Of a stretch of DNA of 64,000 bases, positions 1 to 64,000 are shown in pieces; the first letter of the stretch is position 1; each line of letters starts with the position of its first letter. The DNA lies in the NCBI RefSeq assembly GCF_032878875.1, contig NZ_CP118157.1, positions 2,914,001-2,978,000 of the forward strand. Reading direction: 5' to 3'. The position numbers and the translations under genes are program-made. The notes under the pieces were generated by a model that saw only the letters and a list, made by a program, of their open reading frames with translations, did not search any database and was not told where the DNA came from. Source of the stretch: Microbacterium sp. AB (GTDB taxonomy: Bacteria > Actinomycetota > Actinomycetes > Actinomycetales > Microbacteriaceae).

Positions 1-2802
1 GGGCAGCCCGGCAAGGTCCCGTTCTGGCACGGCGACGGCCTGGGCCGTCCGGCCGAGCTCGGCGAGGCGCTGGGACGCTTCTCCCGGGAGCTCACGGGCG
101 CTGCCCCCGAGAAGGCGCGGCAGCGCCTCGTCGACGCGGGCCTCGACGAGAGGGCCCGCGGCAATCTGCTCGCCTACCTCGCCGAGCAGCGCGAGGCGAC
201 GGGGACGCTCCCCACCGATCGCACGCTCACGGTCGAACGGGGCCGCGACGAGGTCGGCGACTGGCGGATCATCCTCCATTCCCCCTACGGCATGCATGTG
301 CACTCCCCGTGGGCGCTCGCCGTCAACGCCCGCATCCGGGAGCGGCTCGGCGTCGAGGGCTCCGCCGTCGCGAGCGACGACGGCATCATCGCCCGCATCC
401 CCGACGCGGAGTCGGACCCGCCGGGCGCGGAGCTCTTCGTCTTCGATCCCGACGAGCTCGAGCAGATCGTGACGAGCGAGGTCGGGGGCTCCGCGCTGTT
501 CGCCTCGCGCTTCCGGGAGTGCGCCGCGCGTGCGCTGCTCATGCCGCGCCTCAACCCGGGCAAGCGCATGCCCCTCTGGCAGCAGCGACAGCGCTCCGCC
601 TCGCTGCTCGAGGTCGCACGGCGTCATCCGACCTTCCCGATCATCCTCGAGACGCTGCGGGAGGTTCTGCAGGACGTCTACGACCTCCCCGCGCTCCTGC
701 GCATCGCGCGCGGCATCGGCGAGCGCCGCATCCGGCTCGTCGAGACCGAGCCGTCCCAGCCCTCGCCCTTCGCCCGCGACCTGCTCTTCGGATACGTCGG
801 CGCGTTCATGTACGAGGGCGACTCTCCCCTCGCCGAGCGCCGGGCGGCCGCGCTGTCGGTCGATCCCGCGCTGCTGGGCGAGCTGCTCGGCAAGGTCGAG
901 ATGCGCGAGCTGCTCGACCCCGACGTGCTCGCGCAGCACGAGGCCGAGGTGCAGCGCCTCGCACCCGACCGGCGTGCGCGGGGCGTCGAGGGCGTCGCCG
1001 ACCTCCTGCGCGTTCTCGGGCCGCTGAGCGAGGCCGAGGTCGACGAGCGCACCGAGCCCGCGGACGGGCGACCCGACGGCGGCGCGGCCGCGCACCTCGA
1101 CGCGCTCGTCGACGCGCGCCGCGCCATCCGCCTCTCGGTCGCCGGCGAGGACCGCTTCGCGGCCATCGAGGACGCCGGACGGCTGCGCGACGGGCTCGGC
1201 ACGGCGCTCCCCGTCGGCATCCCCGTGGCGTTCCTCGAGCCGGTCGCGGACCCTCTCGCCGACCTCGTCTCGCGTTTCGCCCGCACGCACGGCCCGTTCA
1301 CGACCGACGCGGTCGCGACGCGACTCGGCATCGGCGCCGCCGTCGCCCGCCACACCCTGCAGCGCCTGGAGGCGCACGGCCGCCTCGCGAGCGGATTCTT
1401 CCTGCCGGAGCAGGACGGCTCCGCGCTCTCCGACGAGGTCGAGTGGTGCGACGCCGAGGCGCTCCGCCGCATCCGGATGCGGTCGCTCGCGGCGCTGCGC
1501 GGCAGCGTCGAGCCCGTCCCGCCCGACGCGCTCGCGCGATTCCTCCCCGACTGGCAGCACGTCGCCCGGCCGCTCGAGGGCGTCGAGGGCGTCGTCGCGG
1601 TCGTCGAGCAGCTCGCGGGCGTGCCCGTCCCGGCGAGCGCGTGGGAGTCGCTGGTCCTCCCCTCCCGGGTCCGCGACTACGCGCCGGCGATGCTCGACGA
1701 GCTCACGGCGACGGGGGAGGTCGTCTGGTCGGGCCACGGCTCCCTGCCGGGGAGGGACGGCTGGATCGCGCTGCATCCCGCCGACGCGGCGCCGTTCACG
1801 GTTCCCGCACCCGACGGAGAGCTCGCCGAGGGATCCCTCGAGGCGCGTCTCGTCGCGGCGCTCGACGGCGGAGGCGCCTATTTCGCGGCGCAGCTGCGGG
1901 AGGCGACGGGCGCGGAGAACGAGCAGTCGGTCGTGGACGCGCTCTGGAGCCTCGTCTGGACCGGCCGCGTGACGAACGACACGTTCGCGCCGCTGCGCAC
2001 GCTGCTCGCCGGCGGCTCCCAGAGCCACAAGGTCGCGCGCCGCACCCCGCGCACCCGTCTCTACCGCGGCGTGACGTTCCGTCCGACGACCGCTTCGGCG
2101 CCTCCCCGCCCGCCCGCGCTCGGCGGACGGTGGTCGCTGCTCCCCGGGGCGGAGGAGGACGCCGCCGTCCGCGCGACGGCGAGCGCATCGCTCCTGCTCG
2201 ACCGCTACGGCGTCGTGACGCGCGGGCCGGTCCAGAGCGAGGGGGTGCCGGGCGGCTTCGCGCAGATGTACCGCATCCTCGCGGGGTTCGAGCAGGCGGG
2301 CCACTGCCGCCGCGGCTACTTCGTCGAGGGGCTGGGAGCCGCGCAGTTCGCCGCTTCGGCGACGATCGACCGCCTCCGGCAGTTCGCCGCCGTGCCCGAG
2401 CCCGCTCCGCTCCGCGCCCTGACGCTCGCCGCGACCGATCCGGCGAACCCGTACGGCGCCGCCCTCGGGTGGCCCGCGCTGGAGGCCGTCGCGCACCGCC
2501 CCGGACGCAAGGCCGGCGCGCTCGTCGTGCTCGTCGACGGCGCGCTCGCGCTCTATCTCGAACGCGGAGGACGCACCGTCCTGCAGTTCGCCGAGGACGA
2601 GGAGCGGCTCGACGCCGCCTGCCGCGATCTCGTCGCGACGGCGCGCGCACGACGACTCGAGACGCTCACGATCGAGCAGGTCAACGGCGCGTTCGTCTTC
2701 GGCGCCCCGCTCGGCCGATCGCTGCGCGCGGCGGGCTTCGTGGAGTCGACGAAGGGCCTCACGCTCCGCCGCGACCAGACGAGGACCCCCGCGCGTGCCT
2801 GA
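1..2802 (+). CDS. lhr: Lhr-type ATP-dependent helicase, C-terminal part
   Basis: The frame is open from the first base, so only about 933 C-terminal residues are visible and the RecA-like motor domains lie upstream of the window. The Lhr-core signature SPYGMHVHSPWALAVNARI is at visible residues 94-112. A winged-helix-like stretch (TTDAVATRLGIGAAVARH) follows near residue 435, then a long Lhr-type C-terminal domain. Lhr proteins are ATP-dependent 3'-5' single-strand DNA translocases with a role in DNA damage repair. The stop overlaps the start of nei by 8 bases; in mycobacteria lhr and nei are also neighbours, which supports both calls. No internal disruption is seen. The family is secure; the missing N-terminus cannot be judged. 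Confidence 0.93.
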   Translation, partial: GQPGKVPFWHGDGLGRPAELGEALGRFSRELTGAAPEKARQRLVDAGLDERARGNLLAYLAEQREATGTLPTDRTLTVERGRDEVGDWRIILHSPYGMHVHSPWALAVNARIRERLGVEGSAVASDDGIIARIPDAESDPPGAELFVFDPDELEQIVTSEVGGSALFASRFRECAARALLMPRLNPGKRMPLWQQRQRSASLLEVARRHPTFPIILETLREVLQDVYDLPALLRIARGIGERRIRLVETEPSQPSPFARDLLFGYVGAFMYEGDSPLAERRAAALSVDPALLGELLGKVEMRELLDPDVLAQHEAEVQRLAPDRRARGVEGVADLLRVLGPLSEAEVDERTEPADGRPDGGAAAHLDALVDARRAIRLSVAGEDRFAAIEDAGRLRDGLGTALPVGIPVAFLEPVADPLADLVSRFARTHGPFTTDAVATRLGIGAAVARHTLQRLEAHGRLASGFFLPEQDGSALSDEVEWCDAEALRRIRMRSLAALRGSVEPVPPDALARFLPDWQHVARPLEGVEGVVAVVEQLAGVPVPASAWESLVLPSRVRDYAPAMLDELTATGEVVWSGHGSLPGRDGWIALHPADAAPFTVPAPDGELAEGSLEARLVAALDGGGAYFAAQLREATGAENEQSVVDALWSLVWTGRVTNDTFAPLRTLLAGGSQSHKVARRTPRTRLYRGVTFRPTTASAPPRPPALGGRWSLLPGAEEDAAVRATASASLLLDRYGVVTRGPVQSEGVPGGFAQMYRILAGFEQAGHCRRGYFVEGLGAAQFAASATIDRLRQFAAVPEPAPLRALTLAATDPANPYGAALGWPALEAVAHRPGRKAGALVVLVDGALALYLERGGRTVLQFAEDEERLDAACRDLVATARARRLETLTIEQVNGAFVFGAPLGRSLRAAGFVESTKGLTLRRDQTRTPARA

Positions 2803-3604
2803 GGGAGACACCGCCCACCGCACCGCGCGACGGCTGCACGCCGCCCTCGCGGGACGCGTCGTGACGCGCTTCGATCTGCGCGTGCCGTCGGCGGCCACCG
2901 CAGATCTCCGCGGAGAGACCGTCCACGAGGTGTTCGCCCGCGGCAAGCACCTGCTGCATCGCATCGGCGAGCACACGCTCCACACCCATCTGCGGATGGA
3001 GGGCGAATGGCACGTGCATGCGCGCGGCACCCCGTGGCGCCGCCCCGCGTACCAGGCACGCGCCGTCGTCGGCGCCGACGACGTCGAGACGGTGGGGTTC
3101 GAGCTCGGCATCGTGGAGCTGCTCCTCACCCGTGACGAGGCCGACGCGGTCGGCCACCTCGGCCCCGATCCGCTCTCCCCCGACTGGGACGAGGCCGAGG
3201 CGGTCCGGAGGCTCTCGCGGGACGCACGCCCGGCGCACGTCGCGCTGCTCGACCAGCGCAACCTCGCGGGCTTCGGCACAGAGTACGTGAACGAGCTTCT
3301 CTTCCTGCGCGGGGTGGCCCCGACCACGCCGATGGCCGAGGTCGACGCCGCGGCGCTCGTCGCCCTCGGCGTCCGGACGATCCGGCGCAACGTCGACCAG
3401 GTCGTGCGCTCGTTCACGGGCGACTCCCGCCGCGGGCGGAACCTCTGGGTCTACGGTCGCGATCGCCGCCCCTGCCTGCGATGCGGAACGCCCATCCGCA
3501 AGGGCTCGATGGGCCCCGACCCCACCCGCGAGCGCCGCGTCTACTGGTGCCCCTCCTGCCAGAAGACGACGCAATCCCGCCAGCTCCCGCCCTCTGCCGG
3601 ATGA
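2795..3604 (+). CDS. nei: Fpg/Nei-family DNA glycosylase (endonuclease VIII-like)
   Basis: A 269-residue base-excision-repair glycosylase/AP lyase that removes oxidised bases. The GTG start is fixed by chemistry: the protein begins MPEGD, and after Met removal Pro2 is the Schiff-base nucleophile and Glu3 the acid. The C-terminal zinc finger is intact (Cys227, Cys230, Cys252, Cys255), preceded by the helix-two-turn-helix region around residues 150-200. Length fits the family (260-290). It overlaps the end of lhr by 8 bases and is probably co-transcribed, making a small repair operon. The MPEGDT N-terminus favours Nei over Fpg (MPELPE), but which oxidised base is preferred cannot be read from the sequence. 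Confidence 0.93.
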   Translation: MPEGDTAHRTARRLHAALAGRVVTRFDLRVPSAATADLRGETVHEVFARGKHLLHRIGEHTLHTHLRMEGEWHVHARGTPWRRPAYQARAVVGADDVETVGFELGIVELLLTRDEADAVGHLGPDPLSPDWDEAEAVRRLSRDARPAHVALLDQRNLAGFGTEYVNELLFLRGVAPTTPMAEVDAAALVALGVRTIRRNVDQVVRSFTGDSRRGRNLWVYGRDRRPCLRCGTPIRKGSMGPDPTRERRVYWCPSCQKTTQSRQLPPSAG

Positions 3605-3634
3605 ACGCGCCCTCCCGCCGCTAGCGTCGCGCTC

Positions 3635-4060
3635 ATGGACGCCACAGCGATCGCGCACTTCCGCACCAAGCTCGCCTTCGAGACCGACCCCGCGGACGTC
3701 TTCCGGGACCAGACGGACGGCACGCCGTTCGTCCTCGTCGACACCCGTTCGGACGCGGCATGGGAGCAGGGCCGCGCCGTCGGCGCCGTCCATATGCCGA
3801 CGCGCGCGATCCCGGAGCTCGCGCCGACGGGGATCCCCCTCGACACCCCCGTCGTCGTCTACTGCTGGAGCCCCGGCTGCAACGGCGGCGACAAGGCGGC
3901 GCTCGCGTTCGCCGGGCTCGGATACGCGGTGCGGCTCATGATCGGCGGCTTCGAGTACTGGGCGCGCGAGGGATACCCCGTGGAGAACGACGACGGACCC
4001 GTCGCGTTCGCGGAGGACGCCCTCGTGGGTCTCGTCGGATCTCCTGCCTGCGCCTGCTGA
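3635..4060 (+). CDS. Rhodanese-like domain protein
   Basis: A 141-residue single-domain rhodanese-fold protein, probably cytoplasmic (no signal peptide or membrane segment). The N-terminal motif VLVDTRS (about residues 33-39) and the later GGFEYWAREGYP end the usual fold; the active-site loop is YCWSPGCNGG with Cys77 and Cys82, where one cysteine would carry a persulfide. The loop differs from the classical CxxGxR, so sulfurtransferase activity is likely but not certain. It follows nei by 30 bases on the same strand and could be transcribed with it, with no obvious functional link. Start is the ATG that gives the complete fold. Confidence 0.85.
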   Translation: MDATAIAHFRTKLAFETDPADVFRDQTDGTPFVLVDTRSDAAWEQGRAVGAVHMPTRAIPELAPTGIPLDTPVVVYCWSPGCNGGDKAALAFAGLGYAVRLMIGGFEYWAREGYPVENDDGPVAFAEDALVGLVGSPACAC

Positions 4061-4189
4061 CGGCGCTCGGGCATCGACATCGCCGACTTCCTCCTCGCGG
4101 CGACGGCACTCGGCATCGGAGCGTCGGTGTCCACGAGGAACGTCAGCCCTTTCCCGATGTCCCCCAGCCTCTTGAAAGCCCCTGCCGAC

Positions 4190-4597
4190 TCAGGCGGCCA
4201 GGAGGAAGCCCTTGCGGTCGGTCGCGACGGCCTCGCCGTCGCGGATGGTCACGTCGTCGCCGATGAGAGACCCGGGTGCGACGCGCGCGTTCTCGCCGAC
4301 GGTCGTCCGGACGCCGATGTGGGCGCTCTCGCCGATCATCGCCCCGGGGCCGATGTGCGCCCCCGCGTCGATGTACGCCTTGGGACCGATGAGCGCGTTC
4401 GCGTCGATCCAGGCGCCGCGCGCCACGCGCGCACCCGCCGAGATGCGCGCGCCGGGTTCGACATAAGCGCCCGCTTCCACACGCGCGTCGGGGTGGACCT
4501 TCGCTCCTGTGGCGATCAGCCCACGTCCGTTCACGTGCTTGCGATAGCGCAGCAGTTCGCCGTGGTCGTTCTCGATGTCGACGTAGTTCTTTCCCAC
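4190..4597 (-). CDS. Left-handed beta-helix (hexapeptide repeat) protein
   Basis: A 135-residue protein made almost entirely of hexapeptide repeats from about residue 30 to 118 (for example IGPKAYIDAGAHIGPGAMIG), which fold as a left-handed parallel beta-helix. The N-terminal 25 residues (VGKNYVDIENDHGELLRY) form a cap. Proteins of this fold are often acyltransferases or gamma-carbonic anhydrases, but the His triad of carbonic anhydrases and an acyl-CoA-binding extension are not evident, so no reaction is assigned. The GTG start is chosen because GGAAGGG lies 6-8 bases upstream and the cap begins there; an in-frame ATG further upstream would add an arginine/proline-rich tail. It is divergent from the next gene. 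Confidence 0.75.
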   Translation of the reverse strand: MGKNYVDIENDHGELLRYRKHVNGRGLIATGAKVHPDARVEAGAYVEPGARISAGARVARGAWIDANALIGPKAYIDAGAHIGPGAMIGESAHIGVRTTVGENARVAPGSLIGDDVTIRDGEAVATDRKGFLLAA

Positions 4598-4741
4598 GAT
4601 GCCCTTCCGCGGCCCCGGGCGAGGCCGGACACCTGCGACAACGGGGCCGCGTGCGCGGTTATTCCCCTGAATGGAGGCATCACGTGCTGCCCAGACACCA
4701 TCCACGCCGCTTCGCAACATGATCAGCTCTATCGTTGACGA

Positions 4742-5386
4742 GTGAGCAGAACCCCCACCGAACGTCGTTCGCTCGTCTTCGACTGGGACGAGACGGCCCA
4801 CACCGTCCCCGAGGACGTGCTCGGCCTGCTCACGGGCACCTTCGTCGCGGCTCTCGGGCTGTCGCTGCTGAAGGCCGGCGGCGCGGTCACGGGCGGCACG
4901 GCGGGGCTCGCCCTGCTCCTCTCGCACGCCACCGAGAGCATCCCGTTCAGCGCGCTCTTCCTCATCGTGAACCTGCCGTTCGCCGCGCTGGCGATCTGGA
5001 AGAAGGGATGGCGGTTCGCCCTGCTCACGGCCGTCTGCATCGCCGCCGTCTCCGGCTTCTCGGAGCTCGACGCCGCGCTCCTGCCCTTCGGAGCGCTGAA
5101 CGCCGTGTACGCCGTGCTCGGCGGCAATCTGCTCGCCGGCGTGGGCGTGCTCATCCTCTTCCGTCACGGCGCCTCGATCGGCGGCATCAACATCATCGCG
5201 CTGCTCGTGCAGGAGAAGACCGGCTTCCGGGCGGGATGGACGCAGATGGCCTTCGACCTCGCGATCGTCGCCCTGTCGCTCACGGTCATGCCCTGGCCGA
5301 TCGTCGTCCTCAGCGCGACGGGCGCCGTGCTGCTGAACATCGTGCTCGCCCTCAATCACCGGCCCGGGCGCTACATCGGCCACTGA
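4742..5386 (+). CDS. YitT-family integral membrane protein
   Basis: A 214-residue inner-membrane protein with about five to six hydrophobic helices. The first helix contains GLSLLKAGGAVTGGTAGLAL and a second Gly-rich repeat (HGASIGGINIIALLVQEKTG) lies near residue 140, the internal duplication typical of YitT/DUF161 proteins. It lacks the C-terminal DUF2179 domain found in many relatives, so it is a short form. Function is not established for the family. The GTG start gives a charged N-terminus before helix 1. It is divergent from the hexapeptide gene, with a 144-base spacer that must hold both promoters. Confidence 0.85.
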   Translation: MSRTPTERRSLVFDWDETAHTVPEDVLGLLTGTFVAALGLSLLKAGGAVTGGTAGLALLLSHATESIPFSALFLIVNLPFAALAIWKKGWRFALLTAVCIAAVSGFSELDAALLPFGALNAVYAVLGGNLLAGVGVLILFRHGASIGGINIIALLVQEKTGFRAGWTQMAFDLAIVALSLTVMPWPIVVLSATGAVLLNIVLALNHRPGRYIGH

Positions 5387-5406
5387 CCGCCGCGTAGGCT
5401 GACGGG

Positions 5407-6159
5407 ATGGCGCAGCGGAACGGGGCGGCGGGCCGCCGCGGATCGGGCGGACGGGGGAACGCGCCCCGCGGCGGACGACACGCGGCCGGCCGCGACGGCG
5501 CGAAGAAGGCCGGGGCGCCGAAGCGCGCGGCCTCGAAGCCCGCACCTCTCCCGTCGACGCCGGAAGCCCGCGTCTTCCGGCTCGGCGTCATCCCCGGCGC
5601 GATGCCCGGCAGGTGGGCCGACCGCTGGCAGGAGCGCATGACGCACGCGACTCTCGAGCTGGTCCCGATCGAGGTGGCCGCGCAACGCCGGGCCCTCGAC
5701 GACCGCCTCGTCGATGCGGCGATCGTCCGCAGGCCCCTCGACGAGACCGGGCTGCACGTCGTCGCGCTCTACGACGAGGTCCCGGTGGTCGTCGTCGCGT
5801 CGGAGTCCGATCTGACGGTCGTCGAGGAGCTCCAGCCCGCCGACCTCGAGGGGTCCGTCGTCATCACGCCGCTCGACGACGTGCTCGGCGCGCTCGATCT
5901 GGCGGGCACCACGGCCGCGCGCTTCGATCCCCCCGAGACGACCGCGGACGCGATCGCGACCGTCGCCACGGGCGTCGGCGTCGCGATCGTGCCCCTGTCG
6001 CTCGCCCGTCTCCACCACCGGCGCGACGTGACCTATCGGCCGCTCGTCGACGGCCCGGTCTCCTCGGTCGCCTTCGCCTGGCCGCAGGACGGCGACTCCG
6101 ACGACGTCCAGGCCTTCGTCGGCATCATCCGCGGACGCACCGCGAACTCCTCGCGCTGA
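5407..6159 (+). CDS. LysR-type effector-binding domain protein without HTH
   Basis: A 250-residue protein. Residues 1-50 are a basic, low-complexity Gly/Arg/Ala/Lys tail and residues 55-245 form a LysR-type substrate-binding fold (RVFRLGVIPGA at the start, then DAAIVRRPLD and TVATGVGVAIVPLSLARLH). The winged-helix DNA-binding domain and linker helix of a LysR regulator are absent, and no upstream frame encodes them, so this is a real stand-alone arrangement rather than a frameshift. The basic tail could still bind nucleic acid. Such truncated LysR-like proteins occur in Microbacteriaceae, as far as recalled; the ligand is unknown. It starts 20 bases after the YitT-like gene. Confidence 0.8.
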   Translation: MAQRNGAAGRRGSGGRGNAPRGGRHAAGRDGAKKAGAPKRAASKPAPLPSTPEARVFRLGVIPGAMPGRWADRWQERMTHATLELVPIEVAAQRRALDDRLVDAAIVRRPLDETGLHVVALYDEVPVVVVASESDLTVVEELQPADLEGSVVITPLDDVLGALDLAGTTAARFDPPETTADAIATVATGVGVAIVPLSLARLHHRRDVTYRPLVDGPVSSVAFAWPQDGDSDDVQAFVGIIRGRTANSSR

Positions 6160-6185
6160 CGGCGGCCGCCCCGTCGCCGGGGCGC

Positions 6186-7001
6186 TCACCCACGACGCGG
6201 GCGCTGCGACACCTTCCGCGACGCCGCTGCGACGACGACCACGGCCGCGACGACCACGGCGGCGACGCCGATCGCCGCGTCCTGGGGCGCGTCCGCGAGG
6301 CGTCCGACCGCGAGCCACCCCAGCCCCCAGGCGAGCGCGATGGCGGGGGCGAGCCTTCCGCGCCCCTGCCATCCGAGCGCGACGCCGATGCCCGCCACCG
6401 CGACCAGGACGACGACGCCGACGCCGACGACGGATGCCGCACCCTCCCAGGAGACGGGAGCCGTCTGGGTGAGCCAGGCCGCGGTGTTGGCGACCGCCGC
6501 CAGGGCGACCCACCCGAGGTGGAGACCCGTCACCCCGTCGATGAGCAGGAGGGAGGCGAGGCCACGTCCCTCCGTCGCGACGGCACGGCGGAACGCGACG
6601 CCCAGCACCGCGGTGAGCGCGAAGATCGTGACGACCGTGGTGAGGAGCGTCGTGTACTGCGCGGCGAGCAGCCACAGCCCGTTGAGCGCCTCCGATGCGG
6701 CGATCCACCACCCCAGCGCACGCTGACGCGCGACGGCCCGCTGCGACGGGAGCGCCTGCCACACCGCGTACGCGACAAGTCCGGCATAGATGGCCGTCCA
6801 GATCGAGAAGGCGGGACGGGCGGGGGCGAGATAGGAGGCGTCGACGTCGAGCGCCCCGCCCTGCAGCTCCTGCACGGGGGTGCCGCCCAGGAGGCCCGTG
6901 CCCGCCATCGCCGCGACGATCATGAAGACCGTCGCGGCGACGACGACGGTCTGGCGCACGACATCGGCGCGTCGGCGGTCGGCGGCTCGTGCGACGTCCA
7001 T
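6186..7001 (-). CDS. TspO/MBR-like tryptophan-rich membrane protein
   Basis: A 271-residue integral membrane protein with about seven hydrophobic segments. The TspO-like marker is FSIWTAIYAGLVAYAVWQ near residues 64-81, followed by ALGWWIAASEALNGLWL, both with tryptophans placed at helix ends. Canonical TspO proteins are about 160 residues with five helices; this is the longer actinobacterial form with extra C-terminal helices. Canonical TspO binds porphyrins and cholesterol-like ligands; whether that holds here is unknown. It is convergent with the LysR-like gene and only 52 bases from the next minus-strand gene. Confidence 0.75.
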   Translation of the reverse strand: MDVARAADRRRADVVRQTVVVAATVFMIVAAMAGTGLLGGTPVQELQGGALDVDASYLAPARPAFSIWTAIYAGLVAYAVWQALPSQRAVARQRALGWWIAASEALNGLWLLAAQYTTLLTTVVTIFALTAVLGVAFRRAVATEGRGLASLLLIDGVTGLHLGWVALAAVANTAAWLTQTAPVSWEGAASVVGVGVVVLVAVAGIGVALGWQGRGRLAPAIALAWGLGWLAVGRLADAPQDAAIGVAAVVVAAVVVVAAASRKVSQRPRRG

Positions 7002-7053
7002 GGGATCACGCTAGCGGGCGCTCACCCGCCGATCGCGGGGTTGACAGGGCCCC

Positions 7054-7542
7054 TCATCCGTCGCCCGGCCTCCGCAGCAGCCCGATCTGCTCCGACAGAT
7101 ACGGCGCCAGCGGCCGGAAGAACCCGGCGGGCGACCACCGGACCATGAGCGTGCCGTGGTCCCACGACAGCGGCCCGTCGTCCCCGCCATCCGCCACGGC
7201 GGCGACGTCGACGGGCGCCCACCCGATGTGGAACGTCTCGCCCTCCGCGAACCCTCCGCGGAAGGCCATCGCCCGCACCTCCGCGCGCCGCCGCTGCGAC
7301 TCGGCCGGATAGCCGCGCCGCACCTCCTCGGCCGCGCGCAGCACCTCGCCGGTCGCCCAGACCCCGTCGTCGCCGAGCAGAAGGACGCCCAGGCGCCACA
7401 CCTCCCCGACGCGGACGATCCTCGGCCGCACGCCGATCGCGCGCTTCACGCGCCCCGGCTCCACGAGGCCGCCCGTCGACTCGCGGGGGACATCGGCCAG
7501 CCGCGAGCGCGCATCGTCGAGAAGGGCACGCAGGTCGTCCAT
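7054..7542 (-). CDS. Conserved-looking hypothetical protein, 162 residues
   Basis: A soluble 162-residue protein with codon usage like its neighbours. It begins MDDLRALLDDARSRLADVP and contains an arginine-rich region around residues 90-105 (ESQRRRAEVRAMAFRGGFAE) and a tryptophan-rich tail (HIGWAPVD, LSWDHGTLMVRW). No catalytic motif, signal peptide or membrane segment is visible and the family is not recognised. The ATG at MDD is preferred over an upstream ATG that would add a 14-residue basic tail overlapping the iron-regulated promoter region. It reads away from the iron importer; the 115-base gap between them holds the iron box. Confidence 0.65.
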   Translation of the reverse strand: MDDLRALLDDARSRLADVPRESTGGLVEPGRVKRAIGVRPRIVRVGEVWRLGVLLLGDDGVWATGEVLRAAEEVRRGYPAESQRRRAEVRAMAFRGGFAEGETFHIGWAPVDVAAVADGGDDGPLSWDHGTLMVRWSPAGFFRPLAPYLSEQIGLLRRPGDG

Positions 7543-7589
7543 CGGTGTCAATCTACGGGTCACCGCCCGCCGACGAGCCTTCAAAAGAT

Positions 7590-7618
7590 TTGAACTTTAG
7601 ATAAGGCGACCCTAAACT
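7590..7618 (+). promoter_or_regulatory. Iron-regulated promoter with DtxR/IdeR-like box
   Basis: The 19-base sequence TTAGATAAGGCGACCCTAA at 7597-7615 matches the DtxR/IdeR consensus TTAGGTTAGCCTAACCTAA at 14 of 19 positions and keeps both TTAG and CCTAA ends. It sits inside a promoter-like pair, TTGAAC (7590-7595) and TAAACT (7613-7618), spaced by 17 bases, so a bound repressor would block RNA polymerase. It lies 40 bases upstream of the iron-siderophore binding protein. Metal-dependent repression when iron is plentiful is the expected behaviour. Confidence 0.8.
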
Positions 7619-7657
7619 CGCCTGGGGCCACCGCGCCCCCACGAGAGGAACCACCGC

Positions 7658-8689
7658 ATGAGCACCACCACACGCGGCCGCATCGGCGTCGCCGCGATCC
7701 TCGGTATCAGCCTCCTCGGCGTCACCGCCTGCACCGGCGCCGCCGACGCGGAGGAGACGACGGAGACGTCGTCCGGCGACTTCGAGGCGGTGACCATCGA
7801 GCACGCGCTCGGCGAGGCCGTCGTCACCGAGAAGCCCGAGCGCATCGTCACCCTGGGACAGGGGTCGACCGAGACGGCCATCGCGCTGGGAACCGTCCCG
7901 GTCGGCATGGAGGAGTACGCCTGGGGCAGCGACGAGACCGGCTACATGCCGTGGATCCACGAGGCCGTCACCGAGAACGGCGACGAGCTCCCCGCGCAGT
8001 TCGCCGGCAGCACCGAGCTCGACATCGAGGCGATCGTCGAGCTCGAGCCCGACCTCATCCTCGCGCCCTGGTCCGGGCTCACGCAGGAGCAGTTCGACGT
8101 CCTCACCGACATCGCGCCGACGGTCGCCTACCCCGAGCTCCCCTGGACCATCACGTGGCAGGAGCAGATCGAGGTCATCGGCGAGGCCCTGGGCCAGGAG
8201 GAGGACGCCGCGGCGCTCGTCGCCGAGATCGACGAGCAGCTGTCGGAGTCCGCCCGTCCCGAGTACGAGGGCATCACGTTCTCGTACATCTACAACTCCG
8301 GCCCCGGCACGCTCGGCGTCTTCTTCCCCACCGAGCAGCGGGTGGCCATGGTGAGCGCGCTCGGGCTCACGGTCGACCCGGTCGTCGAGTCGCTCCGCGA
8401 GTACGAGGTGGAGGGCACCGACTCCGCGTCGATCGGCCTGGAGAACGCCGACAGGCTCGCCGACTCCGACCTCGTCTTCACGTTCTACTCCGACGAGGAG
8501 AGCCGCGCCGAGATCGAGGGGCAGGACCTGTACCAGCAGATCCCCGCGATCGCGCGCGGCACGGTGGTCGCACCGACCGATCAGCCCTTCGTGACCGGCT
8601 CGTCCATCATCAACCCGCTGACGGTGCCGTGGGCGCTCGAGCGCTTCATCCCGCTCATCGACGAGGCCGTCGCGAAGCTCGACAGGTGA
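7658..8689 (+). CDS. Iron-siderophore ABC transporter, substrate-binding lipoprotein
   Basis: A 343-residue FepB/FecB/FhuD-like binding protein (periplasmic-binding class III). The signal peptide ends in the lipobox VTAC with Cys25 as lipidation site, so it is anchored outside the membrane. The mature part carries KPERIVTLGQGSTETAIALG and LEPDLILAPWSG, typical of the two lobes, joined by a helical linker. It binds a ferric siderophore and delivers it to the permeases encoded next. It is the first gene of a four-gene operon: its TGA overlaps the GTG of the first permease by 3 bases. An RBS (GAGAGGAA) precedes the ATG, and the promoter carries an iron box. Confidence 0.93.
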   Translation: MSTTTRGRIGVAAILGISLLGVTACTGAADAEETTETSSGDFEAVTIEHALGEAVVTEKPERIVTLGQGSTETAIALGTVPVGMEEYAWGSDETGYMPWIHEAVTENGDELPAQFAGSTELDIEAIVELEPDLILAPWSGLTQEQFDVLTDIAPTVAYPELPWTITWQEQIEVIGEALGQEEDAAALVAEIDEQLSESARPEYEGITFSYIYNSGPGTLGVFFPTEQRVAMVSALGLTVDPVVESLREYEVEGTDSASIGLENADRLADSDLVFTFYSDEESRAEIEGQDLYQQIPAIARGTVVAPTDQPFVTGSSIINPLTVPWALERFIPLIDEAVAKLDR

Positions 8690-9687
8690 CCCGCATCGCG
8701 AGCCCCGCCCGCGGAGCCGCGGTCCTCGCGGCCTCCGTCGCGGGGCTCGCGGTCGCCGCGGGCGCCGGTCTCTTCCTCGGCGGCAAGGCGACCGACGCCG
8801 CCGCGGTCGTCGCGGTCCTCGCCGGCGCCGACGACCCCTACCTCGCCGCGGTCCTCGACGCGCGGCTCTCCCGCACGGTCATGGGAGCGATCGTGGGCGC
8901 CGCGCTGGCCGTGGCCGGCGTCGTCATCCAGGGCATCACCCGCAACCCCCTCGGCGATCCCGGACTGCTGGGCGTCACGGTGGGCGCCTCCGCCGCCGTC
9001 GTCACCGCGGCAGCCGTCACCGGCTCGGGCTTCGGCTCGGGCTCCGTCTGGGTCGCCCTCGTCGGCGCGCTCGTCACGGTCGTGCTCGTGTACGTGGTCG
9101 GCGGCCGGTCGACCTCGGGCAGCGTCGTCACCCTGCTGCTCACCGGCGCGGTCGTGTCGGCGGTGCTGAGCGCCTACACGCAGACGATGACGCTCACCCG
9201 GCCCGACGTCTTCGACTCCTTCCGGTTCTGGGTCATCGGCTCACTCGGCGGCCGCGGGCTCGACGTCGCGGCCGCGATCGCGCTCCCGCTCGCCGCCGGT
9301 CTCCTCCTCGCGGTCGCACTCGCCCCCGGGCTCAACAACCTCGCGCTGGGCGAGGACGTCGCCACGTCCCTCGGAACGCCCGTCCCCCTCATCCGCGCGG
9401 GCGGCATCCTCGCCGCGGGGCTTCTCAGCGCCGCCGCGACGGCGGCCGTCGGCCCGATCGCGTTCGTCGGGCTCGCCGTGCCGCACCTCGCCCGCTCCCT
9501 CGTCGGCATCGACCATCGCTGGCAGGTGCCCGTCGCGGCGCTCCTGGGCGGGACCCTGCTCATCGCGGCCGACATCGTCGGCCGTGTCGTCGCCCGGCCC
9601 GAGGAGATCATGGTCGGCATCGTCACCGCTCTCCTGGGCGGGCCGTTCCTCCTGCTCGCGGTGCGACGCGGATGGGCCGCCCGGTGA
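8686..9687 (+). CDS. Iron-siderophore ABC transporter permease 1 (FecCD family)
   Basis: A 333-residue FecCD/BtuC-type permease with about nine to ten membrane helices. Diagnostic stretches are VVIQGITRNPLGDPGLLGV (about residues 81-99) and GPIAFVGLAVPHLARSLVG (about 256-274), which contact the ATPase and line the pore. The GTG start is set by the GTGA overlap with the preceding stop, implying translational coupling. With the second permease it should form the membrane channel as a heterodimer for a ferric siderophore. Confidence 0.92.
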   Translation: MTRIASPARGAAVLAASVAGLAVAAGAGLFLGGKATDAAAVVAVLAGADDPYLAAVLDARLSRTVMGAIVGAALAVAGVVIQGITRNPLGDPGLLGVTVGASAAVVTAAAVTGSGFGSGSVWVALVGALVTVVLVYVVGGRSTSGSVVTLLLTGAVVSAVLSAYTQTMTLTRPDVFDSFRFWVIGSLGGRGLDVAAAIALPLAAGLLLAVALAPGLNNLALGEDVATSLGTPVPLIRAGGILAAGLLSAAATAAVGPIAFVGLAVPHLARSLVGIDHRWQVPVAALLGGTLLIAADIVGRVVARPEEIMVGIVTALLGGPFLLLAVRRGWAAR

Positions 9688-10709
9688 CCTCGGTCATGCG
9701 CGTCGGGCGCGTCGCCGCGTTCCCCGTCGACCGCAGATCCCTCCTCTACGGCGCGGTCGCCGTCCTCCTCCTCGCCGTCATCGCCGTCGCGACGCTCACG
9801 CTGGGCCGCCTCGGCATCCCGCTCGCCGAGCTCCCCTCGGCCCTGCTCGGCGGCGCCGAGGGGAGCTCGGCCTTCGTGCTCGAACGCCTGCGCGGCCCGC
9901 GCCTCGTCACCGCCGTGCTCGTCGGAGCGCTCCTGGGCATCTCGGGCACGCTGTTCCAGACCGTGACGCGGAACCCGCTCGGGAGTCCCGACGTCATCGG
10001 GCTCGGAGCCGGCGCGGGAGCCGGAGCCGCCCTCGCGTCGCTCGTGTTCGCCGGGATGCCCGCGGCCGTCGGCGCCGTCCTGGGCGCCGGCATCGCGACG
10101 GCGCTCGTCTTCGTCTGCACGGGGCGCGGCTTCCGCTCACCGACGCGGACCATCATCGCGGGCATCGCCGTGGCCGCGATCGCCTACGCCGTGACCCAGT
10201 ACGTCGTCAGCGTGAAGCTGAGGGACGCCGCCTCGCAGCTCGCCGCGTACCTGGTCGGCTCGCTCAACGCGGCGAGCATGCAGGACGTCGTCGTCACGGG
10301 CGGCGCGCTCGCGGTGCTCCTGCCCGCCGCCACGGCGCTGGCCCCGAAGACCGCCCTGCTCGAGCTCGGCGACGACGTCGCCGCCGGCCTCGGCGTCGCG
10401 ACCGACCGGACGCGCTCGACCGCCGTGCTGCTGTCCGTCGCCGCGGCGGGCGCCGCCGTCGCGGCGGCCGGGCCCGTGTCGTTCATCGCGCTCACCGCTC
10501 CGCACATCACCCGCCGCCTCACGCGCGCGGCCCACGCCGGGATCCTTCCCACCGCGCTCACCGGAGCCGTGCTGATGGGAGCGGCGGATCTCGCCGCGCA
10601 GCAGATCCCGCTGTTCGACGGCCTGCCCGTCGGCGTCCTCACGCTCGGCGTGGGCGGCGTCTACCTCGGATGGCTTCTCGTGCAGGAACGATCGAGAGGA
10701 AGACTGTGA
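9684..10709 (+). CDS. Iron-siderophore ABC transporter permease 2 (FecCD family)
   Basis: A 341-residue FecCD-type permease, partner of the gene before it. It has the conserved LFQTVTRNPLGSPDVIGLG (near residue 94) and GPVSFIALTAPHITRRLTR (near residue 267) motifs and about ten helices. The GTG overlapping the previous TGA (GTGA) is chosen as start, with GGATGGG at a suitable distance; an in-frame ATG 12 bases upstream is the alternative. Its own stop overlaps the GTG of the ATPase gene. The best substrate guess is a hydroxamate or catecholate siderophore, based only on family and on the iron box. Confidence 0.92.
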   Translation: MTSVMRVGRVAAFPVDRRSLLYGAVAVLLLAVIAVATLTLGRLGIPLAELPSALLGGAEGSSAFVLERLRGPRLVTAVLVGALLGISGTLFQTVTRNPLGSPDVIGLGAGAGAGAALASLVFAGMPAAVGAVLGAGIATALVFVCTGRGFRSPTRTIIAGIAVAAIAYAVTQYVVSVKLRDAASQLAAYLVGSLNAASMQDVVVTGGALAVLLPAATALAPKTALLELGDDVAAGLGVATDRTRSTAVLLSVAAAGAAVAAAGPVSFIALTAPHITRRLTRAAHAGILPTALTGAVLMGAADLAAQQIPLFDGLPVGVLTLGVGGVYLGWLLVQERSRGRL

Positions 10710-11524
10710 CCGCCATGCACCCCGCAGGGCTGCGCCTGGAGGACGCCACGCTCGGCTACGACGGCCGGACGGTGAGCAGCGGGCTGAGCTTCACCGTCCC
10801 CGAGGGGGAGTTCACCGCCGTCATCGGGCCGAACGGCTGCGGCAAGTCGACGATGCTGAAGGCGCTCGGGCGGATCCTGCGACCGCACTCCGGACGCGCG
10901 ACGCTCGACGGCGCCGACATCCGCTCGCTGCGTGCCCGGCAGGTCGCGAGGCGGATCGCATCGCTGCCCCAGAACCCCGCAGCCCCCGATGCGCTGCGGG
11001 TGCGGGACCTCGTCGCGCGCGGGCGGAATCCCTATCACTCGCTGCTGCGCCAGTGGCTGCCGGGCGACGCCGAGGTCGTCGAGGAGGCCATGACGGCCAC
11101 GGGCGTCGCGGAGCACGCCGACCGACTGCTGTCCGAGCTGTCGGGCGGGCAGCGCCAGCGCGTGTGGATCGCGATGGTCCTCGCACAGCAGACCGACTAC
11201 GTCCTGCTCGACGAGCCGACGACGTTCCTCGACCTGGCGCACCAGATCGAGCTGCTCCATCTGTGCCAGGACATGCACGCCGCCGGGCGCACGGTCGTGG
11301 CCGTGCTCCACGACATCGACCAGGCGGCCCGCTACGCCTCCCACCTGGTCGTCATGAAGGACGGCGCGATCGTCGCGCAGGGCGCGCCGCACGAGATCCT
11401 CGACGAGACCCTCGTCTCCGAGGTCTTCCGCGTCGACGCCGTCGTGGAGCGCGACTCGCAGAGCGGCGCCCCGACGATCAGCGTGCGTCCTCGCCCCGGC
11501 TCCGGTCGTCGCGCTCCCGCTTGA
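10706..11524 (+). CDS. Iron-siderophore ABC transporter ATP-binding protein
   Basis: A 272-residue FecE/FhuC-type ATPase that powers the importer. All nucleotide-binding motifs are present: Walker A GPNGCGKST, Q-loop SLPQN, signature LSGGQRQR, Walker B DYVLLDEP and the H-loop VLHDID. The GTG overlapping the permease stop, with GAGAGGAAG upstream, is preferred as start; an ATG three codons later is possible. It closes the iron operon. Its last 47 bases overlap the 3' end of the convergent GbsR/MarR-type regulator. Confidence 0.93.
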   Translation: MTAMHPAGLRLEDATLGYDGRTVSSGLSFTVPEGEFTAVIGPNGCGKSTMLKALGRILRPHSGRATLDGADIRSLRARQVARRIASLPQNPAAPDALRVRDLVARGRNPYHSLLRQWLPGDAEVVEEAMTATGVAEHADRLLSELSGGQRQRVWIAMVLAQQTDYVLLDEPTTFLDLAHQIELLHLCQDMHAAGRTVVAVLHDIDQAARYASHLVVMKDGAIVAQGAPHEILDETLVSEVFRVDAVVERDSQSGAPTISVRPRPGSGRRAPA

Positions 11525-11978
11525 AGCGGTTCCACTCCTCGCCCAGCCGAGCCTCGATGAGCCATCCCATGTAGTCGCGCATGTTGCGCACGCGCTCCCA
11601 CGCCCGGCCGCCCTCGCGCACCGTCGTCAGGGTCTGCTCGGCGAGCCGCCGCTGGTTCTCGAGGTACGCCTGCTCCGCCGCGAGGAAGCCGGCCCAGACG
11701 TCCACGTCCATCACGAAGTAGTGCGCCCGGTCGCCCGGGCGGCGCACCCGGCGGACGAAGCCCCTGTCGACGAGCTGGCGCGTGTAGACGGACACGGAGC
11801 CGCGGCTCACGCCGAGGGCGTCCACGAGCTCGTCGGGGCGGACGCCGTCCGACTCGTCCACGAGCAGATAGCCCGCGATGAGCCCCTCGATGCGCGATGC
11901 CCCGGAGGCGGACCAGTAGTCCGCGAAGCGCGTGACGAACTCGCCGGGCGGCACGCCGCCATCCGCCTCGGTCCCCAT
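11478..11978 (-). CDS. GbsR/MarR-family transcriptional regulator
   Basis: A 166-residue winged-helix regulator. The recognition part is residues 45-80 (DGVRPDELVDALGVSRGSVSVYTRQLVDRGFV), followed by a wing (RRPGDRAHYFVMDVD) and a C-terminal dimerisation helix of about 60 residues rich in Arg and Glu. The long C-terminal helix and the FADYWSASG entry resemble GbsR-type MarR relatives that control compatible-solute or efflux genes. The gene is convergent with, and overlaps by 47 bases, the iron-transport ATPase gene, so it is not in that operon; the target is unknown. Confidence 0.8.
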   Translation of the reverse strand: MGTEADGGVPPGEFVTRFADYWSASGASRIEGLIAGYLLVDESDGVRPDELVDALGVSRGSVSVYTRQLVDRGFVRRVRRPGDRAHYFVMDVDVWAGFLAAEQAYLENQRRLAEQTLTTVREGGRAWERVRNMRDYMGWLIEARLGEEWNRFKRERDDRSRGEDAR

Positions 11979-12009
11979 GCCCTCGCCTCGTTCCGCGATG
12001 TGAGCGCGT

Positions 12010-12723
12010 TCAGGCGGCCGTCGGGCCGTCGTCGCCGCGTCGCGGCATGAGCTGCAGCGGCGCGACGGGGTCCGGACGCTCGCCGTGCAGCTCCCGGTGC
12101 AGGCCCTCCATGCGGTCGTCGAGCTCGGCCGCCGTGATCGCCGCCTCGCGCAGGCTGTCGGTGAGGCGCGCGGGCACCTGGCTCTCGTACTTGTAGTAGA
12201 TCTTGTGCTCGAGGCTCGCCCAGAAGTCCATCGCGATGGTCCGGAACTGCACCTCGACGGGGACGGGCACGGTGCCGGTCGAGAGGAACACCGGAACCTC
12301 GACGATCGCGTGCAGGCTCTTGTAGCCGTTCGGCTTCGGGTCCGCGATGTAGTCCTTCACCTCGCACACCGTGATGTCGTCCTGCCGGACGAGCAGCTCG
12401 AAGAGCCGATAGGCGTCCGTCACGAAGCTGCAGGTCACCCGCACGCCGGCGATGTCGAGGATGTTCTCGCGGATGGCGTCGATCGACGGATCGATGCCCT
12501 TGCGATCCGCCTTCTCGGCGATCGAGTCCATCGTCTTCAGCCGGCTCGAGACGTGCTCGATGGGGTTGTACGCGTGGGCGTGCTCGAAGTCCTCGCGGAG
12601 GATCGACAGCTTGGTCTCGATCTCCCGCATCCCGAAGCGGTACTGGTTGAGGAAGCGCTGCATCTCATCGCGAAGCGAGCGCGCATGCTCCAGCATGTCG
12701 TCGTCGACCGGGAACGAGCTCAT
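12010..12723 (-). CDS. Small alarmone synthetase, RelA/SpoT synthetase-domain protein
   Basis: A 237-residue GTP pyrophosphokinase-type protein consisting only of the (p)ppGpp synthetase domain, with no HD hydrolase, TGS or ACT domain. Motifs are DIAGVRVTCSFVTDAYRLFE, KPNGYKSLHAIVEVP (GTP-binding loop) and PVEVQFRTIAMDFWASLEHK, in the order seen in RelQ-type small alarmone synthetases. It would transfer pyrophosphate from ATP to GTP or GDP in the stringent response. The ATG is placed just after GGAGG; that spacing is very short, so the GTG nine bases upstream or leaderless translation are alternatives. It starts 31 bases after the convergently read regulator, in the same direction, and is divergent from the DUF7882-like gene. 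Confidence 0.88.
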   Translation of the reverse strand: MSSFPVDDDMLEHARSLRDEMQRFLNQYRFGMREIETKLSILREDFEHAHAYNPIEHVSSRLKTMDSIAEKADRKGIDPSIDAIRENILDIAGVRVTCSFVTDAYRLFELLVRQDDITVCEVKDYIADPKPNGYKSLHAIVEVPVFLSTGTVPVPVEVQFRTIAMDFWASLEHKIYYKYESQVPARLTDSLREAAITAAELDDRMEGLHRELHGERPDPVAPLQLMPRRGDDGPTAA

Positions 12724-12806
12724 GGCCTCCACGCTAGGAGGTCGCTCTATGGGATCCCTGTGAGGTCATCGCCCACCGACGTCGGCGCCGGCGCTACAGT
12801 GGCGGC

Positions 12807-13124
12807 ATGGGTGTGCTCTACTACGGTCCGGCCGCGTCGCCGATCCGCATCGACGACCGGGCGCTCGCCCATCTGAAGGTCGTCATCCTCGGCAAGCTGC
12901 GACGCAACGAGAGCTTCTCGGTCTCGTGGCATCACCATCCCGACGAGCCGCCCGGCCGCAGCACGATCTGGCTGCATCCCGCCATCCCGCTGCGCTTCGT
13001 CTTCGACGACGTGGAGCCGCCCGAGCTGAACCGCGCCTGGCTGGAGGAGCTGGCCGTCTCGGCCCACGCCCTCGGCGGGCTCACCCTCGTCGACGAGGAC
13101 GTCGACGCGTCCGACGACCACTGA
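12807..13124 (+). CDS. DUF7882-like small protein, copy 1
   Basis: A 105-residue soluble protein beginning MGVLYYGPAASPIRIDDR, with ALAHLKVVILGKLRRNESF, STIWLHPAIPLRF and a C-terminal helix PELNRAWLEELAVSAHALGG. This is the actinobacterial DUF7882 pattern (relatives sometimes mislabelled as ATP-dependent DNA ligase). No catalytic residues are evident and the function is unknown. It is divergent from the alarmone synthetase gene and convergent with a second member of the same family 23 bases away. Confidence 0.75.
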   Translation: MGVLYYGPAASPIRIDDRALAHLKVVILGKLRRNESFSVSWHHHPDEPPGRSTIWLHPAIPLRFVFDDVEPPELNRAWLEELAVSAHALGGLTLVDEDVDASDDH

Positions 13125-13147
13125 GCGGCGGCGTCCGGTCCGCGGCG

Positions 13148-13462
13148 TCAGCCGTCGCTCTCGGCGGGCTCCTGCGGCTCGGGCATGATCGTCAGTCCCG
13201 AGGGACCGCTCGCGGCCTTCATGAGCTCGTCGAGCCAGAGGCGGTTCAGACGGGGCGAACGCCCGCCGGAGAACTGGAACTGCAGCGGGATGGACGGATG
13301 GAGCCAGAAGCTGCGGCGGCCGGTGCCCTCGCCGAGGGACGCGTCGAACATGAACGGCTCGGAACGGCGCAGCTTGTTCATCACGACGATCCGCAGGTGC
13401 GCGAGGGTGCGATCGTCGAGTTCGACGGAGTCGGCGCCTGCGCCGTAGATGAATCTTCCCAC
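13148..13462 (-). CDS. DUF7882-like small protein, copy 2
   Basis: A 104-residue paralogue of the preceding small protein, sharing the frame FIYGAGADSVELDDRTLAHL, NKLRRSEPFMF, SFWLHPSIPLQFQF and a C-terminal LNRLWLDELM helix. The GTG start is chosen because it aligns with the start of the other copy (GVLYYG / GRFIYG); the open frame continues upstream but without similarity. The two copies face each other tail to tail. They differ at most positions, so this is not a recent duplication. Function unknown. Confidence 0.72.
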   Translation of the reverse strand: MGRFIYGAGADSVELDDRTLAHLRIVVMNKLRRSEPFMFDASLGEGTGRRSFWLHPSIPLQFQFSGGRSPRLNRLWLDELMKAASGPSGLTIMPEPQEPAESDG

Positions 13463-13499
13463 GGCCCGAGCGTATCCCGCTCGGCCGCGCGCGACCACA

Positions 13500-13937
13500 T
13501 CAGCGCGGATCGTGGCGCGTCGGCGCCCCGCCGACGGACGACGCGCGCGCTTCGATGAGCTCCTTGAACCGCGCGAGATCGTGCTCCGCCTGCGCCGAGT
13601 CCATCCGACCGCCCGCTCCGTCCGACTCCCATGCCATCCGGAGCCGGACGTGGGTGCCGTCCTCGGTGGGCTCGAAGTCCACACGGCCGTCGTGGAGGAC
13701 GCCGTCCGTGCTCTGCCACGAGATGTGCTCCTCCGCCACCTGATCGACGACGTCGGCGTAGAACTCCTCCACGACTCCGCCGATGCTCACCGACCACCGG
13801 GAGCGGACGTCGTCGATCCGCCTGACCGACCGGACGGCCTCGAGATACTCCGGGAACGTCTCGACCCGGGTCCACTGCCGGTAGACCTCGGCGATCGGGG
13901 CTTCCACATCGATCTCGGCGATCATCGCGGTGGTCAT
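13500..13937 (-). CDS. SRPBCC (START/Bet v1-like) family protein
   Basis: A 145-residue single-domain protein with the SRPBCC layout: a first strand and helix AMIAEIDVEAPIAEVYRQWT, the FPEYLEAVRSVRRID segment, central strands (SRWSVSIGGVVEEF, HISWQST) and a long C-terminal helix from about residue 110. This resembles the polyketide cyclase/Coq10-type subgroup that binds hydrophobic ligands in a deep pocket. No ligand can be assigned. The ATG has GAGGAGGACAGG upstream. A proline/arginine tail of about 10 residues follows the fold. Confidence 0.82.
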   Translation of the reverse strand: MTTAMIAEIDVEAPIAEVYRQWTRVETFPEYLEAVRSVRRIDDVRSRWSVSIGGVVEEFYADVVDQVAEEHISWQSTDGVLHDGRVDFEPTEDGTHVRLRMAWESDGAGGRMDSAQAEHDLARFKELIEARASSVGGAPTRHDPR

Positions 13938-14217
13938 GTCCCTGTCCTCCTCGTGGTCCCGCAACAGAGCGGTTTCGCTTCCCCGAGAGGATCGTAGAAA
14001 GCGCGGATGCATCCCCGCGACGGGTTGACTCCGGCCGCAGACACGACTATCCCCGGCGCGTGGACGCCGACGGGTTCGAGCCCTGTCGCGCGGCCGGCGA
14101 CCGCCGAAGCCTGTCGGCACGCCCCCTGCGGAGCCGTCCGTGGAGTCGTCGTGACGCACGCGCGCCGAGCGGCTCTCGCGATGCCGCCCGGCGCGGATCC
14201 CGTCCGCGGCGACGAGA
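13938..14217. other. Gap of 280 bases without a supported gene
   Basis: No open frame here has a ribosome binding site together with a recognisable protein. The first 30 bases contain the SRPBCC gene's RBS. A short tRNA-like T-arm was noticed near 14070 but rejected. Nothing else is seen. Confidence 0.5.
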
Positions 14218-14427
14218 TCAGTCGACCGCTTCGATCTGCGTGTGGATGTACTGGACGTCCTCATCGCTCAGGGTCGTCCCGTCGGCGATCTCCTCGCCGG
14301 TGACGCGCACGATCTCGTGCAGCACACCGCCGACGAGCGGCGCGCGCGGGTACTCGATGAGGGTGTTCCTGGTGTCGATCGAGAGGTGAGGCCACCACTC
14401 GTGGATGGGAGGCAGTGCGTCGGACAT
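14218..14427 (-). CDS. Small acidic hypothetical protein, 69 residues
   Basis: A 69-residue protein beginning MSDALPPIHEWWPHLSIDTR and ending in an acidic helix (LSDEDVQYIHTQIEAVD). It has a good RBS (GAAGGAG about 8 bases upstream of the ATG), neighbour-like codon usage and a plausible globular composition, so it is treated as real. The family is not recognised. It stands alone between a gene-poor stretch and the prp regulatory region. Confidence 0.6.
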   Translation of the reverse strand: MSDALPPIHEWWPHLSIDTRNTLIEYPRAPLVGGVLHEIVRVTGEEIADGTTLSDEDVQYIHTQIEAVD

Positions 14428-14489
14428 GACAGCTCCTTCCGTCTGTGTCTGAACCGTAAGCGCCGCGTCCGTCGCCCCTCAACCGATTG

Positions 14490-14510
14490 ACACGGGATGG
14501 GCACCCGTGT
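14490..14510. promoter_or_regulatory. Inverted repeat downstream of a TTGACA box
   Basis: ACACGGG and CCCGTGT form 7-base arms around a 7-base spacer, overlapping the end of a TTGACA hexamer at 14487-14492. It lies in the 222-base gap between the 69-residue protein and the GntR gene and could be an operator or part of a plus-strand promoter (a weak TAGCTC follows at 17 bases). The binding protein is not known. Confidence 0.35.
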
Positions 14511-14555
14511 AGCTCCGCGCGAACCGCGGGGTCGAGAGGGTGCCACACCCTCCTC

Positions 14556-14621
14556 TGTATGCATTAGGAACATGATGCGCGCCACATCTGGCGTTGACAC
14601 GGTCGAGTGCATACACTCGAC
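14556..14621 (+). promoter_or_regulatory. Probable GntR operator region of the prp operon
   Basis: A perfect palindrome GTCGAGTGCATACACTCGAC lies at 14602-14621 (8-base arms, CATA centre). Its core TGCATACA is also present in inverted form as TGTATGCA at 14556-14563, about 50 bases upstream. GntR/FCD regulators typically bind short palindromes of this size, and the site ends 28 bases before the regulator's start codon, so autoregulation of the operon is likely. A TTGACA hexamer at 14594-14599 overlaps the left side of the palindrome, consistent with repression by occlusion. Confidence 0.65.
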
Positions 14622-14649
14622 GGCGAACCCAGACGCGAGGAGGCGGACG

Positions 14650-15294
14650 ATGCGAGCGAGCGAACGCGCCTACGCCGCCCTTCTCCACGAGATCCAGGCC
14701 GGCACGCTGGCCGCCGGCACCGTGCTCGGCGAGGTCGAGCAGGCCGCGCGCCTCGGCGTCAGCCGCACTCCGCTGCGAGAGGCGCTGAACCGGCTCATCG
14801 CCGACGGCCTCGTCGTGCAGCAGTCGCCGCGCGTCACGGCGGTGTCGCGCATCGACGGCGACGAGATCCGACGGCTGTTCGAGGCGCGCCGGGCACTGGA
14901 GACGGCGGCCGCCCGGCTCGCCGCCGAGCGCGGCGACGGCGTGGGGTTCCGGGCGCTCGCGGAGGAGTTCACGCGCGCCGGGGCGTCGCTCGCCGATCCG
15001 CCGGGACGCGACGCCTACTACGCGCTCATCGCCCGCTTCGACGAGGCCGTCGACCGGGCGGTCGACAACGACTACCTCGCGTCCGCGCTGCGGACCGTCC
15101 GCACCCACCTCGTCCGCGCCCGCCGGCTCGCGAGCGAGCATCCCGCCCGGCTCGCGGCATCCGTCGCAGAGCATCGTCTCATCGCCTCGGCCATCGGGGC
15201 GGGCGACGGCGACCTGGCCGCCCACGCCACCCACGTGCACCTGCACGAAGCGCTCGTGCACATCCTCGATCACCTTCCGGAGGCCCGCCGATGA
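14650..15294 (+). CDS. GntR-family (FCD-type) regulator of the methylcitrate operon
   Basis: A 214-residue regulator with an N-terminal winged helix (residues 1-65, including [20 protein letters not shown], a classic GntR recognition helix) and a C-terminal all-helical FCD ligand-binding domain of about 140 residues ([16 protein letters not shown] and later His and Asp residues suitable for metal binding). The ATG is preceded by GAGGAGG and the frame upstream of it lacks similarity. It overlaps the prpD start by ATGA, so it is co-translated with the pathway it probably controls. The ligand is presumably a pathway acid such as 2-methylcitrate; that is inference from context. Confidence 0.88.
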
Positions 15295-16817
15295 CCGTCG
15301 TCCACCCCGTGCGCACGCACCGCAGCGAGGAGCGGCTCCCCCGTGAGGAGCAGCTCGCCTGGAAGATCGCCGAGGTCGCCGTCGACCCCGTCGAGATCGA
15401 GCCCGAGGTCGCCGAGATGGCGATCAACCGGGTCATCGACAACGCCTCCGTGGCCGCCGCCTCGCTCACGCGGAGCCCCGTCGTCTCCGCTCGCGCGCAG
15501 GCCCTCGACCATCCCGCGAGCCGGGGCGGAGCCGGGGCGACGGTGTTCGGCGTCGCCCCCGGCACGCGCACGAGCCCCGAGTGGGCGGCGTGGGCCAACG
15601 GGGTCGCCGTGCGGGAGCTCGACTACCACGACACCTTCCTCGCAGCCGAGTACTCCCATCCGGGCGACAACATCCCGCCGATCCTCGCGGTGGCGCAGCA
15701 CACGGGCTCGGACGGCCGCTCTCTCCTGCGCGGGATCGCGACGGGGTACGAGATCCAGATCGGCCTCGTGCGCGCCATCAGCCTGCACCGGCACAAGATC
15801 GATCACGTCGCGCACCTCGGCCCCTCGGCCGCCGCGGGCATCGGCACGCTCCTCGGGCTCTCCCCCGAGGCGATCTCGCAGGCCGTGTCGCAGGCGCTCC
15901 ACACGACGACGTCCACGCGGCAGAGCCGGAAGGGCGAGATCTCGACGTGGAAGGCCTATGCTCCGGCGTTCGCGGGGAAGGCGGCCGTGGAGGCCGTCGA
16001 CCGGGCGCTGCGCGGCCAGACGTCGCCGGCGCCGATCTACGAGGGCGAGGACGGCGTCATCGCGTGGCTCCTCGGCGGGCCGGAGGCGCGCTACGAGGTG
16101 CCGCTGCCCGCACCGGGGGAGGCGAAGCGCGCCATCCTCGACTCGTACACGAAGGAGCACTCCGCCGAGTACCAGGCGCAGGCGTGGATCGACCTCGCCC
16201 GCCGCCTCGGCGCCGAGCGGCCCGAGCTGCGCGACCCCGCGAACGTCCGATCGATCGTGCTGCACACGTCGCACCACACGCACGTCGTGATCGGCTCGGG
16301 GTCGGGGGACCCCCAGAAGTACGATCCGACGGCCTCGCGCGAGACGCTCGACCACTCGATCCCCTACATCTTCGCCGTGGCGCTGCAGGACAGCGGGTGG
16401 CACCACGTCGACTCGTACGCCCCCGAACGCGCCGCCCGGCCCGACACGGTCGCCCTGTGGCGGAAGGTCACGACGGCGCTCGACGACGAGTGGACGCGCC
16501 GGTACCACTCGGAGGATCCGGCGGAGAAGGCCTTCGGCGGGCGCGCGGAGATCGCCCTCGCGGACGACTCGACCCTCGTCGCCGAGATCGCGGTGGCCGA
16601 CGCCCATCCGCTCGGCGCCCGCCCCTTCGCCCGCGAGGACTACATCCGGAAGTTCCGGCTGCTGGCCGAGCCCGTGCTCGAGCCCGGCGAGATCGAGCGG
16701 TTCCTCGGCCTCGCACAGCGCCTGCCGGAGCTGTCCCCCGCCGAGGTGGCACAGCTCACGATCGTCGCGAAGCCGGGAGTCCTCGACGCGGTGCGGAGCC
16801 CGAGGGGGCTGTTCTGA
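15291..16817 (+). CDS. prpD: 2-methylcitrate dehydratase (MmgE/PrpD family)
   Basis: A 508-residue MmgE/PrpD-family enzyme converting 2-methylcitrate to 2-methyl-cis-aconitate in the propionyl-CoA-degrading methylcitrate cycle. Family features are [19 protein letters not shown] (about residues 100-118) with [16 protein letters not shown], the helical core [20 protein letters not shown], and the C-terminal [14 protein letters not shown]. The length fits PrpD (480-510). The ATG overlaps the regulator's stop (ATGA). It is followed 31 bases later by prpB and then prpC, giving the order GntR-prpD-prpB-prpC. Confidence 0.93.
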
Positions 16818-16848
16818 TGCGCGCATGCACGACGGAAGGAACCCGCTG

Positions 16849-17748
16849 ATGCTGTATTCCCAGACCCCGGCGCACGAGAAGCGCCGCCTGTTCCGCGAGC
16901 GGCTCGGCTCCGGCGAGCTCCTCCGATTCCCCGGCGCGTTCAACCCGCTGTCGGCCACGCTCATCGAGCGCAAGGGCTTCGACGGCGTCTACATCTCGGG
17001 AGCCGTGCTCTCGGCCGACCTGGGGCTCCCCGACATCGGACTGACGACCCTCACCGAGGTGGCCCAGCGCGCCGCGCAGATCGCCCGGGTAACGGAGCTC
17101 CCCGCGATCGTCGACGCCGACACGGGGTTCGGCGAGCCGATGAACGTGGCGCGCACCGTCCAGACCCTCGAGGACGCGGGCCTCGCCGGCGCGCACATCG
17201 AGGACCAGGTCAACCCCAAGCGCTGCGGCCACCTCGACGGCAAAGAGGTCGTCGACGAGCACACGGCCCTGCGGCGCATCCGCGCCGCGGTCGACGCACG
17301 ACGCGACGCGGACTTCCTCATCATGGCGCGCACCGACATCCGTGCGATCGACGGCCTCGACGCCGCGGTCGATCGGGCCAGGGCGCTCGTCGACGCGGGG
17401 GCCGACGCGGTCTTCCCCGAGGCGATGAGGGACCTCTCGGAGTTCGAGAGGGTGGCGAGCGCGCTCGACGTGCCGGTGCTGGCGAACATGACGGAGTTCG
17501 GCAAGAGCGACCTCTTCACGGTCGACCAGCTGCGGGACGCCGGCGTCCGGATGGTCATCTGGCCCGTCTCGCTGCTGCGGATGGCGATGGGCGCCGCCGG
17601 GCGCGCGCTCGACACGCTCGTCGACGAGGGCGCGCTGGGGTCGCGGCTCGGCGAGATGCAGCACCGCGCCGACCTCTACGACCTCATCGACTATCAGGGG
17701 TACGACAGGTTCGACGCCGGGATCTTCGACGTCGAGATCCCGAGGTAG
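16849..17748 (+). CDS. prpB: 2-methylisocitrate lyase
   Basis: A 299-residue member of the isocitrate lyase/PEP mutase superfamily, cleaving 2-methylisocitrate to pyruvate and succinate. The active-site motif KRCGHLDGK (catalytic Cys) is intact, preceded by the metal and substrate loop IVDADTGFGE and AHIEDQVNPK. Further markers are IMARTDIRAIDGLDAAVDRA and DAVFPEA. The start is the ATG with GGAAGGA about 8 bases upstream, which matches family length; an in-frame ATG 24 bases earlier lacks a site. It is the third gene of the prp operon. Confidence 0.94.
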   Translation: MLYSQTPAHEKRRLFRERLGSGELLRFPGAFNPLSATLIERKGFDGVYISGAVLSADLGLPDIGLTTLTEVAQRAAQIARVTELPAIVDADTGFGEPMNVARTVQTLEDAGLAGAHIEDQVNPKRCGHLDGKEVVDEHTALRRIRAAVDARRDADFLIMARTDIRAIDGLDAAVDRARALVDAGADAVFPEAMRDLSEFERVASALDVPVLANMTEFGKSDLFTVDQLRDAGVRMVIWPVSLLRMAMGAAGRALDTLVDEGALGSRLGEMQHRADLYDLIDYQGYDRFDAGIFDVEIPR

Positions 17749-17786
17749 CGGGCCCGGCGCCCGTGACGCAGCAAAGGAGCGCGATC

Positions 17787-18971
17787 ATGACGGATGACAT
17801 CAGGAAGGGCCTCGCGGGGGTCGTCGTCGACGAGACGGCCGTGTCGAAGGTCGATCCCGAGACGAACAGCCTGCTGTACCGCGGATACCCCGTGCAGGAG
17901 CTCGCGGCGACGCAGCCGTTCGAGGCGGTCGCGCACCTCCTCTGGCACGGGGAGCTGCCGGGCGACGACGAGCTCGCCGCGCTGCGGGAGGAGGAGCGAC
18001 GGCATCGCGCGCTCGCGCCCGAGGTGAAGGCCGTCGTCGACCTGCTGCCGGCGACGGCGCATCCGATGGACGAGATCCGCACCGCCGTCAGCGCGGTCGG
18101 CGCGCACGAGCTGAGCGACGGCGGCTCCGTGCTCGACGCCGGCGGAAGCGCGGAGGAGAACCTCGCCCGCGGCCTGCGGCTCTTCGCCGCGCTTCCCGCG
18201 GTCGTCGCATACGGGCAGCGGCGCCGTCGGGGACTCGACGCCGTCCCGCCGCGCGACGACCTCGGCTACGCGGCGAACTTCCTCTGGATGGCGTTCGGCG
18301 AGGAGGCCGACCCGGTCGTCGTGGACGCGTTCAACCGGTCGCTGATCCTCTACGCCGAGCACTCCTTCAACGCCTCGACGTTCGCGGCGCGCGTCGTGAC
18401 GTCGACGCTCAGCGATCTCTACTCCGCCGTCACGGCCGCGATCGGAGCGCTCAAGGGCCCGCTCCACGGCGGCGCGAACGAGGCGGTGCTGCACGTCTTC
18501 CGGGAGATCGGCGCCGCGGAGAACGTCGGGCCGTGGCTCGACGAGGCCCTCGCGTCGAAGCGCAAGGTCATGGGCTTCGGTCACCGCGTCTACACGCGCG
18601 GCGACTCGCGCGTCCCGACCATGAGGGCGGCGCTGGAGTCCCTCGTCGCGCACTACGACCGTCCCGACGTCCTCGACCTCTACACGACCCTCGAGGACGA
18701 GTTCGTCCGGCGCAAGGGCATCTCCCCGAACCTCGACTATCCGTCGGGCCCGGCCTACGACCTCATCGGCTTCGACACCGTCACCTTCACGCCGATCTTC
18801 GTCGCCGCCCGCGTCACCGGGTGGACGGCGCACATCCTCGAGCAGGCGGCCTCCAACGCGCTCATCCGCCCGCTCTCCGCCTACGTCGGGCCCGGCGAGC
18901 GGCACGTCGCCGGATCCGTGCCGGACGAGGCCGAGCGCGCCGCGGCGCAGCGGCCGGAGGAGGCCGGGTAG
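17787..18971 (+). CDS. prpC: 2-methylcitrate synthase / citrate synthase
   Basis: A 394-residue citrate synthase-fold enzyme joining propionyl-CoA and oxaloacetate to 2-methylcitrate. The active-site regions are ALKGPLHGGANEAVL (first His), GFGHRVYTRGDSR (second His and substrate Arg) and YPSGPAYDLIGFDTVTFTPIF (near the catalytic Asp). The short N-terminus (KGLAGVVVDETAVSKVDPE, SLLYRGYPVQELA) is typical of the PrpC/Bacillus-type group. The ATG follows AAAGGAG by about 9 bases. It ends the operon; some such enzymes also accept acetyl-CoA, so it may be bifunctional. Confidence 0.93.
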   Translation: MTDDIRKGLAGVVVDETAVSKVDPETNSLLYRGYPVQELAATQPFEAVAHLLWHGELPGDDELAALREEERRHRALAPEVKAVVDLLPATAHPMDEIRTAVSAVGAHELSDGGSVLDAGGSAEENLARGLRLFAALPAVVAYGQRRRRGLDAVPPRDDLGYAANFLWMAFGEEADPVVVDAFNRSLILYAEHSFNASTFAARVVTSTLSDLYSAVTAAIGALKGPLHGGANEAVLHVFREIGAAENVGPWLDEALASKRKVMGFGHRVYTRGDSRVPTMRAALESLVAHYDRPDVLDLYTTLEDEFVRRKGISPNLDYPSGPAYDLIGFDTVTFTPIFVAARVTGWTAHILEQAASNALIRPLSAYVGPGERHVAGSVPDEAERAAAQRPEEAG

Positions 18972-19021
18972 GGCCGCGGGCACGGCACCGCCGCCCTCGC
19001 CCGCGGAAGGCGGAGACCACC

Positions 19022-19075
19022 GCAGGAGGACGACGCCACGCGGATCGCCCTCCCCTTCCCCCTTCGTCCTCCTGC
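19022..19075. promoter_or_regulatory. Perfect 12-base inverted repeat between prpC and thiolase
   Basis: GCAGGAGGACGA (19022-19033) and TCGTCCTCCTGC (19064-19075) are exact reverse complements separated by 30 bases, in the 120-base gap after prpC. There is no T-run, so it is not a textbook intrinsic terminator. It could be a factor-assisted terminator for the prp operon or an mRNA structure upstream of the thiolase start, 16 bases away. Confidence 0.4.
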
Positions 19076-19091
19076 CGGCGAGAATGGGCGG

Positions 19092-20279
19092 ATGGGAACG
19101 AGCGAGAGAATCGTGATCGTGTCGGGCGCGCGGACGCCCGTCGGAAGCTTCGCCGGTGCGTTCAAGGACACCGACGCGCATCTGCTCGGCGCCGCCGCCG
19201 TCTCGGAGGCCCTGCGGCGCGCCGAGGTGCGAGCGGACGAGGTCGGCGAGGTCGTGATGGGCTGCGTCGGGCAGTACGGCGCGGACGCGTACAACGCGCG
19301 TCGCGTGGCGCTGGCCGCGGATCTCCCGGACCGCGTCCCGGCGCTCACGGTCAACCGGCTGTGCGGCTCGGGGCTGCAGGCGATCTGGTCGGGCGCGCAG
19401 GAACTGCTGTGGGGCGGTGTCGACGTCGTCGTCGCGGGCGGCGACGAGAGCATGTCGCGCACGCCCTTCCTCGACTACGGCAGCCGAGGGAACGCGCGCC
19501 TCGGCGACCGCGCGCTGCTCGACGGCACGGTCGCGCTCCTGACCGATCCGTTCAGCGGCCGGCACATGGGCGTGACCGCCGAGAACGTCGCGCGGCGCTA
19601 CGGCGTCTCCCGCGAGGACCAGGACGCGTTCGCGGTCGAGAGCCAGCGACGTGCGTCGACGGAGGCCGCGCGCGCCGCGTTCGCGGAGGAGATCGTCGCC
19701 GTCACGACCGCGGGGCGCACGCCCGTGGAGGTCTCGTCGGACGAGCATCCGCGCCCGGGCACGACGATCGAGGCGCTCGCGCGGCTGCGTCCGGTGTTCG
19801 AGCAGGACGGCACCGTGACGGCGGGAAACGCGTCGGGCGTCAACGACGGCGCGGCGGCGACCGTGCTCATGCGGGAGTCGGATGCGCGTGCGCGCGGTGT
19901 CGCGGGGCTTGCGACGATCGAGGCGGTCACGACCGCGGCGATGGAGCCCGGCCTCATGGGCTACGCGCCCACGCTCGCCCTCTCTCGGCTCTTCGAGCGC
20001 ACGGGTCTCTCGCCGCAGGACGTCGACGTCGTGGAGCTCAACGAGGCGTTCGCGGCGCAGGCCGTCGCCGTCGTCCGCGACTCGGGCCTGGATCCCGAGA
20101 GGACCAATCCGTACGGCGGCGCCATCGCGCTGGGGCATCCCGTCGGCGCGACGGGCGCCATCCTCGCCGTCCGCGCCGCACTCGACCTGCGCCGCCGCGA
20201 CCTCGAGCATGCCGTCGTGACGCTCTGCATCGGCGGAGGCCAGGCGATCGCCGCGCTGCTGCGCCGCTGGGAGGGCTGA
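19092..20279 (+). CDS. Acetyl-CoA C-acetyltransferase (thiolase)
   Basis: A 395-residue thiolase that condenses two acetyl-CoA or cleaves 3-ketoacyl-CoA. All catalytic elements are present: nucleophile Cys91 in NRLCGSG, NEAFAAQ, His349 in GHPVGATGA and the proton-donor Cys379 in CIGGGQ. It has no dehydrogenase/hydratase partner next to it, so whether it acts in beta-oxidation, acetoacetate metabolism or synthesis cannot be decided. The adjacent methylcitrate operon would consume propionyl-CoA released by such an enzyme, a plausible but unproven link. The gene has its own 120-base upstream gap and may be transcribed separately. Confidence 0.92.
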   Translation: MGTSERIVIVSGARTPVGSFAGAFKDTDAHLLGAAAVSEALRRAEVRADEVGEVVMGCVGQYGADAYNARRVALAADLPDRVPALTVNRLCGSGLQAIWSGAQELLWGGVDVVVAGGDESMSRTPFLDYGSRGNARLGDRALLDGTVALLTDPFSGRHMGVTAENVARRYGVSREDQDAFAVESQRRASTEAARAAFAEEIVAVTTAGRTPVEVSSDEHPRPGTTIEALARLRPVFEQDGTVTAGNASGVNDGAAATVLMRESDARARGVAGLATIEAVTTAAMEPGLMGYAPTLALSRLFERTGLSPQDVDVVELNEAFAAQAVAVVRDSGLDPERTNPYGGAIALGHPVGATGAILAVRAALDLRRRDLEHAVVTLCIGGGQAIAALLRRWEG

Positions 20280-20286
20280 GCGCCGC

Positions 20287-20865
20287 TCAGATCGTGAAGG
20301 AGGACTCGTCCGTCTCATGCAGGTGCCGGTACTCGCCCTTGTAGAAGAGCAGCGGGGCGCCGGCGTCCCCGTCCTCGGGACCGAGCTCCGTGACCCGGCC
20401 GACGACGATCCAGTGGTCTCCCGCGTCGTACTCCGCCCACAGCTCGGTGTCGATCCACAGGAGGACGCCCGCGATCACCGGGTCTCCCGACGTCGCGGGG
20501 CTCCAGTCGACGCCGGCCCACTTGTCGGTCCCCTTGCGGGCGAACTGGCTGGAGACCGAGATCTGGTCGCTGGCGAGCACGTTGACGGCGAAGCGGCCCG
20601 TCTCTCTGATGCGCGGATACGTCGTCGAGCTCTTCATGACGCTGAAGGACACGAGCGGCGGATCGACCGAGACGCTGTAGAACGACTGGCAGGTGAAGCC
20701 GATCGGCTCGTGCCCGTCGTGGCCCGTGACGATCGTGATGCCTGACGCATAGTGGCCGAGCGCGTTCCGGAAGCGACGCGGGTCGAGCGCGGGCACGACG
20801 GGCTCCGGCGCCGATTCGGATGCGGCGTTCTCTGCGGCGACGGCCTGGAGGGCGGTGTCGGACAA
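20287..20865 (-). CDS. Flavin reductase family protein (FMN-binding split barrel)
   Basis: A 192-residue flavin reductase-like protein: a disordered Ala/Glu/Pro N-terminus, then RRFRNALGHYASGITIVTG, PIGFTCQSFYSVSVDPPLVSFSV and RFAVNVLASDQISVSSQFA, the usual flavin-binding barrel. It would reduce FMN or FAD with NAD(P)H for a partner monooxygenase. A TTG start is proposed because GAGGAGG lies 7 bases upstream; the GTG 36 bases further upstream would overlap the previous gene by 8 bases and has no Shine-Dalgarno sequence. It follows an FMN reductase of a different fold, so the pair probably forms one operon. Confidence 0.85.
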   Translation of the reverse strand: MSDTALQAVAAENAASESAPEPVVPALDPRRFRNALGHYASGITIVTGHDGHEPIGFTCQSFYSVSVDPPLVSFSVMKSSTTYPRIRETGRFAVNVLASDQISVSSQFARKGTDKWAGVDWSPATSGDPVIAGVLLWIDTELWAEYDAGDHWIVVGRVTELGPEDGDAGAPLLFYKGEYRHLHETDESSFTI

Positions 20866-20893
20866 GGTGTTCCTCCTCGGGATGGACGAGCGG

Positions 20894-21427
20894 TCAGACA
20901 CGGGCGGCGGATGCGGCGGCGGAGACCTTCGCGAGGCCTGCGAGGTTCGCGGCGTACTCCGCGGCGGCCGCCTCGACGACCTCGTCGAGCTGCTCCAGCT
21001 GGCTCAGCGCGAGGTAGAAGCCGCGGCCGGGGACCGCCGCGCCGAGCTCGGCCAGCAACGGCGACAGCGTGAACGTGGGACCGAGCGCATGGGTGAAGTC
21101 GGCCCCCGTGTGCACGGGGATCGCCGTCACGCCCGCGAGCCCGTTCGCCGGGTACCGGTCGAGGAACGCCTTGAGCAGCCCCGTGTAGGTCGCCTTGTAC
21201 GTCGGCGACGCGAACACGACGAGGTCGGATTCGGCGACCGATGCGTTGAGCCCCGCGAGCTCGTCCGAAGGCCACGCGAAGATCTCGTCGACGTGGTCGG
21301 CGAGATCGATCACCTCCAGCTCGTACGAGCCGGGCGACAGGAGCTTCTCCACGAGCAGCTCCGCCACCCTGCGCGTGCGCGAGAGGGGTCTCGGGTTACC
21401 GACGACGACTGCGACTCTGAGCGACAT
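20894..21427 (-). CDS. NADPH-dependent FMN reductase (flavodoxin-like fold)
   Basis: A 177-residue flavodoxin-fold reductase. The phosphate-binding loop is VVVGNPRPLSRTRRVAELLV (about residues 7-26) and the flavin-facing motif is FASPTYKATYTGLLKAFLDR (about 72-91). This resembles SsuE/MsuE-type reductases that supply FMNH2 to two-component monooxygenases in organosulfur metabolism. It is first in a two-gene unit with a flavin reductase of the other fold. No monooxygenase gene is adjacent; the nearest one in the window is at 49.8 kb. Confidence 0.88.
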   Translation of the reverse strand: MSLRVAVVVGNPRPLSRTRRVAELLVEKLLSPGSYELEVIDLADHVDEIFAWPSDELAGLNASVAESDLVVFASPTYKATYTGLLKAFLDRYPANGLAGVTAIPVHTGADFTHALGPTFTLSPLLAELGAAVPGRGFYLALSQLEQLDEVVEAAAAEYAANLAGLAKVSAAASAARV

Positions 21428-21790
21428 CCGCTTCTCACTTCTCCTACCGAACGACGGGTGTTCGAGGAGTCACGAACCGCGGAGGGAACGTGGAGCCCGA
21501 GACTCCTCCACGCACCACCGAGATCTTGTGGCCCGGTGGGCCCGCAACGGCTTACGCTGCATCCCCGATTATGCGGGAACCGTATTACGTCGGCATTGCC
21601 GAGCCCGTTCTGTTTCGTACGGTTTCATTTCGCGACGGCGGATGTCGGGCACCGCTCGTTGTCGGAAATCGAAAGAATCGCGCGATTTAATCGCGGAACG
21701 CGAGGTGCGGCCGTGCGATGCGGGCGCATCCTGAAATCACCACCGACATCGGCGCCCCGTCCGGGGCCGCCCCACGACAAGGAGGAACCC
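21428..21790. promoter_or_regulatory. 363-base divergent intergenic region with unexplained structure
   Basis: It separates the FMN reductase (minus) from the 36-residue protein (plus) and must hold both promoters. Visible structure: exact 8-base arms GAGGAGTC (21464-21471) and GACTCCTC (21501-21508), and a perfect palindrome AATCGCGCGATT (21676-21687). The segment 21540-21690 is richer in A and T than the surroundings. No known riboswitch signature (FMN, SAM) was recognised, and no supported coding frame is present. An RBS AAGGAGG lies at its right end. Confidence 0.45.
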
Positions 21791-21901
21791 ATGAACGCTC
21801 CCGCCACCGCCCTCGAGTTCGACGCCGACGCGCTCGACTTCGCCGGAGTCCCGGCGTGGTTCGACCGCCATCCGTCGCAGGCCGAGGGCGAAGACGACTG
21901 A
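21791..21901 (+). CDS. 36-residue micro-protein with C-terminal HPSQAEGE motif
   Basis: The frame reads ATG to TGA with an excellent RBS (AAGGAGG, 6 bases upstream) and is followed 33 bases later by a 13-base-stem terminator, so it looks like a free-standing expressed gene. The peptide is acidic; its last 14 residues are WFDRHPSQAEGEDD. A second small gene at 29.7 kb carries HPSQAEGE twice, so the motif is the conserved part. There is no signal peptide or membrane segment. It could be a modified peptide precursor, a degradation or interaction tag, or a small regulator; none of these is proven. Confidence 0.65.
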   Translation: MNAPATALEFDADALDFAGVPAWFDRHPSQAEGEDD

Positions 21902-21933
21902 GCCGACCGCACCACTCCGCGACGCAGCGGCTC

Positions 21934-21963
21934 GATGCCCCCTCCGACGACGGAGGGGGCATC
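21934..21963. terminator. Strong hairpin terminator between micro-protein and galM
   Basis: A perfect 13-base stem (GATGCCCCCTCCG and its complement) closes a 4-base ACGA loop between two convergent genes. Only a short mixed tail follows, so termination may be moderate, but the position and stability suggest a bidirectional terminator. Confidence 0.75.
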
Positions 21964-21977
21964 CTCGTGTTCCGGCG

Positions 21978-22907
21978 TCAGACCGCCGCGATCGTCCAGG
22001 ATGCGACGTCCACGGTCTCACGGGGCTCGAGGACCACGAGGTCGGCGCCGGAGTTGAACGCGTCGGGCGGGCAGGTCATCGGCTCGACGGCGAGCCCCGC
22101 ACGATGACCCGGCTCGCCGGGCCGGTCGGCGGTGTGGATCTGCACCCACGGGCACCGGCCGTCCCACGACAGGCTCACCCCCGTGCCCGCGTCCGACACG
22201 AGCCGTGCGCTCGCGACTCCGGCCGTGTCCCTCGACAGGCCCGTGTACGCGTGGTCGATCTCGACCGGGCCGATCCGGCGCGACTCCCGGAAGTCGAAGC
22301 GCTCGGCGTCGTCGGACACCCGGCCGACGTGCGTCGGCGCGAGGCGGTCGTGGGTGACGTGCAGCACGGCGTCGGCCGGCAGCAGCAGCGTCCAGTCGTC
22401 GACGACGCCCGGGCCGGCGACGAGGTACGGGTGCGGGCCGGTGCCGAAGGGCGCCCGGGCGGCGCTCGCGTTCGACGCCGACACGGTCTGGGTCAGCCCG
22501 TTCTCGTCGAGCGCGAAGGCGGTCGTGACCGTCACGCGCCACGGATAGCCCTCCTGCGGCTGGATCGTCGCCGCGAGGACGACGTGCGCGGGGCCCTCGT
22601 CGAGGACCGCGAAGTCCGCCCAGGCGAGCAGGCCGTGCAGCGCGTGCCCGCGCGCCGGTTCGGTGAGCGCGAGCCGGTGCTCGACGCCGTCGAACGCGTA
22701 CCGCCCGTCGACCACGCGGTTCGGCCACGGGGCGAGCGTCGTGCCGCGATAGACCGGCCGCACCTCGTCGCTCGCGAAGGGCACGACGAGGTCGCGGCCC
22801 TCGAAGGTCAGCGAGCGCAGGGTCGCTCCCACGCTCGCGACGACCGCCTCGTAGCCGTCCGCGCGGAGGACGTGCTGGACGCCCGAGACGTCGATGGCCT
22901 GCGTCAT
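21978..22907 (-). CDS. galM: Aldose 1-epimerase
   Basis: A 309-residue galactose mutarotase-like protein interconverting alpha and beta anomers of aldoses. Family marks are TTLAPWPNRVVDGRYAFDG (about residues 55-73), the catalytic His in GHALHGLLAWADF, GPHPYLV, and a C-terminal glutamate region (LAVEPMTCPPDAF) that supplies the catalytic base. The ATG has GGGAGAA at a suitable distance. It is divergent from an SBP-family-5 ABC operon, which could import a sugar, but the link is positional only. Confidence 0.9.
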   Translation of the reverse strand: MTQAIDVSGVQHVLRADGYEAVVASVGATLRSLTFEGRDLVVPFASDEVRPVYRGTTLAPWPNRVVDGRYAFDGVEHRLALTEPARGHALHGLLAWADFAVLDEGPAHVVLAATIQPQEGYPWRVTVTTAFALDENGLTQTVSASNASAARAPFGTGPHPYLVAGPGVVDDWTLLLPADAVLHVTHDRLAPTHVGRVSDDAERFDFRESRRIGPVEIDHAYTGLSRDTAGVASARLVSDAGTGVSLSWDGRCPWVQIHTADRPGEPGHRAGLAVEPMTCPPDAFNSGADLVVLEPRETVDVASWTIAAV

Positions 22908-23201
22908 GTCGTGTTCTCCCTCTGCTCCATGCCCGCCATCCCGTGCGACGAGCCCGTCTGCCAGTATGTCCGGCTCCGGGCGCGCGCCGCATCCGCCGCA
23001 GACGGGAGGACGACCCGGCGACACGGGGCCGCCGCGCAACACGGAGCGTAACGCCGGTTCACAGATCGGCACGATGCGCAACGCGACGGGGACCGTGACG
23101 TGCTCGGCGATATCGTCGGAGCTCGCCGCGGACCGGATCGCACCCCTCCCGCGGCGGGTCCCGATCACAGCCCGCGCCCCTCTCCTCCCCCGGAGCGAAA
23201 G

Positions 23202-24830
23202 ATGAACAGACAGCGTCGCACGACGCCCCTGCGCCTCGCGGCTCTCGTCGCCGCATCCGCCCTCCTCCTCACCGGATGCTCGGGCGGGGCCGACCCGGCC
23301 GAGTCGTCCGCGTCCGGCGAGGAGATCGAGTACGGCGGGACGCTCCGCGTCGGCTTCGGCGGCGAGGACGTCGCCAACTACGACCCGCAGCAGCGTCCGC
23401 AGCTGTTCCCCCGCACCGTGTCGCGTCAGATCACCGACACCCTCACGGAGCAGGATCCGGAGACCGGCGAGATCCTGCCGTGGCTCGCGGAGTCGTGGGA
23501 GATCAACGACGACGTCACGGAGTTCACGTTCCATCTCAAGGAGGGGGTGACGTTCTCCGACGGCACGCCCTTCGACGCGGAGATCGTGAAGGCGAACTTC
23601 GACCGCGTCGTCGAGATCGGCTCGCTGGCGTTCATCGCCGGCAGCTACTTCCGCGGATACGTCGGCAGCGAGGTCGTCGACGAGCACACGGTCACGGCGA
23701 CCTTCGACTCCCCCAACGCCCAGTTCCTCCAGGCGACGTCCACGCAGTCTCTCGGGATCATCGGGCAGGCGTCGATCGATCTCGCCCCGGAGGAGGTCGC
23801 CGCGGGCGACGTGATCGGCACGGGGCCCTTCGTCGTCGAGTCGTACGAGCCGGAGAACAGGCTCGTGCTCGCGGCGCGCGAGGACTACGCCTGGCCGTCG
23901 CCGCTCTACGAGAACCCGGGCAGGCCGTACTACGACACCGTCGAGATCTCGTTCATCCCCGATCCGACGACCCTCTCGGGCTCCGTGACCTCCGGCCAGC
24001 TCGACTACGCGTACATCCTCGACGCATCGACGACGAGCACCGTCGAGAGCAGCGGCGCGACGCTCGTCAGCACGCCGATGCCCGCCATCTCCATCCCGCT
24101 CGTGCCCCTGCTGCACCGCGACGTGTTCGCCGAGGAGAACGTCCGCCGGGCGCTCGGCTACGCGACCGACCGCCAGGCCATCGTCGACACCGTGTTCCAG
24201 GGCGCGTACACGCCCGCGACGGGTGTGCTCACGACGACCAACCCCGGGTACGTCGACCTCTCGGACGAGCTCGTGTACGACGTCGACGTCGCGAACCAGA
24301 TCCTCGACGAGTCGTCGTTCTCGACCGTCGGAGACGACGGGATCCGCGTGAACGGGGACGGCGAGCCGCTCGCGATCACGATCCAGTACACGGGCGCCGG
24401 CACGACGGAGACACTGCTCCAGCTCGTGCAGCAGCAGTGGAACCAGGTCGGCATCGACTTCCGGCTCGAGCCGGTCGCCGACCTGTCGGAGTACAGCATT
24501 CACGACTACCCGTTCGACATCACGACGTGGTCGCAGACGCGCGCCGATCCCGACGTTCTCCGCATCGTCTACAGCTCGTTCTACGAGAACCAGTCGTTCC
24601 TCTTCACGAACCCCGACGAGGAGCTCGACGCGGCCCTGAACGTCCTGCAGACGACGGTCGACGCCGACGAGCGGCTCGAGGCGTCCCGCGCGGTGCAGGA
24701 GATCATCCTGGAGCGCGGGTACTCCGTGCCCCTCTACGACCTCATCCAGTACTCGGCCGCCGCGCCGGGCATCGAGGGCGCGCACACCGACATCGAGGGC
24801 AAGCCGCTTCTCGTCGACGTGCACCCGTAG
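23202..24830 (+). CDS. ABC transporter substrate-binding lipoprotein, family 5 (first importer)
   Basis: A 542-residue SBP_bac_5 (DppA/OppA-like) lipoprotein. The signal peptide ends in LTGC with Cys26. The mature protein starts with YGGTLRVGF and contains LAESWEINDDVTEFTFHLKE and FSDGTPFDAEIVKANFDR, the family entry motif, then NVRRALGYATDRQAIVD. These proteins bind oligopeptides, nickel, opines or oligosaccharides. The substrate cannot be deduced; galM lies opposite and no peptidase is nearby. It is first in an operon of SBP, two permeases and a double ATPase. The ATG is preceded by GGAGCGAAAG; the 294-base gap upstream holds no other gene. Confidence 0.92.
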   Translation: MNRQRRTTPLRLAALVAASALLLTGCSGGADPAESSASGEEIEYGGTLRVGFGGEDVANYDPQQRPQLFPRTVSRQITDTLTEQDPETGEILPWLAESWEINDDVTEFTFHLKEGVTFSDGTPFDAEIVKANFDRVVEIGSLAFIAGSYFRGYVGSEVVDEHTVTATFDSPNAQFLQATSTQSLGIIGQASIDLAPEEVAAGDVIGTGPFVVESYEPENRLVLAAREDYAWPSPLYENPGRPYYDTVEISFIPDPTTLSGSVTSGQLDYAYILDASTTSTVESSGATLVSTPMPAISIPLVPLLHRDVFAEENVRRALGYATDRQAIVDTVFQGAYTPATGVLTTTNPGYVDLSDELVYDVDVANQILDESSFSTVGDDGIRVNGDGEPLAITIQYTGAGTTETLLQLVQQQWNQVGIDFRLEPVADLSEYSIHDYPFDITTWSQTRADPDVLRIVYSSFYENQSFLFTNPDEELDAALNVLQTTVDADERLEASRAVQEIILERGYSVPLYDLIQYSAAAPGIEGAHTDIEGKPLLVDVHP

Positions 24831-24847
24831 GGCGGCGACCGCCGTTC

Positions 24848-25819
24848 ATGACCCGCTACGTCCTGCGACGGCTCGGGCACGCCCTCATCGTGCTCTGGGG
24901 CGCCGTCACCCTCTCCTTCCTCCTCGTCTACCTCATCCCCGGCGACCCCGCCGTCATCATGCTCGGCGGGGGCCAGGGAGGGGGCGAGGGCGGCGGCTCG
25001 GCGGACTCCGACGAGATCGCGGAGGTCCGCCGGGAGCTCGGGCTCGACCGGCCGATCGTCCTGCAGTACGTCGCATACCTGTTCCGGGTGGCGACCCTCG
25101 ACTGGGGCACGTCGTTCGCCCGCCAGCAGCCCGTCGTCGACGTGATCGCCGCGAGCATCGGCGCGACGGTCGAGCTCGGCCTCGCGAGCATCGTCCTCAC
25201 GGTCGTGCTCGGATTCGCGTTCGGCCTCGGCGCGGTCCTGCTGCCGGGGGCCTGGGTCCGCTCGCTCTTCCAGTCCCTGACCGTGCTCGGGATCGCCATG
25301 CCGTCCTTCTGGCTCGCGATCCTGCTGCTGCAGGTCTTCTCGTTCGGGCTCGGATGGTTCCCCGCCTTCGGCGCGAACGGGCCGCTGTCGCTCGTCCTCC
25401 CCTCGCTCACCCTCGCCCTCCTGGCGGCGGGGACCCTGGGACAGCTGCTCGCGCGCTCGATCGCCGAGGGCCTCGCCGAGCCGTACGCCGACGTCGCCTT
25501 CGCGAAGGGTCTCGGACGCACCGGCGTCGTGCTCCGCCACGTGCTGCGCAACGCGAGCCTCCCCGTGTTCACGATGGTCGGCCTGCTGTTCGGGACGATC
25601 ATCTCGGGCGCCACCATCGTCGAGACGATCTTCGCGCGGCCGGGTGTCGGAAACCTCTTCGTGTCTGCGGTGCAGGCGCGCGACTTCCCCCTCATCCAGG
25701 CGCTCGTCGTGCTCACGGGCGGCGTCTTCGTCCTCGTCACGCTCGTCGTCGACCTCGCGTACCGCTGGATCGACCCGCGCGTCGTCGAGCCCGACCGCAG
25801 GGAAGGCACACGCTCGTGA
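24848..25819 (+). CDS. ABC transporter permease (DppB-like), first importer
   Basis: A 323-residue permease with six membrane helices. It begins MTRYVLRRLGHALIVLWGAV, has the LDWGTSF entry loop and the EAA-like coupling loop EPYADVAFAKGLGRTGVVLRH, and ends with YRWIDPRV, all typical of DppB. A Gly/Ser-rich insertion (residues 38-53) sits in the first external loop. It lies 17 bases after the binding protein gene; its stop overlaps the GTG of the second permease. Confidence 0.92.
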   Translation: MTRYVLRRLGHALIVLWGAVTLSFLLVYLIPGDPAVIMLGGGQGGGEGGGSADSDEIAEVRRELGLDRPIVLQYVAYLFRVATLDWGTSFARQQPVVDVIAASIGATVELGLASIVLTVVLGFAFGLGAVLLPGAWVRSLFQSLTVLGIAMPSFWLAILLLQVFSFGLGWFPAFGANGPLSLVLPSLTLALLAAGTLGQLLARSIAEGLAEPYADVAFAKGLGRTGVVLRHVLRNASLPVFTMVGLLFGTIISGATIVETIFARPGVGNLFVSAVQARDFPLIQALVVLTGGVFVLVTLVVDLAYRWIDPRVVEPDRREGTRS

Positions 25820-26643
25820 GCCGGTTCTCGGCGGTCCTGAGCCGCTCGGTGCGGCAGCCCGGCGCCGTGCTCGCGATCACGGCGCTCCTGCTCTTCGTCG
25901 GCTGGGCGGCGTTCCCCCAGCTCTTCGCGACGCACGACCCGGTCGACGACCTCGACCCCGCGAGCTCGCTCACGGGGCCGAGCGCCGCGCACTGGTTCGG
26001 GACCGATCTCCTCGGGCGCGACGTGTACAGCCGCGTCGTCTACGGCGCACGCGTCTCCCTTCTCGCCGGGACGCTCGCCGTCGCGATCTCGCTCGTGGTC
26101 GGCACGGCGCTCGGCATGATCGCCGCCTCCGTCGGCAGGTGGGTGGACTCGGCGATCTCCCGCTTCGTCGACGTGCTCGTCGCCATCCCCGGCCTGCTGC
26201 TGTCGATGGCGTTCGTCTCCATCCTCGGCTTCGGCGTCGAGCGCGTGGCGATCGCCGTCGGCATCGCGGGCATCCCGGGCTTCGCGCGCCTCGCACGGGC
26301 CGAGACCATCCGCATCCTGAGCCTGCCGTACTTCGACGCCGCCCGCACGAGCGGCACCTCCGGGCCGCTCACGCTCGTCACGCACATCGTGCCCAATGCG
26401 ACGGGCCCGGTGATCGTGCTCGCGGGCCTGGAGCTCGGCGGCGCGATCCTCTCGGTCGCCGCACTGAGCTTCCTCGGGTTCGGCGCGGTGCCGCCGCACC
26501 CCGAATGGGGCTCGATGGTGAACGAGGGACGCATCCAGATCGCGGAGGCCTGGTGGCTCACGACGTTCCCGGGGCTCGTCATCGTGCTGACCGTGCTGTC
26601 CCTGAACCGGCTGAGCAGGAATGCGAGGACACGCGCGCGATGA
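25816..26643 (+). CDS. ABC transporter permease (DppC-like), first importer
   Basis: A 275-residue DppC-type permease with five to six helices. Marker stretches are HWFGTDLLGRDVYSRVVYGA and the coupling loop PYFDAARTSGTSGPLTLVTH, followed by SFLGFGAVPPHPEWGSMV. The GTG start overlaps the previous TGA (GTGA) and its TGA overlaps the ATG of the ATPase gene, so the three products are translationally coupled. It pairs with the DppB-like protein to form the channel. Confidence 0.92.
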   Translation: MSRFSAVLSRSVRQPGAVLAITALLLFVGWAAFPQLFATHDPVDDLDPASSLTGPSAAHWFGTDLLGRDVYSRVVYGARVSLLAGTLAVAISLVVGTALGMIAASVGRWVDSAISRFVDVLVAIPGLLLSMAFVSILGFGVERVAIAVGIAGIPGFARLARAETIRILSLPYFDAARTSGTSGPLTLVTHIVPNATGPVIVLAGLELGGAILSVAALSFLGFGAVPPHPEWGSMVNEGRIQIAEAWWLTTFPGLVIVLTVLSLNRLSRNARTRAR

Positions 26644-28229
26644 CCGACGAACCACTGCTCGACATCGAGGGACTGCGCATCGAGTACCGGTCGCGCCGGG
26701 GAGACCACGTCGCCGTCGACGGCGTGGACCTCTCGGTCGCCCGCGGCGAGACCGTCGCCGTCGTCGGCGAGTCGGGATCGGGCAAGACCAGCATCGGCCG
26801 GGCCGTCCTGGGCCTGCACCGGAGACGCACGCGCGTCGCCGGCCGCATCGGCTTCCAGGGCCGCGACCTGCTGCATCTCACGGCGAAGCAGTGGCGCAGC
26901 GTGCGCGGCCGAGAGGTCGCGCTCATCCCGCAGGATCCGATGGCTTCCCTCAACCCGCTGCGCCGCGTGCGCGCGCAGGTCGCCGAGGCGCTCACGACGC
27001 ACGGCGTCGCGTCCTCCAAGGCGCGAGAGCGCGCCGACCAGGCGCTGCGGGACGCCGGGCTCACGCGCGTCGACCAGATCGGCGCGCGCTATCCGCATCA
27101 GCTCTCCGGCGGTCAGCGCCAGCGCGTCCTCATCGCGATGGCGATCGTCGGCCGCCCCGCCCTCATCGTCGCGGACGAGCCGACGAGCGCCCTCGACGTG
27201 ACGGTGCAGAAGTACATCCTCGACGGCATCCAGGACCTCATCGCGTCCTCGCGCACGTCGCTGCTGCTCATCACGCACGACCTCGCGGTCGCGGCGGAGC
27301 GGGCGGACCGGATCGCCGCGCTCGACCGGGGGGCCATCGTCGAGGACGCCCCGGCGCGCGTCGTCGCCGCCCGGCCGCAGCACGCCTACACGCGTTCGCT
27401 CATCGCCTCGCTGCCGCAGCGGAGTCCGCATCCGCTCGTCTCGCCCGCCGCCGCCGACGCGCCGGCCGTGCTCTCCGCAGAAGGACTCCGTCGCTCCTTC
27501 GGCGAGGCCGTCGCGCTCGACGACGTCGATCTCGTGCTGCGCCGCGGGCAGACGCTGGGAGTCGTCGGCGAGTCGGGATCGGGCAAGACGACGCTCGCCC
27601 GCGTGCTCCTGGGGCTCGACGAGGCCGACGCGGGGACCATCCGCCTCGACGACGGCGAGGAACGAGGGCGCACACGGTCGAGGTCCTTCCGCTCGCGCGT
27701 GCAGCCCGTCTTCCAGGACCCGTACTCCTCCCTGGACCCGTCCCACTCGATCGCCTGGTCCGTCCTCGAGCCCGTCCGCGCCCTCACCTCCCTCGGCCCT
27801 CGTGCGCAGCGTCGGCGCCTCGAGGAGACCCTCGACCAGGTGCGACTGCCGTCGTCCATCGCCTCCCGCCGGCCCGACGAGCTCTCCGGCGGGCAGCTCC
27901 AGCGGGCGGCGATCGCCCGCGCGCTGAGCGTGCGCCCCGACGTCCTCGTCTGCGACGAGGCCGTGAGCTCGCTGGACGTGACGATCCAGGCGCAGATCCT
28001 CGAGTTCCTCGCGCAGCTGCAGCGCGAGACGTCGCTGTCGTACCTCTTCATCACGCACGACCTCGCCGTGCTGCGACTCGTGTGCGAGTCGGTGCTCGTG
28101 ATGCGCGACGGACGCGTCGTCGAACGGGGCACGACGGAATCGGTGTTCGCGGACCCGCGGAGCGCCTACACGCAGGAGCTCATCGCCGCGATCCCCGCCT
28201 GGGGCACGGCGTTCGCCCCGGAGGCGTGA
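26640..28229 (+). CDS. ABC transporter double ATPase (DppD-DppF fusion), first importer
   Basis: A 529-residue protein holding two complete nucleotide-binding domains in tandem. Domain 1 has Walker A GESGSGKTS, signature LSGGQRQR and Walker B LIVADEP; domain 2 (from about residue 280) has GESGSGKTT, LSGGQLQR and LVCDEAVSSLD, where Ala replaces the usual Pro after DE. The first domain ends with an oligopeptide-type tail (AARPQHAYTRSLI). It energises the importer encoded upstream. It is the last gene of the operon and precedes a GACTCC tandem repeat. Confidence 0.92.
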   Translation: MTDEPLLDIEGLRIEYRSRRGDHVAVDGVDLSVARGETVAVVGESGSGKTSIGRAVLGLHRRRTRVAGRIGFQGRDLLHLTAKQWRSVRGREVALIPQDPMASLNPLRRVRAQVAEALTTHGVASSKARERADQALRDAGLTRVDQIGARYPHQLSGGQRQRVLIAMAIVGRPALIVADEPTSALDVTVQKYILDGIQDLIASSRTSLLLITHDLAVAAERADRIAALDRGAIVEDAPARVVAARPQHAYTRSLIASLPQRSPHPLVSPAAADAPAVLSAEGLRRSFGEAVALDDVDLVLRRGQTLGVVGESGSGKTTLARVLLGLDEADAGTIRLDDGEERGRTRSRSFRSRVQPVFQDPYSSLDPSHSIAWSVLEPVRALTSLGPRAQRRRLEETLDQVRLPSSIASRRPDELSGGQLQRAAIARALSVRPDVLVCDEAVSSLDVTIQAQILEFLAQLQRETSLSYLFITHDLAVLRLVCESVLVMRDGRVVERGTTESVFADPRSAYTQELIAAIPAWGTAFAPEA

Positions 28230-28250
28230 CGCCGGCCACGCCCCGGCTCT

Positions 28251-28291
28251 GACTCCGACTCCGACTCCGACTCCGACTCCGACTCCGACTC
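28251..28291. repeat. GACTCC hexamer tandem repeat
   Basis: Six exact copies of GACTCC plus a five-base partial copy, in the 150-base gap between the convergent ABC operon and the MFS gene. It is not part of a supported coding frame. Pure hexamer tracts like this are prone to slippage and to copy-number differences between strains. Confidence 0.9.
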
Positions 28292-28300
28292 GAGGACGAT

Positions 28301-28348
28301 CGGTGCGGAAGTGCGGCTCTCGCGCGCCATGACGAGACTTTCGCACCG
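28301..28348. repeat. Imperfect inverted repeat after the hexamer tract
   Basis: CGGTGCGGAAGT (28301-28312) and ACTTTCGCACCG (28337-28348) are reverse complements at 11 of 12 positions with 24 bases between. The hairpin lies between two convergent stop codons and may act as a shared terminator or belong to a dispersed palindrome family; no T-run is present. Confidence 0.45.
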
Positions 28349-28379
28349 ACGAAGGCTCAGGCCATGGCGCAGCGGGCGC

Positions 28380-29582
28380 TCAGCGGACGGCGCGGAGCTC
28401 CCGCTCGGCCTTCGTCCTGGCCGCGGGCGCGAGGAAGACCGCCGCGCCGACGAGGACGAGCACGACGATCATCGCCTGGCGCAGTCCGAACCTCTCGCCC
28501 AGCAGGCCGAGCACGGGAGGGCCGACGAGGAACGCGACGTAGCCGATCGTCGCGGCGAACGACACGCGGGCCGCGGTGTCCTCGCCCGAGTCGCCCGCCG
28601 CCGAGAGCGCCACGGGGAAGCCGAGCGACGCGCCGAGTCCCCACAGCACGACCGCCGCGGCCGCCGCCCCCTGATGGTCGACGAAGATCACGACCGCAAG
28701 GCCCACCGCGCCCAGGAACGCGCTCGCCCCGAGCACCGCCGCACGCCCGAAGCGGTCGACGAACCATCCGCCCGCGAAGCGGCCCGCGGTCATCGACGCC
28801 GCGAAGATCACGTACACGGCCGAGCCGAGGGCGGCGTCGAGCCCGTGGCCCTCCACCATCACGAGCGGAAGCCAGTCGTTGGCCGTCCCCTCCGCCATGG
28901 CGAGGGCGAGGATGATGCCGCCCACGAGCAGCAGACCGGGGTCCCTCCAGACGGCGGGACGCGGCGCCGTCGCCGCCCGGGTGGATGAGTCGTCCCGCAC
29001 GACGGGGCGCCGGCCGATGCCCGCCGGGATGCCGCGGATGGCGACGACGAGCCCCGCGACGACGATCACGGAGACGATCACGAGGTGCAGGACGACGGGG
29101 AAGGCGACCGCGGTGAGCAGCATGCCGGCGATCGCGCCGGCCACCGTGCCGAGGCTGAAGAAGCCGTGCATGAGCGGCATCACCGACCGCCCCATCGCCT
29201 GCTCCACCTCGGCGCCCTCGACGTTCAGCGCGACCTCGCCGCCGCCCATCCCGAGCCCGAACAGCCCGAGGCCCATCGCGACGACCGGGCTCGCGCCGAA
29301 AGCGGTCCCGAGCCCGATGACGGCCACGCCGAGGGCGAGGGTGAGCGTCCCCGCGGCGATCACGGGGCGCGTCCCGAGGCGCGAGACGAGCGGCGCCGAC
29401 GAGAGGATGCCGATCATCGACCCCAGGGAGAGCCCGAGGAGGACGAACCCCATCTCGTCGATCCGGGCGTCCAGCAGCACCCGCACGTCGGGCGTGCGCG
29501 TCACCCACGACGAGATGCCGATGCCGGGCAGGAAGAACATCGCGAAGAGCGCGTTGCGGCGCAGGCGGATGGCGGTGGTCAC
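28380..29582 (-). CDS. MFS transporter
   Basis: A 400-residue major facilitator with 12 predicted helices in two six-helix halves, the second starting near residue 215 (RDPGLLLVGGIILALAMAEG). The loop 2-3 motif is SAPLVSRLGTRPVIAAG and the second half has AGRFAGGWFVDRFGRAAVLG, the standard Gly-Arg gating pattern. The general look, with MGLGLFGLGMGGGEVALN in helix 4, recalls YbjJ-type permeases of unknown substrate. No biosynthetic or resistance genes are adjacent. It is divergent from the 52-residue micro-protein. Confidence 0.87.
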   Translation of the reverse strand: MTTAIRLRRNALFAMFFLPGIGISSWVTRTPDVRVLLDARIDEMGFVLLGLSLGSMIGILSSAPLVSRLGTRPVIAAGTLTLALGVAVIGLGTAFGASPVVAMGLGLFGLGMGGGEVALNVEGAEVEQAMGRSVMPLMHGFFSLGTVAGAIAGMLLTAVAFPVVLHLVIVSVIVVAGLVVAIRGIPAGIGRRPVVRDDSSTRAATAPRPAVWRDPGLLLVGGIILALAMAEGTANDWLPLVMVEGHGLDAALGSAVYVIFAASMTAGRFAGGWFVDRFGRAAVLGASAFLGAVGLAVVIFVDHQGAAAAAVVLWGLGASLGFPVALSAAGDSGEDTAARVSFAATIGYVAFLVGPPVLGLLGERFGLRQAMIVVLVLVGAAVFLAPAARTKAERELRAVR

Positions 29583-29729
29583 GGGGGCGCTCTCGACGAG
29601 GACGGCAGAGTCGTCTCACGCTACACCGGGGAGGCGCCCCGTCGGCTCCGGAGCATCCGCCCTGTCAAGCCCCTCCCGCGGTGAGCGCGGGCCCGAGACG
29701 CTGGACCCATCCGATGAGAGAGGTGGGAC

Positions 29730-29888
29730 ATGAGCACATCGACGTTCCCCGACGAACCGCAGCGACCGTCCGATCCGGAGCAGGCCCATCCGTCGCAGGC
29801 CGAGGGGGAAGACCCCGATGCGCCCCTGGGCGAGCCCGACCCGGAGCCCGGCGGGCATCCCTCGCAGGCGGAGGGCGAAGAGGGCTGA
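29730..29888 (+). CDS. 52-residue micro-protein with two HPSQAEGE motifs
   Basis: ATG to TGA with a purine-rich upstream (GAGAGAGGTGGG). The peptide is acidic and proline-rich and carries HPSQAEGE twice, at residues 20-27 and 43-50, separated by a DPDAPLGEPDPEPGG linker; it ends HPSQAEGEEG. The motif also ends the 36-residue protein at 21.8 kb, so at least three copies occur in this window in otherwise different peptides. The composition predicts disorder, with no membrane segment. The gene sits between a divergent MFS gene and a convergent aminotransferase gene and appears monocistronic. Function unknown. Confidence 0.62.
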   Translation: MSTSTFPDEPQRPSDPEQAHPSQAEGEDPDAPLGEPDPEPGGHPSQAEGEEG

Positions 29889-29927
29889 GGCGGGCCACGA
29901 ACGCGCGACGCCCCGGGCGGCTCCGGT

Positions 29928-31274
29928 TCACGCTCCGAGCGCGGTGAGGGAATCGTCCAGCGCGTCGACGAGACGGGGGACGTCGGCCGCGGAGATCGCC
30001 AGGGGCGGCCGAAGCTTCAGCACGCTGTTCGACGGCCCGCACACGCTCGTGAGCACCCTGCGCTCGCGCAGCTCCTCGAGCACGGCGAGAGCGAGAGCCG
30101 TGTCCGGCGCCTTCGTCTCGCGGTCCTCGACGAGCTCGAGCCCCGTGTAGAGCCCGGCGCCGCGCACGTCGCCGATGCGCGGATGGGCGTCGGCGAGGTC
30201 GCGGAGAGCCGTGCGCATGGCCTCGCCCATCTCGAGCGCGTGCGCCTGCAGGCCCTCGCCGCGGATGGTGTCGAGCACGGCCTGCGCAGCGGCGATCGCG
30301 ACGGGATTGCCGCCGAAGGTGTTGAAGTAGGGGCGCGCCGTGCTGAACGGCTCGAGCACCTCGCGGCGGGCGATCATCGCGGCGATCGGGAAGCCGTTGC
30401 CCATGGGCTTGCCCGTCGTGACGATGTCGGGCACGAGACCGTGGCGCTGGAAGCCCCAGAAGTCCTCCCCCGTCCTGGCGAACCCGGGCTGCACCTCGTC
30501 GGCGACGAACACTCCCCCGTGGGCGTGCACGAGGTCGACGGCGTCGGCGATCATGCCGCGCTCGCCCGTGTAGATGCCGTCGGACGAGAACGACGAGTCG
30601 GCGATGAGCCCCGCGAGGCCGTCGCCCGACCGCTCGATGTCGGCGATCGCCTCCGCGACCGCTGCGCTGAACGCTGCGCCGGCCGCCTCGGACGACACGT
30701 ACCGGTACGTGTCGGGCGGATCGACCACGCGCAGGGCCGGGTCCATCGCCTCCGCGCCCGACAGCGACGGCGAATGCGCGGAGACGAGGGCCGTGTTGCC
30801 GTGGTAGGCCTCGCTCGTCGCGATCCACGCCCGGCCGCCGGTGTACTCGCGGCCCACGCGCAGCGCGAGATCGTTCGCCTCCGACCCGGTGCAGACGAAC
30901 ATCACCTGCTCCAGCGCTGCGGGCATGGTCGAGACGAGGTCGTCGGCGTAGTCGAGCACGGCGCCGTGCAGGTAGCGCGTGTGCGTGTTGAGCAGGGACA
31001 TCTGCCGGTGCACCGCGTCCACGACCGCGGGGTGCGCGTGGCCGACGGACGGGACGTTGTTGTAGAGGTCGAGGTACTCGTTGCCGTCCGCATCCCACGC
31101 GTGCGCGCCGCGGCCTCGGACGAGCTCGACGGGGTCGCGGTAGAAGAGCCGGTACGCGGCGCCCAGGCGGTGCTGCCTGCGCTCGACGAGCGCGCGGCGC
31201 CGGTCGTCGAGCGCGGCCGCGTCGGCGGCCTTGAAGCTGTTGCCGTCGAGGATGCTCGCGTTGCCTGTCGTCAT
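29928..31274 (-). CDS. Class III PLP-dependent aminotransferase / phospho-lyase-like
   Basis: A 448-residue class III aminotransferase-fold enzyme. The N-terminal half has the DADGNEYLDLYNNVPSVGHA stretch followed by LNTHTRYLHG, which closely recalls ethanolamine-phosphate phospho-lyase and phospho-hydroxylysine lyase (AGXT2L) proteins. PLP binding is supported by CTGSEANDLALR, FVADEVQPGFART and TTGKPMGNGFP, with the Schiff-base Lys in the last. It is divergent from a kinase-fold phosphotransferase 166 bases away; such kinases and lyases occur fused in some bacteria. Phosphorylation of an amino alcohol followed by elimination is the favoured role; an ordinary omega-transaminase is the alternative. 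Confidence 0.88.
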   Translation of the reverse strand: MTTGNASILDGNSFKAADAAALDDRRRALVERRQHRLGAAYRLFYRDPVELVRGRGAHAWDADGNEYLDLYNNVPSVGHAHPAVVDAVHRQMSLLNTHTRYLHGAVLDYADDLVSTMPAALEQVMFVCTGSEANDLALRVGREYTGGRAWIATSEAYHGNTALVSAHSPSLSGAEAMDPALRVVDPPDTYRYVSSEAAGAAFSAAVAEAIADIERSGDGLAGLIADSSFSSDGIYTGERGMIADAVDLVHAHGGVFVADEVQPGFARTGEDFWGFQRHGLVPDIVTTGKPMGNGFPIAAMIARREVLEPFSTARPYFNTFGGNPVAIAAAQAVLDTIRGEGLQAHALEMGEAMRTALRDLADAHPRIGDVRGAGLYTGLELVEDRETKAPDTALALAVLEELRERRVLTSVCGPSNSVLKLRPPLAISAADVPRLVDALDDSLTALGA

Positions 31275-31440
31275 GCGCCGTCCGTCCGTGTCGTGGTGCT
31301 CCCATCCTCCGGCGGCGCGAGGGCGTTCGCGAAGGACTTCTGTTTCCGGGCCGTAACATCTGCGCGCCCCCGATAAATGGCGTGTAACAGCTCGTGCGAT
31401 CAGGCGGAGGGGCCGACGCCGCCGCGCGTATGGTCCCTGC

Positions 31441-32496
31441 ATGACACGCGTGGATCCCGCCGCCGGGCTGGCCGCCTTCGATCGTCTCCGCCGGGGTGCG
31501 CCCGCGCCCGCGTGGGTGCGCGACGGCATCCTGCGCGGGTGGGGCCTGCCAGCCGACGCCGCGGCGACCCTCATCGTGCTGTCGGAGAACATCACGTTCC
31601 GTGTCGACGTCGGCGATGTGCCGACGCTCGTCGTGCGCCTCGGGCGCCCGGGCTATGCCGGCGGGGTCGATCACCTCCGCGCCGAGCTGCTGTGGGTCGA
31701 GGCCCTGCGCGCGGACATCGACGCGCCGACTCCCTCTCCCGTCCGCGGCGCCGACGGGGCGCTCGTCCAGCGCCTCCCGGACGAGTCGGGGCGGACGTGG
31801 ACCGCTGTCGCGTTCGAGTTCGTCGTCGGCACGATCCTCGAGGAGCAGCCGGACATCGCGCGGCACTTCGCGAGCATCGGCCGCCTCACCGCTCAGCTGC
31901 ACGAGCACGCGCGGTCATGGGACCCGCCGGAGGACTTCGTCCGCTTCGAATGGCGGGTGCGCGACATGGTCGGGGCGGACGCCCGCTGGGGCGACTGGCG
32001 CGCGGCGGCGCTCTCGGACGCCGAGCGGGAGATGCTCGAACGCGCGGAGGTCGCGGCCCGCGCCTCCCTCGACGCGGCCGGTGTCGACCGGTCGCCCGCG
32101 CACGCCGGCCTCATCCACGCCGACCTCCGTCCGTCGAACGTCATGACGACGACGGACGCGGCGAATCCGCTCGTCGTCATCGACTTCGACGACTGCGGGC
32201 ACGGCTTCTACCTGTACGACTTCGCGGCCGCTCTGACCTTCTACGAGCATCGTCCCGAGGCGCTCGAGATGGCCGGCCGGTGGATCGACGGCTACACGCA
32301 GATCCGGCCGCTGTCGACCCACGACCTCGCCGCCGCCGCGGCACTGTCCCTCCTGCGCCGCCTCACCATGCTCGGATGGGCGACGACCCATCGCGCCGAC
32401 GCGCTGCCGTCCGACTTGTGGGACGAGAACCTCCCCGGCACGGTCGAGGTGGGACGCCGCTACCTCTCGGACCCGCTGCGGATCGTGCGCGGCTGA
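31441..32496 (+). CDS. APH/kinase-fold phosphotransferase
   Basis: A 351-residue aminoglycoside phosphotransferase-fold protein related to choline/ethanolamine, hydroxylysine and homoserine kinases. The catalytic loop is HADLRPSNVM (HxDLxxxN) near residue 226 and the metal-binding motif is VVIDFDDCGHGFYLYDFA, where FDD replaces the strict DFD. The N-lobe has NITFRVDVGDVPTLVVRLG. It is divergent from the class III aminotransferase, which suggests it phosphorylates an amino alcohol that the PLP enzyme then cleaves. An antibiotic-resistance role is not supported by context. Confidence 0.85.
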   Translation: MTRVDPAAGLAAFDRLRRGAPAPAWVRDGILRGWGLPADAAATLIVLSENITFRVDVGDVPTLVVRLGRPGYAGGVDHLRAELLWVEALRADIDAPTPSPVRGADGALVQRLPDESGRTWTAVAFEFVVGTILEEQPDIARHFASIGRLTAQLHEHARSWDPPEDFVRFEWRVRDMVGADARWGDWRAAALSDAEREMLERAEVAARASLDAAGVDRSPAHAGLIHADLRPSNVMTTTDAANPLVVIDFDDCGHGFYLYDFAAALTFYEHRPEALEMAGRWIDGYTQIRPLSTHDLAAAAALSLLRRLTMLGWATTHRADALPSDLWDENLPGTVEVGRRYLSDPLRIVRG

Positions 32497-32607
32497 CCGT
32501 CGATCCCGAGTTCACGCGGTCGGCCCGGTAGAGTCTCCGTGGGCCGGCCCGCGGCCCACGGCATCGCGTTCGCCTGCGACGGCCAGCGAGTCCCCCGAAG
32601 GAGACGC

Positions 32608-33528
32608 GTGGACCTCACGAGAGTCGACCCCCGCCTGCGCGAGGCGACCCGGCGGACGCCCTCCCTCGATCTCGAGAACCCCGTCGTCCGGTTCCTGGCG
32701 GGGAACCTGTCGCGTCTCATGCGCGGCACGGCGGTCGACGGCGTGGAACGACGCGTCGAGCGGATCGGCGCGAGCAGGGTGCGCGTGTACACGCCGGAGA
32801 CGCCGACGGGCGCCGCCCTGCTCTGGATCCATGGCGGCGGTCTCGTGCTCGGCGCCGCGGCCATGGACGACGTGCTCTGCGGGGAGACGGCTCGGCAGCT
32901 CGGCATCGCGGTCGTCTCCGTCGACTACCGGCTCGCGCCGCGCCATCCGTTCCCGGCAGCACTCGACGACGGTCATGACGCCTGGGAATGGCTGGTCCGC
33001 AACGCCGCCGCCCTCGGGGTCGACGCCGGCCGCATCGCCGTGGGCGGGCAGAGCGCGGGCGGGGGCCTCGCGGCGAACCTCGTGCAGCGTCTCCACGACG
33101 AGGGCGCGCAGGTCGCCGCGCAGTGGCTCTTCTGCCCGATGCTCGACGACCGGACCGCGGCCGATCGCGCGCACGACGCCGAGGGGCATCTCGTCTGGAA
33201 CAACCGGTCGAACCTCGTCGGATGGTCGTCCTACCTCGGCGACCGCGTGGGCGCCGCCGAGCTGCCCCGCTACGCCGCCGCCGCGCGGCGGGAGGATCTG
33301 TCGGGGCTTCCGCCGACGTGGATCTACACGTCCGACATCGAGCTCTTCTTCGCAGAGGACACCGCATACGCCTCGCGCCTGCGCGACGCGGGGGTGGATG
33401 TCACGCTCGACGTCGTGTCGGGCGCTCCGCACGGGTTCGAGGGATGGGCGGCCGACAGCGAGCCGGCCACGGAGCTCCTCAAGCGCGCCCGGACATGGCT
33501 CGGCTCTCGCCTGGGCTCCGGCCGCTGA
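32608..33528 (+). CDS. Alpha/beta hydrolase, HSL-type esterase
   Basis: A 306-residue hydrolase of the hormone-sensitive-lipase group. The oxyanion motif is WIHGGGLVLGAA, the nucleophile Ser lies in GGQSAGGGLAAN, the acid Asp is near TSDIELFFAED and the His in GAPHGFEGW. The DYRLAPRHPFPAALDDG stretch is typical. It probably cleaves short-chain or bulky esters in the cytoplasm. The GTG start has GAAGGAGA 5-8 bases upstream; a longer frame begins further up but lacks a site. It follows the phosphotransferase by 111 bases in the same direction. Confidence 0.9.
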   Translation: MDLTRVDPRLREATRRTPSLDLENPVVRFLAGNLSRLMRGTAVDGVERRVERIGASRVRVYTPETPTGAALLWIHGGGLVLGAAAMDDVLCGETARQLGIAVVSVDYRLAPRHPFPAALDDGHDAWEWLVRNAAALGVDAGRIAVGGQSAGGGLAANLVQRLHDEGAQVAAQWLFCPMLDDRTAADRAHDAEGHLVWNNRSNLVGWSSYLGDRVGAAELPRYAAAARREDLSGLPPTWIYTSDIELFFAEDTAYASRLRDAGVDVTLDVVSGAPHGFEGWAADSEPATELLKRARTWLGSRLGSGR

Positions 33529-33537
33529 CCTCTCCGT

Positions 33538-33999
33538 TCAGAACAGCGTGGGCTGTTCCGGTCCGTCCGAGCGACGCCGGCCATCCGGACGGGTCGCGAC
33601 TGCCCGTTGCGGCGCGACCTCGGCCGGATGAGGCCGAGCGCACTCCTTCTCGATCCAGCGGGAGATGATCGCCACGACGTAGTCGCGCTCGGGCCCCGTC
33701 AGCTCGCGGCCGTCGCGGATGCCGTGCAGGCGCTTCAGACATCCGCGGCAGCACGTGCCGGTGGCATGCTGGGCACGGAACACCGGATGCCCGCCCCACG
33801 GGGTCTGCTTCCCGTCCTTCGCGGGATGCGCCGGAGCGAGCCGCTTGCCGACGATGTCGGCGGCGTGGTGCCGGATCACCGACATCTCGTGTTGGAGGGC
33901 CTGCCTGCGCTCCCCGTCGCGCAGGTGGAACTTCGCCCGGAACGGGTACTGCCCGACGCGCGCCAGCACCTCGTCGACGTGCGCGCTGCTCGTGTCCAC
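33538..33999 (-). CDS. DUF4186 domain protein
   Basis: A 153-residue protein whose residues 15-120 match DUF4186 as recalled: FRAKFHLRDGERRQAL, then GGHPVFRAQHATGTCCRGCL with a CCxxC cluster, and LTGPERDYVVAIISRWIEKE. The cysteines and histidines could bind zinc. The function of the family is not known. An Arg/Pro-rich tail follows. A GTG start gives the complete domain. It is convergent with the esterase gene (9-base gap). Confidence 0.82.
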   Translation of the reverse strand: MDTSSAHVDEVLARVGQYPFRAKFHLRDGERRQALQHEMSVIRHHAADIVGKRLAPAHPAKDGKQTPWGGHPVFRAQHATGTCCRGCLKRLHGIRDGRELTGPERDYVVAIISRWIEKECARPHPAEVAPQRAVATRPDGRRRSDGPEQPTLF

Positions 34000-34081
34000 G
34001 GGCCCAGGCTACTGCCGGGCACGGACGCCCGGCGGGGGAGCCTCTCTTCCGGATGTGCGGATGCGCTGCGATGATGCGGGA

Positions 34082-34333
34082 ATGACGAAGAAGCGCGTCG
34101 AGGCGCCCACGATCGCTCCGGGCGAGAAGCCGAAGGGACCGGCCTCCTACTTCCCGAGCATCGAGAAGACCTACGGGCAGCCGGTCCAGCACTGGCTCGA
34201 CATCGCCGCCGAGGGGCTCGACGCGGGCCGGCCGCACGGGGAGGTCGTCGGCCTGCTCAAGAGCGATCACGGTCTCGGGCACGGCCACGCGAACGCGATC
34301 GTCGCGTACGTGCGCGCGAAGCTCGCCGAGTGA
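34082..34333 (+). CDS. DUF4287 domain protein
   Basis: An 83-residue protein with the DUF4287 signature: ASYFPSIEKTYGQPVQHWLD, a central helix and SDHGLGHGHANAIVAYVRAK. Relatives are often fused to DUF5655; that domain is absent here, as in other stand-alone members. The N-terminal 20 residues are basic and Pro-rich. Function unknown. It is divergent from the DUF4186 gene, with an 82-base gap. Confidence 0.83.
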   Translation: MTKKRVEAPTIAPGEKPKGPASYFPSIEKTYGQPVQHWLDIAAEGLDAGRPHGEVVGLLKSDHGLGHGHANAIVAYVRAKLAE

Positions 34334-34358
34334 GGAAAGCGCCCGACGGCGGTAACGG

Positions 34359-34529
34359 TCAGAACACGATCTCGGGCGCGGGCGGGAGCTCCTCGACAAC
34401 CTTCTCGCGCCACGCCCGGCGCTCTTCCTCGTCGGCTCCGTCCGACGCGCTCTCACATCGCGGTGCGTCGTCGTTCATCGCGAGGAGCACATCGCGTTCT
34501 CGCGCGGTCAGCTCTCGAGGCAGAGTCAT
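34359..34529 (-). CDS. Possible small hypothetical protein
   Basis: A short frame beginning MTLPRELTARERDVLLAMND and ending in an acidic helix (EEERRAWREKVVEELP). The frame can be extended to a GTG at 34616 inside a palindrome, giving 85 residues. Neither start has a convincing ribosome binding site and no family is recognised. It borders the mobile-element remnant and may itself be a truncated gene. Confidence 0.35.
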   Translation of the reverse strand: MTLPRELTARERDVLLAMNDDAPRCESASDGADEEERRAWREKVVEELPPAPEIVF

Positions 34530-34605
34530 CCCCGCGTTCTCGTACAGCGAAACGGTGCGCCGACATCCGGCGGATCGGATGAGATAGGCGTGGACACGCT
34601 TCCAC

Positions 34606-34639
34606 CTTGCCAACACTTATGGAGGTAAGTGTCGGCAAG
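34606..34639. repeat. 14-base imperfect palindrome around GGAGG
   Basis: The arms CTTGCCAACACTTA and TAAGTGTCGGCAAG are reverse complements at 13 of 14 positions and enclose TGGAGG. The structure would sequester a Shine-Dalgarno-like sequence, and it lies at the left edge of the remnant next to tRNA-Ser. It may be an operator or an element end. Confidence 0.55.
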
Positions 34640-34769
34640 AGCGTCCGGCGGATCCCTCTTCAACGTCGGCGTCAGGAGCCCCACCACCCCCGGGACGCAA
34701 CAAGCTGCGTCCCCGTCCGCACTCAGCGCAGGTTGCTTATAAGCCGAGCGGGTTACCACGAGCCTCTGA

Positions 34770-34921
34770 CAAACCGGGGGCGCAACGCCACCATCAGCAC
34801 CCGCGACACCGGCGAAGTCCTCGCCGACCTCACCCTCGACCCCACCCACGGCTACCAACGAAAAACGGTTGGACCCCCGAAACCGGGGGGCCAACCGTTC
34901 ACGATGTCCCGAGACATCACA
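34770..34921 (+). mobile_element. Remnant resembling the 3' end of an IS481-type element
   Basis: The plus strand encodes RNATISTRDTGEVLADLTLD followed by PTHGYQRK, which resembles the C-terminus of IS481-family transposases (pattern ATI..TGE.L.ELTLDPT..YQ). The rest of the gene is missing, so this is a fragment. It is followed by a stem-loop and by GATGTCCCGAGACATC, itself an inverted repeat that may be part of the element terminus, which stops just 2-3 bases before the encoded CCA of tRNA-Ser. The identification is from pattern memory only. Confidence 0.5.
34861..34898 (-). terminator. Intrinsic terminator of tRNA-Ser
   Basis: Arms ACGGTTGG and CCAACCGT flank an inner CCCCC/GGGGG stem with a 6-base loop; read on the minus strand the hairpin is followed by TTTTT. 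It lies about 25 bases beyond the tRNA 3' end, the expected place for its terminator. Confidence 0.8.
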
Positions 34922-34922
34922 A

Positions 34923-35013
34923 TGGCGGTGACGGTGGGATTTGAACCCACGGTAGGGGGTTACCCTACACAACTTTTCGAGAGTTGCACCTTCGGCCGCT
35001 CGGACACGTCACC
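34923..35013 (-). tRNA. tRNA-Ser, anticodon CGA
   Basis: The cloverleaf folds fully on the minus strand: acceptor GGTGACG/CGTCACC, D-arm TCCGAGCGGCCGAAGG, anticodon stem CAACT/AGTTG with loop CTCGAAA (anticodon CGA, reading UCG), a long variable arm (GTAGGG/CCCTAC) as expected for serine, the T-loop TTCAAAT, discriminator G and an encoded CCA. An intrinsic terminator follows. Confidence 0.96.
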
Positions 35014-35023
35014 GCCGACAAGC

Positions 35024-36085
35024 TTAAGCCAAACCGCGGTCCGATGCGAATCCTGGGGCGACGGCGATCCGGGCGGCACGCGCCTCCGCGGGCGTGCCGA
35101 CTCCCGCTTGGCGAAGCGATGCCGTGAGCTCGTCGGCGAGCCCCGCGAGCAGCCCCTCCACGCCGGCCGCACCGTCGTCCGCGAGCGCCCACCAGGCCGG
35201 ACGGCCCACGAACACGGCGCGGGCGCCCAGCGCGAGCGCCGCGAGGACGTGCCGGCCGTCGCGGATGCCGCTGTCGGCATACACCTCGGCGTCGCCCGCC
35301 ACGGCATCCGCCACCTCCGCCAGCGCGTCGACCGCGGCGATCGATCCGGCCAGGCGCCGGTTGCCGTGCGTCGAGACGAGGACGCCGGCCGCTCCGGCAT
35401 CGACGGCGCGACGCGCATCGTCTCCGCGCAGCACTCCCTTGACGACGACGGGCAGCCCCGCGATCTCGCGCAGCCGGGCGATCTGCTCGAGACCGGGAAG
35501 GCGTCCGGGGCGATCGCCGAGACGCGAGCGCTCGTCGTCCGTGAGGTTGGCGAGGCGCGCCCGCCCGGGGCCGTCCGGCCAGTTCGTCGGCTCGATCCGC
35601 GGGTCCACACGCAGCGCCGTGAGCTCCACCGTGAGCATGATCGCGCTCGCCCCCGCCGCCGCGGCCCGCGCCGCCAGCGCGTCCGTGAGGTCGGAGTCGG
35701 CGAGCAGATACGCCTGGAACCACCACGGGGCGCCCTGCTCGGCGATCCGCGAGAACGGGACGGCCGTGTTCGTCGAGACGCCGACGAGCGTGCCCGACGC
35801 CGCCGCGGCCCGCGCCGTCTCCGCCTCGCCGTCGGGGTGGGCGGCGACCTGCTGCGCCATGGGCGCGATGAGGATCGGATGGTCGACGGGCGTCCCGAGG
35901 ACCGTGGTCGCCAGACTCGTCTCCGTCTCGCCGCGCAGCGCGACGGGGCGGAAGCGCACGGCGTCCCACCGGTCGGCCTCCGCCTCGGCCACGCCGTCGG
36001 CTGTCGCGTCGACGTAGTCGGCCACATGGGCGGGCAGCCCGAGACGTGCGCGCTCGCGCAGCGCGTCGATCCCGGCACGGCTCAT
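35024..36085 (-). CDS. FMN-dependent alpha-hydroxyacid oxidase/dehydrogenase
   Basis: A 353-residue TIM-barrel flavoprotein of the L-lactate oxidase / glycolate oxidase family. The N-terminal RFRPVALRGETETSLATTVL and PILIAPMAQQVAAHPDGE are typical; catalytic His240 is in VSTHGNRRLAG, preceded by LPVVVKGVL (FMN Lys), and the C-terminal phosphate loop is YADSGIRDGRHVLAALALGA. The family motif SNHGGRQLD is altered to STHGNRRLAG (Gln to Arg), so substrate preference may differ. The ATG overlaps the alpha-galactosidase stop (ATGA), hence translational coupling to a glycosidase, which is unusual. Confidence 0.88.
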   Translation of the reverse strand: MSRAGIDALRERARLGLPAHVADYVDATADGVAEAEADRWDAVRFRPVALRGETETSLATTVLGTPVDHPILIAPMAQQVAAHPDGEAETARAAAASGTLVGVSTNTAVPFSRIAEQGAPWWFQAYLLADSDLTDALAARAAAAGASAIMLTVELTALRVDPRIEPTNWPDGPGRARLANLTDDERSRLGDRPGRLPGLEQIARLREIAGLPVVVKGVLRGDDARRAVDAGAAGVLVSTHGNRRLAGSIAAVDALAEVADAVAGDAEVYADSGIRDGRHVLAALALGARAVFVGRPAWWALADDGAAGVEGLLAGLADELTASLRQAGVGTPAEARAARIAVAPGFASDRGLA

Positions 36086-38196
36086 CCGACCGCCACCGCC
36101 TCCACGACGAGCGCCGACGCGGGCGCGAGCAGCGGCGTGCGCACGCCGACGGCGCCGAGCAGCGCACCCGGCAGCACGACCTCGCCGTCGGCGATCCAGG
36201 GGACGGACTCGGCATCGAGGAAGCGCGCTGCGGTCAGGGCGGGGATCACCCTCACACGATACGTCGCGTCGGGCGCGAGGCCGGGCAGGCGCAACGCCGG
36301 GGGCACGGCCCACTCCCCCGTCGTCTCCCGTGCGAGTCGATACACCGCGTGCGATCCATCCGACGCGACGACTCCCGTGAGCGCAGCGCCCTCGTCGGAC
36401 GTCTCGCCGTGCACGAGCTCGCCGGTGTGCACGAGCGGGCGCAGCCTCTTGTACTCCGCGATCCACTCCGCCAGCTGCGACCGCTCCGCCTCCGAGAAGC
36501 GGGTGACGTCGGCCTCGATCCCCGCCGAGGCGAAGAGCGTCATGGCCATCCGGAACCGCAGGTCGGTCACGCGGTCGGTCGTGTGCGCGTGCGCGGGCCC
36601 GACATGACTGCCGATGAGCTCCGGCGGCAGCAGCAGCTCGGTCCAGCGCTGGATGCGCGACCGCTCCACGGGATCGTTGGTGTCGGATGCCCACACCCGG
36701 TCCGTGCGCGCGAGGATGCCGAGGTCGACGCGTGCGCCGCCCGACGAGCACGACTCGATCTCGACCGAGGGATGACGACGACGCAGCTCGTCGAGCAGGG
36801 CGTAGACGGCGCGCGTCTGGGCGTCGACGCCGGCGCGACCCGCATGGACGGCCTCCAGCAGATCGCGATTGTGATCCCATTTGAGGTACTCGATCGGATA
36901 CTCGACGAGCAGCGCGTCGAGTCGTCCGAGAAGCCACGCGGCGACCTCGGGGCGCGCGACGTCGAGCGCGTGCTGATGCCGCCACGAGCGCGCGGCACGG
37001 CCGGGAGGCGCGAGCAGCCACTCCGGATGGGCCCGGGCGAGCTCGGAGTCGGGATTGACCATCTCCGGCTCGACCCACAGGCCGAAGCCCATGCCCGTGC
37101 GGCGCACGTGGTCGATGAGCGCATGCAGTCCGTCGGGCCAGACCTCGGGGTCGACCTCCCAGTCCCCGAGCCCCGAGCGATCGCTGCGGCGTCCGAGGAA
37201 CCACCCGTCGTCGAGCACGAACCGCTCGACGCCGACCTCCGCCGCCGCATCGGCCAGTGCGGTCAGCGGTCCGAGGTCATGAGCGAAGTAGACCGCCTCC
37301 CACGTGTTGAGGACGACGGGGCGGGCAGTCCGCGGATGGCCGTCGCGGGCGCGCAGCGAGCGGTGCAGCCGAGCGGACACCCCGTCGAGTCCGGCATCGC
37401 TCCAGACGAACCACGTCGTCGGCGCGGAGAAGGACTCGCCGGGGCCGAGCTCGATCTCGCCGGGCCGCAGCAGCTCGCCCGCGCCGAGCACGCTGCGCCC
37501 CTCGGGCAGGCGGTCCGTGCGATAGACGGCATCCCCGCTCCACGCGAGATGCACGGCCCAGACCTCGCCGGAGCGGTCGCCGAAGCCGGGCGTCCCCGCC
37601 ACGGCGAGGAGCGGGGCGTCGTGCCCCGTGCGGCCACGACGCGACTCGCGCGCGTGGCTGCCCATCGCGAGGGGACGGCGCTGCGGCGCGCGCTCGCGCG
37701 TCCAGCGGCCGCCGAAGTCGAGCAGCTCGCTCGCGCGCTCGGCGAGCGGCAGGGTCGCCTCCAGCGCCGCGAGCGCGACCGGTGCGGCACTCGCGTTGAC
37801 GAGCCTGTGGTCGACGCGGACCACCCCCGCGTCGTCGAGGCGCAGCCCGCTCTCGAGCACGAGACCGTCGGCCTCCGCCGTGAGCGTGAACCCTCGTTCG
37901 TCGGACCCGAGGTCCGTCACGCGCCATCCGGGCAGCAGCGGTGCCCCGTCCGCGGTCCCGGAGAGCCCGGGGCGCCCTGCCCAGCCGTCGCGCTCGGTCG
38001 GCAGGATGGTCAGCGGCCAGGGGAGATCGAGCGCGCTCGACGACGCCTGTCGCGCCGACGCGCCGGCGAGCGCGCGCAGCCCCTCCTCGGCGACCTCGCC
38101 GGGGTCGGCCCCCCAGTGCAGCACCTCCGGCAGACCGTCCTCGCGGAAGGCGACGATGAGCGCGGCTCCCCCGGCTCGGAAGATCGAGACGGTCAT
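36082..38196 (-). CDS. Alpha-galactosidase, GH36 family
   Basis: A 704-residue GH36 enzyme releasing alpha-galactose, for example from raffinose-type sugars or galactomannan side chains. It has the N-terminal beta-sandwich, then the barrel with VLNTWEAVYFAHDL, VLDDGWFLGRR, the catalytic nucleophile Asp441 in YLKWDHNRD and the acid/base Asp505 in ASDTNDP, plus the substrate motif CSSGGARVDLGIL. No signal peptide, so it acts on imported oligosaccharides. The ATG is chosen for its GAGGAGG site; an upstream frame extension lacks one. It follows the ROK gene in the same direction and is coupled to an oxidase downstream. Confidence 0.93.
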   Translation of the reverse strand: MTVSIFRAGGAALIVAFREDGLPEVLHWGADPGEVAEEGLRALAGASARQASSSALDLPWPLTILPTERDGWAGRPGLSGTADGAPLLPGWRVTDLGSDERGFTLTAEADGLVLESGLRLDDAGVVRVDHRLVNASAAPVALAALEATLPLAERASELLDFGGRWTRERAPQRRPLAMGSHARESRRGRTGHDAPLLAVAGTPGFGDRSGEVWAVHLAWSGDAVYRTDRLPEGRSVLGAGELLRPGEIELGPGESFSAPTTWFVWSDAGLDGVSARLHRSLRARDGHPRTARPVVLNTWEAVYFAHDLGPLTALADAAAEVGVERFVLDDGWFLGRRSDRSGLGDWEVDPEVWPDGLHALIDHVRRTGMGFGLWVEPEMVNPDSELARAHPEWLLAPPGRAARSWRHQHALDVARPEVAAWLLGRLDALLVEYPIEYLKWDHNRDLLEAVHAGRAGVDAQTRAVYALLDELRRRHPSVEIESCSSGGARVDLGILARTDRVWASDTNDPVERSRIQRWTELLLPPELIGSHVGPAHAHTTDRVTDLRFRMAMTLFASAGIEADVTRFSEAERSQLAEWIAEYKRLRPLVHTGELVHGETSDEGAALTGVVASDGSHAVYRLARETTGEWAVPPALRLPGLAPDATYRVRVIPALTAARFLDAESVPWIADGEVVLPGALLGAVGVRTPLLAPASALVVEAVAVG

Positions 38197-38345
38197 GAGA
38201 GAGCGAGCCTCCTCGTGCCGCGCCGCGGCGGACGGGCCGCCGCGCGGCATCCTCCGGCAGGGCGCTCCGGCTGGCAGCGGAACATCGGGCCTCCCTCTCG
38301 ACCGCCTCGTCGTCGTCCCCAGGAAGACTCTCGCGTCGAGCCCAC

Positions 38346-38366
38346 TTTGTCAAATTGTGAAACAAA
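38346..38366 (-). promoter_or_regulatory. Candidate operator/promoter of the alpha-galactosidase unit
   Basis: TTTGT and ACAAA ends enclose an AT-rich centre (21 bases) that stands out from the GC-rich surroundings; on the minus strand it contains TTGACA (38348-38353), a good -35 box, 150 bases upstream of the alpha-galactosidase start. The TTTGTCA half also occurs just upstream of the ROK gene (39543-39549), which suggests a shared repressor, plausibly the ROK protein. Confidence 0.5.
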
Positions 38367-38371
38367 CCTGC

Positions 38372-39541
38372 TCAGGCGAGCAGGGCGCGGATGGCGAGCC
38401 CCGCCCCCGCGCGCGCCCACTCGGAGAAGTCCCACGTGCGCACGTCGAGGTCGACGGGCGCCGCGTCCTCGTCGAGGCGTTCGTCGACGGCGCTCCGCAG
38501 CGCATCGCCGGCGAGCTCGACGACGGCGATGCCGTCGCCCGTGAGGACGATCTTGCGCGGGTCGACGAGGTTCGCCACCGTCGCGATCATGACGCCCAGC
38601 GCACGGCCGGCGTCCGCGAAGACGCGCGACGCGCGCACGTCCCCGCCCCGCGCCGCGGCCACGACACCCGCGTAGTCGACGTCCGGTCGGCCGTACGCCG
38701 CGACGATGGACCCGTTCACGAGCAGGCTCGACACGCATCCCCTGTGGCCGAGCCCGCAGGGCGGGCCGCCCTCGTCGACGATGAGATGGCTGAGCTGGCC
38801 CGCCCTGCTGTGGGCGCCCTCGACGGGCCGGCCGTTCACGACCAGGCCGCATCCGATGCCGACGCCGACCGTGACGAGCGCCATGTCGTCGATGCCCGCC
38901 CCCGCGCCGAACCAGTGCTCGGTCGCGGTGAGCGCCTGCACGTCGTTCTCCACGACGCACGGCAGTCCCGTCTCCTCGCGGACGAGCGCGCCCAGCGGCA
39001 CGTCCGTCCAGTCGAGGAACGCCGACCGCTCCACGACGGCGGCGTCCCGTGCTCGGCTCACGCGTCCGGCGATCGCGATGCCGATGGAGGTGAGCCCAGG
39101 GAACTCCGTCGCGAACGCCCGCGAGGTTTCGGCGATCTCGGCCACGACATCGGCCACCTCGCGCGATCGCAGTGGCCGCTCCGTCGAGGCGACGATCGTC
39201 GCGGCGAGATCCGTGACGACGGCGTACAGCGTGTCTCCGGTCAGCTTGACGCCGAGGAAGTGCCGCGCATCGGCCCGCAGGCTGAGCAGCTCGGAGGGGC
39301 GCCCCGTCTGCGCCATGAGACGCGTCTCGCCCTCCGCGAGCAGGCCCGCGTCGACGAGCGCACGCGTGATGCGCGTGAGGCTCGCCCGCGACAGGTGCAG
39401 TCGTCGCGCGATCTCCGCGCGCGGCAGCTCGCCGTGGATGAGCACCTCGAGGAGGGCGGAGCGCATGGCGGGCGACATCTCGCCGATCTCGACGCGTCCG
39501 GGGACGTCGGCCGGGTCGTCGACGGCTCCCCCATCGCCCAT
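38372..39541 (-). CDS. ROK-family transcriptional regulator
   Basis: A 389-residue ROK repressor: an N-terminal winged helix (ALLEVLIHGELPRAEIARRL and RASLTRITRALVDAGLL, residues 27-66) and a sugar-kinase-like effector domain with ALVTVGVGIGCGLVVNG and the zinc region PCGLGHRGC. ROK repressors sense sugars and control their uptake and hydrolysis genes. It lies between the mannoside-type importer and the alpha-galactosidase and is the likely controller of both. The ATG is chosen for domain length; its RBS is weak, so a GTG 33 bases upstream remains possible. Confidence 0.9.
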   Translation of the reverse strand: MGDGGAVDDPADVPGRVEIGEMSPAMRSALLEVLIHGELPRAEIARRLHLSRASLTRITRALVDAGLLAEGETRLMAQTGRPSELLSLRADARHFLGVKLTGDTLYAVVTDLAATIVASTERPLRSREVADVVAEIAETSRAFATEFPGLTSIGIAIAGRVSRARDAAVVERSAFLDWTDVPLGALVREETGLPCVVENDVQALTATEHWFGAGAGIDDMALVTVGVGIGCGLVVNGRPVEGAHSRAGQLSHLIVDEGGPPCGLGHRGCVSSLLVNGSIVAAYGRPDVDYAGVVAAARGGDVRASRVFADAGRALGVMIATVANLVDPRKIVLTGDGIAVVELAGDALRSAVDERLDEDAAPVDLDVRTWDFSEWARAGAGLAIRALLA

Positions 39542-39627
39542 CTTTGTCACATCCCTGAATTTAGTGCCTCGCACGCCCGCTCGCCCGAAGGCTCACCTGC
39601 GCATCCGCTGCACGCGGGAGGCGGGGG

Positions 39628-40503
39628 CTACGCGGCCGCCCGCTCCCACTCGCCCGTGAAGTGGTTGAAGCACACCGCGCTGTCGAGCGTCGCCCGGTCG
39701 GGCGCGGCCTCCCCGCTCACGACCTTGCCGATGCGCTCGGGGTCGGGCGCCGCCAGGGCCAGCAGACGCGTGTAGTCGTGGTGCGGGTCGAGGATGACGG
39801 CGTCGGCGGGGCCGCGCTCCACGACGCGGCCCCGGTAGAGCACGAGGATCTCGTCGGAGAAGTGCCGGGCGGTCGCCAGATCGTGCGTGATGTAGAGGAC
39901 GGCGAGATCGTCCTCCCGCTGCAGGCGTCCCAGCAGGTTGAGCACCCCCAGGCGGATGGACACGTCGAGCATCGACACGGGCTCGTCGGCGAGGACGACC
40001 TGCGCACCGGGGGCGAGAGCGCGGGCGATCGCCACGCGCTGACGTTGACCGCCGGAGAGCTCGTGGGGGCGACGCGACGCGAACGAGGCGTCGAGGTTGA
40101 CGCGTTCGAGCATCTCGACGACCCTCTCGTGCGTCTCGTCCGTCCCGCGCGTGCGCCGGTGGATGCGCAACGGCCGGGCGATGTGGTGCTCGATCGAGTG
40201 GAAGGGGTTGAGCGAGGCGAACGGGTCCTGGAACACCATCTGCACGTGCCGGCGGTAGCGCGCGGCCGGCACCGGGGCGCCGTCGTCGCGCCGCACCTCG
40301 ACGACGCCCGACGTCGGCCTCTCGAGCCTCGACAGGATCCGGGCGATCGTCGACTTGCCCGAGCCGGACTCGCCCACGAGGGCGACCGTCCGGCCCGGCT
40401 CGAGCGCGAACGAGACGCCGTCGACCGCGCGGAAGCGGCGGCGGCGCAGCCCGTCGCGGACGCTGAACTCCTTCACGAGATCCGTGACCTCCACGCGGGT
40501 CAT
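39628..40503 (-). CDS. ABC transporter ATP-binding protein (DppF-like), second importer
   Basis: A 291-residue oligopeptide-type ATPase. Walker A GESGSGKST, QMVFQDPFASLNPF, signature LSGGQRQR and Walker B VVLADEP followed by SMLDVSIR are all in place; the oligopeptide/oligosaccharide tail has DPHHDYTRLLAL. Its start overlaps the stop of the preceding ATPase (ATGA). It is the last of five genes of an importer lying between a beta-mannosidase and a ROK regulator, so mannose-containing oligosaccharides are the likely cargo. Confidence 0.92.
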   Translation of the reverse strand: MTRVEVTDLVKEFSVRDGLRRRRFRAVDGVSFALEPGRTVALVGESGSGKSTIARILSRLERPTSGVVEVRRDDGAPVPAARYRRHVQMVFQDPFASLNPFHSIEHHIARPLRIHRRTRGTDETHERVVEMLERVNLDASFASRRPHELSGGQRQRVAIARALAPGAQVVLADEPVSMLDVSIRLGVLNLLGRLQREDDLAVLYITHDLATARHFSDEILVLYRGRVVERGPADAVILDPHHDYTRLLALAAPDPERIGKVVSGEAAPDRATLDSAVCFNHFTGEWERAAA

Positions 40504-41381
40504 GCGCGCGCCTCCTCGTCCTCGACGCCCGTCCGGATGAACGCGCCGCGCGTCCCGCTGAGGCTCGGGAACGAGCCCAGCAGCGTGCGGGTGTAGTCGT
40601 GGTGCGGGTCTCGGTACATGTCCTCGGCCGCGCGCAGCTCGACGATCTCGCCGCGGAGCATGACCGCGATGCGGTCGCTGATCTCGAGCAGCAGCGGCAG
40701 GTCGTGCGTGATGAAGACGACGGCGAACCCGAGCTCGTCGCGCAGGCGGACGATCTCGCGCAGGATGTCGCGCTGCACGACGACGTCGAGCGCGGTGGTC
40801 GGCTCGTCCATGATCATGACCTGGGGCTCCAGGATCATCGCCATCGCGATCATGACCCGCTGCCGCATGCCTCCCGAGAGCTCGTGGGGATACGACGTGA
40901 GCCGCGAGGGATCGACGCCCACCCGCCGCAGGACCTCCGCCGCCCGGGCGCGCCGCTCGGCCTTCGGCATCCTCGGTCGGTGCGCCCGGAGCACGTCCTC
41001 CAGCTGCGTGCGGACCGTGGTGACGGGGTTGAGGGCGTTCATCGCCCCCTGGAACACCATCGACAGCTGAGACCAGCGGAACGCCCGCAGCCGCTCGTCG
41101 CCGAGCGCGAGCAGATCGACGTCCGCTCCGTCGCGGTCGTGGAAGACCACGCCGCCGCCGGAGATGCGCGCCGGCGGCTTGTGCAGCCGGGCTATGGCGT
41201 AGGCGAGCGTCGTCTTGCCGCAGCCGGACTCGCCCGCGAGCCCGAGGATCTCCCCCGCGGCGAGCTCGAAGCTCGCGCCGCGCACGGCGGTCACGGGCTC
41301 CTCGACCTCGTAGACGACCGAGAGGTCGTCGACCGTGAGCACGGGACGGCCGTCCCGCTCCGGAGTCGTCGCGCCGCTCAT
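40500..41381 (-). CDS. ABC transporter ATP-binding protein (DppD-like), second importer
   Basis: A 293-residue ATPase, partner of the DppF-like one. Motifs: Walker A GESGCGKTT, SMVFQGAMNALNPV, signature LSGGMRQR and Walker B VMIMDEPTTALDV. FQGAMNALNP is the DppD/OppD form used by family-5 importers, including sugar-specific ones. Start and stop overlap both neighbours by four bases, giving a chain of coupled translation. Confidence 0.92.
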   Translation of the reverse strand: MSGATTPERDGRPVLTVDDLSVVYEVEEPVTAVRGASFELAAGEILGLAGESGCGKTTLAYAIARLHKPPARISGGGVVFHDRDGADVDLLALGDERLRAFRWSQLSMVFQGAMNALNPVTTVRTQLEDVLRAHRPRMPKAERRARAAEVLRRVGVDPSRLTSYPHELSGGMRQRVMIAMAMILEPQVMIMDEPTTALDVVVQRDILREIVRLRDELGFAVVFITHDLPLLLEISDRIAVMLRGEIVELRAAEDMYRDPHHDYTRTLLGSFPSLSGTRGAFIRTGVEDEEARA

Positions 41382-42391
41382 CGTGCGCCCTCCGTCCTGC
41401 GGGCGGCACGCCGAGCGAGGCGAGCGCGACGCGCGTGCAGTCGCACGTTCTTGAGCTTGGGGTTGATGATCTCGTCGATCGAGAAGTTCACGAGCGACAG
41501 CCCCATCCCGAACAGCGCGATGACGAGACCGGGCGGCACGAACCACCACCAGGCTCCGAGCGAGAGGGCGAAGCCGTTCTGCGCGTAGAAGAGCATCGTG
41601 CCGAGCGTCGAGGAGTTCGAGGCGCCGAGGCCGAGGAACGACAGCCCCGCCTCGCCGAGGATGGCGGCGATCACGGCGAACACGAACTGCGAGGCGAGGA
41701 CGGGCAGGAGGTTCGGCAGGATCTCGACGGCGATGACGCGCCATGCCCTCTCCCCCGCCACCCTCGACGCGGCGACGTAGTCGCGGCTGCGGATGGAGAG
41801 CGTCTGCGCGCGCAGGACGCGCGCCGACCCCGCCCAGCTCGTGATCGCGAGGACGACGGCGATCGTCCACAGGCCCCGCGCCTCGGCGGGGACGAATCCC
41901 GAGATGACGATGACGAGCGGCAGGCCGGGGATGACGAGGAAGACGTTCGAGAAGAGCGAGAACGCCTCGTCGGCGAAGCCGCCGACGTACGCGCCGAGGA
42001 TGCCGAAGAACGCCGACAGCACGGTGGCGAGCACACCGACGATGAGGCCGATCTCGAGCGAGCCGCGTGTGGCGATCGCGAGCTGGGCGAGGACGTCCTG
42101 CCCCGTCTGCGTCGTGCCGAGGAGGTGCTCGGCCGACGGCCCCGTGAGACCGATGTCGCGGATGGCCGTGGGGTCGCCGGCGAAGAGCGGTCCGACGAGG
42201 CCGAACAGGGCGATGCCGACGATGAGGACGAGTCCGAGCGCGAGCCACGGCGTCAGGGTCGGCAGCATCTGGCGCAGCGCCGAGCGGGATCGCCGGCCGC
42301 GGGCGGCGCGCAGCTCCCGTGCGGTGCGCGTGACGATCGTCTCGGTCGCGTCGGCGACCGACGGCTCCGTCGTGGGGGTGATGTTCGTCAT
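41378..42391 (-). CDS. ABC transporter permease (DppC-like), second importer
   Basis: A 337-residue permease with six helices and an extended cytosolic N-terminus of about 45 residues. Markers: EHLLGTTQTGQDVLAQLAIAT, the coupling loop RDYVAASRVAGERAWRVIAV and LSFLGLGASNSSTLGTML. The C-terminus is unusually basic (RLARRAARR). It is separated from the DppB-like gene by 5 bases and overlaps the ATPase gene by 4. Confidence 0.92.
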   Translation of the reverse strand: MTNITPTTEPSVADATETIVTRTARELRAARGRRSRSALRQMLPTLTPWLALGLVLIVGIALFGLVGPLFAGDPTAIRDIGLTGPSAEHLLGTTQTGQDVLAQLAIATRGSLEIGLIVGVLATVLSAFFGILGAYVGGFADEAFSLFSNVFLVIPGLPLVIVISGFVPAEARGLWTIAVVLAITSWAGSARVLRAQTLSIRSRDYVAASRVAGERAWRVIAVEILPNLLPVLASQFVFAVIAAILGEAGLSFLGLGASNSSTLGTMLFYAQNGFALSLGAWWWFVPPGLVIALFGMGLSLVNFSIDEIINPKLKNVRLHARRARLARRAARRTEGAR

Positions 42392-42396
42392 GGCGG

Positions 42397-43386
42397 TCAG
42401 CTCCGTGCGCGCGTTCGGGGATCGATGAGCCCGTAGAAGAGGTCGACGACGAGGTTCGCCCCCAGCACCGCGAGGGTGATGAAGAGGAACAGCCCCTGCA
42501 TGAGGGCGTAGTCGTTGTTCGTGACGGCCGACAGCAGCTTCGACCCGATGCCGGGGTACGAGAACACCTGCTCCGTGACGACCGAGCCCGACACGACGAA
42601 GCCCAGCGAGATCGCGAAGCCCGCGATCGAGGGCAGCACGGCGTTGCGCGCGGCATACCCCCGCAGGATGCGCCCGTCCGACAGCCCCTTCGCCTGCGCG
42701 GTCAGGATGTAGTCCTCCGACAGCGTCGACACCATCATGTTGCGCATGCCCAGCAGCCATCCGCCGAGCGAGGCGATGACGATCGTGAGGGCCGGGAGGA
42801 ACCCGTAGTACAGGGCCGATCCGATGAACTCGGCGTTCCATCCCGGGTTGAGGACGACGTCGTAGCCGCCCTGCGAGGGGAAGAGCCCCAGTCCCGTCGA
42901 GAGGAGATAGACGAGGATGAGCGCGAGCCAGAAGTACGGCACCGCGGCGAGGAGCGTCGTCGCCGGCACGAGGGAGTCGAGCCAGGTCCCGGGCCGCCAG
43001 CCGACGAGGGCTCCGAGGCCCACGCCGAGGAGGAACGACAGCACGGTCGCGATGCCGATGAGCGCGATCGTCCACGGCAGGGACTGCCCGATGACCTCCG
43101 TCACGGGCGCGGGGAAGTACGTCACGGACACCCCGAGGTCGCCGCGCAGCACGTTCACGAGATAGCTGCCGTACTGCACGATGAGCGGATCGGTCGTGTT
43201 GCCGCCGAGGAGGAGCTCGTAGGCGGCCCGGGTCTCCGCCGTCACCGTCCCGCCGCGCTGCTGGAGCTTGGCGAGGAGGATGTCGACGGGGTTCCCCGGC
43301 AGCAGCCTCGGGATGAGGAAGTTGAGCGTGAGCGCCGCCCAGAGGGCGACGAGATAGAAGCCCAGCTTGCGCAGGTAGTAGCTCAT
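42397..43386 (-). CDS. ABC transporter permease (DppB-like), second importer
   Basis: A 329-residue permease beginning MSYYLRKLGFYLVALWAALT, with the RLLPGNPVD loop, GDLGVSVTYFPAPV and the coupling loop EDYILTAQAKGLSDGRILRG. PGNPVD in place of the peptide-type PGDP is common in sugar-transporting family-5 systems, as far as recalled. It follows the binding protein gene by 43 bases. Confidence 0.92.
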   Translation of the reverse strand: MSYYLRKLGFYLVALWAALTLNFLIPRLLPGNPVDILLAKLQQRGGTVTAETRAAYELLLGGNTTDPLIVQYGSYLVNVLRGDLGVSVTYFPAPVTEVIGQSLPWTIALIGIATVLSFLLGVGLGALVGWRPGTWLDSLVPATTLLAAVPYFWLALILVYLLSTGLGLFPSQGGYDVVLNPGWNAEFIGSALYYGFLPALTIVIASLGGWLLGMRNMMVSTLSEDYILTAQAKGLSDGRILRGYAARNAVLPSIAGFAISLGFVVSGSVVTEQVFSYPGIGSKLLSAVTNNDYALMQGLFLFITLAVLGANLVVDLFYGLIDPRTRARS

Positions 43387-43429
43387 GCGGGCGCGCCTCC
43401 CGCGGGGACGACCCCCTCCTCGGCCACGA

Positions 43430-45127
43430 TCACTCGCCCGTCGGCTGCAGCGCCTTGAAGATCTGCGCGTTGTCCGGCGACGCCCAGATCGCGGGGAAGG
43501 CGTACAGATCGTCGAGCGTGGGCCATCCGGTGAACTTCGCGGCGTTGTACTCGCTCGTCGTGCCGCCCGTGAGGACGGGGATGTAGGGCATGTCGTCGAC
43601 GACGGCGGCCTGGATGACGTCGAACTGCGCCTGACGCGCCGCGGTGTCCGCGGGATCCGTGCTCTTCAGGACCGCCAGGGCGTCGTCGACGGCGGGGTCG
43701 CTGAAGCGGGCGACGTTGACGGGGGCGACCTCGCCCACGGGCGCCGTGTTCGCCGAGGAGAAGAAGTTGTTGTAGAGGTAGTACGGATCGCTCGCGGCGC
43801 CCTGCCCGAGGGAGTCGATCGCGAGCTGGTAGTTCCCCTTGCCCTTCTTGTCCGTCCACTCGTTCCACGACGACTGCGACGCCGTGAGGCCGATGCCGAC
43901 CGCCTTGAGCTGCTGCCCCATGGTGTCGATGGCGGTGATGTAGTCGGTCCAGCCGGTCACGACCTCGACCGTGAGGCTCAGCGGCACGCCCTCCTTCGCG
44001 TAGATGCCGTCGGCGCCCTTCTCGTAGCCGGCCGCCGTGAGGATGTCGTCGACCTTCGCGGTGTCGGGCTTCGCGGGCACGGTCGTCTCGTCGACGTCCG
44101 CCGAGATGTATTGCTCCTGCGTGGGCAGCAGCGCGAAGGTGGGCGACATCTCGCTCGCGGTGCCCTGGAACGCGAGCGCGTTCAGCTGATCGCGGTCGAG
44201 CGCGTAGTAGATCGCCTCTCGGACGGCGGGGTCGGTCTGCGGGCCCTCGCAGCCGAGCTCGGCGTTCGAGCAGGTGAGGAGCGCCATCTGGTTCTGCGGG
44301 ATGGTGATGGCCTCGTATCCCGGATAGTTCTCCGAGACGTTCTGGATGTCGGGCACGGGGCCGGTCTGCCAGTCGATCGTCCCGGCCGCGAGGGCGTCGG
44401 CGCCCGCGGTGTTGCCCGAGAGCGAGAGGAAGCGGATGTGCCTCACCGCGGGCGCGCCGTCCCAGTAGTCCTCGTTCGCCGAGAGGGTGAACGCCTGCGG
44501 CTTGAAGTCGCTGAGCACGTACGGCCCTGTGCCGACCGGCTCAGCGACCACGTCGGCCGTCGGGTCGATGCCGTTCCAGATGTGCTCGGGCACGATGAAC
44601 GTCTTGCCGAGGACCTCGGGGCCCGTCACGAACGCCGGCTCGGGGAAGGAGATCGAGACGTGCGTGGCGTCGACCGCGGTGACCTCGCCGTCGAAGCCGC
44701 CCGTGTTCAGCGCGGGGTTGTCGAGGATGAGCTGGAAGGTGAAGACGACGTCGTCGGCGTCGAAGGCCTCGCCGTCGCTCCACGTCACGTCGTCGCGCAG
44801 CGTGACGTCGAGCTGCGTGCCGTCGTCGTTCCACGCGTACTCGGTGCCGAGCAGCGGGACGTAGTCGTCTGTGTTGACGTTCGTGACGAAGAAGAGCGAC
44901 TCGTAGATCGTGCCGAGGCCGCCGACCTTCGTCGGCGAGTACGGGTTGAAGTTGATCTGGTAGTCGCCGGACTGGCCCGTGTAGGCGACGAGGGTGTCGG
45001 CGCCGGAGGCTCCGGCGCCCCCGTCGCCCGTGCCGCCGGAGGAGCCGCAGCCCGCCAGAGCGAGACCGACGGCGGCGATGCCCGCGGCGAGCGAGACGCG
45101 CCGCCTGCGCGTGGTGCGAAGAGACAT
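43430..45127 (-). CDS. ABC transporter substrate-binding lipoprotein, family 5 (second importer)
   Basis: A 565-residue SBP_bac_5 lipoprotein; the signal peptide ends in LAGC with Cys27. The mature part has INFNPYSPTKVGGLGTIYES, WNDDGTQLDVTLRDDVTWSD, DADDVVFTFQLI and AIYYALDRDQLN. The opening NPYSP and the Trp-rich ligand region (EWTDKKGKGNY, IPVLTGGTTSEYNAAKFTGW) resemble oligosaccharide-binding members more than peptide-binding ones. It probably captures manno-oligosaccharides outside the cell, given the beta-mannosidase next door. The ATG with AAAGGA 6 bases upstream is used; a preceding ATG codon is equally possible. Confidence 0.9.
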   Translation of the reverse strand: MSLRTTRRRRVSLAAGIAAVGLALAGCGSSGGTGDGGAGASGADTLVAYTGQSGDYQINFNPYSPTKVGGLGTIYESLFFVTNVNTDDYVPLLGTEYAWNDDGTQLDVTLRDDVTWSDGEAFDADDVVFTFQLILDNPALNTGGFDGEVTAVDATHVSISFPEPAFVTGPEVLGKTFIVPEHIWNGIDPTADVVAEPVGTGPYVLSDFKPQAFTLSANEDYWDGAPAVRHIRFLSLSGNTAGADALAAGTIDWQTGPVPDIQNVSENYPGYEAITIPQNQMALLTCSNAELGCEGPQTDPAVREAIYYALDRDQLNALAFQGTASEMSPTFALLPTQEQYISADVDETTVPAKPDTAKVDDILTAAGYEKGADGIYAKEGVPLSLTVEVVTGWTDYITAIDTMGQQLKAVGIGLTASQSSWNEWTDKKGKGNYQLAIDSLGQGAASDPYYLYNNFFSSANTAPVGEVAPVNVARFSDPAVDDALAVLKSTDPADTAARQAQFDVIQAAVVDDMPYIPVLTGGTTSEYNAAKFTGWPTLDDLYAFPAIWASPDNAQIFKALQPTGE

Positions 45128-45223
45128 CATTGGTCCTTTCCTCACGCCGGAGCGGAGGCCGTCGGCGTTGACGAACCCTGTATGACGCAGGGGATCGGGA
45201 GGAACGATCTCCCGAGGACGCCA

Positions 45224-45260
45224 TTGTTACGCACCGAAACGAACTCCGTCAAGGAGTTCG
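45224..45260 (-). promoter_or_regulatory. Promoter and operator of the second importer
   Basis: On the minus strand TTGACG (45252-45247) and TAACAA (45229-45224) are spaced by exactly 17 bases, a good vegetative-type promoter about 100 bases upstream of the binding-protein start. The -35 box lies inside a perfect inverted repeat, CGAACTCC and GGAGTTCG with a 5-base spacer (45240-45260), a typical repressor site. A LacI- or ROK-type sugar regulator is the likely ligand. Confidence 0.68.
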
Positions 45261-45288
45261 CTCCAAACCGCAACAAAGTCGCGGCCCG

Positions 45289-47736
45289 TCAGCCCGCGAG
45301 GTCTCCCGCGTGCCGCAGGACGAGCGGGGAGGCGAAGGCCTCGGGGGCGACGGCGGCGGGAGCACCCGAGACGACGAACTCATGGGCCTCCCCCGGCAGG
45401 AGGCTCACGAGCCCGCTGTCGACGACGGCGGTCGGATGGCCGCGGTCGGCCAGCAGGAAGACGTCCCGTGCGTAGGAGCGTGCCGTGACGCGCACCCGCA
45501 CCGCGCCGTCCGAGCCCTCCCGTGCCGCGACGACGTCGAGGGCATCGCGGTCGAGCGCCTGGTCGACGACCTCGGCGAAGTCGTGGATCGTCCGCCCGAG
45601 CCCTGCGGCCTCCACGACGAGGACCTCGCCGGCCGGATCGTCGGCGAGGACGGCGCCCGCGGGCAGCGCGACGGTCGCCGTCCCGCGCGCACCGACATCC
45701 GCCGCGACGCGCGCCTCCGCGAGAACGGCGCCGTCGAAGGCGAGCCGACGCGCCACGACGACCCCCGACCACGGCTCGTCCGCGTCGTTCAGCAGGATGG
45801 CCGCGAGCACGCCGTCGCGAGGCTGCACGGTGACCAGGCGCGGCTCGTAGACGGCCTTGAGCGCGTGCCAGAGCGGCTTGCGCCGCTCGGCGGCGTCGAC
45901 GGCGGCCCAGGAGATGACGGGCCAGCCGTCGTTCAGCTGCCACACGATCGTGCCGGTGTTGTACGGCGCGAGCGAGCGGAAGTGCGCGATGCCGAAGCGC
46001 ACCGCGGCGGCCTGGTTGAGCTGCGTCGCCCAATGCCAGTCGTCGATCGTCCGGGGAGCGGGCAGATGGGGGCCGTACCCCCGCTCGAGCTTGAGATTGC
46101 CCTCCTGCGCCTTCTGATGCACGAGCATCTGCTCGCCGTAGGGGTCGAGAGGATCGTCGTGCACGGCGTCGACGAGCGTCGTCCAGGCGGGCGGCCCCTG
46201 GAAGCCGAACTCGGCGACGAACCGCGGCGTCCACTCGCGGTACGCGGCGTAGTCCTTCGCGTTCCACACGTCCCAGACGTGCACCGTGCCGTGCGTGTCG
46301 ACGTTGGGGCTGATGTACGACGAGAACGAGTACGGGCTGCCCGGCGCGTAGAACCGCGTCGGGTCGAGCTCCGCGAGCAGGCCGGGCAGGAGCCGTCGGT
46401 AGTATCCCTCGCCCCAGGTCCTTCCGCCGAGACGCGCGCGCCATCCCCACTCCGCATAGCCGATGATGTTCTCGTTGTTGCCGTTCCAGACGACGAGCGA
46501 CGGATGCGGCGACAGGCGCGTGATGGCCTCGCGCGCCTCGGCCTCGACCTCGCGGGCCAGCCAGTCCTCCTCGGCGTACGCCGCGCACGCGAAGAGGAAG
46601 TCCTGCCAGACGAGGACGCCCTGCTCGTCGCACAGGTCGTAGAAGTCGTCGCTCTCGTAGAGGCCGCCGCCCCAGACGCGGAGGAGGTTCATGTTCGCCT
46701 CGGTCGCGTCGCCGATCCGGCGCTCGCAGCGGTCGCGATCGACCTCGGTGACGAAGGCGTGGTCGGGGATCCAGTTCGCCCCCCGCACCTGGATGAGCCT
46801 GTCGTTCACGTGCACGGCGAACGGGCTGCCGTGCTCGTCGGGCGCGACGTCGACGCGCACCGTGCGGAATCCGACGCGGCCGCGCCAGGCGTCCAGATCG
46901 CCGTCCAGCCTGACCGCCACGTCGTAGAGGGCCTGCGCCCCGTGCCCGCGCGGCCACCACAGCTCGGCGTCGGGCACCTCGATGCGCACGTGCGCGCCGG
47001 TCGCCCCCGCAGCGACCTCAGCCGCGCGGACGATGCCGGCGACCTCGACCTCGACGCGCAACGGCACGGCCGTCAGCGCATCGGCACGGTCGATCGCGAT
47101 GTGGGCGTCGAGCACGCCGGCGCCGCCGTCGACGCCCACGAGCGGACGGACCGACGCGATGCGCGCCGTCGACCAGGTCTCGATCCGGATCGGACGCCAG
47201 ATGCCGCTCGCCGCGACGTCGATGCCCCAGTCCCATCCGAAGCCGCTCGCCATCTTGCGGAGGGCGTTGTAGGGATGGTGGTTCACGTGCGGACGCGGCC
47301 CGTGCTCCTCGGAGCGGGCCGCGGCTGCGGGGACGGGCGCGGCGAAGTCGACGCGCAGCGCGTTCTCCCCCTCGACGAGCGCCGCGCCGATGTCGAAGCG
47401 ATAGGAGCGGTGCTGGTTCTCGGTGCGGCCGACCTCGACGCCGTTGAGCGTGACCGTCGCGAGGGTGTCGAGCCCCTCCGCCACGAGCTCGCGGCGCTCA
47501 CTGCCGTCGTCATGCCAGCGGAACGTCGTCTCGAAGCGCCAGTCCGCGTCCCCGATCCACTGCTGCTCGGCCTCGTTCGCCCCGTCGAAGGGCTCCGCGA
47601 CAAGCCCCGCGCGCAGCAGGTCGAGGTGCACGCTGCCCGGCACCTCCGCGGGGATCCCCCGGCCGGCGATGTCGTCGGGCACCGGGCCTCCGGTCGCGGA
47701 GACGGTCCAGTTCTCGGACAGCTGGATGGCGGTCAT
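45289..47736 (-). CDS. Beta-mannosidase, GH2 family
   Basis: An 815-residue GH2 enzyme hydrolysing terminal beta-mannosides. The N-terminal sugar-binding sandwich contains SVHLDLLRAGLV and DADWRFETTF; the barrel has KMASGFGWDWG, the substrate motif RVWGGGLYESDDFYDLCDE, the acid/base Glu422 in WNGNNE and the nucleophile Glu509 in EFGFQG, the beta-mannosidase rather than beta-galactosidase version. There is no signal peptide, so it acts on imported manno-oligosaccharides. The importer genes follow in the same direction after 161 bases with their own promoter. Confidence 0.94.
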   Translation of the reverse strand: MTAIQLSENWTVSATGGPVPDDIAGRGIPAEVPGSVHLDLLRAGLVAEPFDGANEAEQQWIGDADWRFETTFRWHDDGSERRELVAEGLDTLATVTLNGVEVGRTENQHRSYRFDIGAALVEGENALRVDFAAPVPAAAARSEEHGPRPHVNHHPYNALRKMASGFGWDWGIDVAASGIWRPIRIETWSTARIASVRPLVGVDGGAGVLDAHIAIDRADALTAVPLRVEVEVAGIVRAAEVAAGATGAHVRIEVPDAELWWPRGHGAQALYDVAVRLDGDLDAWRGRVGFRTVRVDVAPDEHGSPFAVHVNDRLIQVRGANWIPDHAFVTEVDRDRCERRIGDATEANMNLLRVWGGGLYESDDFYDLCDEQGVLVWQDFLFACAAYAEEDWLAREVEAEAREAITRLSPHPSLVVWNGNNENIIGYAEWGWRARLGGRTWGEGYYRRLLPGLLAELDPTRFYAPGSPYSFSSYISPNVDTHGTVHVWDVWNAKDYAAYREWTPRFVAEFGFQGPPAWTTLVDAVHDDPLDPYGEQMLVHQKAQEGNLKLERGYGPHLPAPRTIDDWHWATQLNQAAAVRFGIAHFRSLAPYNTGTIVWQLNDGWPVISWAAVDAAERRKPLWHALKAVYEPRLVTVQPRDGVLAAILLNDADEPWSGVVVARRLAFDGAVLAEARVAADVGARGTATVALPAGAVLADDPAGEVLVVEAAGLGRTIHDFAEVVDQALDRDALDVVAAREGSDGAVRVRVTARSYARDVFLLADRGHPTAVVDSGLVSLLPGEAHEFVVSGAPAAVAPEAFASPLVLRHAGDLAG

Positions 47737-47787
47737 GCGGCTCCTTCGCCTCGGACGCCCGCCTGCCGGGCGCCGTACTTAATTCCA

Positions 47788-47802
47788 CAGTCTTACAAAC
47801 TG
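47788..47802 (-). promoter_or_regulatory. Candidate operator upstream of beta-mannosidase
   Basis: CAGTCTTACAAACTG is an inverted repeat (CAGT/ACTG) in an AT-rich patch 50-65 bases upstream of the beta-mannosidase start. Its AGTTTGTAAGACT reading on the minus strand recalls ROK/XylR-type sites. It differs from the palindrome in front of the importer genes, so more than one regulator may act on the locus. Confidence 0.4.
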
Positions 47803-47871
47803 CGGGGCGCGACGCCAGGCCGGACGGCCCCATCCGCCCTCCCGTCGTCGAGCATCCGTCTTCTCCTCGGC

Positions 47872-47936
47872 GAGAATCCGCCTGCGCCGCGAGAATCCGT
47901 GCGGCGAGCGCATTCTCACCGCGCACCTGGATTCTC
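47872..47936. repeat. Cluster of GAGAATCC / GGATTCTC repeats
   Basis: Within 65 bases GAGAATCC occurs at 47872-47879 and 47891-47898, ATTCTC at 47912-47917 and GGATTCTC at 47929-47936, giving two direct and two inverted units. They lie in the gap between the VOC gene 3' end and the beta-mannosidase 5' end. This is the layout of a REP-like intergenic palindrome cluster and could fold as a terminator for the gene unit ending at 47958. Confidence 0.6.
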
Positions 47937-47957
47937 GAGGCCGGATGCGCGTCGGCG

Positions 47958-48605
47958 TCAGAGCACGACGACCTCTCCGAGAGCGGGCCGCAGCGTGAGG
48001 CGGAAGCCGGCGGATCCGCCCTCGACGACGCGTGCCGCTCCGTCGCCCAGGCCGAGCGCGTCGAGGGTCGCGCGGAGGGGCGCCGGATCGGGCTCGACGC
48101 GCTCGAAGGACACGAGCTCGATCGCCGGGATGCCGCTGAGCCCCGGCTGCGTCGTCGTCCCCCAGTCGATGAGGAAGGGGACGTCGAGGCGACGGTTCTC
48201 GCCACGCGTGAGACGCCATTCGAGGAGCTCGCCGTCGGGCTTGCGGCGCGAGAGGTCGTGCACGTCGCCCGGGTCGTAGCCGCGCCGGCGCGCGCCGACG
48301 ACCGTCGCATCGATGTCGTCCGGGTGCACGGCGTACGTCCGGACGGCCGGGGCGGTGAGGCCGTCGATGCCGAACGTCGACGGCAGCGCCTCGTCGGCAC
48401 GGTCGGGGTCGGGGCCGATGAGCTCGACGTACTGCGGCCCGCGAGCGCCGTCGATCGTGAGCGCGACGAGCGCGTTCGCGGTTCCCGTCGGGTGCGCGCC
48501 GCCCGGAGCCGCCGTCACCCCTGTGCGCTCGGCGAACCAGGCGACGAGCGCGTCGAGGTCGGGGCCGGCGATGACGACGTGGTCGAGGAGACGGGGGATG
48601 CTCAC
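47958..48605 (-). CDS. VOC-superfamily (glyoxalase-like) protein
   Basis: A 215-residue vicinal-oxygen-chelate-type protein of the glyoxalase-like (Glyoxalase_3) group. It begins LLDHVVIAGPDLDALVAWFA with the conserved DH, continues with GPQYVELIGPDPD, and the second half has RRKPDGELLEWRL, supplying possible metal ligands (His, Glu). Its ATG overlaps the stop of the AhpD-like gene (ATGA), making it the last gene of the eight-gene transporter/monooxygenase unit. It could act on the oxidised product of the pathway; the reaction is unknown. Confidence 0.8.
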   Translation of the reverse strand: MSIPRLLDHVVIAGPDLDALVAWFAERTGVTAAPGGAHPTGTANALVALTIDGARGPQYVELIGPDPDRADEALPSTFGIDGLTAPAVRTYAVHPDDIDATVVGARRRGYDPGDVHDLSRRKPDGELLEWRLTRGENRRLDVPFLIDWGTTTQPGLSGIPAIELVSFERVEPDPAPLRATLDALGLGDGAARVVEGGSAGFRLTLRPALGEVVVL

Positions 48606-49225
48606 GCCCCGGCCCTCCGGCGCGCGGGGACCTCGGGCTCGCCCAGTGACAGCATGAGGCGGTTGGCCCAGTTGAAGAACGCCGCGCCGTTGATCACGTC
48701 GACGATCTCCGCGTCGTCGAAGCCCGCCGCGCGGAGCCGGTCGACGTCGGCCGCGCCGAACGACAGCGGCGTCTCGGCCAGTGCGACCGACGACGCCACG
48801 ACCGCGTTCCAGCGCTCATCGCCGAGGTCGGCGTCGACGCCCTCGTCCAGGAGCCGCTGCACGTCCGCCTCGCGGCCCGACTCGCGCGTCGCCGCCGCGG
48901 AGTGCACCGACGCGCAGAAGACACAGCCGTTGTGCCGCGAGGTCGCCGTCGCCGCGAGCTCGCGCTCGGCGCGGCCGACGCCGCCGGAGGTGTTGAAGAA
49001 GATGTCGAGGTCGGTGAGGGTGCGCGCCTTCAGCGCCTCGGGCTCGCGCGCGAGGAGCCGGAAGTACGGCATCTTCGCCCGCGACGGCTCGATGAGCGCA
49101 TCCCGCTGCTCCTCGGTGAGGTCCTGCTCGTCCACGGGAGCGAGCCACGGCACCCAGCCGAGGCCCTGCTGTGTGAATCCCTCCGGGCGTGCAAGGTCGG
49201 GGTATTCGGTGACGAGCTCGGTCAT
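48602..49225 (-). CDS. Alkylhydroperoxidase (AhpD)-like domain protein, Avi_7169 type
   Basis: A 207-residue protein with the AhpD/CMD core: helices around residues 50-80, the redox or active-site motif NGCVFCASVHSAAATRESG, and LSFGAADVDRLRAAGFDDAE near the C-terminus. The N-terminal PEGFTQQGLGWVPWLAPVDE stretch is specific to the subgroup that accompanies KPN_01858-type monooxygenases, as recalled. The CxxC-His arrangement would allow peroxide or disulfide chemistry. It overlaps both neighbours by ATGA. Confidence 0.82.
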   Translation of the reverse strand: MTELVTEYPDLARPEGFTQQGLGWVPWLAPVDEQDLTEEQRDALIEPSRAKMPYFRLLAREPEALKARTLTDLDIFFNTSGGVGRAERELAATATSRHNGCVFCASVHSAAATRESGREADVQRLLDEGVDADLGDERWNAVVASSVALAETPLSFGAADVDRLRAAGFDDAEIVDVINGAAFFNWANRLMLSLGEPEVPARRRAGA

Positions 49226-49836
49226 CTCACGGCTCCCTCGGTCGTGGCGGACGGGTTCTGGGCCAGCACGCGGAGTCCCCACGCAGTGCGCAGCTGGAAG
49301 GCGAGGAACGCCACGAGCTGCGAGAGCTTGACGATGTCATCCGCGCTCCAGCCGGCGTCGACGAGCGCGCGGACGGCCTCCGGTCCGGATTCGCGGGGAC
49401 GGAACACGAGGAGATGCGTATGCGTCAACGCCGCCGCGAGACGCACGCCGAGCGCCTGTGCGTCCGCGGTCCACACGAGCCCCGCGACGCTCTCCGACCC
49501 CAGGGCCGGTTCGCGGTACGCGCCGTAGGGCCCGGTCGTGGCGCCGCTCGCGGCTGCGGCGTCGACGACGTCCGCGAGCTCCGGCGCCTCGTCGGAGAGC
49601 AGGTCGGCATAGAACCTCACCGCCTCGTCGAAGCCGTGCAGACGAGCCGTGAAGGCGGCCACCGCATAGCGCTCGCTCAGCGGGAACGTGCCCTCGTCGA
49701 CGGGCTCGAGCAGCGCCTCGAAGCTCAGCTGCGCGTTCTCCCTCGCCTGCGCACGCTGGTCTCGCACCCTCGCTGAGGCACTGCCCGGCGCGATGCCGGC
49801 GAGCAGGTCGATGATGTCGGCGTTCTGCCGGCTCAT
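49222..49836 (-). CDS. CMD-domain protein, Avi_7170 type
   Basis: A 204-residue all-helical protein of the carboxymuconolactone decarboxylase superfamily lacking the CxxC of true AhpD. Marks are NADIIDLLAGIAPGSASARV at the N-terminus, LSERYAVAAFTARLHG and VDAGWSADDIVKLSQLVAFL near the C-terminus. Together with the next AhpD-like gene and a luciferase-like monooxygenase it forms the set known from memory as the Avi_7170/Avi_7169/KPN_01858 group. Its own catalytic role is unclear; it may pair with the AhpD-like protein. Confidence 0.8.
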   Translation of the reverse strand: MSRQNADIIDLLAGIAPGSASARVRDQRAQARENAQLSFEALLEPVDEGTFPLSERYAVAAFTARLHGFDEAVRFYADLLSDEAPELADVVDAAAASGATTGPYGAYREPALGSESVAGLVWTADAQALGVRLAAALTHTHLLVFRPRESGPEAVRALVDAGWSADDIVKLSQLVAFLAFQLRTAWGLRVLAQNPSATTEGAVR

Positions 49837-50894
49837 GAGACTCCTTCGGTTTCGTGGACGATCGGACGGTGCGCGTCGCGCAACGACGCGGCGGCGCTCT
49901 CGCCCGTCCGGTATCCGAGCCGCGGGGCGACCTCGGAGGCGAGCAGCTCGAGCGAACGGAGCGTCAGCTCATGCGTCGCGGCGATCGAGTGGACCTGGAA
50001 CGACACATCGGTCGATGCGGGGATGGCGGCGTCCGCCGAGAGCGACGCGACGACCTCGTCGACCGTGCCCACGTGGGTGTCGGTGACGCGGACGAGCTCG
50101 TCGATGCCGAGCCCGTCCGCATCGACGCCGTGCAGGGTCCCCGCGATCCGGCGCAGGCCGTCCTCCGCGAGCTCGAGAGCCCGCGTGCGGTCCTCGGGAT
50201 CGACCACGAAGGCCGTGCGCGAGGCCAGCACGCGGAAGGGCGCGCCGGCGGGCAGCGCCGCCCGGTACGCCTCGATGAGGGGGAGCTGCACCTCGTGGAG
50301 GGGCGCATCCGGCGCATCCCGCGGCTGCGTCCGCGAGAGCAGAAGTCCGTCGCCCCGCGCACCCGCGCGGACACCGCCGTCGACCGAGAACGTCGCCTGC
50401 CAGACACGGCGTTCCAGGTCGCCGGGCTCGGGGTACACGCGCGATTCCGTGCCGCGCACGCCCCAGCCCGCGAGCGCGTCGACGAACACGGCGAAGTGCT
50501 CCGCGAACGTCTCGCGCCGGCGCTCGTGGTCGCGCCCGAACGCGGCGAACGACGACGGCGTTCCTCCCGACGAGATGCCCAGCTGCACGCGTCCGCCGCT
50601 GAGACGGTCGACGACGGCCGCGTCCTCCGCCGCCCGGAGCGGTTCGTCGAGGGGCAGCGTGACGACCGCCGTCCCGAGGCCGATGCGGGAGGTCCTCTCC
50701 GACGCCGCGGCGAGCAGCACGAACGGCGACGGCAGACCGCCCTCGTCCGCGCTGAAGTGATGCTGCGCGATCCACGCGGAGGCGAACCCGGCGGTCTCGG
50801 CGCCGGCGATCTGCTCGAGCGCGAAACGGTAGCGCTCGTGCGCCGGTGCGTCCTCGAGAAGCCGTGTGAAGAATCCCAGCCGGGGTCCCGTCAT
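49833..50894 (-). CDS. FMN-dependent luciferase-like monooxygenase, KPN_01858 type
   Basis: A 353-residue bacterial luciferase-family TIM barrel using reduced FMN and oxygen. It opens RLGFFTRLLEDAPAHERYRF and has GFASAWIAQHHFSADEGGLP, RIGLGTAVVTLPLDEPLRAA and RLSGGRVQLGISSGGTP, the flavin-site strands. The substrate is imported by the ABC system encoded just upstream and is unknown; sulfur- or carbon-containing small organics are typical for the superfamily. A flavin reductase is not in the unit, so FMNH2 must come from elsewhere, possibly the pair at 20.3-21.4 kb. Overlaps neighbours by ATGA. Confidence 0.87.
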   Translation of the reverse strand: MTGPRLGFFTRLLEDAPAHERYRFALEQIAGAETAGFASAWIAQHHFSADEGGLPSPFVLLAAASERTSRIGLGTAVVTLPLDEPLRAAEDAAVVDRLSGGRVQLGISSGGTPSSFAAFGRDHERRRETFAEHFAVFVDALAGWGVRGTESRVYPEPGDLERRVWQATFSVDGGVRAGARGDGLLLSRTQPRDAPDAPLHEVQLPLIEAYRAALPAGAPFRVLASRTAFVVDPEDRTRALELAEDGLRRIAGTLHGVDADGLGIDELVRVTDTHVGTVDEVVASLSADAAIPASTDVSFQVHSIAATHELTLRSLELLASEVAPRLGYRTGESAAASLRDAHRPIVHETEGVS

Positions 50895-52555
50895 CCTCCC
50901 GCTCCCTCCGATCCGGTGCCCGCCGCATCCTCCGCGCCGCGGAAGACCGTGCCGGGGATGGCGGCGAGAAGCTGCTGCGTGTACGCGTGCTGCGGGTCGT
51001 CGAAGACCTGCGCAGCCGTGCCGAGCTCGACCTGCCGCCCGCGCTGGAGGACGGAGACGGTGTCCGCGATCTGCCGGACGACCGCGAGGTCGTGCGAGAT
51101 GAAGACGTACGTCAGTCCGAGCTCGCCCTGCAGGCGCGCCAGCAGCCGCAGGATCTGCGCCTGCACGGTGACGTCGAGCGCCGAGACGGCCTCGTCGAGC
51201 ACGACGAGCTCGGGCTCGAGGATGAGCGCACGCGCGATCGCGACGCGCTGGCGCTGTCCGCCCGAGAGCTCTCGCGGCTTCCGCGCGCCGATCTCCGGCG
51301 CGAGGGAGACGAGCTCGAGATGATGCGCGACGCGGTCGGCACGCTCCGCGCGATCGCCGATCCGGAAGTTCGCCAGCGGCTCGGCGAGGATGCCCGCGAT
51401 CGTCTGGCGCGGATCGAGCGAGCCGTACGGGTTCTGGTAGACGAGCTGCGTCGTCCGCCGGAAGTCGCGGGCCGACCGTAATGCCGTGACATCCGTGTCG
51501 CCCACCCGGATCGTGCCGCCCGTGGGCCGGTTGAAGCCCGCGATGCTGCGTCCCGTCGTGGTCTTCCCCGAGCCCGACTCGCCGACGAGCGCATGCGTCG
51601 TCCCCCGCGGCACCGAGAACGACACGTCGTCGACCGCGACGAGCGGCGTGCGCCCGGCGCCGCGACCGAACTCCTGCCGCAGCCCCGTCACCGCAACGAG
51701 CGGCCGTGCGCCCGCCACCACGACGGGCGGCGTGCGCTCGACGACCTGCGCGAGCGACGGCGCATCCGCGAGCAGCGTGCGCGTGTAGCCGGCCGCGGGC
51801 GCCGTCAGGACCTCCGACGAGGGCCCCGCCTCCTGCACCTCTCCCCCGCGCATGACGACGATCGCATCCGAGCGGTCCGCCGCGACGGCGAGGTCGTGGG
51901 TGATGAACAGGACGCCCGTTCCCGACTCCTCCCGGAGCCGGTCGAGCAGGTCGAGGACGGTCCGCTGCACCGTGACGTCGAGGGCGCTCGTCGGCTCGTC
52001 GGCGATGACGAGCTCCGGCTCGAGCGCGATCGCGGCGGCGATGAGCACGCGCTGCCGCATGCCGCCCGACAGCTCGTGCGGGTACTGGCGGGCACGCGTC
52101 TCGGGGTCGTCGATCCCGACACGGTCGAGCAGGTCGATCACGCGCGCGCGGATCTTCGCGCCGTCGCGCCAGCCGTGGATGCGCAGCGCCTCCCCCACGC
52201 TCGACCCGATCGTCGTGACGGGGTTGAGCGAGCTGCCGGGATCCTGCGGGATGAGCCCGATGCAGCGTCCGCGGAGGGTCCGCCACCGGCGCTCGGGGAG
52301 GCCGACGAGCTCGGTGAGCCCCTCCGTGCGCTCGTTCAGCCGGATGCTGCCGCCCGCGATGCGGCCGTTCGAGGCGAGCAGGCCGATCGCGGACTGCGCG
52401 ACGGTGGACTTGCCCGAGCCGGATTCGCCGACGAGGGCTGTGACCTTGCCGGCCTCGACGTCGAACGAGACGCCGTTCACGGCGTTCACGAGGCCGCCCG
52501 TCGTGCGGTATTCCACCGCCAGATCGCGGATGGACAGAAGCGCCTCGCCCGTCAT
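50891..52555 (-). CDS. ABC transporter double ATPase of the monooxygenase unit
   Basis: A 554-residue protein with two full nucleotide-binding domains. Domain 1: GESGSGKST, LIPQDPGSSLNPV, LSGGMRQR, LVIADEP. Domain 2 (from about residue 285): GESGSGKTT, LVYQNPYGSLDPR, LSGGQRQR, LVVLDEAVSALD. The DEA in place of DEP in domain 2 also occurs in the first importer. It energises the family-5 importer of this unit. Overlaps the permease and monooxygenase genes by four bases each. Confidence 0.92.
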   Translation of the reverse strand: MTGEALLSIRDLAVEYRTTGGLVNAVNGVSFDVEAGKVTALVGESGSGKSTVAQSAIGLLASNGRIAGGSIRLNERTEGLTELVGLPERRWRTLRGRCIGLIPQDPGSSLNPVTTIGSSVGEALRIHGWRDGAKIRARVIDLLDRVGIDDPETRARQYPHELSGGMRQRVLIAAAIALEPELVIADEPTSALDVTVQRTVLDLLDRLREESGTGVLFITHDLAVAADRSDAIVVMRGGEVQEAGPSSEVLTAPAAGYTRTLLADAPSLAQVVERTPPVVVAGARPLVAVTGLRQEFGRGAGRTPLVAVDDVSFSVPRGTTHALVGESGSGKTTTGRSIAGFNRPTGGTIRVGDTDVTALRSARDFRRTTQLVYQNPYGSLDPRQTIAGILAEPLANFRIGDRAERADRVAHHLELVSLAPEIGARKPRELSGGQRQRVAIARALILEPELVVLDEAVSALDVTVQAQILRLLARLQGELGLTYVFISHDLAVVRQIADTVSVLQRGRQVELGTAAQVFDDPQHAYTQQLLAAIPGTVFRGAEDAAGTGSEGAGG

Positions 52556-53391
52556 GCCGACTCCCCTCCGCGGATGGCCTGGCTGAGCCGGTTGGTCGCG
52601 AGGACCACGACCACGACGACCGCGCCGGGCAGCACCGTGAGCCACCAGGCCGTGGCGACGTAGTTGCGCCCCTCGGCGATGAGGAGGCCCCACTCCGGCG
52701 TGGGCGGCGGTGCGCCGTAGCCGAGGAAGCCGAGCGTGGAGATCTGCAGGATGGCCGAGCCGAGCTGCAGCGCGGCGAGCGCGATGACGGGCGTGAGCGA
52801 GTTCGGGAGGATGTGCCGCCACAGCACGCCGAAGAAGCTGCCGCCGGAACCGTAGGCGGCCTCGACGAACTCGCTCACGCGTACGCTCACCACCTGTGAC
52901 CGCGCGAGACGCGCGAACGTCGCGATCGACGTCACGCCCACGGCGATGGCCGCGTTCGCCGTGCCGAATCCGAGGAGGATGACGACGCTCAGCGACAGCA
53001 GGAGGGCCGGGATGGCCAGGAGCACGTCCACGACGCGCATGAGCGCCTCGTCGACGGCGCCGCCCGTCGCACCGGCCGTGATGCCGATCGCGGTGCCCAC
53101 GACGAGCCCGACCAGGACGGCGATGAGCGCGCCGCTGATCGACTGCGAGGCGCCGTGAACGACGCGGGAGAGGACGTCCCGGCCCGTGGCGTCCGTGCCG
53201 AACCAGTGCGCGGCGCTCGGCGCCTGCAGCGACGCGGCGACGGTCTCGGTCGGGCTGACCGGGGTGAAGAGCCCCGGGGCGACCGCCCAGGCGACGGCGA
53301 CGAGGATGACGACGGACGGGAGGAGCACGCCGGGGCGCACGATCGGGCGCCACCAGGCCTGGCGCGAGCGGGCCGGTGCGACGACGGTCAT
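52552..53391 (-). CDS. ABC transporter permease (DppC-like) of the monooxygenase unit
   Basis: A 279-residue permease with six helices. Markers: HWFGTDATGRDVLSRVVHGA, the coupling loop EFVEAAYGSGGSFFGVLWRH and LGFLGYGAPPPTPEWGLLIA. It forms the channel with the DppB-like protein. Both ends overlap the neighbouring genes by four bases (ATGA), so expression is coupled along the chain. Confidence 0.92.
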   Translation of the reverse strand: MTVVAPARSRQAWWRPIVRPGVLLPSVVILVAVAWAVAPGLFTPVSPTETVAASLQAPSAAHWFGTDATGRDVLSRVVHGASQSISGALIAVLVGLVVGTAIGITAGATGGAVDEALMRVVDVLLAIPALLLSLSVVILLGFGTANAAIAVGVTSIATFARLARSQVVSVRVSEFVEAAYGSGGSFFGVLWRHILPNSLTPVIALAALQLGSAILQISTLGFLGYGAPPPTPEWGLLIAEGRNYVATAWWLTVLPGAVVVVVVLATNRLSQAIRGGESA

Positions 53392-54350
53392 CGGACGGCT
53401 CCCTTCCGCGAGCGGCCCTGCGACGCGGGCCTGCGCAGGCGCGGGTCGAGGACGGGGTAGAGCAGGTCGACGACGAGGTTGATGACGACGAAGGTGACGG
53501 TCGTGATCACGACCACGGCGAGGAGCACGGGCGTGTCGCGGTTGGCGACGGCCTGTGCCGTGAGCTGGCCGATGCCGTTGCGGGAGAACACGGTCTCGGT
53601 CACGACCGCGCCGCCGACGAGCTCGCCGAAGAGGAGGCCCGCCATCGTGAGCGTCGGCACGAGGGCGTTGCGCGCGACGTTGCGCCACAGGAGCCATGAC
53701 GTGCTCGCACCGCGCGCCCGCACGACCGCGACGAACGGCTGGTCGCGCACCTCGTCGATGCTGCGCATGAGCACCTGCGCGAGCGGCGCCGCGATCGGGA
53801 TGGCCAGGGTCGCCACAGGCAGGATGAGCGCCTGCATGGGTCCGGCGCCGATCACGGGGATGAGGCCGAGCTGGAACGAGAACACCTGGATGAGGATGAT
53901 CCCGATCCAGAAGACGGGCAGCGACACGAAGAAGGGCGGGATGTTGCGGAAGGTGCGGCGCAGCCACGCTCCCCTGCCGTAGGTCGCCGTGAACGCGATG
54001 GTCACGGCGAGGAAGATCGCCGCCACGAGGCCCAGGACGGCGAGGGTGAGGGTCGACGGCAGGCTCGCCCCGATGAGGTCGGAGACGGCCGCCCCGCTCT
54101 GCACGGAGTAGCCGAAGTCTCCCCGCAGGAAGCCCCACGCCGACTCGAGGTAGCGCACCGCGAGCGGCCGGTCGGCCCCGTACGCCGCGCGGATCTCGGC
54201 GAGCTGCTCCGGCGTGAGGCCCAGATCGGGACTGCCGTAGCGCGCGAGCACCGCGTCCCCCGGCAGCGCGGCGAGCAGCACGTACGCCACCGTGTAGGCG
54301 AGCACGAGCACGAGCACCGCCTGCCCCGCACGTCGCAGCACGTAGACCAT
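53388..54350 (-). CDS. ABC transporter permease (DppB-like) of the monooxygenase unit
   Basis: A 320-residue permease beginning MVYVLRRAGQAVLVLVLAYT, with the ALPGDAVLARYGSPDLGLTP loop, GDFGYSVQSGAAV and the coupling loop QPFVAVVRARGASTSWLLWR. The ATG is chosen because GGAAGG stands 5 bases upstream; an in-frame GTG two codons earlier is possible. It follows the binding protein gene by 90 bases. Confidence 0.91.
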   Translation of the reverse strand: MVYVLRRAGQAVLVLVLAYTVAYVLLAALPGDAVLARYGSPDLGLTPEQLAEIRAAYGADRPLAVRYLESAWGFLRGDFGYSVQSGAAVSDLIGASLPSTLTLAVLGLVAAIFLAVTIAFTATYGRGAWLRRTFRNIPPFFVSLPVFWIGIILIQVFSFQLGLIPVIGAGPMQALILPVATLAIPIAAPLAQVLMRSIDEVRDQPFVAVVRARGASTSWLLWRNVARNALVPTLTMAGLLFGELVGGAVVTETVFSRNGIGQLTAQAVANRDTPVLLAVVVITTVTFVVINLVVDLLYPVLDPRLRRPASQGRSRKGAVR

Positions 54351-54440
54351 GGTCACCTTCCGTACGAGGTCGGGAACGGGTCCGCCCGCCCCCGACCTCT
54401 CCGTCTCATCCGGCGATCGCGCGGGGCGACCGCCGGCGGC

Positions 54441-56090
54441 TCACTGCGCCAGCCAGGTCTCGTAGAACGACGGGCGGCCGACGGACTCCGTCTCGAAGCC
54501 CTGGACGGCGTCGACGTAGCCGAACACCTGGGGCTCCTCGAAGAGAGGGAGGATGTACGCCTGATCGGCGAGGTGCTGCTGCGCGGCGGCCGATGCCTCG
54601 GCGCGTCCCTCCTCCGTCGGCGACGAGGCGATCTGCTGCAGCAGGTCGTCGAGCTCCGGGTCGCCGACCGAGCCGTCCGGGTAGCCGTTGAGCAGCGTGT
54701 TGCGGTTGCCGGAGAAGTACTGCGACTTCAGGACGTCGTAGTCGGCGCGCCCGACCATGGAGTGGTACACCTGCAGCGTGCCGACCTCCGTGCGCGCGGC
54801 GTCCTGTGCGGCCTGGTCGCCGGGGAGCAGGTCGACCTCCACGCCGATCTCGCCGAGCTGCTCCTGGATGAGGGTCACGACCTCCGCGGAGCGCGGCTGC
54901 GGCAGCGCCTCGTTGAAGGTGAGCGACAGGCGCTGGCCGTCCTTCTCGCGGATGCCGTCGGAACCGGGCTCCCAGCCCGCCTCGTCCAGCAGCTCGGCCG
55001 CCTTCTCGGGGTCGTGCCCGTAGGACGACGACGTGTCGGTGTACCCGAGGGCCGTCGTGGCGAGCGCGCCCGTGGCGAGCGGATAGCTGTCGGTGAAGAG
55101 CGTGTCGACGATCTCCTGGCGGTCGATGCCCGCGATGATCGCCTGGCGGACCCGGATGTCCTCCAGAAGCGGGTCGCGGAAGCGGAAGCTCAGGCCGTTG
55201 TTGACGCCGTTCGTCGCGGCGGCGTAGAGCGAGAGGCCGTCGGCGTCGAACTGCGCCTCGTCGGGCGCCTCGATCTGGCGGGCGATCTGCGCCTGCTGCG
55301 AGACGACGGTGCCGACGCGGACGCTGTCCTCCGACGCGACGACGACGTCGACGGCGTCGAGGTACGGACGGCCCTGGTGCTCCAGCGACGGCGGCGCCCA
55401 GTCGTAGTCCTCCCGGGCCTCGAGCGTGAGCTTCGTGCCGATCTCCTCGTCCGAGATCACGAACGGGCCGCTCGCGACGATGTCGGTCGCGTTGCCGGGG
55501 CCGAACTCCTCGCTCGTGCGGTCGAGGGTGTCGTTCGAGAGCAGGCCCGAGTTGATGGTCGACACGGCCTGCGCGAAGCCCGGCGACGGCGCGGTGAAGA
55601 AGAACGTCGCCGTGTGCTCGTCGACGACCTCTCCCCTGTCGTAGTTGTTGATGGCCTCCGACACCGGCAGCGCGCGATCGGTGTCCCCCGCGCCGAACAG
55701 GTCGAAGTTCTTCACGACGTTCTCCGCGTCGATCGGCGTGCCGTCGGAGTAGGTCGCGTCGTCGCGGAGCGTGAAGGTGTACTCCGTCGCGTCCTCGTTG
55801 ACGGTGTAGTCCGTGGCGATCCACGGCTCGAGCTCGAGCGTCTCGGGGTTCTGGTAGAGCAGCCGGTCCGTGATGTTGTTCACGATGCCGCCGTTGGGGT
55901 AGAAGCCGGCCGACGGCGGGTACAGGGTGACCCAGGTCTGCGGCTCGAGATACGTGAGCGTGCCTCCCGTCTGCGGCTCGCCGGACGCGGCGGAGTCGCT
56001 CGTCGCCTGGCCGCCGGAGCAGCCCGCGAGGAGCGCGGCGGCCGTGACGACGGATGCGACCGCCAAAGCGGCACGGGGGAATCGGGGCAT
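54441..56090 (-). CDS. Substrate-binding lipoprotein of the monooxygenase unit, KPN_01854-like
   Basis: A 549-residue SBP_bac_5 lipoprotein with lipobox LAGC (Cys24). The mature start GGTLTYLEPQTWVTLYPPSA is not the usual peptide-type opening and matches, from memory, the KPN_01854-type binding proteins that travel with KPN_01858 monooxygenases. It continues with LEPWIATDYTVNEDATEYTF, SDGTPIDAENVVKNFDLFG and RVRQAIIAGIDRQEIVD. It is first in the eight-gene unit; the ATG follows GAGGAGATGTC. The divergent gene is L-lactate dehydrogenase, with a 202-base shared upstream region. Confidence 0.9.
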   Translation of the reverse strand: MPRFPRAALAVASVVTAAALLAGCSGGQATSDSAASGEPQTGGTLTYLEPQTWVTLYPPSAGFYPNGGIVNNITDRLLYQNPETLELEPWIATDYTVNEDATEYTFTLRDDATYSDGTPIDAENVVKNFDLFGAGDTDRALPVSEAINNYDRGEVVDEHTATFFFTAPSPGFAQAVSTINSGLLSNDTLDRTSEEFGPGNATDIVASGPFVISDEEIGTKLTLEAREDYDWAPPSLEHQGRPYLDAVDVVVASEDSVRVGTVVSQQAQIARQIEAPDEAQFDADGLSLYAAATNGVNNGLSFRFRDPLLEDIRVRQAIIAGIDRQEIVDTLFTDSYPLATGALATTALGYTDTSSSYGHDPEKAAELLDEAGWEPGSDGIREKDGQRLSLTFNEALPQPRSAEVVTLIQEQLGEIGVEVDLLPGDQAAQDAARTEVGTLQVYHSMVGRADYDVLKSQYFSGNRNTLLNGYPDGSVGDPELDDLLQQIASSPTEEGRAEASAAAQQHLADQAYILPLFEEPQVFGYVDAVQGFETESVGRPSFYETWLAQ

Positions 56091-56292
56091 GACATCTCCT
56101 CGGGTGCGATGCAGGGGCAGCGCTATGGGCGCCGAGGACCAGTCCATCACAGACGGGGCCCGCCCCGGCTCGCCGGCTTCACGGAGCGTAAAGAGCCGGT
56201 GCCGCTTCGGAGCGGCGCGTTTCGCCGCGCGTGCCCGCGCTGGCAGGATGGGACGCGGGGGACGCAGACGAGCAGAGACGAGGCATACGCCC

Positions 56293-57246
56293 ATGGCCGT
56301 GATCGAGAACGCGAAAGTCGCCGTCGTCGGAGCCGGGGCCGTGGGGGCCAGCACGGCGTACGCCCTGCTCATCCGCAACTCCGCCCGTCAGGTGGCGCTG
56401 TACGACATCAACACGGCCCGGGTCGAGGCGGAGGTCCTCGATCTCGCCCACGGCGCGATGTTCACGGGTTCGAGCAACATCACGGGCGGAAGCGACCTCT
56501 CGGCCGTCGAGGGCGCGCACGTCGTCGTCATCACGGCGGGGGCCGCGCAGCGGCCGGGGCAGACGCGCCTGGAGCTCATCGGGACCAACGCCCGCATCTT
56601 CGAGACGATGCTGCCGCAGTTGCTCTCCGTCGCCCCCGACGCCGTCTACGTCATCGTCTCCAACCCCTGCGACGTGCTGACGACGCTCGCGGTCGAGCAG
56701 ACGGGGCTGCCTCCGCAGCGGCTCTTCGCGTCGGGCACGGTGCTCGACACGTCGCGTCTGCGGTGGCGGCTGTCGCAGCGGGCCGGCGTCGCGCCGAGCT
56801 CGGTGCACGCGCACATCATCGGCGAGCACGGCGACACGGAGTTCCCCCTCTGGTCGAGCGCGACCATCGGCCCGGTGCCGCTTCTCGACTGGAAGGCGGA
56901 AGGACATCCTCCCCTCCGCCAGGAGGAGCTCGACGGGATCGCGCACGACGTTCGCCACGCCGCCTACACGGTCATCCAGGGCAAGGGCGCGACGAACTAC
57001 GCCATCGGGCTCTCCGCGGCGCGCATCGTCGAAGCGGTCCTCCAGGACGAGCACGCCGTGCTCCCCGTGTCGACGGTCCTCGACGACTTCCACGGACTCG
57101 ACGGCGTGGCGCTCTCCGTGCCGTCCATCGTGTCGTCGTCGGGAGCGCGCCCGATCAGCGAGACCCCCTTCGACGAGAGCGAGCTCTCCCTGCTGCACAC
57201 GTCCGCCGAGGCGCTTCAGGACATCGCCGCTCAGGTCCGCGGCTGA
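56293..57246 (+). CDS. ldh: L-lactate dehydrogenase
   Basis: A 317-residue NAD-dependent LDH reducing pyruvate to L-lactate. It has the Rossmann motif VAVVGAGAVGASTAYALL, the substrate-loop Arg in RPGQTR, NPCDVLT, catalytic His179 in IGEHGDTEFPLWS and the C-terminal LPVSTVLDDFHG. The GEHGD plus the Gln in the RPGQTR loop favour LDH over malate dehydrogenase. Together with the oxidase at 35 kb it suggests lactate handling both ways, but they are not linked. It is divergent from the monooxygenase unit. Confidence 0.93.
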   Translation: MAVIENAKVAVVGAGAVGASTAYALLIRNSARQVALYDINTARVEAEVLDLAHGAMFTGSSNITGGSDLSAVEGAHVVVITAGAAQRPGQTRLELIGTNARIFETMLPQLLSVAPDAVYVIVSNPCDVLTTLAVEQTGLPPQRLFASGTVLDTSRLRWRLSQRAGVAPSSVHAHIIGEHGDTEFPLWSSATIGPVPLLDWKAEGHPPLRQEELDGIAHDVRHAAYTVIQGKGATNYAIGLSAARIVEAVLQDEHAVLPVSTVLDDFHGLDGVALSVPSIVSSSGARPISETPFDESELSLLHTSAEALQDIAAQVRG

Positions 57247-57262
57247 GCGGCGCCCGCCGGGC

Positions 57263-58096
57263 TCAGATCTGCCCGACGGGCTCGCGCTTCTCCGCCTGGA
57301 ACGTGTCCTCCCTGCGGCCGTGCGCCCAGTACGCGGAGAGCGAGAGCTGCGAGCGGTCGAGCGCGCGCTCGTCGGTGAGGTAGGGGCGGAGCGACTTCAT
57401 GGCGCCCCGCTCGCCGTGAGCGAAGACGTGCACGCGTCCGCCCCGCCATTCGAGCGCGCGCACGGCGTCGGCCAGCAGCGTGGTGGTGCCCGCCTCCCGG
57501 CCGTCCCGGTGCAGCCACTCGACCCGGATGCCATCCGGGGCGGCGAGCTCGACGTGATCGGCGTCGCCGTCCACCTCGAGCAGGACGACGCCCTCGGCAT
57601 CCGACGGGGCGGCCTCGAGCGCGGCGGCGATCGCCGGGAGCGCCGAGTCGTCGCCCGCGAGGAGATGCCAGTCGGCCTCGGGATCGGGCGCATAACCTCC
57701 TCCGATCCCGCGCAGGACGACGGGCTGGCCGGGACCCGCGGCATCCGCCCAGGGACCTGCGACGCCCTCGGAGCCGTGCACGACGAAGTCGATCCAGATA
57801 CGGCCGTTCGCGAGATCGAAACGGCGGATGGTGTACGTGCGCACCGAGGGAAGCAGCTCGACGGGGAGCCGCTCGCGGAGAGCGGCGAGGTCGTAGGGCG
57901 GGGCGAGGTCCGTCTCGGGATGGGCGAAGAGCATCTTCGTGTAGGCGTCGGTGAAGCCCTTGTCCTCGACGGCCGAGATGCCGGGACCCCCCGCGACGAT
58001 ACGGACGAGGTGCGGCGTCAGCTGGATGCGTTCGAGCACCTCCAGGACGATCTGAGGTCGCTGGGGTCGTCGCGTGCGGGCGTCTGGAACGGTCAT
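57263..58096 (-). CDS. Siderophore-interacting protein (ferric-siderophore reductase)
   Basis: A 277-residue flavoprotein of the ViuB/SIP family that reduces imported ferric siderophores to release iron. The FAD motif is VRTYTIRRFDLANGRIWIDF (RxYT), followed by GPGQPVVLRGIGGGYAP and the NAD(P)H half (HLLAGDDSALPAIAAALEA, GRVHVFAHGERGAMKSLRPY). The ATG is placed after GGAAGGAA; an upstream ATG adds 11 residues. It could serve the iron importer at 7.6-11.5 kb. Only a half iron box is seen upstream. It is convergent with ldh (16-base gap). Confidence 0.92.
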   Translation of the reverse strand: MTVPDARTRRPQRPQIVLEVLERIQLTPHLVRIVAGGPGISAVEDKGFTDAYTKMLFAHPETDLAPPYDLAALRERLPVELLPSVRTYTIRRFDLANGRIWIDFVVHGSEGVAGPWADAAGPGQPVVLRGIGGGYAPDPEADWHLLAGDDSALPAIAAALEAAPSDAEGVVLLEVDGDADHVELAAPDGIRVEWLHRDGREAGTTTLLADAVRALEWRGGRVHVFAHGERGAMKSLRPYLTDERALDRSQLSLSAYWAHGRREDTFQAEKREPVGQI

Positions 58097-58213
58097 CGGA
58101 TTCCTTCCGGGTGGATCAGGGGCGGTCACGCCGCCCCTCGCGGCCGGGCCGGATGCACGGCCGCGCCCCTCGGATCCAGGCTAACGACCGCGAGGACGCA
58201 GTGGCATCGCACC

Positions 58214-58789
58214 TCAGGCGACGACGCGCTCTCCCCGCAGCACGGCACCACCCGCCGCGAGCGACGCCGGCACGTCGAGGACCCTCTGGTTGCGGCTGCC
58301 CCGGAACGCGAGCGTGAGATCGCGTTCGGCGAGCTCGAACCGCCCGTCGACGAGGACGTCGAGCTGCGACAGCAGCTCCTCCTTGTCGTGCTGCCCGGCG
58401 TCGACCTCGGCGAGCAGCTCGTCGAACGTGTAGCCGGACCAGCACCACACGTCCTTGCGCCTCCCGTGCTCGGAGCGCAGACGACGCACGACGCGCAGGC
58501 AGACGTCGGTGTTGAGGAAGGGCTCCCCGCCGAGCAGCGACAGACCCTGTACGGCCTCGTGCGCGAGGTCCTCGGCGATCCGGTCGGCGAGGTCGTCGTC
58601 GAAGGGCGCGCCGTAGCGGAACGACCACGCGGCCTCGTTGAAGCACCCCTCGCACGCGAACGGGCATCCGCTGACGTAGAGCGCGCACCGCACGCCCTCG
58701 CCGTCCACCATCACGAAGGGCTTGTAGTCGGCGACGCGCCCCCGGCCGAGGCTCGACGCCCGCCACTGCCCGGGGGCCGGGCTCCTCAT
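58214..58789 (-). CDS. nrdG: Anaerobic ribonucleotide reductase activating protein
   Basis: A 191-residue radical-SAM enzyme that installs the glycyl radical on NrdD under anoxia. The cluster motif CPFACEGC (CxxxCxxC) lies near residue 42 after RCALYVSG, followed by the SAM-binding GLSLLGGEPFLN and a C-terminal DGRFE segment. Its ATG overlaps the nrdD stop (ATGA), so the two are made together. The first 20 residues are a variable extension; a later in-frame start is possible. Confidence 0.93.
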   Translation of the reverse strand: MRSPAPGQWRASSLGRGRVADYKPFVMVDGEGVRCALYVSGCPFACEGCFNEAAWSFRYGAPFDDDLADRIAEDLAHEAVQGLSLLGGEPFLNTDVCLRVVRRLRSEHGRRKDVWCWSGYTFDELLAEVDAGQHDKEELLSQLDVLVDGRFELAERDLTLAFRGSRNQRVLDVPASLAAGGAVLRGERVVA

Positions 58790-61005
58790 CGGACGGCGTC
58801 CGGCCCGCCCGCTCCGGCGGGCATGTGCTTGGCGCGGGACGAGATCTCGACGTGGCGGCCGCGCACCATCGGCCGCTGCTGCGGATTGCCGAGGTAGCCG
58901 CACGTGCGCTTGACGACATCGCACATGCGCGGGTCGTCGTTGCCGCAGGACGGGCACGCGAACCCCCGTCCGGTCGGGTCGAAGTCCCCCTCGAAGCCGC
59001 AGGCGAAGCAGTGGTCGATCGGCGTGTTCGTGCCGAGGTAGCCGACGCGGTCATAGGCGTAGTCCCACACGGCCTCGAGGGCTCGGGGGTTCTGCTGCAG
59101 CACGGGGTACTCGCAGTAGTGGATGAAGCCACCCGAGGTGAACGGGGCGTAGTCCTTCTCGAAGTCCAGCTTCTCGAACGGCGTGGGGCTCTTGCGGACG
59201 TCGTAGTGGAAGGAGTTCGTGTAGTACTCCTTGTCGGTGATGTCGGCGACGGCGCCGAACCTCTGCGCGTCGAGCCGGCAGAACCGGTCGGTCAGGGACT
59301 CGCTCGGCGTGGAGTAGACGCTGAACGCGTATCCGTGCCGATCGGTCCACTCCTCCGCGTGCTCGTGCAGCGTGCGCAGGATGCGCAGAGTGAACTCCTT
59401 CGCCTCGGGGTTCCCCTCCCACTCGGGGCCGTAGAACGCCGTGGCCGCCTCATAGAGGCCGATGTATCCGAGGGAGACGGTCGCACGCCCGCCGCGGAAC
59501 AGGGCGTCGACGTCGTCCTCGACGGCGAGCCGCTGCCCGAAGGCGCCGTGCATGTAGAGGATGGGCGCATTCGCCGGAACGGCCTCCTTGCAGCGCTCGA
59601 CCCGGTAGAGCAAGGCGTCGTGGACGATCTCGAGGCGCTGTCCGAGCAGCGCCCAGAAGGCGTCCTCGTCGCCGCGCGTCTCCAGCGCGACGCGCGGAAC
59701 GTTGAGCGTCACCACGCCGAGGTTCATCCGCCCTTCGACGACATCGCGCCCCTCGTCGTCGGTCCACGCCGGAAGGAACGAACGGCACCCCATCGGGACC
59801 TTGAACGAGCCGGTGATCTCGACGATCTTGTCGTAGCTGACGATGTCGGGGTACATCCGCCTGGTCGCGCACTCGACGGCGAGCTGCTTGATGTCGTAGT
59901 TCGGGTCAGCCGGGTCGAGGTTCACGCCGCGGCGCAGCGTGAAGATGAGCTTGGGGAAGATCGCGGTGCGCCTCTCGCTGCCGAGCCCCTCGATGCGGAT
60001 GCGCAGGATCGCGCGCTGGATCTCGCGCTCCAGCCATCCCCTCCCGAGGCCGAACCCGACCGACGTGAACGGCGTCTGGCCGTTGGAGGTGAACAGCGTG
60101 TTGATCTCGTACTCGAGGCTCTGCATCGCGTCGTAGATGTCCTTGCGGGTCCGCTCCTCCGCATAGGGCCTGTGCTGCGTCTCGTCGTCGATCCAGCGCT
60201 GCGCCTCGGCGAGGTGCTTCTCGAGGTTCTGCTCGGCGTACGGGGCCAGGAGCTCGTCGATCCGGTTCACGGAGCAGCCGCCGTACTGGCTGGACGACAC
60301 GTTCGCGATGATCTGGGAGATCTGCGCCGTCGCGGTCTGGATGGAGCGCGGCGGGTCGACCTCGGCGTTCCCGATCCGGAAGCCGCCGGCCATCATGGTC
60401 GCGAAGTCGATGAGACAGCAGTTCGTCATCGGGGCATACGGGTGGTAGTCGAGGTCGTGGTAGTGGAGGTCGCCCCTCGCGTGGGCGTTCGCCACGTGGG
60501 GCGGCAGCATCCGCATCCCGATCGCCTTCCCCACCGCTCCCGCCGTGAGATCGCGCTGGGTGTTGAAGACGCCCGCGTCCTTGTTGGCGTTCTCGTGGAC
60601 GACCGAGGAGTCCTTGCCGAGGAGCTTGCCGATGGAGTGGTTCACGTCGAGCGCCTGCGCGCGATCCAGGTCGCGCCGGACGCGATAGTCGATGTACGCC
60701 TTCGCGACGTCGTACTGATGCGACTCGAGGAGCATGTGCTCGACGACGTTCTGGATCTCATAGATCCGCACGCGACCGGTGAAGCGCGTGACGAGCTCGT
60801 CCACGGCGCGGTCCACGATGTCGTCGATCGTCAGCTCCTGCAGCCCGTCGACCGTCCCGTGCACCTCGGCGAAGGCCTTCGTCACCGCGGCGCGGATGCG
60901 GCCGGCGTCGAAGGGCAGGATCCGCCCGTCGCGCTTGCACACCGTCGGCGCAGGGGGCGCCCCGGCATCGGTCCGTCTCTTCTCCGCCGTCGCGACCACT
61001 GTCAT
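58786..61005 (-). CDS. nrdD: Anaerobic ribonucleoside-triphosphate reductase
   Basis: A 739-residue class III reductase making dNTPs without oxygen. The N-terminal ATP-cone is VCKRDGRILPFDAGRIRAAV, the zinc-binding Cys pairs are CFACGFEGDF and FACPSCGN near residues 670-690, and the glycyl-radical site is Gly703 in RTCGYLGNP close to the C-terminus. The ATG has AGGAGAG about 8 bases upstream; a start 45 bases earlier lacks one. It forms an operon with nrdG and is preceded by two NrdR-like boxes. Its presence means the organism expects at least transient anoxia. Confidence 0.95.
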   Translation of the reverse strand: MTVVATAEKRRTDAGAPPAPTVCKRDGRILPFDAGRIRAAVTKAFAEVHGTVDGLQELTIDDIVDRAVDELVTRFTGRVRIYEIQNVVEHMLLESHQYDVAKAYIDYRVRRDLDRAQALDVNHSIGKLLGKDSSVVHENANKDAGVFNTQRDLTAGAVGKAIGMRMLPPHVANAHARGDLHYHDLDYHPYAPMTNCCLIDFATMMAGGFRIGNAEVDPPRSIQTATAQISQIIANVSSSQYGGCSVNRIDELLAPYAEQNLEKHLAEAQRWIDDETQHRPYAEERTRKDIYDAMQSLEYEINTLFTSNGQTPFTSVGFGLGRGWLEREIQRAILRIRIEGLGSERRTAIFPKLIFTLRRGVNLDPADPNYDIKQLAVECATRRMYPDIVSYDKIVEITGSFKVPMGCRSFLPAWTDDEGRDVVEGRMNLGVVTLNVPRVALETRGDEDAFWALLGQRLEIVHDALLYRVERCKEAVPANAPILYMHGAFGQRLAVEDDVDALFRGGRATVSLGYIGLYEAATAFYGPEWEGNPEAKEFTLRILRTLHEHAEEWTDRHGYAFSVYSTPSESLTDRFCRLDAQRFGAVADITDKEYYTNSFHYDVRKSPTPFEKLDFEKDYAPFTSGGFIHYCEYPVLQQNPRALEAVWDYAYDRVGYLGTNTPIDHCFACGFEGDFDPTGRGFACPSCGNDDPRMCDVVKRTCGYLGNPQQRPMVRGRHVEISSRAKHMPAGAGGPDAVR

Positions 61006-61031
61006 CCTCTGCTCTCTCCTCTGCACGATCA

Positions 61032-61079
61032 GCACCAGATCTAGTGCCACCCACCCCTCTTAGGCACCATATATAGCCA
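61032..61079 (-). promoter_or_regulatory. Tandem NrdR-like boxes upstream of nrdD
   Basis: GCACCAGATCTAGTGC (61032-61047) and GCACCATATATAGCCA (61064-61079) each match the NrdR box acaCwAtATaTwGtgt at about 10-11 of 16 positions. They start exactly 32 bases apart, the about three-helical-turn spacing typical for NrdR, and lie 27-75 bases upstream of the nrdD start. They also form the most AT-rich patch in this region. ATP/dATP-responsive repression of the nrd operon is expected. Confidence 0.75.
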
Positions 61080-61120
61080 TATGAGCCGATTCTCGGACCA
61101 AGGTCCCACGGATCCGGCGC

Positions 61121-62611
61121 TCACAGCGCCAGGCCCGTGTGCCTCCACCAGACCTCGTATGAGACGACCATCAGGCCGACGTAGGCGGGGAGCATCACGA
61201 GGGAGAGCCGGAGGAGATCGCGGGGGACGAACCCCTCGCCGCGGTCGTCGGCGTCGATGAAGACGAGGAGGGCCTTCGAGCTCACCGGCAGCGTGAGGCA
61301 GTAGTCGAGGCCGATGCTGACGAGGAACACCACGGCGACGGGCGAGAGGTCGGCCGTCGCGGCGAGCGCGAGGAAGGGAGGGACGATCGCGATGGCCCGC
61401 ACCGTGTGCGATGTGACGTAGAGGTGGGCGGTCGCCGAGAGCAGGGCGACGACGACGACGAGCGCGAGCGAGGACGTCAGCCCGTCGATCCCGCTCAGCG
61501 CGAACAGACCGGAGACGATCCACTCGCCCGCCCCCGATTCGACGAGGGCGCCGCCGAGCGCCAGCGCCCCGGCGACGAACAGGACGAGCGACCACGACAC
61601 CGAGGCCAGCCCCTCCTTCCACGTCATGACGCCGAGGCCGGGCGCGCAGAGCAGCACGGCGGCGACGATCGTCACGGCGGCGATCTCGACGCCGTGCAGC
61701 GGCTCGGTCAGCCATCCGACGAGCGCCGCCCCGACGACGACGGCCACCACGCGCTCGGCGCGGGTGAGCGGCGCGTGCCTCGGGGCCGCCCCCGATGCCG
61801 CCTCGGTCTCGAGGGGACGCCTCCGCTCCTCGCGCCGGAGGAACATCGCCTGCACCGCGACGCACACGACGACGCTCGCCGCGATCCCGAACGGAGCGCC
61901 CCACAGGGCCCATTGCAGATAGGAGATCGTCTCGCCCGTCGTCTGCCGCAACAGGTCGACGGCGACGAGGTGCGATGTCGCGCCGACGAGCGTGGACGTC
62001 GTCGACACCAGGACGACGGTCGGCATCAGCAGTGCGAGCGCCCTGGCGATGCGCGCGTCGCCGAGACGCGTCGCGAGGGAGCGGTAGACCGGCAGCAGCA
62101 CGGCGGCGCGACCGGACGTCGACGGCACGAGGAACGACAGCGGCACGACGGCCGCCGTGACCGTCCACATGAGCCCTCGCACGGATCGCGCCCTGCCGAT
62201 GATCGCTCCCGTCAGGCGGGCGGCCAGGCCGGAGCCCGCCATCGCCCCGCCGATGACGAAGGCGCCGACGATGAGCCAGACGACGTCGTTCCCCAGCGAG
62301 GCGAAGAACTCCTCCTGCCGCCCGACGGGGATGCAGGCGGTCAGCCCGGCTCCCAGGGCGACGTACCCCGGTTCGAGGTCGGTCAGCGTCCACAGCACCG
62401 TCGCCGCGCCGAAGGCGAACAGCACGAGTCGAGCGTCGACCGGCAGGTCGCCGGGCAGCGACACCAGCGCGCCGATCGTCACGATGAGCCCGGCCGCCCA
62501 GCGCATGCGGACGGGCACCGCGAGCGCACGCTCGCGCCACGACCTCGCCCGAGCCGGCTCGGGGACCGAGGACGACGCGTCCCCCTCCTCGCAGCCGGTG
62601 CGCGTGGTCAT
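61121..62611 (-). CDS. SLC13/DASS-type carboxylate transporter
   Basis: A 496-residue membrane transporter with about 11-12 helices in two related halves. The repeat motifs are the first-half stretch PLSFLVPSTSGRAAVLLPVY and VLVSTTSTLVGATSHLVAVD, with counterpart HLYVTSHTVRAIAIVPPF in the second half (SNT-like hairpins that bind carboxylate and sodium in the family). SLC13 relatives carry di- and tricarboxylates or sulfate. Its start overlaps the glycerate kinase stop (ATGA), so glycerate, tartronate or another hydroxy-carboxylate is a likely substrate; this is context inference. Confidence 0.88.
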   Translation of the reverse strand: MTTRTGCEEGDASSSVPEPARARSWRERALAVPVRMRWAAGLIVTIGALVSLPGDLPVDARLVLFAFGAATVLWTLTDLEPGYVALGAGLTACIPVGRQEEFFASLGNDVVWLIVGAFVIGGAMAGSGLAARLTGAIIGRARSVRGLMWTVTAAVVPLSFLVPSTSGRAAVLLPVYRSLATRLGDARIARALALLMPTVVLVSTTSTLVGATSHLVAVDLLRQTTGETISYLQWALWGAPFGIAASVVVCVAVQAMFLRREERRRPLETEAASGAAPRHAPLTRAERVVAVVVGAALVGWLTEPLHGVEIAAVTIVAAVLLCAPGLGVMTWKEGLASVSWSLVLFVAGALALGGALVESGAGEWIVSGLFALSGIDGLTSSLALVVVVALLSATAHLYVTSHTVRAIAIVPPFLALAATADLSPVAVVFLVSIGLDYCLTLPVSSKALLVFIDADDRGEGFVPRDLLRLSLVMLPAYVGLMVVSYEVWWRHTGLAL

Positions 62612-63828
62612 GAGACGCTCCGCAGCAGGGGGCGGGGGCCCTGGCTCTCCGTCTGCCCGAGCTGGCAGCCGATCAGCACGAGACGCATGGAGCGCTCGGC
62701 GGCGTCGGTGAGGAGCTGCGGCGAGCGCTCGATCGACTCCTTCAGCGTGAGCGGCAGCGGCACGATCGAGACGACGGCGTCGATGCCGATGTCGTGGACG
62801 TCGCGTGCACGCCGGCCGATGGTGCCCGCCAGGGCGAACACCGGCTTGCCCTGGGCCTTCGCGCGCCGAGCGACCTCGGCGGGCACCTTGCCGTGCGGGG
62901 TCTGCTCGTCCACGGAGCCCTCGGCCGTGATCACGAGATCGGCTCCGGCGATGAGGCCGTCGAGGTCGACGTGGTCGAGCATGACGTCGAACCTCGGCAT
63001 CAGACGCGCGCCGAGCCCGCCCGCGAGCCCCGCGCCCAGCCCGCCGGAGGCGCCGGTGCAGCTCCCCGTGGCGAGATCGTACGACCTCGGCTGCACGCCG
63101 TCGCGGGTCAGCACCTCCGCCCACCGCTCGAGCGACGCGTCGAGGGCGTCGACCTGCTCGGGCGTCGCCCCCTTCTGCGGGCCGAACACGCGGGCGACGC
63201 CACGAGGACCGGTGAGGACGTTGTGCGGGTTGCAGGCGACGAGCACATCGACGTCGGAGAGCCGGGGGTCGACCCCGGAGAGGTCGACCCCCGCGACGTC
63301 GGCCAGGGCGTTGCCGCCCCGGCCGATCTCGTCGCCGGCGGAGTCGGTGACGCGGGCACCGAGAGCCTGCAGCGCCCCCGCTCCGCCGTCGCACGTGCCG
63401 GAGTCTCCGCAGCCGACGAGGATGCGACGGGCTCCCTCGTCGAGTGCGGCGCGGATGAGCTCGCCGACGCCGTACGTCGTCGTCGCCCCCGGATCGCGCA
63501 GATCCGCCGGGACGAGCCGGAGCCCCGCCGCCTCGGCCATCTCGACGACCGCGGTCCCCTGGGCGCCGCCTCCGAGCAGCGCCAGGACCGCCGTCACAGG
63601 ACGACCCACGGGACCCGTGACCCGACGCTCGACGAGACGGCCTCCCGTCGCCGCCGCGAGCGTGCGCGCCGACCCCTCGCCGCCGTCGACGACGGGGACG
63701 CGGTCGATCACCGCTCCGGGGAGGGTCCTCCGGACGCCCGACGCGATCGCGTCGGCGACCTGCTCGGCGGAGAGGCTCTCCTTGAAACCGCTGGGGGCGA
63801 TCAGGACGCGCCCGGGAACCTTGGTCAT
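62608..63828 (-). CDS. Glycerate kinase, GarK/GlxK family
   Basis: A 406-residue kinase phosphorylating D-glycerate. It starts RVLIAPSGFKESLSAEQVAD, the hallmark of the family, and continues with VPVVDGGEGSARTLAAATGG, VGCGDSGTCDGGAGALQALG, ACNPHNVLTGPRGVARVFGP and the C-terminal ITAEGSVDEQTPHGKVP. The ATG follows GAGGAGG by 9 bases; the frame upstream has no site. It forms a two-gene operon with an SLC13-type transporter, giving uptake plus activation of a hydroxy-acid. Confidence 0.93.
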   Translation of the reverse strand: MTKVPGRVLIAPSGFKESLSAEQVADAIASGVRRTLPGAVIDRVPVVDGGEGSARTLAAATGGRLVERRVTGPVGRPVTAVLALLGGGAQGTAVVEMAEAAGLRLVPADLRDPGATTTYGVGELIRAALDEGARRILVGCGDSGTCDGGAGALQALGARVTDSAGDEIGRGGNALADVAGVDLSGVDPRLSDVDVLVACNPHNVLTGPRGVARVFGPQKGATPEQVDALDASLERWAEVLTRDGVQPRSYDLATGSCTGASGGLGAGLAGGLGARLMPRFDVMLDHVDLDGLIAGADLVITAEGSVDEQTPHGKVPAEVARRAKAQGKPVFALAGTIGRRARDVHDIGIDAVVSIVPLPLTLKESIERSPQLLTDAAERSMRLVLIGCQLGQTESQGPRPLLRSVS

Positions 63829-63903
63829 CGCTGCCGACCTCCTCGTGCCCGCGACGTCCTTCGCCGGGGCATGAGTCAACAGGCTGCCCACCGGCCACAA
63901 GAC

Positions 63904-63925
63904 GTTCATGAGCCGTTCATGAGGA
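63904..63925 (+). promoter_or_regulatory. PhoP-box-like direct repeat
   Basis: Two 11-base units, GTTCATGAGCC and GTTCATGAGGA, stand head to tail, the spacing and GTTCA start of actinobacterial PhoP (PHO) boxes. They lie in the 164-base gap between divergent genes, about 70 bases upstream of the plus-strand start at 63993. Control by a response regulator, possibly of phosphate starvation, is suggested but the remaining bases of each unit fit the consensus only partly. Confidence 0.45.
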
Positions 63926-63992
63926 AGATCTCATGCGGCGGGCGCACGGGGGCGACGCTCCGGATGTCGGCGGCGCCTCCTACGCTGGAGAC

Positions 63993-64000
63993 ATGGCCAC
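63993..64000 (+). CDS. Start of a plus-strand gene cut by the window edge
   Basis: ATG GCC AC at the very end of the window is preceded by TGGAG at a short distance (CTGGAGAC), as expected for a start codon. Only two codons are visible, so no product can be named. Divergent from glycerate kinase. Confidence 0.35.

What the first reader, a model, noticed from the sequence alone, without database searches (positions are those of the whole stretch)
21791..29888. Two tiny genes share an HPSQAEGE peptide motif
A 36-residue and a 52-residue protein, 7.8 kb apart and otherwise unrelated, carry HPSQAEGE once (near the C-terminus) and twice (mid and C-terminal). Both have good ribosome binding sites, and the first has its own 13-base-stem terminator. 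A repeated eight-residue motif in micro-proteins, with one or two copies per protein, could be a modification or cleavage core, a degradation tag or a docking motif. I know of no description of such a family, but could not search.
Basis: partly seen in the sequence, partly recalled or inferred. Interest (0 to 1): 0.72.

Follow-up and report, generated by a model that had tools for sequence, protein, structure and literature searches.

The report
Undescribed PSQAEG-motif bacterial micro-protein family
Two tiny bacterial genes share a short peptide because both belong to a widespread family of very small, probably floppy proteins that carry the near-invariant sequence PSQAEG once or, mostly, twice; I found no description of the family, and its job is unknown.

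Summary
ORF A (36 aa, one HPSQAEGE) and ORF B (52 aa, two) hold the only three matches of the back-translated motif in this 3.6 Mb Microbacterium genome. Both are conserved genes. A belongs to a subfamily of 30-36 aa found in 47 of 366 genomes of the genus. B belongs to a larger family with mostly two copies: 157 proteins at E up to 10, 996 and 2894 by profile, and 125 of 219 genomes of a genus I take to be Streptomyces. Pfam, NCBIfam, PHROGs and PDB searches and two text searches of 5.39 million open papers found nothing. The conserved unit is PSQAEG (614 of 629 P[ST]xAEG copies); flanks, linkers and synonymous codons vary. A and B lie within 0.4 kb in 9 of 46 A loci, including three relatives whose gene order I compared with this genome's. 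No constant partner gene was found.

The parts
21779..21785 (+). ribosome binding site AAGGAGG of gene A
   Evidence: read; start-site scan scores 6 of 6 to GGAGGA
21791..21901 (+). gene A: 36-aa micro-protein MNAPATALEFDADALDFAGVPAWFDRHPSQAEGEDD, type A (one motif near the C-terminus after a conserved D.DA...P.W[FY][DE][RK] segment)
   Evidence: pattern found in 47 of 366 genomes of the genus
21869..21892 (+). HPSQAEGE copy in gene A
21934..21963 (+). hairpin terminator of gene A, 13-bp stem, loop of 4, no T-run
   Evidence: fold; same place, with compensated stem changes, in L068, L084, L085
29663..29674 (+). TGTCAAGCCCCT box upstream of gene B, perhaps part of its promoter
   Evidence: one of 3 matches of TGTCAANSCCYT in the genome, reversed control 1; GTCAAN[CG]C lies upstream of 13 of 26 B genes against a mean of 0.26 in sequence shuffled in blocks of two bases
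29718..29726 (+). ribosome binding site GAGAGGTGG of gene B
   Evidence: read; scan scores 4 of 6
29730..29888 (+). gene B: 52-aa acidic micro-protein, type B (two motifs 23 residues apart)
29787..29810 (+). first HPSQAEGE copy in gene B
29856..29879 (+). second HPSQAEGE copy in gene B

Best explanation
A and B are members of one undescribed family of very small, acidic, probably disordered proteins whose functional unit is the hexapeptide PSQAEG. SHOWN: the genes are conserved; the hexapeptide is near-invariant while the sequence around it drifts; most relatives read carry two copies joined by a variable linker; A and B are neighbours in several relatives; no other gene was found to be a constant neighbour. 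INFERRED: PSQAEG is a short linear docking motif read by a pocket on some partner. A, with one copy behind a conserved Trp-bearing segment, would bind with one hand. B, with two copies on a flexible tether, would bind a dimer or bridge two partners. The partner must be common in the cell or encoded elsewhere, because nothing travels constantly with the genes. The patchy distribution suggests a conditional rather than a housekeeping role.
For: Hexapeptide invariance: 614 of 629 P[ST]xAEG copies in 345 proteins held (the listed top of three searches plus one translation of mine) are PSQAEG. When a protein has one PSQAEG, the best other 6-mer is exact in 275 of 344, 5 of 6 in 20, and 4 or fewer in 49: two copies or one, with little in between; no search required the second copy, though two-copy queries favour two-copy hits. 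Linkers vary from 18 to 49 residues across groups, but 95 of 117 in the Microbacterium-like set are 23. Synonymous change inside the motif. Spread: 96 of 366 genomes of the genus (control 1), 21 of 85 genera sampled in the family (control 1 genome), 125 of 219 genomes of the presumed Streptomyces genus (control 5), a two-copy Chloroflexota gene and a Cytophagaceae MAG protein with two copies in its tail. A-B adjacency, same strand, in 9 of 46 A loci. AlphaFold2 pLDDT 69 (A) and 62 (a relative), pTM 0.21.
Against: No partner has been identified and no binding tested. Low-confidence models of short peptides do not prove disorder. The relatives were collected through the motif, so its invariance is partly built in; the free second copy, the partly free S position and synonymous sites escape this. 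Distribution is patchy: 270 of 366 genomes of the genus had no match, Chloroflexota 2 of 201 matched against 4 with the reversed control, one match genuine by its two copies, Alphaproteobacteria 0 of 115. A universal partner does not explain why so many relatives do without.
Confidence: 0.45

Rival explanations
1. They are stress-protectant hydrophilic proteins (hydrophilin or LEA-like): disordered, charged, Gly-rich chains that protect other molecules, the repeat being a structural unit rather than a docking site.
For: Small, acidic (B pI 4.05), few order-promoting residues (B 3.8%), B Gly 11.5%; 335 of 344 proteins have no Cys and 320 no Trp. Repeated short units in small stress proteins are a known pattern (recalled).
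Against: The recalled hydrophilin cut-offs (Gly over 6%, mean hydrophilicity over 1) are met together by only 64 of 344; B reaches 0.73 and A 0.24. Protectants conserve composition, whereas here six exact residues are kept while the rest drifts. The 91 neighbours scanned show no stress theme.
Confidence: 0.25
2. PSQAEG is an enzyme substrate: a modification core, a cleavage site or a degradation signal, acted on by a housekeeping enzyme.
For: Near-invariant six residues including a Ser and a Gln; one or two copies; in type A the motif is close to the C-terminus.
Against: No modifying enzyme, peptidase or exporter was found constant next to A, B or the presumed Streptomyces genes, unlike typical RiPP or quorum-peptide loci. 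I see no signal peptide or hydrophobic core (reading only). In two-copy members at least one copy is in mid-chain, which is unusual for a C-terminal degron.
Confidence: 0.15
3. They assist thiamine-diphosphate (TPP) enzymes.
For: A starts 29-40 bp after a TPP-enzyme gene on the same strand in L079, L088, L093, L102, L108 and the named locus L150; in L064 the TPP gene follows A and B. L108's is of NCBIfam PRK08199 type; the others are 77-87% identical to it over the aligned part. B is in frame with a PRK08273-type TPP enzyme in L114 and directly upstream of one in L294.
Against: The first set is one related group of TPP genes, and the two TPP types are only about 27% identical. Of 45 fetched A loci 6 have the gene in the stretch read, and neither A nor B of the window is beside one.
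Confidence: 0.07
4. The transcripts, not the peptides, matter: leader peptide or structured dual-function RNA.
For: In the main group A has a conserved upstream region with a palindrome (AAGGA-N7-TTCTTTC) that is almost unique to A in the genomes searched.
Against: Consensus folding of 24 upstream-plus-ORF sequences gives no support: 1 of 23 predicted pairs has a two-sided change. Synonymous sites vary. In the window A ends in its own terminator, and what lies downstream differs between groups.
Confidence: 0.05

Closest known systems
Hydrophilins / LEA-like bacterial stress proteins (for example the KGG-repeat family PF10685; recalled)
   Same: Small, hydrophilic, repeated short motif, accessory distribution
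   Different: No KGG match in Pfam scans of A, B and 8 relatives; most members miss the hydrophilicity cut-off; an exact hexapeptide is kept instead of a composition
Bivalent short-linear-motif proteins (docking motifs on disordered chains; general concept, recalled)
   Same: Invariant short motif, variable linker, one or two copies, occasionally a tail on a longer protein
   Different: Partner unknown; no match in the libraries searched
Prokaryotic ubiquitin-like protein Pup (recalled)
   Same: Small, acidic, disordered actinobacterial protein
   Different: No C-terminal GGQ/GGE; internal motif often duplicated; no Pfam or NCBIfam match
RiPP precursor peptides
   Same: Small gene, repeated core-like peptide
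   Different: No biosynthetic or export genes found to be kept with it

Membership tests
Hydrophilins (definition recalled: Gly > 6%, mean hydrophilicity > 1) | Gly above 6% | tested here: inconclusive
   B 11.5% and 317 of 344 proteins pass; A at 5.6% just misses
Hydrophilins (definition recalled: Gly > 6%, mean hydrophilicity > 1) | mean hydrophilicity above 1 | tested here: not met
   A 0.24, B 0.73; 67 of 344 proteins pass
Hydrophilins (definition recalled: Gly > 6%, mean hydrophilicity > 1) | induced by or protective against water loss | not testable with these tools
   needs expression and survival data
KGG-repeat stress proteins (PF10685 recalled) | match to the Pfam KGG model | tested here: not met
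   0 Pfam families for A and B at E up to 1; 8 diverse relatives gave only two sub-threshold hits, neither KGG
RiPP precursors | conserved modification or export genes beside the precursor | tested here: not met
   91 selected neighbours of B-type genes hit 121 Pfam families, the commonest in 4; A neighbours differ between groups
Toxin-antitoxin pairs | constant partner gene or hydrophobic toxin peptide | tested here: not met
   no constant partner found; both peptides acidic, without a membrane segment by reading
Pup (feature recalled) | C-terminal GGQ or GGE | tested here: not met
   A ends EGEDD, B ends EGEEG
Leader peptides of attenuators | followed by the regulated operon | tested here: not met
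   in the window A is followed by its own terminator and an oppositely oriented gene
PSQAEG family (defined here) | at least one PSQAEG in a small ORF with a ribosome binding site and conserved relatives | tested here: met
   A and B:
PSQAEG family (defined here) | binds a common partner through PSQAEG | not testable with these tools
   needs pull-down or genetics

The most novel reading that the evidence does not exclude
PSQAEG is a previously unseen recognition code of bacteria: a six-residue docking motif, displayed once or twice on dedicated disordered micro-proteins and now and then as a tail on longer proteins, read by one conserved partner in Actinobacteria, Chloroflexota and Bacteroidota. 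B would be a two-handed linker and A a one-handed competitor or cap, each expressed from its own promoter.
Probability: 0.3. Interest if true: 0.85.

Novelty: categorically new. Interest (0 to 1): 0.64.

Why it matters
A hexapeptide kept exactly, in one or two copies, on otherwise freely drifting micro-proteins in several phyla is a strong sign of specific recognition, and none of the libraries searched describes it. The family is common in a genus that I take to be Streptomyces (125 of 219 genomes), which is tractable, so the partner can be fished out with a synthetic peptide. 'Categorically new' refers to the family and motif; the mechanism is open and might prove to be a variant of a known one.

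Tried and rejected
Chance repeat: rejected; 3 copies against 4.6e-4 expected for the 8-mer, and hundreds of relatives.

DNA-level repeat or mobile element: rejected; codons vary synonymously. tblastn with B finds nothing in plasmids or phages; with P0243 and P0250 in plasmids, none and one weak hit. One of 2.9 million viral contigs matched a DR-type DNA pattern; not followed up.

Conserved operon partner: looked for in 60 fetched regions of the genus plus the window, in 35 B-type regions (34 read, L280 gave no motif ORF) and in 33 loci of the presumed Streptomyces genus (31 read). Of the 135 neighbours listed I gave 90 to the Pfam scan, dropping long frames, near-duplicate loci and frames that looked spurious, and added one reference (L114). 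My gene caller is crude and some called frames are wrong. What came out is A-B linkage, a TPP enzyme in one group and two single cases; the largest neighbour cluster in the presumed Streptomyces set spans 5 of 31 loci. Gene names glyS, mannosidase, epimerase, MFS, thiolase and ABC transporter are my reading of the sequences.

Structured RNA upstream of A: no covariation.

Regulon by operator: AAGGA-N(5-9)-TTCTTTC in 16 genomes (15 A genomes of my choice and the window's own) gave 12 sites in 11 genomes, reversed control 1; 10 sites lie upstream of A. No regulon.

Shared promoter element of A and B: a CTGGA-like element is enriched before A (33 of 46, shuffled mean 14.7) but not before B (4 of 26, mean 7.5).

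A/B co-occurrence: B in 24 of 47 A genomes against 51 of 319 others, tallied by hand, Fisher p 4e-7. Not corrected for kinship, the 51 not read as genes, pattern misses variants. Weak.

Structure comparison: not run; the models are low-confidence.

Literature: motif strings in 5.39 million open PMC papers, 0 hits. One search gave no paper; (hydrophilins, small proteins) were seen as search listings with starts of abstracts only; no paper was opened.
Full report
1. What is there. Gene A (21791-21901, +) encodes MNAPATALEFDADALDFAGVPAWFDRHPSQAEGEDD and gene B (29730-29888, +) a 52-residue protein with two HPSQAEGE copies, 23 residues apart. Each has a ribosome binding site. The degenerate back-translation of HPSQAEG[ED] has three matches in the 3.64 Mb genome, all in these two genes, and none when the pattern is reversed. 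Given window composition, 4.6e-4 exact 8-mers would be expected genome-wide in six frames. The hairpin after A (21934-21963, 13 bp, loop 4) is real: in L068, L084 and L085 the same place holds an equally strong hairpin whose lower stem differs on both sides. It lacks a T-run.

2. Names. I call the window's genus Microbacterium because contigs of the same length bear that name (for example G038:C6 and NZ_BSEJ01000006.1). I call genus g90 Streptomyces because its ORFs are up to 86% identical to proteins with that name. Chloroflexota and Alphaproteobacteria follow from the titles of the centre loci (Oscillochloris, Allorhizobium) and recalled taxonomy.

3. Gene A is a subfamily. A pattern for W[FY]-[DE]-x-HPSQAEG occurs in 47 of 366 genomes of the genus. 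I fetched 45 of the other 46 (the last lies at a contig edge): 44 are 30-36 residues, one is 53 by start call. The chain ends almost at once after the motif. In a 33-row alignment the invariant positions are M1, D11, D13, P21, W23 and HPSQAEG. Pfam and NCBIfam give 0 families at E up to 1, PHROGs one chance-level hit (E 0.28), PDB none.

4. Gene B is a larger family. A single-sequence search gave 157 proteins with E up to 10 among 256 candidates, the window's own included. All 120 listed contain PSQAEG and 117 have two P[ST]xAEG; where named they are 'hypothetical' or 'uncharacterized' proteins, mostly of Microbacterium. A profile of one-copy, mostly K-type proteins gave 996 among 3244 candidates, and one of the PSQAEG[DE]R type 2894 with only 8000 candidates scored. 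Of 345 proteins held (the listed top of these searches, one of them my own translation, P0121), 290 have two copies, 54 one and 1 none; 614 of 629 P[ST]xAEG copies are PSQAEG; the residue before is K 287, H 199, T 70, R 39. The residues after differ by group: EDP in Microbacterium, DR[ED] and the like in others. PDB gives nothing for B or the DR-type profile.

5. Spread. Any type: 96 of 366 genomes of the genus, reversed control in 1, and 43 of 299 genomes of the family, 21 of 85 genera, control in 1. A named genome scan gave 86 stretches, 80 listed, all 80 read: Labedella, Amnibacterium, Pseudactinotalea, Actinotalea, Ruicaihuangia and Schumannella carry in-frame genes besides Microbacterium; nine loci (in Corynebacterium, Mycobacterium, Streptomyces albospinus and others) show no in-frame motif, and one alphaproteobacterial hit lies inside a long frame. 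In a phylum sample of 296 genomes a looser pattern matched 16 and its control 11; by reading, the window, four of genus g90 and probably one other are real, the rest out of frame or unclear. In g90 125 of 219 genomes match, control 5, and of 31 ORFs read 30 have two exact copies. Chloroflexota: 2 of 201 matched against 4 with the control, so the pattern alone is at noise level there; one of the two is a genuine two-copy gene. Alphaproteobacteria: 0 of 115. A Cytophagaceae MAG has a 242-residue ORF with two PSQAEGED in its tail and only chance-level Pfam hits.

6. Protein-level constraint. For 45 distinct A genes pS is 0.36 and pN 0.016 in the motif, against 0.43 and 0.27 in the 16 codons before it; for 33 B genes pS is 0.51 in both copies, pN 0.14 and 0.05. 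Because genes were found through the motif, the low pN is partly built in; pS is not, and shows that DNA identity is not what is kept. The cleaner test is the second copy: given one PSQAEG, the best other 6-mer is exact in 275, 5 of 6 in 20, and 4 or fewer in 49 of 344; two-copy queries favour two-copy hits, but not this gap between exact and absent. Spacing is 23 in 95 of 117 Microbacterium-like pairs but 18 to 49 elsewhere. An exact motif on a variable tether is what one expects of a short linear motif, not of a folded repeat. AlphaFold2 gives pLDDT 69 for A and 62 for a DR-type relative, pTM 0.21, with short helices only.

7. A and B belong together. In 9 of 46 A loci (45 fetched and the window) a B-type gene lies within 0.4 kb on the same strand: L064, L068, L081, L084, L085, L088, L093, L102, L107 (gaps 97-371 bp; L081's has one copy; in L107 B comes first). 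In L086 and L104 the gap is 13.9 and 2.2 kb. In L068, L084 and L085 the order is thiolase - A - B - epimerase - MFS. In the window it is thiolase - two flavin reductases (Pfam) - A - epimerase - peptide ABC operon - MFS - B, with the shared pieces 71-84% identical. So the 7.8 kb gap reflects rearrangement, in this lineage or in the others.

8. Neighbours and control. A's other neighbours differ between groups. Ninety-one selected neighbours of B-type genes hit 121 Pfam families, the commonest in 4. In g90 the largest shared neighbour occurs in 5 of 31 loci. A recurring one is a TPP enzyme: next to A, or after A and B, in six fetched genomes and the named locus L150, and in frame with or directly next to B in L114 and L294, but of two types about 27% identical. 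Upstream of A, TTCTTTC occurs in 23 of 46 against a shuffled mean of 0.4, often within AAGGA-N7-TTCTTTC; in 16 genomes of my choice that palindrome occurs 12 times, 10 of them before A, control 1. Upstream of B, GTCAAN[CG]C occurs in 13 of 26 against 0.26 shuffled, and in 0 of 46 A genes (shuffling in blocks of two bases). So A and B appear to have different promoters.

9. Interpretation. Family membership of A and B is about as sure as computation can make it. The mechanism is inferred: exact short motif, free linker, one or two copies, no constantly travelling partner, occasional tail on longer proteins. I put docking at 0.45, protectant 0.25, enzyme substrate 0.15, TPP helper 0.07, RNA or leader 0.05.

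10. Limits.

Noticed in passing
window 23203-28230: A peptide/oligopeptide ABC transporter operon (by reading) lies between epimerase and MFS genes; blastn of L068, L084 and L085 shows no match to it.
   Followed up: partly
window about 28250-28292: Tandem run of the hexamer GACTCC just after the ABC operon.
   Followed up: no
L248: A small protein from another actinobacterial family carries HPSQAEGER and ends in SFPASDPPSF, a tail motif I recall from many small bacterial proteins; the string is absent from the open papers searched.
   Followed up: partly
L309, L318, L324, L325, L330, L333, L261: Seven two-copy proteins of the presumed Streptomyces genus have ASDYDRWLYSHTPSQAEG or close variants: acidic and Trp/Tyr-bearing before the first motif, reminiscent of the WFD segment of type A.
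   Followed up: partly
L296 (own genome, contig 1475580-1475598): The only AAGGA-N(5-9)-TTCTTTC site of this genome lies upstream of what reads as a class II fructose-bisphosphate aldolase gene, not upstream of gene A.
   Followed up: partly
L114 6004-8046: The reading frame of a PRK08273-type TPP enzyme runs without a stop into a two-copy PSQAEG tail; a start codon and ribosome binding site for a separate B also exist.
   Followed up: partly
L106 upstream of A: A perfect 8-bp inverted repeat CTTAAGAA-N6-TTCTTAAG upstream of an A gene outside the main group.
   Followed up: no
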